Source: Desulfobulbus sp. (lineage in GTDB: Bacteria > Desulfobacterota > Desulfobulbia > Desulfobulbales > Desulfobulbaceae). Taken from it: a stretch of 8,417 nt of DNA. Below the pieces are notes generated by a model, which saw only the letters and a program-made list of their open reading frames with translations, had not been told where the DNA came from and did no database searches. The DNA is taken from assembly GCA_028684915.1 (NCBI GenBank), contig JAQUEZ010000256.1, positions 1-8,417 on the forward strand, written 5' to 3'. The position numbers and the translations under genes were made by a program. This document shows positions 1-8,417 of the stretch, piece by piece (position 1 is the stretch's first letter; each line of letters begins with the position of its first letter).

Positions 1-60
1 TTCCCATGGAGCCTGCAGTCTGAGCCCTAACGTTATGATATCTTTACTATTCATGGTTTC

Positions 61-124
61 CCTCGTCATTTGGTGTGGATTTGATCGTTTTATACATCAA
101 ATCCACACCAAATGACGAGGAGCC
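61..124. mobile_element. Palindromic pair of ISL3-type insertion sequence ends (IS remnant or MITE-like)
   Basis: Bases 61-85 and 96-120 form a perfect 25-bp inverted repeat around a 10-bp centre. Read on the minus strand from 124, the right arm begins GGCTCCTCG and ends GTGGATTTGA. The end of the transposase-bearing element at the other side of the window (from 8297, plus strand) begins GGCTCTTCG and contains GTGGATTTGA at the same offset, about 20 of 29 positions being equal. A GGCTCTT-like tip is, from memory, typical of the ISL3 family. Both tips point outward with almost nothing between them, so this looks like an element whose interior has been lost, or a miniature derivative. The left tip (GGTTTC before CCTCGTC) is degenerate. 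Confidence 0.55.
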
Positions 125-602
125 CTAAAAACTCGATCATTTCAGCGACGTCTTTGGTGCGAGGGTCAATCCTTGTCAACAAAACCAGCACATCGAGATC
201 AGGATTGAAATCACGGGCAAGCTCAACAACTGTGAGAAGATCGGTCATGGCTGCAGCATCAAGGTTAGATGCACCGACCGGCACAATCGCCCTTTGTGCG
301 AGCAGCAAAGCTGACCGTAATCCAACGGAATCACGCCCTCCGGCATCAATGACAACATCCTGAAAACCACCTGCGAGCTGTTTCCCTTCGGTGAGAATGG
401 CTTTACCCGCGAGACAAACAGTTGTGGGGCTTGGGGTGTAAGCAGGATTATCGCGCCGCCAAGCGGCCCAACTTGCCGCACTGGCTTGAGGATCTCCATC
501 GATCAATAACGTCTTGCCATGACGAGAAAGCATGGTCGCAAGGTGAACAGCAGTTGTGGTTTTACCCACGCCTCCTTTCGTATTCACTACTGCATAGATC
601 AT
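90..602 (-). CDS. parA: ParA-family partition ATPase, C-terminally truncated
   Basis: This is a deviant-Walker ATPase of the ParA/MinD group, the motor that distributes plasmids (or other cargo) to daughter cells. The start at 602 is chosen because GGGAG lies just upstream (607-612) and the protein then opens with the family's usual MIYAVVNTKGGVGKTTTA. That stretch holds the KGGVGKTT Walker A signature with both lysines. LLIDGDPQAS is the A'/switch I motif and DVVIDAGG the Walker B region; LTRIDPRTKDVAEM follows as in small plasmid ParAs. The last dozen codons, after MIEFL, are encoded by the IS-like palindrome at 61-124, so roughly 40 C-terminal residues of the usual 205-215 are replaced. 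It is probably inactive or altered. No parB follows in the window. Confidence 0.85.
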   Translation of the reverse strand: MIYAVVNTKGGVGKTTTAVHLATMLSRHGKTLLIDGDPQASAASWAAWRRDNPAYTPSPTTVCLAGKAILTEGKQLAGGFQDVVIDAGGRDSVGLRSALLLAQRAIVPVGASNLDAAAMTDLLTVVELARDFNPDLDVLVLLTRIDPRTKDVAEMIEFLGLLVIWCGFDV

Positions 603-604
603 TC

Positions 605-613
605 TCTTTCTCC
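605..613 (-). promoter_or_regulatory. Ribosome binding site deciding the parA start
   Basis: On the minus strand GGGAGAAAG lies immediately upstream of the ATG at 602-600. The in-frame ATG at 665 would add 21 residues unlike the ParA family and has no comparable Shine-Dalgarno. Confidence 0.6.
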
Positions 614-661
614 CTAATAAAAATAGATTACGCTTCGGTAACTCATCTGGAATCGATTTAA

Positions 662-690
662 TCAATACACACCTTGATATGATTTTTCAA
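662..690 (-). promoter_or_regulatory. Predicted parA promoter
   Basis: The minus strand shows TTGAAA (685-690) and TATTGA (662-667) with a 17-bp spacer, a fair sigma-70 match about 60 bp before the parA start. The -35 box sits inside the ATGAT/ATCAT palindrome at 679-694, so a protein binding there would block transcription. Repression is an inference; only the overlap is seen. Confidence 0.45.
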
Positions 691-731
691 TCATTTCTTA
701 TCATAAAAATGATTTTTTTATTTTAAAATGA
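679..731. repeat. AT-rich ATGAT/ATCAT palindrome cluster between parA and HU
   Basis: Bases 679-694 read ATGAT-N6-ATCAT, and 700-713 read ATCAT-N4-ATGAT inside TATCATAAAAATGATTTT (699-716). A further AAAATGATT is at 724-732. The 18-bp core recurs exactly at 3217-3234, and related AAAAATGATTT blocks occur before umuD and before the two minus-strand genes on the right. This could be an operator or a nucleoid/partition protein site. The T-rich flank also allows weak hairpins. Confidence 0.55.
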
Positions 732-888
732 TTAAAAAATGGTAGTGAGGGATACTGCCAGGTCAATGCAGTCTGAATGCTCTTCGTTCTCGTGCAACAA
801 ATCGACTTGCAAGGGTGGAAAGGGTCTGCTACTCATCAGGGAAAACTGTGGTTTTTAAATAACCTGTTCCAAAAAGGAGGAAGAGCGT

Positions 889-1161
889 ATGAACAAAGGC
901 GAATTGGTGGAGAAGATTGCAAGTGAAGGTGCCTTGGGCAAAACGGCTGCCGAGCAGGTGGTGGCCAGTGTATTCGGAGCGATTGCGGATGCTATGAAAG
1001 CTGGCGACAAAGTCACCTTGGTTGGCTTTGGTACTTTTTCCGTTTCCGAACGGGCCGCTCGTGAAGGACGTAATCCCCAATCAGGTGAAACCATCCAAAT
1101 TCCGGCCAAGAAGGTGGTCAAGTTCAAGGCGGGCACCAAGCTGATTGACGGTGTAAAATAG
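889..1161 (+). CDS. hup: HU-family nucleoid-associated DNA-binding protein
   Basis: At 90 residues this is a full-length HU subunit, a dimeric histone-like protein that bends and compacts DNA and assists replication, recombination and repair. The start is set by a near-perfect AAGGAGG at 874-880, eight bases before ATG. The N-terminal MNKGELVEKIA helix pair is followed by the dimer-core GFGTFSV (46-52). The arm carries the DNA-intercalating RNP at residues 61-63, and the C-terminus IPAKKVVKFKAGTKL is the family signature. Its own promoter region precedes it and a terminator follows, so it is probably monocistronic. On an accessory element it may act as a plasmid chromatin protein, but a chromosomal-type copy cannot be excluded from sequence alone. 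Confidence 0.95.
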   Translation: MNKGELVEKIASEGALGKTAAEQVVASVFGAIADAMKAGDKVTLVGFGTFSVSERAAREGRNPQSGETIQIPAKKVVKFKAGTKLIDGVK

Positions 1162-1195
1162 CCTGAAAACTCGCTGTACATTTCTTGTCCTCATT

Positions 1196-1224
1196 AGAGG
1201 GTGAATCTATAGCGCCTCTTTTTT
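1196..1224 (+). terminator. Predicted Rho-independent terminator after HU
   Basis: AGAGG (1196-1200) pairs with CCTCT (1215-1219), followed by a run of six T. It lies 35 bp after the HU stop codon. The stem is short, so the call is moderate. Confidence 0.55.
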
Positions 1225-1264
1225 CACTGGTTCAACGGTGGGATTTCAATTACGGCAAGCCTTG

Positions 1265-1298
1265 CCCTTGTGAGATCTTAGCCCCTGATCAGCAAGGG
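1265..1298. other. Stem-loop of unknown role
   Basis: CCCTTG (1265-1270) pairs with CAAGGG (1293-1298), and an inner GATC pairs with GATC around a 9-base loop. It lies between the HU terminator and the AT-rich block before umuD. There is no good T run after it on the plus strand, so I do not call it a terminator. Confidence 0.4.
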
Positions 1299-1339
1299 TC
1301 TCCTCAATATTTTCCTGAGTGAATCACTAGCGATTTTAA

Positions 1340-1380
1340 ATGATTTTTTAATAATTTTTATAATTAAAAATGATTTTATT
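1340..1380. promoter_or_regulatory. AT-rich ATGAT repeat block upstream of umuD
   Basis: AAATGATTTTTTAATAA and, further on, AAAAATGATTTTATT (1366-1380) repeat the motif seen at 699-716 and 3217-3234; the last copy shares AAAAATGATTTTATT with 3223-3237. Here the left half-site is ATAAT instead of ATCAT. Confidence 0.45.
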
Positions 1381-1428
1381 GTCCGGTGATGACCGGATGG
1401 ACAATTGCCGGTACGCGTCGGAATTGTC
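1378..1428. promoter_or_regulatory. Nested palindromes upstream of umuD, possible SOS operator
   Basis: TCCGGT-GATG-ACCGGA (1382-1397) is a perfect 16-bp dyad. It is enclosed by ATTGTCC (1378-1384) and GGACAAT (1399-1405). A second dyad, GACAATT (1400-1406) with AATTGTC (1422-1428), overlaps the first. umuDC operons are normally repressed by LexA, whose box differs among bacterial groups. No E. coli-type CTGT-N8-ACAG box is seen, so one of these dyads is the best candidate operator. Confidence 0.45.
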
Positions 1429-1500
1429 TCATCAGTCATGTCGTTAGCGGCATCGTTGCATGTGGGAAATTTAAAATATACCAGAATTTTTGGAGTGACC

Positions 1501-1941
1501 ATGAACCAACGTATATCTAATGTTGAATTCGTCGGATATCCGGATGAGTTCATTTCGCAACCCATCCCTCTGGTCCACGCTGGGGTATCCGCCGGTTTTC
1601 CGTCACCGGCTGATGATTACATTGACCGCACGCTCGACCTCAACGAACTGTTGGTCACCAATCCTCCTGCCACTTTTTTTGTGCGCGTGGATGGAGACTC
1701 GATGATTGAAGCAGGTATTCACCCTGGGGACATATTGTCCGTTGACCGTTCTGAAGAGGCTTGTGACGGTTCCATAGTCATAGCGATGATAAATGGTGAA
1801 ATGACCGTTAAAGAGTTATCGCTTTATCCCAAATTGCGCCTCATCGCTCACAATGAGCACTACCCCCCTATTGAACTGAGCGAACATGATGATTTTGAAA
1901 TTTTCGGCAGGGTAAAGGGGCTGGTCAGGGTCTTCAAGTAA
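1501..1941 (+). CDS. umuD: UmuD, self-cleaving subunit of DNA polymerase V
   Basis: This LexA-like S24 peptidase cleaves itself when RecA filaments form; the product UmuD' dimer joins UmuC to make pol V. The start at 1501 is chosen because GGAG lies at 1492-1495 and the protein is then 146 residues, close to the E. coli length of 139; an upstream ATG at 1405 would add 32 unrelated residues. The cleavage site is Ala31-Gly32 in [12 protein letters not shown], matching the Cys-Gly site of E. coli UmuD and the Ala-Gly site of LexA and MucA. The catalytic pair is Ser67 (GDSM) and Lys104 (MTVKEL). The stop codon overlaps the umuC start by one base, so the two are translationally coupled. The upstream dyads suggest SOS control. 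Confidence 0.95.
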
Positions 1942-3185
1942 TGTTTGCCCTGGTTGACTGCAACAACTTCTATGCAACCTGCGAGACCATTTTTCGGCCA
2001 TCGCTCCGGGGAAAGCCTGTGGTGGTGCTCTCCAACAATGACGGCTGTGTTGTTGCAAGATCCGCCGAAGCCAAAGCGCTGGGTCTTAAAATGGGCGCCC
2101 CTGCCTTTCAGATCAAAGAAGAGATCGAACGGCACGGTATAGAGGTCTTTTCTTCCAACTACACGCTCTATGCCGATATGTCGCATCGGGTGATGAGCAT
2201 CCTGCAGACGCTTGCCCCTGCGATTGAAATCTATTCGATCGATGAAGCGTTTGTTGATGTCCGGGGTGTTCGTGATTTGCATGCTTTTGGTGTTACGGTT
2301 CGCAAGACGATCCGGCAATGGACCGGTATTACCGTTGCAGTTGGTATTGCACCGACAAAGACACTCGCCAAACTCGCCAACTATGGTGCCAAGAAATATC
2401 TAGGTACAGGCGGGGTTGTTGTATTGACTGATGTGGAACGGCAGCGCAAGTTGATGAGCATTGCACCGGTTGATGAGGTCTGGGGGGTAGGCCGGAAGCT
2501 GCACCGGAAGCTCAATGCTTTGGGTATCCAAACCGCGCTTGATCTTGCTCAAAGTGATATTCAGGATATTCGCCGCCGGTTTAGCGTCGTGTTGGCCAGG
2601 ACGGTGTCAGAACTTCAGGGGACATCTTGCCTTGAATTGGAGCAAGTGCCCTCCCCTAAAAAACAGATAGTCAGTTCGCGTTCATTCGGTCAGCGAATAA
2701 CAGAAATCGACGAGATGCGGCAGGCGGTCAGTGAGTTTACAGAACGGGCGTGCGGGAAGTTGCGGAGAGAAAAGCAGTATGCGCGAGCGCTCAGCGTCTT
2801 CATTCAAACAAACCCTTTTGCGCAGCATCGTCCTGGATATGCCGATTGTGCCCATGGCACCCTGCAGGGTCACACCAACGACAGTTTTCAGTTTTGCCGC
2901 CTTGCTCAACGACTTTTGGCGCAGATATGGCGTGATGGCTTCGAGTACAATAAAGCCGGTATTATGCTCGGTGATTTTTCTCAGTCTACACGTCGGCAAA
3001 CCACTCTTTTTGAAAAGCCTGTCAGAGACAACAGCAAAATTATGGCAGCCATTGATCGCATCAACAGCACAGTGGGCACGATAAAATTAGCGGCGACAGG
3101 AGTAGATCAAAAGTGGGCCATGCGGAGGGACCGGCTTTCACCGGCGTACACAACACGATGGCAGGATATTCCGCTGGTGAGATAA
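1941..3185 (+). CDS. umuC: UmuC, Y-family catalytic subunit of error-prone DNA polymerase V
   Basis: This translesion polymerase copies damaged templates at the price of mutations, acting with UmuD' and RecA during the SOS response. Its 414 residues compare with 422 in E. coli, and all landmarks are present. Metal-binding Asp6 lies in [11 protein letters not shown], the steric-gate region follows it, and Asp101-Glu102 sit in [10 protein letters not shown]. The helix-hairpin-helix around 175-200 contains [20 protein letters not shown] beta-clamp motif lies at 353-357, where E. coli has QLNLF. The C-terminal DUF4113 segment runs from about 366 to the end ([17 protein letters not shown]). It appears intact. 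The ATG shares one base with the umuD stop (TAATG) and has no separate strong ribosome site. Mobile umuDC homologues (mucAB, rumAB, impCAB) are common on plasmids and integrative elements. Confidence 0.96.
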
Positions 3186-3205
3186 TCGGCGGCATTGTGG
3201 TTTTT

Positions 3206-3234
3206 AAATCATTTTATATCATAAAAATGATTTT
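3206..3234. repeat. AT-rich inverted repeat between convergent umuC and the AcrVA2-like gene
   Basis: AAATCATTTT (3206-3215) and AAAATGATTT (3224-3233) are perfect 10-bp arms, and the centre holds TATCATAAAAATGATTTT (3217-3234), identical to 699-716. Both flanking genes end here, so it may work as a bidirectional weak terminator, or as a protein site that is not a promoter operator. Confidence 0.5.
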
Positions 3235-3241
3235 ATTATGC

Positions 3242-4324
3242 TCAATTAACAGGGTGGATAGCTGCAGGTAACTCATCAAGATAGTCAACATTGATAGGTA
3301 TCGGGGGCAACCATTTCAGAATACTTTCCGTCCTTCCTTCACCAACACGATAGGTATGCCAGTGTGCCCGACGAAGGTGCGGACTGAGCCGTGACCCTTC
3401 GGACTCGGCCAATTGATTGCTTGTCGATTGTTGTGGCGCTTGGGAGGCCGTTTTTGCGGCCCGGAGTGCCGAGCCAAGTCTCACCCCAACATCCCAGTTC
3501 TGTGGTCGGTCTGGAGGAAACAACCGCCACCCTTTTTTAGTTTTTTGGGGTCGGGGATACGTTGGCCGATCAGCAATCCCAAAATCAGCGTTAGCCGTAC
3601 AAAGATAGAGAACCAGATTGATGACTGGCTCCAGTGATCGAGCAAGCTCTTGAGAAATATTGGGCATAGACTGGCCTGGCTCCCCTACGCTTTGCTTTAT
3701 TGCTTCTTCCAGCATGGCCGCAATGGCCAAATCAAGGGTTGGTTCGGTCAAGTGGAGAGGAAGGGCAACGAGGTTAAAGGATTGAGCGGCTGCACCAAAC
3801 TTCTGAGGGGCAAAATTACGCGGTGCTTCCTCGTCCAAATCCAACACCAGCCTTAATTCGGGCCGTTCCGTTTTAACATCCCACTCCAAATGAACAAAGA
3901 CACCAGCAAGTTTGTTTTTGAACCACTGCAAACCCGGCGTCTCAAGATAAACGCACCACTCCGGGAGATGATACAAGACCTCAACCGGCAATTTATCGAT
4001 GGACGTGTCAACAATGGAAGCAAAGAGGTCAGGATCAAATCTATAAATTCCTTGGCCAGTTCTCCAGGTAGCAAGAGCGCCTAATATGCCGATGTCCAAT
4101 ACCTTTTCAATCCCAAGCTGCCCGGCTTCAACAAACTGCTGAATAATATCTGCCGAAACACTCAAAGGGCAATAACACCAATCCGGCCAGCTTGGCGCAC
4201 CATTCTTACCCCTCTTCTGACGGGCTTCATCATAAAACTTCCAGATATCAGGGTAGGTTTTTCCGAGATTCCGCAAGTGCTCCCTTGGGCGGCACTGTTT
4301 TGATCTGTTGGGATGGTTTGCCAT
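3242..4324 (-). CDS. AcrVA2-family protein (anti-CRISPR against type V-A / Cas12a)
   Basis: By eye this 360-residue protein aligns with my recollection of AcrVA2 of Moraxella bovoculi (about 322 residues). Matching blocks in order are WRTGQGIYRFD (87-97), LPEWCVYLET (120-129), the NLVLYLCTANADF segment (236-248), RLG at 282-284, and PHLRRAHWHTY (315-325) with a trailing KW near 338. AcrVA2 is known to lower Cas12a production by triggering loss of its mRNA as the nascent polypeptide emerges, and homologues occur widely on plasmids. The N-terminal 60 residues, rich in basic residues and ending WPDWCYCPL, are longer than in AcrVA2. GGAG stands about 14 bases before the only in-frame ATG. The gene ends the minus-strand operon running from 4973. 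Homology is well supported; activity and target are inferred. No CRISPR or cas gene is in the window. Confidence 0.82.
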   Translation of the reverse strand: MANHPNRSKQCRPREHLRNLGKTYPDIWKFYDEARQKRGKNGAPSWPDWCYCPLSVSADIIQQFVEAGQLGIEKVLDIGILGALATWRTGQGIYRFDPDLFASIVDTSIDKLPVEVLYHLPEWCVYLETPGLQWFKNKLAGVFVHLEWDVKTERPELRLVLDLDEEAPRNFAPQKFGAAAQSFNLVALPLHLTEPTLDLAIAAMLEEAIKQSVGEPGQSMPNISQELARSLEPVINLVLYLCTANADFGIADRPTYPRPQKTKKGWRLFPPDRPQNWDVGVRLGSALRAAKTASQAPQQSTSNQLAESEGSRLSPHLRRAHWHTYRVGEGRTESILKWLPPIPINVDYLDELPAAIHPVN

Positions 4325-4395
4325 GATAATCTTTAAATTGCTCCGATCCGTTTAAAATACTCAAAACAAAGCGCCTGAACGCTTCGGCAATCCTT

Positions 4396-4566
4396 TTAGA
4401 GAGCGAGGATGTCGACGTCCGAACCCTCAGAAGGAAAGAGGCCCGGTGATAGCGACAATTGTGGGAGCTGCTGACGGTAAATATAAAATCGTCCGTTTAG
4501 CTTCAAACTGTCAGTTAAATCAAAAACAGGCTTTAAGCTGACTGCGACCGCCGCGTCCGGAGTCAA
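4396..4566 (-). CDS. Small hypothetical protein, translationally coupled
   Basis: I do not recognise this short protein. A TTG at 4566-4564 overlaps the TGA of the upstream gene (TTGA), with GGAAGAGG a few bases before it, giving 56 residues beginning LTPDAAVAVSLKPVFDLTD (the first residue would be Met). An in-frame ATG at 4584 would give 62 residues and a 22-base overlap. The composition is plausibly protein-like, with alternating hydrophobic residues (LNGRFYIYRQQLPQL) and an acidic end, DVDILAL. There is no signal peptide or membrane segment. It lies between the DUF7673-type gene and the AcrVA2-like gene, and the 71-base gap after it contains no other ORF. It could still be a chance frame in a spacer. 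Confidence 0.4.
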   Translation of the reverse strand: MTPDAAVAVSLKPVFDLTDSLKLNGRFYIYRQQLPQLSLSPGLFPSEGSDVDILAL

Positions 4567-4973
4567 TATCCTCTTCCACCACATTGAGGACAGGCGTTCC
4601 GCGTGTGATTTGTTTCATCGTTCATGTCTTCGTAGATCAGGCCAGAACCGTGACACAAAGAGCAATCAGGAAGGCCTCTATTGGCAACATGATACCGTTC
4701 CCACCTCTTCCACAGTTCGCGGAAGAGGCGATCGCCATCTTCTAGTAAATTTTGCGGTTCGGTTCCGAGTTCGACCCTGCCACGGATCACGGCGAGAGCT
4801 GCTTGATAATATCCACGATCCAAATTGCACAGATCGACGATATTCAACTGGAAGTCATTCCCATTGTAAGCGCTTAAAAGCACTTGCGCGGCAACTCGAC
4901 TTCCACCGGTATCACCCTGAGCAAGTGCTGCCAGCTTAAGGATCGCGGTTGAATACTCCTTTTCTGCTGTCAT
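4563..4973 (-). CDS. DUF7673-type protein with C-terminal CxxC zinc knuckle
   Basis: The 136-residue protein has an N-terminal helical part (about 5-65) resembling DUF7673, a domain known from plasmid and phage proteins: GDTGGSRVAAQVLLSAYNG followed by DLCNLDRGYYQAAL. A central charged helix (RLFRELWKRWERYH) leads to a DnaJ-like zinc site with Cys104 and Cys107 (CSLCHGSG) and Cys128 and Cys131 (CPQCGGRG). Such a knuckle usually binds one zinc ion and contacts protein or nucleic acid. The start at 4973 has AGGGGGG about five bases upstream. It is the first gene of the operon that ends with the AcrVA2-like gene. Function is unknown; the family name is from memory and was not searched. Confidence 0.75.
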   Translation of the reverse strand: MTAEKEYSTAILKLAALAQGDTGGSRVAAQVLLSAYNGNDFQLNIVDLCNLDRGYYQAALAVIRGRVELGTEPQNLLEDGDRLFRELWKRWERYHVANRGLPDCSLCHGSGLIYEDMNDETNHTRNACPQCGGRGY

Positions 4974-5242
4974 GTAGCCCCCCTCATTTCTTTGATCGTC
5001 GCAGTAGTTAACCGTAGGGCAACCCTTTTTTTTTACTCTACCATATCAACAAATCGCTCGTAGTGACGACGAGTACACTAATTCCAATAACTAGATCACC
5101 ATAACTCCTAAATCGAGCTAATTTCTCTTTGTTTGACACGTTTTGCTGAGTTCTCAGGCCTTAACTTGACGGCTGGGAAGCTAACGTTCGCTTTTGTACC
5201 TCATCATAATCCCTGATAAAATAGAGGGTATATATTTCACTC
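4974..5242. other. Intergenic region without a recognisable gene
   Basis: No frame on either strand looks coding. It must hold the promoter of the minus-strand operon starting at 4973, but no clear -35/-10 pair stands out. Near 5017-5034 a tiny AGGG-CAA-CCCT hairpin precedes nine T on the plus strand, with no gene upstream on that strand to end. Confidence 0.5.
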
Positions 5243-5293
5243 CATAAAAGGAAAAAGAAAGACCGGGTCAATTTGTCGGTTCGGCCCGGTCTT
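5243..5293 (-). terminator. Rho-independent terminator of the 102-residue plasmid protein gene
   Basis: On the minus strand AAGACCGGG (5293-5285) pairs with CCCGGTCTT (5267-5259) around a 17-base loop, followed by TTCTTTTTCCTTTT. It begins nine bases after the stop codon at 5302. Confidence 0.85.
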
Positions 5294-5301
5294 GGTGGAA
5301 G

Positions 5302-5610
5302 TTAGTATTCGTCCGGCATCAGGATGGTCGTGACCTGTCTATCCGCTTCAGTGATGATCCATAAACAGTTTTCACCGTAACCCTGAGCCGGTTTATTCGG
5401 ATCGATAGCGTAGGCGGACAAAATCCGGAAGCCTTGTTGAGTTGCGAGGTTGTTTTCTTCGGCATCGTCCTCACACACGTTTCCCCATTCTCCGCGCTGA
5501 TGAAGATCCAAACATTCCCAGACTCTCGGGCTTGTAACTTTCTCCCTTGCTCCAACTGTAATAAGAAGTCGGCCCAACTGAAAAGGGTTGAAGGCGGTTT
5601 GTGCTTCCAT
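5302..5610 (-). CDS. Small conserved plasmid protein of unknown function
   Basis: This 102-residue cytoplasmic protein belongs, by recollection, to a family of 100-120 residue proteins frequent on proteobacterial plasmids, sometimes mislabelled as restriction-modification subunits. Its landmarks are GRLLITVGA near the N-terminus, then HQRGEWGNVCEDDAEENN (37-54), FRILSAYAID (61-70), and the C-terminal LWIITEADRQVTTILMPDEY. The last block, strand-like and ending in acidic-aromatic residues, is the most typical. No catalytic motif, membrane segment or signal peptide is seen. AAAGGAG lies six bases before ATG and sits inside a hairpin. The gene has its own AT-rich block, promoter, structured leader and terminator. 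The upstream cassette is almost the same as that of the methylase gene, implying coordinated expression. Confidence 0.85.
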   Translation of the reverse strand: MEAQTAFNPFQLGRLLITVGAREKVTSPRVWECLDLHQRGEWGNVCEDDAEENNLATQQGFRILSAYAIDPNKPAQGYGENCLWIITEADRQVTTILMPDEY

Positions 5611-5679
5611 GAATATCTCCTTTCGAGATTTCTGCCCCTGGTCCGCGAGGCGCCGGTCTCAAGGTTTCCCCCTTGAATT
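5611..5679 (-). ncRNA. Structured 5' leader, copy A
   Basis: On the minus strand the leader folds into TCAAGG/CCTTGA (5676-5671 with 5664-5659), then GCCTC/GGGGC with one G-U pair (5651-5647 with 5638-5634), then ATCTC-GAAAG-GAGAT (5629-5615). The last hairpin contains the Shine-Dalgarno AAAGGAG. Copy B before the methylase conserves all three stems and the sequence between them with a few changes, mainly in the first loop and the spacers. CCUUG of stem 1 can alternatively pair with CAGGG of stem 2 in both copies. A cis-regulatory RNA is likely; the ligand or trigger is unknown. Confidence 0.6.
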
Positions 5680-5685
5680 GACTGA

Positions 5686-5758
5686 ATATTACATGATTTC
5701 ATAATATAAATAAATCATTTTTTATCATTTATATTATATTTTTATCATTAAATATAAC
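5686..5758 (-). promoter_or_regulatory. Promoter and AT-rich operator block, copy A
   Basis: A minus-strand TAATAT (5691-5686) preceded by TG serves as a -10 element; no good -35 is seen. Upstream, 5709-5742 is identical over 34 bp to 7611-7644 and contains spaced AATGAT repeats. Arms ATAATATAAAT and ATTTATATTAT flank the central AATGAT copies. Confidence 0.6.
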
Positions 5759-5853
5759 AAAAATCAGGGCGCTGCTTGACTGAACGGGTTGGAGTCAGAA
5801 AGGAACTATCGGTGATAGGGGATCGAATTTATTTTTCCTTTGGAGTCAATCAA

Positions 5854-5896
5854 ATCGCCGGGTCGATCCGTAGGACACACGGACAGACCCGGCGAT
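5854..5896 (-). terminator. Terminator-like hairpin after the methylase gene
   Basis: Perfect 11-bp arms ATCGCCGGGTC (5854-5864) and GACCCGGCGAT (5886-5896) enclose an inner CCGT/ACGG stem. It starts 13 bases after the methylase stop. The following minus-strand sequence, TTGATTGACTCC, is a poor T tract, so it may end transcription only partly or protect the mRNA 3' end. Confidence 0.65.
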
Positions 5897-5908
5897 GGCA
5901 AAGAGGGG

Positions 5909-7510
5909 TTAAGCAGCTTTCAGCAGCAATGGCTGTGTCCAAGTGCTTTCAAAGACAGCCTGGCCGAGGTTCTTGGTGTATTCAACCGCTCCGCCGATCT
6001 CGAAGGCGTCAACCACCGTTTGCTCTTCGGGGCTCATGTCGTGATAGGATTTTTGGCCATAATTCATCGGGAGCCATTCTCTCCCGAGACAGGCCGCTAC
6101 ATTGAATCTTCGCAGAATATTCTCATCGTTGAACGTCAGGTGCAGCGTTCCTTTTTTGTAAGCAGTCAGGGTAAAATAAGTGCTCTTGATCCCTCTATTC
6201 TGGCCACGGGCAAACGCTCTGTTGATGGAGTCGGAAATGCTGAGATAATGCGGGCTTCCATCAAAGTAGTTCATCACGATGTCAATGTCGCGCAAACTGG
6301 CATCAACTTGGTGATCGAGTTTCCATTCGGTCCTATCCATCCAGTCAAGGAAAGGCCCGTTGCCATGGCCACCATACACCGGAATAATCACCTTCTTGCC
6401 AACCCTGAAAGCATCATTTGTCTTCCATCCATTAAAGTAATGAATGTTGTCGGTGAAAACACCGTCATCCCAGCAATGTTTGATTGTGAATAAATCAAAT
6501 ACCTCAAGCACGGCTTTGGTCAGCGTGTCGTTGTATCCTGAAATCAAGTTCAATAAAAATCCACGAATATTGTTTTCTGTAAAGTCCATATTGGTGCGGT
6601 CTTTCACCATTTCCTCAAACTCATTCAACCGTTTCTTTGTCATACGTTTTTTGACCTCAGGAAGATCAAGAGTTTTCCGCCAAAAGTCGTGCCGGATACG
6701 TCGGATCGTGGTGTTGGTTGTTCCTTGCATCAACTTGGTTAAGGTGTCAGCTGTCCGAAGATACTTGTCGGGCTCTTTGTTTAGGCCAATATATTGCCCG
6801 ACCTTTTTATAATTTTGGTAATAGCCGACGATGGTCTCCATGGACAAAGCCACAATCTGATTAAACTCCGCGACTAATTCCTCAATATGCTTTCCATTTG
6901 CCACCTCATAATTTTCATCAACCTTGTCGTCAAACTCGGAAACCTTATCACCGCATCCGGCAAATAGGTCTTCCTCAACCTTCCGCTCGATCACAATATT
7001 AACCAGGACAACCTCGACGTTTGTCTTGCGTTCCGCGTTCTGAAAAGCCCCTGGGAGATATTCTGTCTCGGCGCCAAGCTCTTCCAATTTTTTTGCGAGC
7101 TCCTGCCTGCTCCTGGTGTGGGTATTACGCAAGGTTTCAGCATTCAACAAGCAGACGATCTGTCCGCTGTACATAATATCAATGGCCTTGAGAAGGTGCT
7201 TGTCACCATCCCCAAAAGGGGGATTCATCAAGATCAGGTCAAACTTATCCGGCCCATTGAAAGCCAGGAAATCATGGTCTATGACGGCAATGTTTTTGCC
7301 CCGCAAAGTTGCCCGTAGGTCGGGATCAATTTCAATGGCGGAAAACTTCCGTTTCGTGCCGTGGCGATCTTTAGTTTCAGAATAAACTTCTATGAGATCC
7401 GCTTTTCCAGCGGACGGTTCAAGAATATATTCAGGACATCCTTTAACTTTTTGGGCCATTTTCCGGCCCAGTTCCCTGGGTGTTGGGTAAAATGTGCTGT
7501 TATTGAACAT
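5909..7510 (-). CDS. DUF4942 DNA N6-adenine methyltransferase
   Basis: This 533-residue protein is a SAM-dependent DNA methylase fused to DUF4942, an arrangement known from phages and plasmids. The N-terminal Rossmann domain (about 1-180) shows motif I LEPSAGKADL (30-39), motif II AIEID (58-62), an acidic motif III around Asp80, and the catalytic motif IV NPPF (96-99), diagnostic of amino-methylases acting on adenine. DUF4942 covers about 210-500, with aromatic-rich stretches such as HYFNGWKTND and PHYLSISDSIN that may recognise DNA. The start has AAAGGAG eight bases upstream within a hairpin. No restriction endonuclease is adjacent, so it is probably an orphan methylase that could shield the element from host restriction or alter gene regulation. 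Target sequence cannot be predicted here. Confidence 0.9.
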   Translation of the reverse strand: MFNNSTFYPTPRELGRKMAQKVKGCPEYILEPSAGKADLIEVYSETKDRHGTKRKFSAIEIDPDLRATLRGKNIAVIDHDFLAFNGPDKFDLILMNPPFGDGDKHLLKAIDIMYSGQIVCLLNAETLRNTHTRSRQELAKKLEELGAETEYLPGAFQNAERKTNVEVVLVNIVIERKVEEDLFAGCGDKVSEFDDKVDENYEVANGKHIEELVAEFNQIVALSMETIVGYYQNYKKVGQYIGLNKEPDKYLRTADTLTKLMQGTTNTTIRRIRHDFWRKTLDLPEVKKRMTKKRLNEFEEMVKDRTNMDFTENNIRGFLLNLISGYNDTLTKAVLEVFDLFTIKHCWDDGVFTDNIHYFNGWKTNDAFRVGKKVIIPVYGGHGNGPFLDWMDRTEWKLDHQVDASLRDIDIVMNYFDGSPHYLSISDSINRAFARGQNRGIKSTYFTLTAYKKGTLHLTFNDENILRRFNVAACLGREWLPMNYGQKSYHDMSPEEQTVVDAFEIGGAVEYTKNLGQAVFESTWTQPLLLKAA

Positions 7511-7581
7511 TGTTTTATCTCCTTTCGAGATTTGTGCCCCTGTTCCGCGAGGCTGCCGGTTTCAAGGTTGTCCCTTGAGTT
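7511..7581 (-). ncRNA. Structured 5' leader, copy B
   Basis: This is the counterpart of the leader at 5611-5679. Stem 1 is TCAAGG/CCTTGA (7578-7573 with 7567-7562), stem 2 is GCCTC/GGGGC (7553-7549 with 7540-7536), and the Shine-Dalgarno hairpin ATCTC-GAAAG-GAGAT is at 7531-7517. Differences from copy A fall in the first loop (GACAA versus GGGAAA), the base before stem 2 and the spacer before ATG. Confidence 0.6.
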
Positions 7582-7587
7582 GATATA

Positions 7588-7658
7588 ATATTACACGATT
7601 TAATATAATTAATAAATCATTTTTTATCATTTATATTATATTTTAATCATTAAAATAG
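7588..7658 (-). promoter_or_regulatory. Promoter and AT-rich operator block, copy B
   Basis: A minus-strand TAATAT (7593-7588), again preceded by TG, is the probable -10. The block 7611-7644 equals 5709-5742 base for base. Outside the block the two copies drift, which suggests selection on, or recent copying of, the shared part. Confidence 0.6.
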
Positions 7659-7659
7659 G

Positions 7660-8055
7660 GCGAAAGACAAAGAGGCACTCTGAACAACTTATGAAAAGAT
7701 GGAGGTCTAGGTTGTGTTGTTATTATTTTATTGGAGTCAGGCAAGTGTGCTGGAGCTGCCCGTAGAAACGGAACAGGAGTAATAATCACAACGCCATCAA
7801 TTGACCTGGTACAGAAAAGTGGGCGTAAGGTTCCGTGGTTCAAAACTTATCGAACACAGATTATTTTGATACGTTGTTTTTGACATGAGTTTTGAAACAC
7901 TTTTTTTTAAAACAGCCAGCTTTTTACGGTTGGGTATTTTGTGTCTCAAATAGGATCGTTTCTGAGGCATTATTTTTAGACGTGACCAGCCCTAACCGGT
8001 TCGTGCGAACAGGAGAGGGTTTTACGCCTCCAACAAAGATATAAGCTTAACAACG
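7660..8055. other. Intergenic region without a supported gene
   Basis: About 400 bases with no frame I would call coding; the longest minus-strand frame (7643-7843) is rich in Pro and Arg, overlaps the AT-rich promoter block and has no ribosome site. Small local dyads occur, such as GTTCGTGCGAAC near 8000-8011 and GGAG/CTCC around 8012-8033, just before the terminator at 8056. They may belong to a short plus-strand RNA. Confidence 0.45.
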
Positions 8056-8104
8056 ACTCCCAGGATGCTGGTTATGATGCCTCGCATTTTGGGAGTTTTT
8101 TTTT
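8056..8104 (+). terminator. Strong Rho-independent terminator with no obvious gene upstream
   Basis: ACTCCCA (8056-8062) pairs with TGGGAGT (8090-8096), followed by nine T (8096-8104). An inner ATGC-CTC-GCAT hairpin lies in the loop. No plus-strand CDS precedes it, so it could end a small RNA. Confidence 0.65.
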
Positions 8105-8133
8105 GCTGAGAAAAGAAAAATGTTTTCAAGAAT

Positions 8134-8207
8134 GCCAGGAACGAGCTTAGGGGGCGTATTGTTGAATCAAATAAACCAACCTTTACGCCGGTTCCTCGTA
8201 AACTGGC
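8134..8207. repeat. Long imperfect stem-loop of unknown role
   Basis: Paired blocks in order are GCCAG (8134-8138) with CTGGC (8203-8207), ACGAG (8141-8145) with CTCGT (8195-8199), GGCGTA (8153-8158) with TACGCC (8184-8189), and GTTG (8161-8164) with CAAC (8177-8180). That makes 20 base pairs in a 74-base element with asymmetric bulges. It lies 90 bases from the IS end and could be a structured RNA, a recombination hairpin or a relic of another element. Confidence 0.5.
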
Positions 8208-8296
8208 TTAAGGCTGCCGCATCCAAATAAATGCATTCAAGGCTGGTAACATATGGAAATTATAAAGGATAAGGGCTCGATGCAAGAGGATAAATC

Positions 8297-8325
8297 GGCT
8301 CTTCGACGAATCAAGTGGATTTGAG
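8297..8325 (+). repeat. Terminal inverted repeat of an ISL3-type insertion sequence
   Basis: The sequence starting GGCTCTTCGACG and ending GTGGATTTGAG has the tip I associate with ISL3-family ends, and it aligns with the palindrome arm at 96-124. The element extends to the right beyond the window. The transposase stop codon lies inside this repeat. Confidence 0.55.
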
Positions 8326-8417
8326 TAAATTCTGTATCGGTGCGGCCAGCAGGTAGATGATGCTGATAAAGGTGTCGTCGTTTCTATATCCCCTGGCCCT
8401 GCATTTGGCCGCCTGGA
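8311..8417 (-). CDS. Transposase, C-terminal 34 residues (probably ISL3 family), cut by the window edge
   Basis: The minus-strand frame entering from the right edge encodes QAAKCRARGYRNDDTFISII and ends YLLAAPIQNLLKST before TGA at 8313-8311. The AKxRARGYRN-F--IIYL pattern is, from memory, the usual C-terminus of DDE transposases of the ISL3 group, which act by cut-and-paste on the element's own ends. It is partial only because the window stops, with the catalytic residues beyond it. The stop codon lies within the terminal repeat, as expected for a compact insertion sequence. Family assignment is moderate because only the tail is visible. Confidence 0.6.
   Translation of the reverse strand, partial: QAAKCRARGYRNDDTFISIIYLLAAPIQNLLKST

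Follow-up and report, generated by a model that had tools for sequence, protein, structure and literature searches.

Does a homolog of the anti-CRISPR protein AcrVA2 act against Cas12a wherever it is found, or does it belong to a family with a wider range of victims? This question is raised by a gene in an 8,417-nucleotide stretch of DNA from Desulfobulbus sp., here called the window. According to passages on its mechanism in the review PMC13131331, AcrVA2 reads an LSKT motif at the N-terminus of nascent Cas12a and triggers translation-dependent mRNA decay, and in the crystal structure 7ci2 it is bound to an internal Cas12a peptide (residues 618-634). FinQ of R820a is described in the relevant passage of another review, PMC8744291 (citing Ham and Skurray 1989) as ending F tra transcription at multiple sites, without Rho, and the 1989 result is interpreted there as transcription termination rather than mRNA decay. 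Both are mobile-element proteins, each removing the message of a rival system. The gene and its conserved blocks are as follows, with conservation taken from a 152-row alignment.

3242..4324, minus strand: AcrVA2/FinQ-family gene, ATG start, 360 aa
4034..4066, minus strand: conserved block 1, residues 87-97; W87, R88 and Y94 kept in 96-100% of rows
3938..3967, minus strand: conserved block 2, residues 120-129; P121, W123 and Y126
3356..3379, minus strand: conserved block 3, H-x-R-R-x-H-W-H, residues 316-323; 91-99% per column

The first-pass annotation proposed homology to AcrVA2 from three sequence blocks, and this proposal was correct: the blocks lie in the order claimed within the open reading frame, and profile searches return significant matches across most of the protein, to phrog_6160 (residues 10-347, E 7.7e-47) and to the PDB AcrVA2 profile (E 7.7e-32). 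The protein also has the AcrVA2 family fold, the comparison that the annotation had put forward as a check. All the near-invariant residues (W-R...Y, P-x-W..Y and H-x-R-R-x-H-W-H) are present, and the last motif is identical in the window protein, Moraxella AcrVA2 and RefSeq FinQ, including in the alignment with 7ci1; deviations from it occur in distant Acinetobacter and Lactobacillus-phage rows. All 120 relatives listed carry the PF26125 tag, at lengths of 320-367 aa. An enlarged N-terminus of 40-60 extra residues had also been claimed, and here the alignment disagrees, since window residue 83 aligns with AcrVA2 residue 76; what the protein carries instead is a leader of about 10 residues. 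We conclude that the AcrVA2/FinQ family has gained a true new member in the window gene, though an unremarkable one.

The suggestion of a plasmid-like setting is borne out by the surrounding genes:

90-665, minus strand: ParA-type ATPase
889-1161: HU-type DNA-binding protein
1405-3185: UmuD and UmuC
4563..4973, minus strand: DUF7673 protein with CxxC pairs, upstream of the family gene (Pfam PF24720, E 4e-21)
5302..5610, minus strand: 102-aa ORF with a structured leader in front, upstream of the family gene on the same strand
5909..7510, minus strand: DUF4942 / N6-adenine methyltransferase-like gene (PF13708, E 1e-33)

The best plasmid match of the DUF4942 gene is in Desulfosarcina ovata (47.5%), that of another neighbour in Desulfocapsa (64.9% over 69% of the query), and the nearest relative of UmuC is from Pantoea (55.7%); the window may reasonably be guessed to come from a Desulfobacterota-type host, as part of a plasmid or a related element. 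Family matches are found in 651 plasmid records, only 98 of which cover 80% of the query. The DUF7673 gene, the zinc-knuckle protein once regarded as an operon partner, is near the family gene in none of 158 relative loci, and no constant partner emerges when these loci and the window are taken together (135 groups), the commonest neighbour clusters spanning 11 and 10 groups. On a Thioflavicoccus mobilis plasmid (L341), brxL of a BREX system is followed by one short ORF and then the family gene. In the window itself, a perfect 25-bp inverted repeat with a 10-nt spacer lies at 61-120, where the ParA reading frame ends; it is close to the contig end and may be an assembly artefact. AT-rich intergenic repeats of ~42 nt (680-721, 1341-1382, 3198-3239, 5704-5745 and 7606-7647) may serve the element as operators or promoters.

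Two of the upstream genes are preceded by copies of a hairpin leader:

5611..5660, minus strand: hairpin leader of the 102-aa ORF, with a GCGCCTCG loop, CAGGGGC and a Shine-Dalgarno site
7511..7562, minus strand: second copy, in front of the DUF4942 gene, within a 139-nt repeat (83%)

Both copies have a short stem around GCGCCTCG (in the second copy, GCAGCCTCG), followed by CAGGGGC and the Shine-Dalgarno site. Covariation was assessed in 151 distinct ORF-leading, full-loop instances drawn from the tag, family and RNA-pattern scans. Of the three inner pairs (the commonest standard types are given for each), the first is paired in 137/151 (C-G 98, G-C 29, U-G 7, U-A 2), the second in 135/151 (C-G 101, G-C 19, A-U 7, U-A 4) and the third in 96/151 (C-G 70, G-C 13, A-U 7, U-A 3). 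Because this covariation is two-sided, the stem is likely real; the loop and GGGGC could further pair into a pseudoknot, both sides of which were fixed by the search pattern. Rfam 15 holds no such family at E<=1 in the window or at gathering score in ten tag loci, and the titles among the PMC matches listed for the loop sequence all concern other matters. Across 159 family loci including the window, there are 10 occurrences of the full element, spread over 8 independent groups, in every case upstream of the family gene, on its strand and with a Shine-Dalgarno-like site, and a looser pattern gives 12 further matches in loci that lack the full element; a reversed, slightly narrower motif occurs nowhere in the same loci. 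If side and strand were random, the chance of all 8 groups being upstream and co-oriented would be ~1.5e-5, a figure to be read with the fact that the flanks are not all equal.

The short N-terminal extension is a second shared feature:

4298..4324, minus strand: N-terminal leader MANHPNRSK, common to unrelated mobile-element proteins

Among the 120 relatives listed, 41 have HP[NSK]R[SGKA] within the first 40 residues, and the others start straight at an R-P-R motif or carry another short leader. On the tree, the leader is present in 32 of 152 rows, with at least 11 state changes. A scan of viral contigs for M-x-NHPNR found 107 stretches with an AG serine codon and 44 with TCN, whereas the same codons reordered gave 25, of which 19 were one repeated phage protein. 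ORFs that start M-x-NHPNRS and reach 55 aa or more make up 126 of the 151 viral matches; the 113 distinct ones form 52 blastp clusters, an upper bound on the number of unrelated families because the proteins are short, and the largest (n=40) is HTH-like by sequence. AGGGGC lies within 30 nt upstream of 44 of these 113. Since codons vary at every degenerate site of the tagged phage ORFs, selection appears to act on the leader peptide. The PMC matches listed for three spellings of the motif concern MRI. In one relative locus, a small HTH-like gene (by sequence) with an NHPNRS leader (L081:7777-7995) stands directly upstream of the family gene (L081:8001-8975), an arrangement that we take to resemble acr-aca pairs; in another, a second ORF of 316 aa with an MNHPNRS leader (L095:10114-11064, minus strand) lies on the strand opposite the family gene, ~1.1 kb away. 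It is tempting to see in M-x-NHPNRS a nascent-chain address, read during translation by members of the tagged clade as AcrVA2 reads the Cas12a N-terminus; each such protein would thereby hold down its own message as well as the messages of further tagged early genes on mobile elements. We would give this conjecture very little credence; the 107 viral loci of the first leader scan contain no AcrVA2/FinQ-family gene, which is evidence against a direct link between the leader and AcrVA2-like proteins. Were it nevertheless true, mobile elements would share a peptide code for turning off each other's early genes.

Is Cas12a the target? No match to Cas12a (TIGR04330) was found in 74 genomes that carry relatives (0/50 and 0/24), many of them draft MAGs, in which absence is not proof. 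These genomes account for 74 of the 78 loci from the best 80 of the scan, and the remaining 4 loci are second contigs from organisms already counted. As a positive control, the same model matched in 2 of 150 genomes from the family of G060; in the presumed host phylum (that of G011), it matched in 2 of 297 genomes at E<=0.001, one of them above the cut-off. We hold Cas12a to be a very unlikely target of the window gene. The first-pass annotation had raised the prospect of a different target or a broader silencer. That idea is favoured, because the family includes FinQ and none of the relatives' genomes yielded Cas12a; neither of the reasons then given, an enlarged N-terminus and a zinc-knuckle partner, is supported. 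It is more probable that AcrVA2/FinQ-family proteins serve as general weapons for silencing the genes of competitors than that they inhibit a single CRISPR enzyme.

We suggest, with slightly better than even confidence, that the gene's function is the silencing of one mRNA of a competitor. Homology, fold, conserved residues and mobile setting are directly observed. Like AcrVA2, the protein would recognise a short peptide of a particular protein during its synthesis, and this recognition would bring about the loss of that protein's mRNA; as its victim, a gene belonging to a competing mobile element, or some other defence system, would be likelier than Cas12a. The same activity may have been seen before in FinQ, with an F tra transcript cut short at many sites, those end points then reflecting co-translational decay. 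LSKT is absent from the first 40 residues of all 33 F tra/trb proteins scanned, and a loose match occurs in 2 of the 33. The function of the window protein may have drifted, given its ~21% identity to AcrVA2 and its position in a separate clade, about five changes per column away from AcrVA2 and FinQ alike.

Three other accounts have to be weighed against competitor-mRNA silencing. The protein might lower a rival's transcripts by stopping transcription, in the manner first described for FinQ, without reading a nascent peptide. Sequence and predicted fold both mark FinQ as a relative, and the passage of PMC8744291 cited above has it ending tra transcription at several sites without Rho; AcrVA2, however, with the same fold, needs translation and the LSKT peptide in the account of PMC13131331, and mRNA loss during translation could mimic multiple end points; we regard simple transcription stop as rather unlikely. 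We give a similarly low weight to a protein that binds a finished partner or regulates the element's own genes, mRNA loss being peculiar to AcrVA2 and FinQ. The large sequence distance of the window protein, the internal Cas12a peptide (618-634) on AcrVA2 in 7ci2 (PMC13131331, in the part dealing with that structure) and the position of the family gene downstream of the element's leader-bearing genes in 8 independent loci would all suit such a role, but the retention of the same residues in the window protein, AcrVA2 and FinQ suggests that all three have a core activity in common. That the gene is a working anti-CRISPR, directed at a Cas12a found in some hosts of the element, is very unlikely despite homology, fold and the rare occurrence of Cas12a in the likely host phylum, given 74 genomes without a match, many of them drafts, and a tree in which the Moraxella AcrVA2 branch joins FinQ and not the window (SH-aLRT 85, long branches).

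What makes the finding useful is the link that it draws between AcrVA2 and FinQ, together with the leader peptide and the leader RNA to which it led. If FinQ and AcrVA2 share one activity, a fertility-inhibition factor known since 1989 gains a structure and a testable mechanism, and what looked like an odd anti-CRISPR becomes one branch of a large mRNA-silencing family on hundreds of conjugative plasmids. The F tra genes in laboratory E. coli would then be well-controlled targets for studying nascent-peptide mRNA destruction, and caution would be warranted against labelling each homolog an anti-CRISPR.

Among known systems, TTC5-type tubulin autoregulation, in which recognition of a nascent chain's N-terminal peptide by a factor is followed by loss of the mRNA (PMC10403363), offers a likeness in working only; it is eukaryotic, and we claim no homology. 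The tree of the family, built from 152 rows by a quick method and with long branches meeting at the AcrVA2/FinQ branch, places the window in a leader-bearing clade of 17 rows (starred support 98), at 5.0 changes per column from AcrVA2 and 5.1 from FinQ. One other branch unites Moraxella AcrVA2, a Shewanella phage protein, an Erwinia phage protein and FinQ (SH-aLRT 85, with long branches), and in this tree the window and Moraxella AcrVA2 do not form a group of their own. ORF43 of Shewanella phage vB_SbaS_Y11 is, like the window gene, a family member on a mobile element; it was published as a putative AcrVA2 on the strength of homology and fold rather than of a functional test (PMC10846135), and groups with Moraxella AcrVA2 (starred support 99), apart from the window. 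AcrVA2 of Moraxella phages (PDB 7CI1/7CI2), ~21% identical to the window protein, falls in a separate clade, the NHPNRS leader being a feature of the window protein. FinQ of IncI1 plasmids, known for fertility inhibition of F, is also plasmid-borne and belongs to the same family as the window protein (hhalign E 5.7e-35; 24-26% identity), to which it is related by sequence and predicted fold; its residues 1 to ~80 show no alignment at the sequence level, and the NHPNRS leader is absent from it. The UniProt FinQ sequence (P0126) differs locally from that of NCBI (P0122) across the H-x-R-R-x-H-W-H stretch, a difference that may have hidden the link to AcrVA2; in RefSeq copies the conserved residues, this motif included, are the same as in the window protein. 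FinQ adjoins trbA in the IncI transfer region (L337, L338), whereas the window gene is surrounded by DUF7673, UmuDC and DUF4942.
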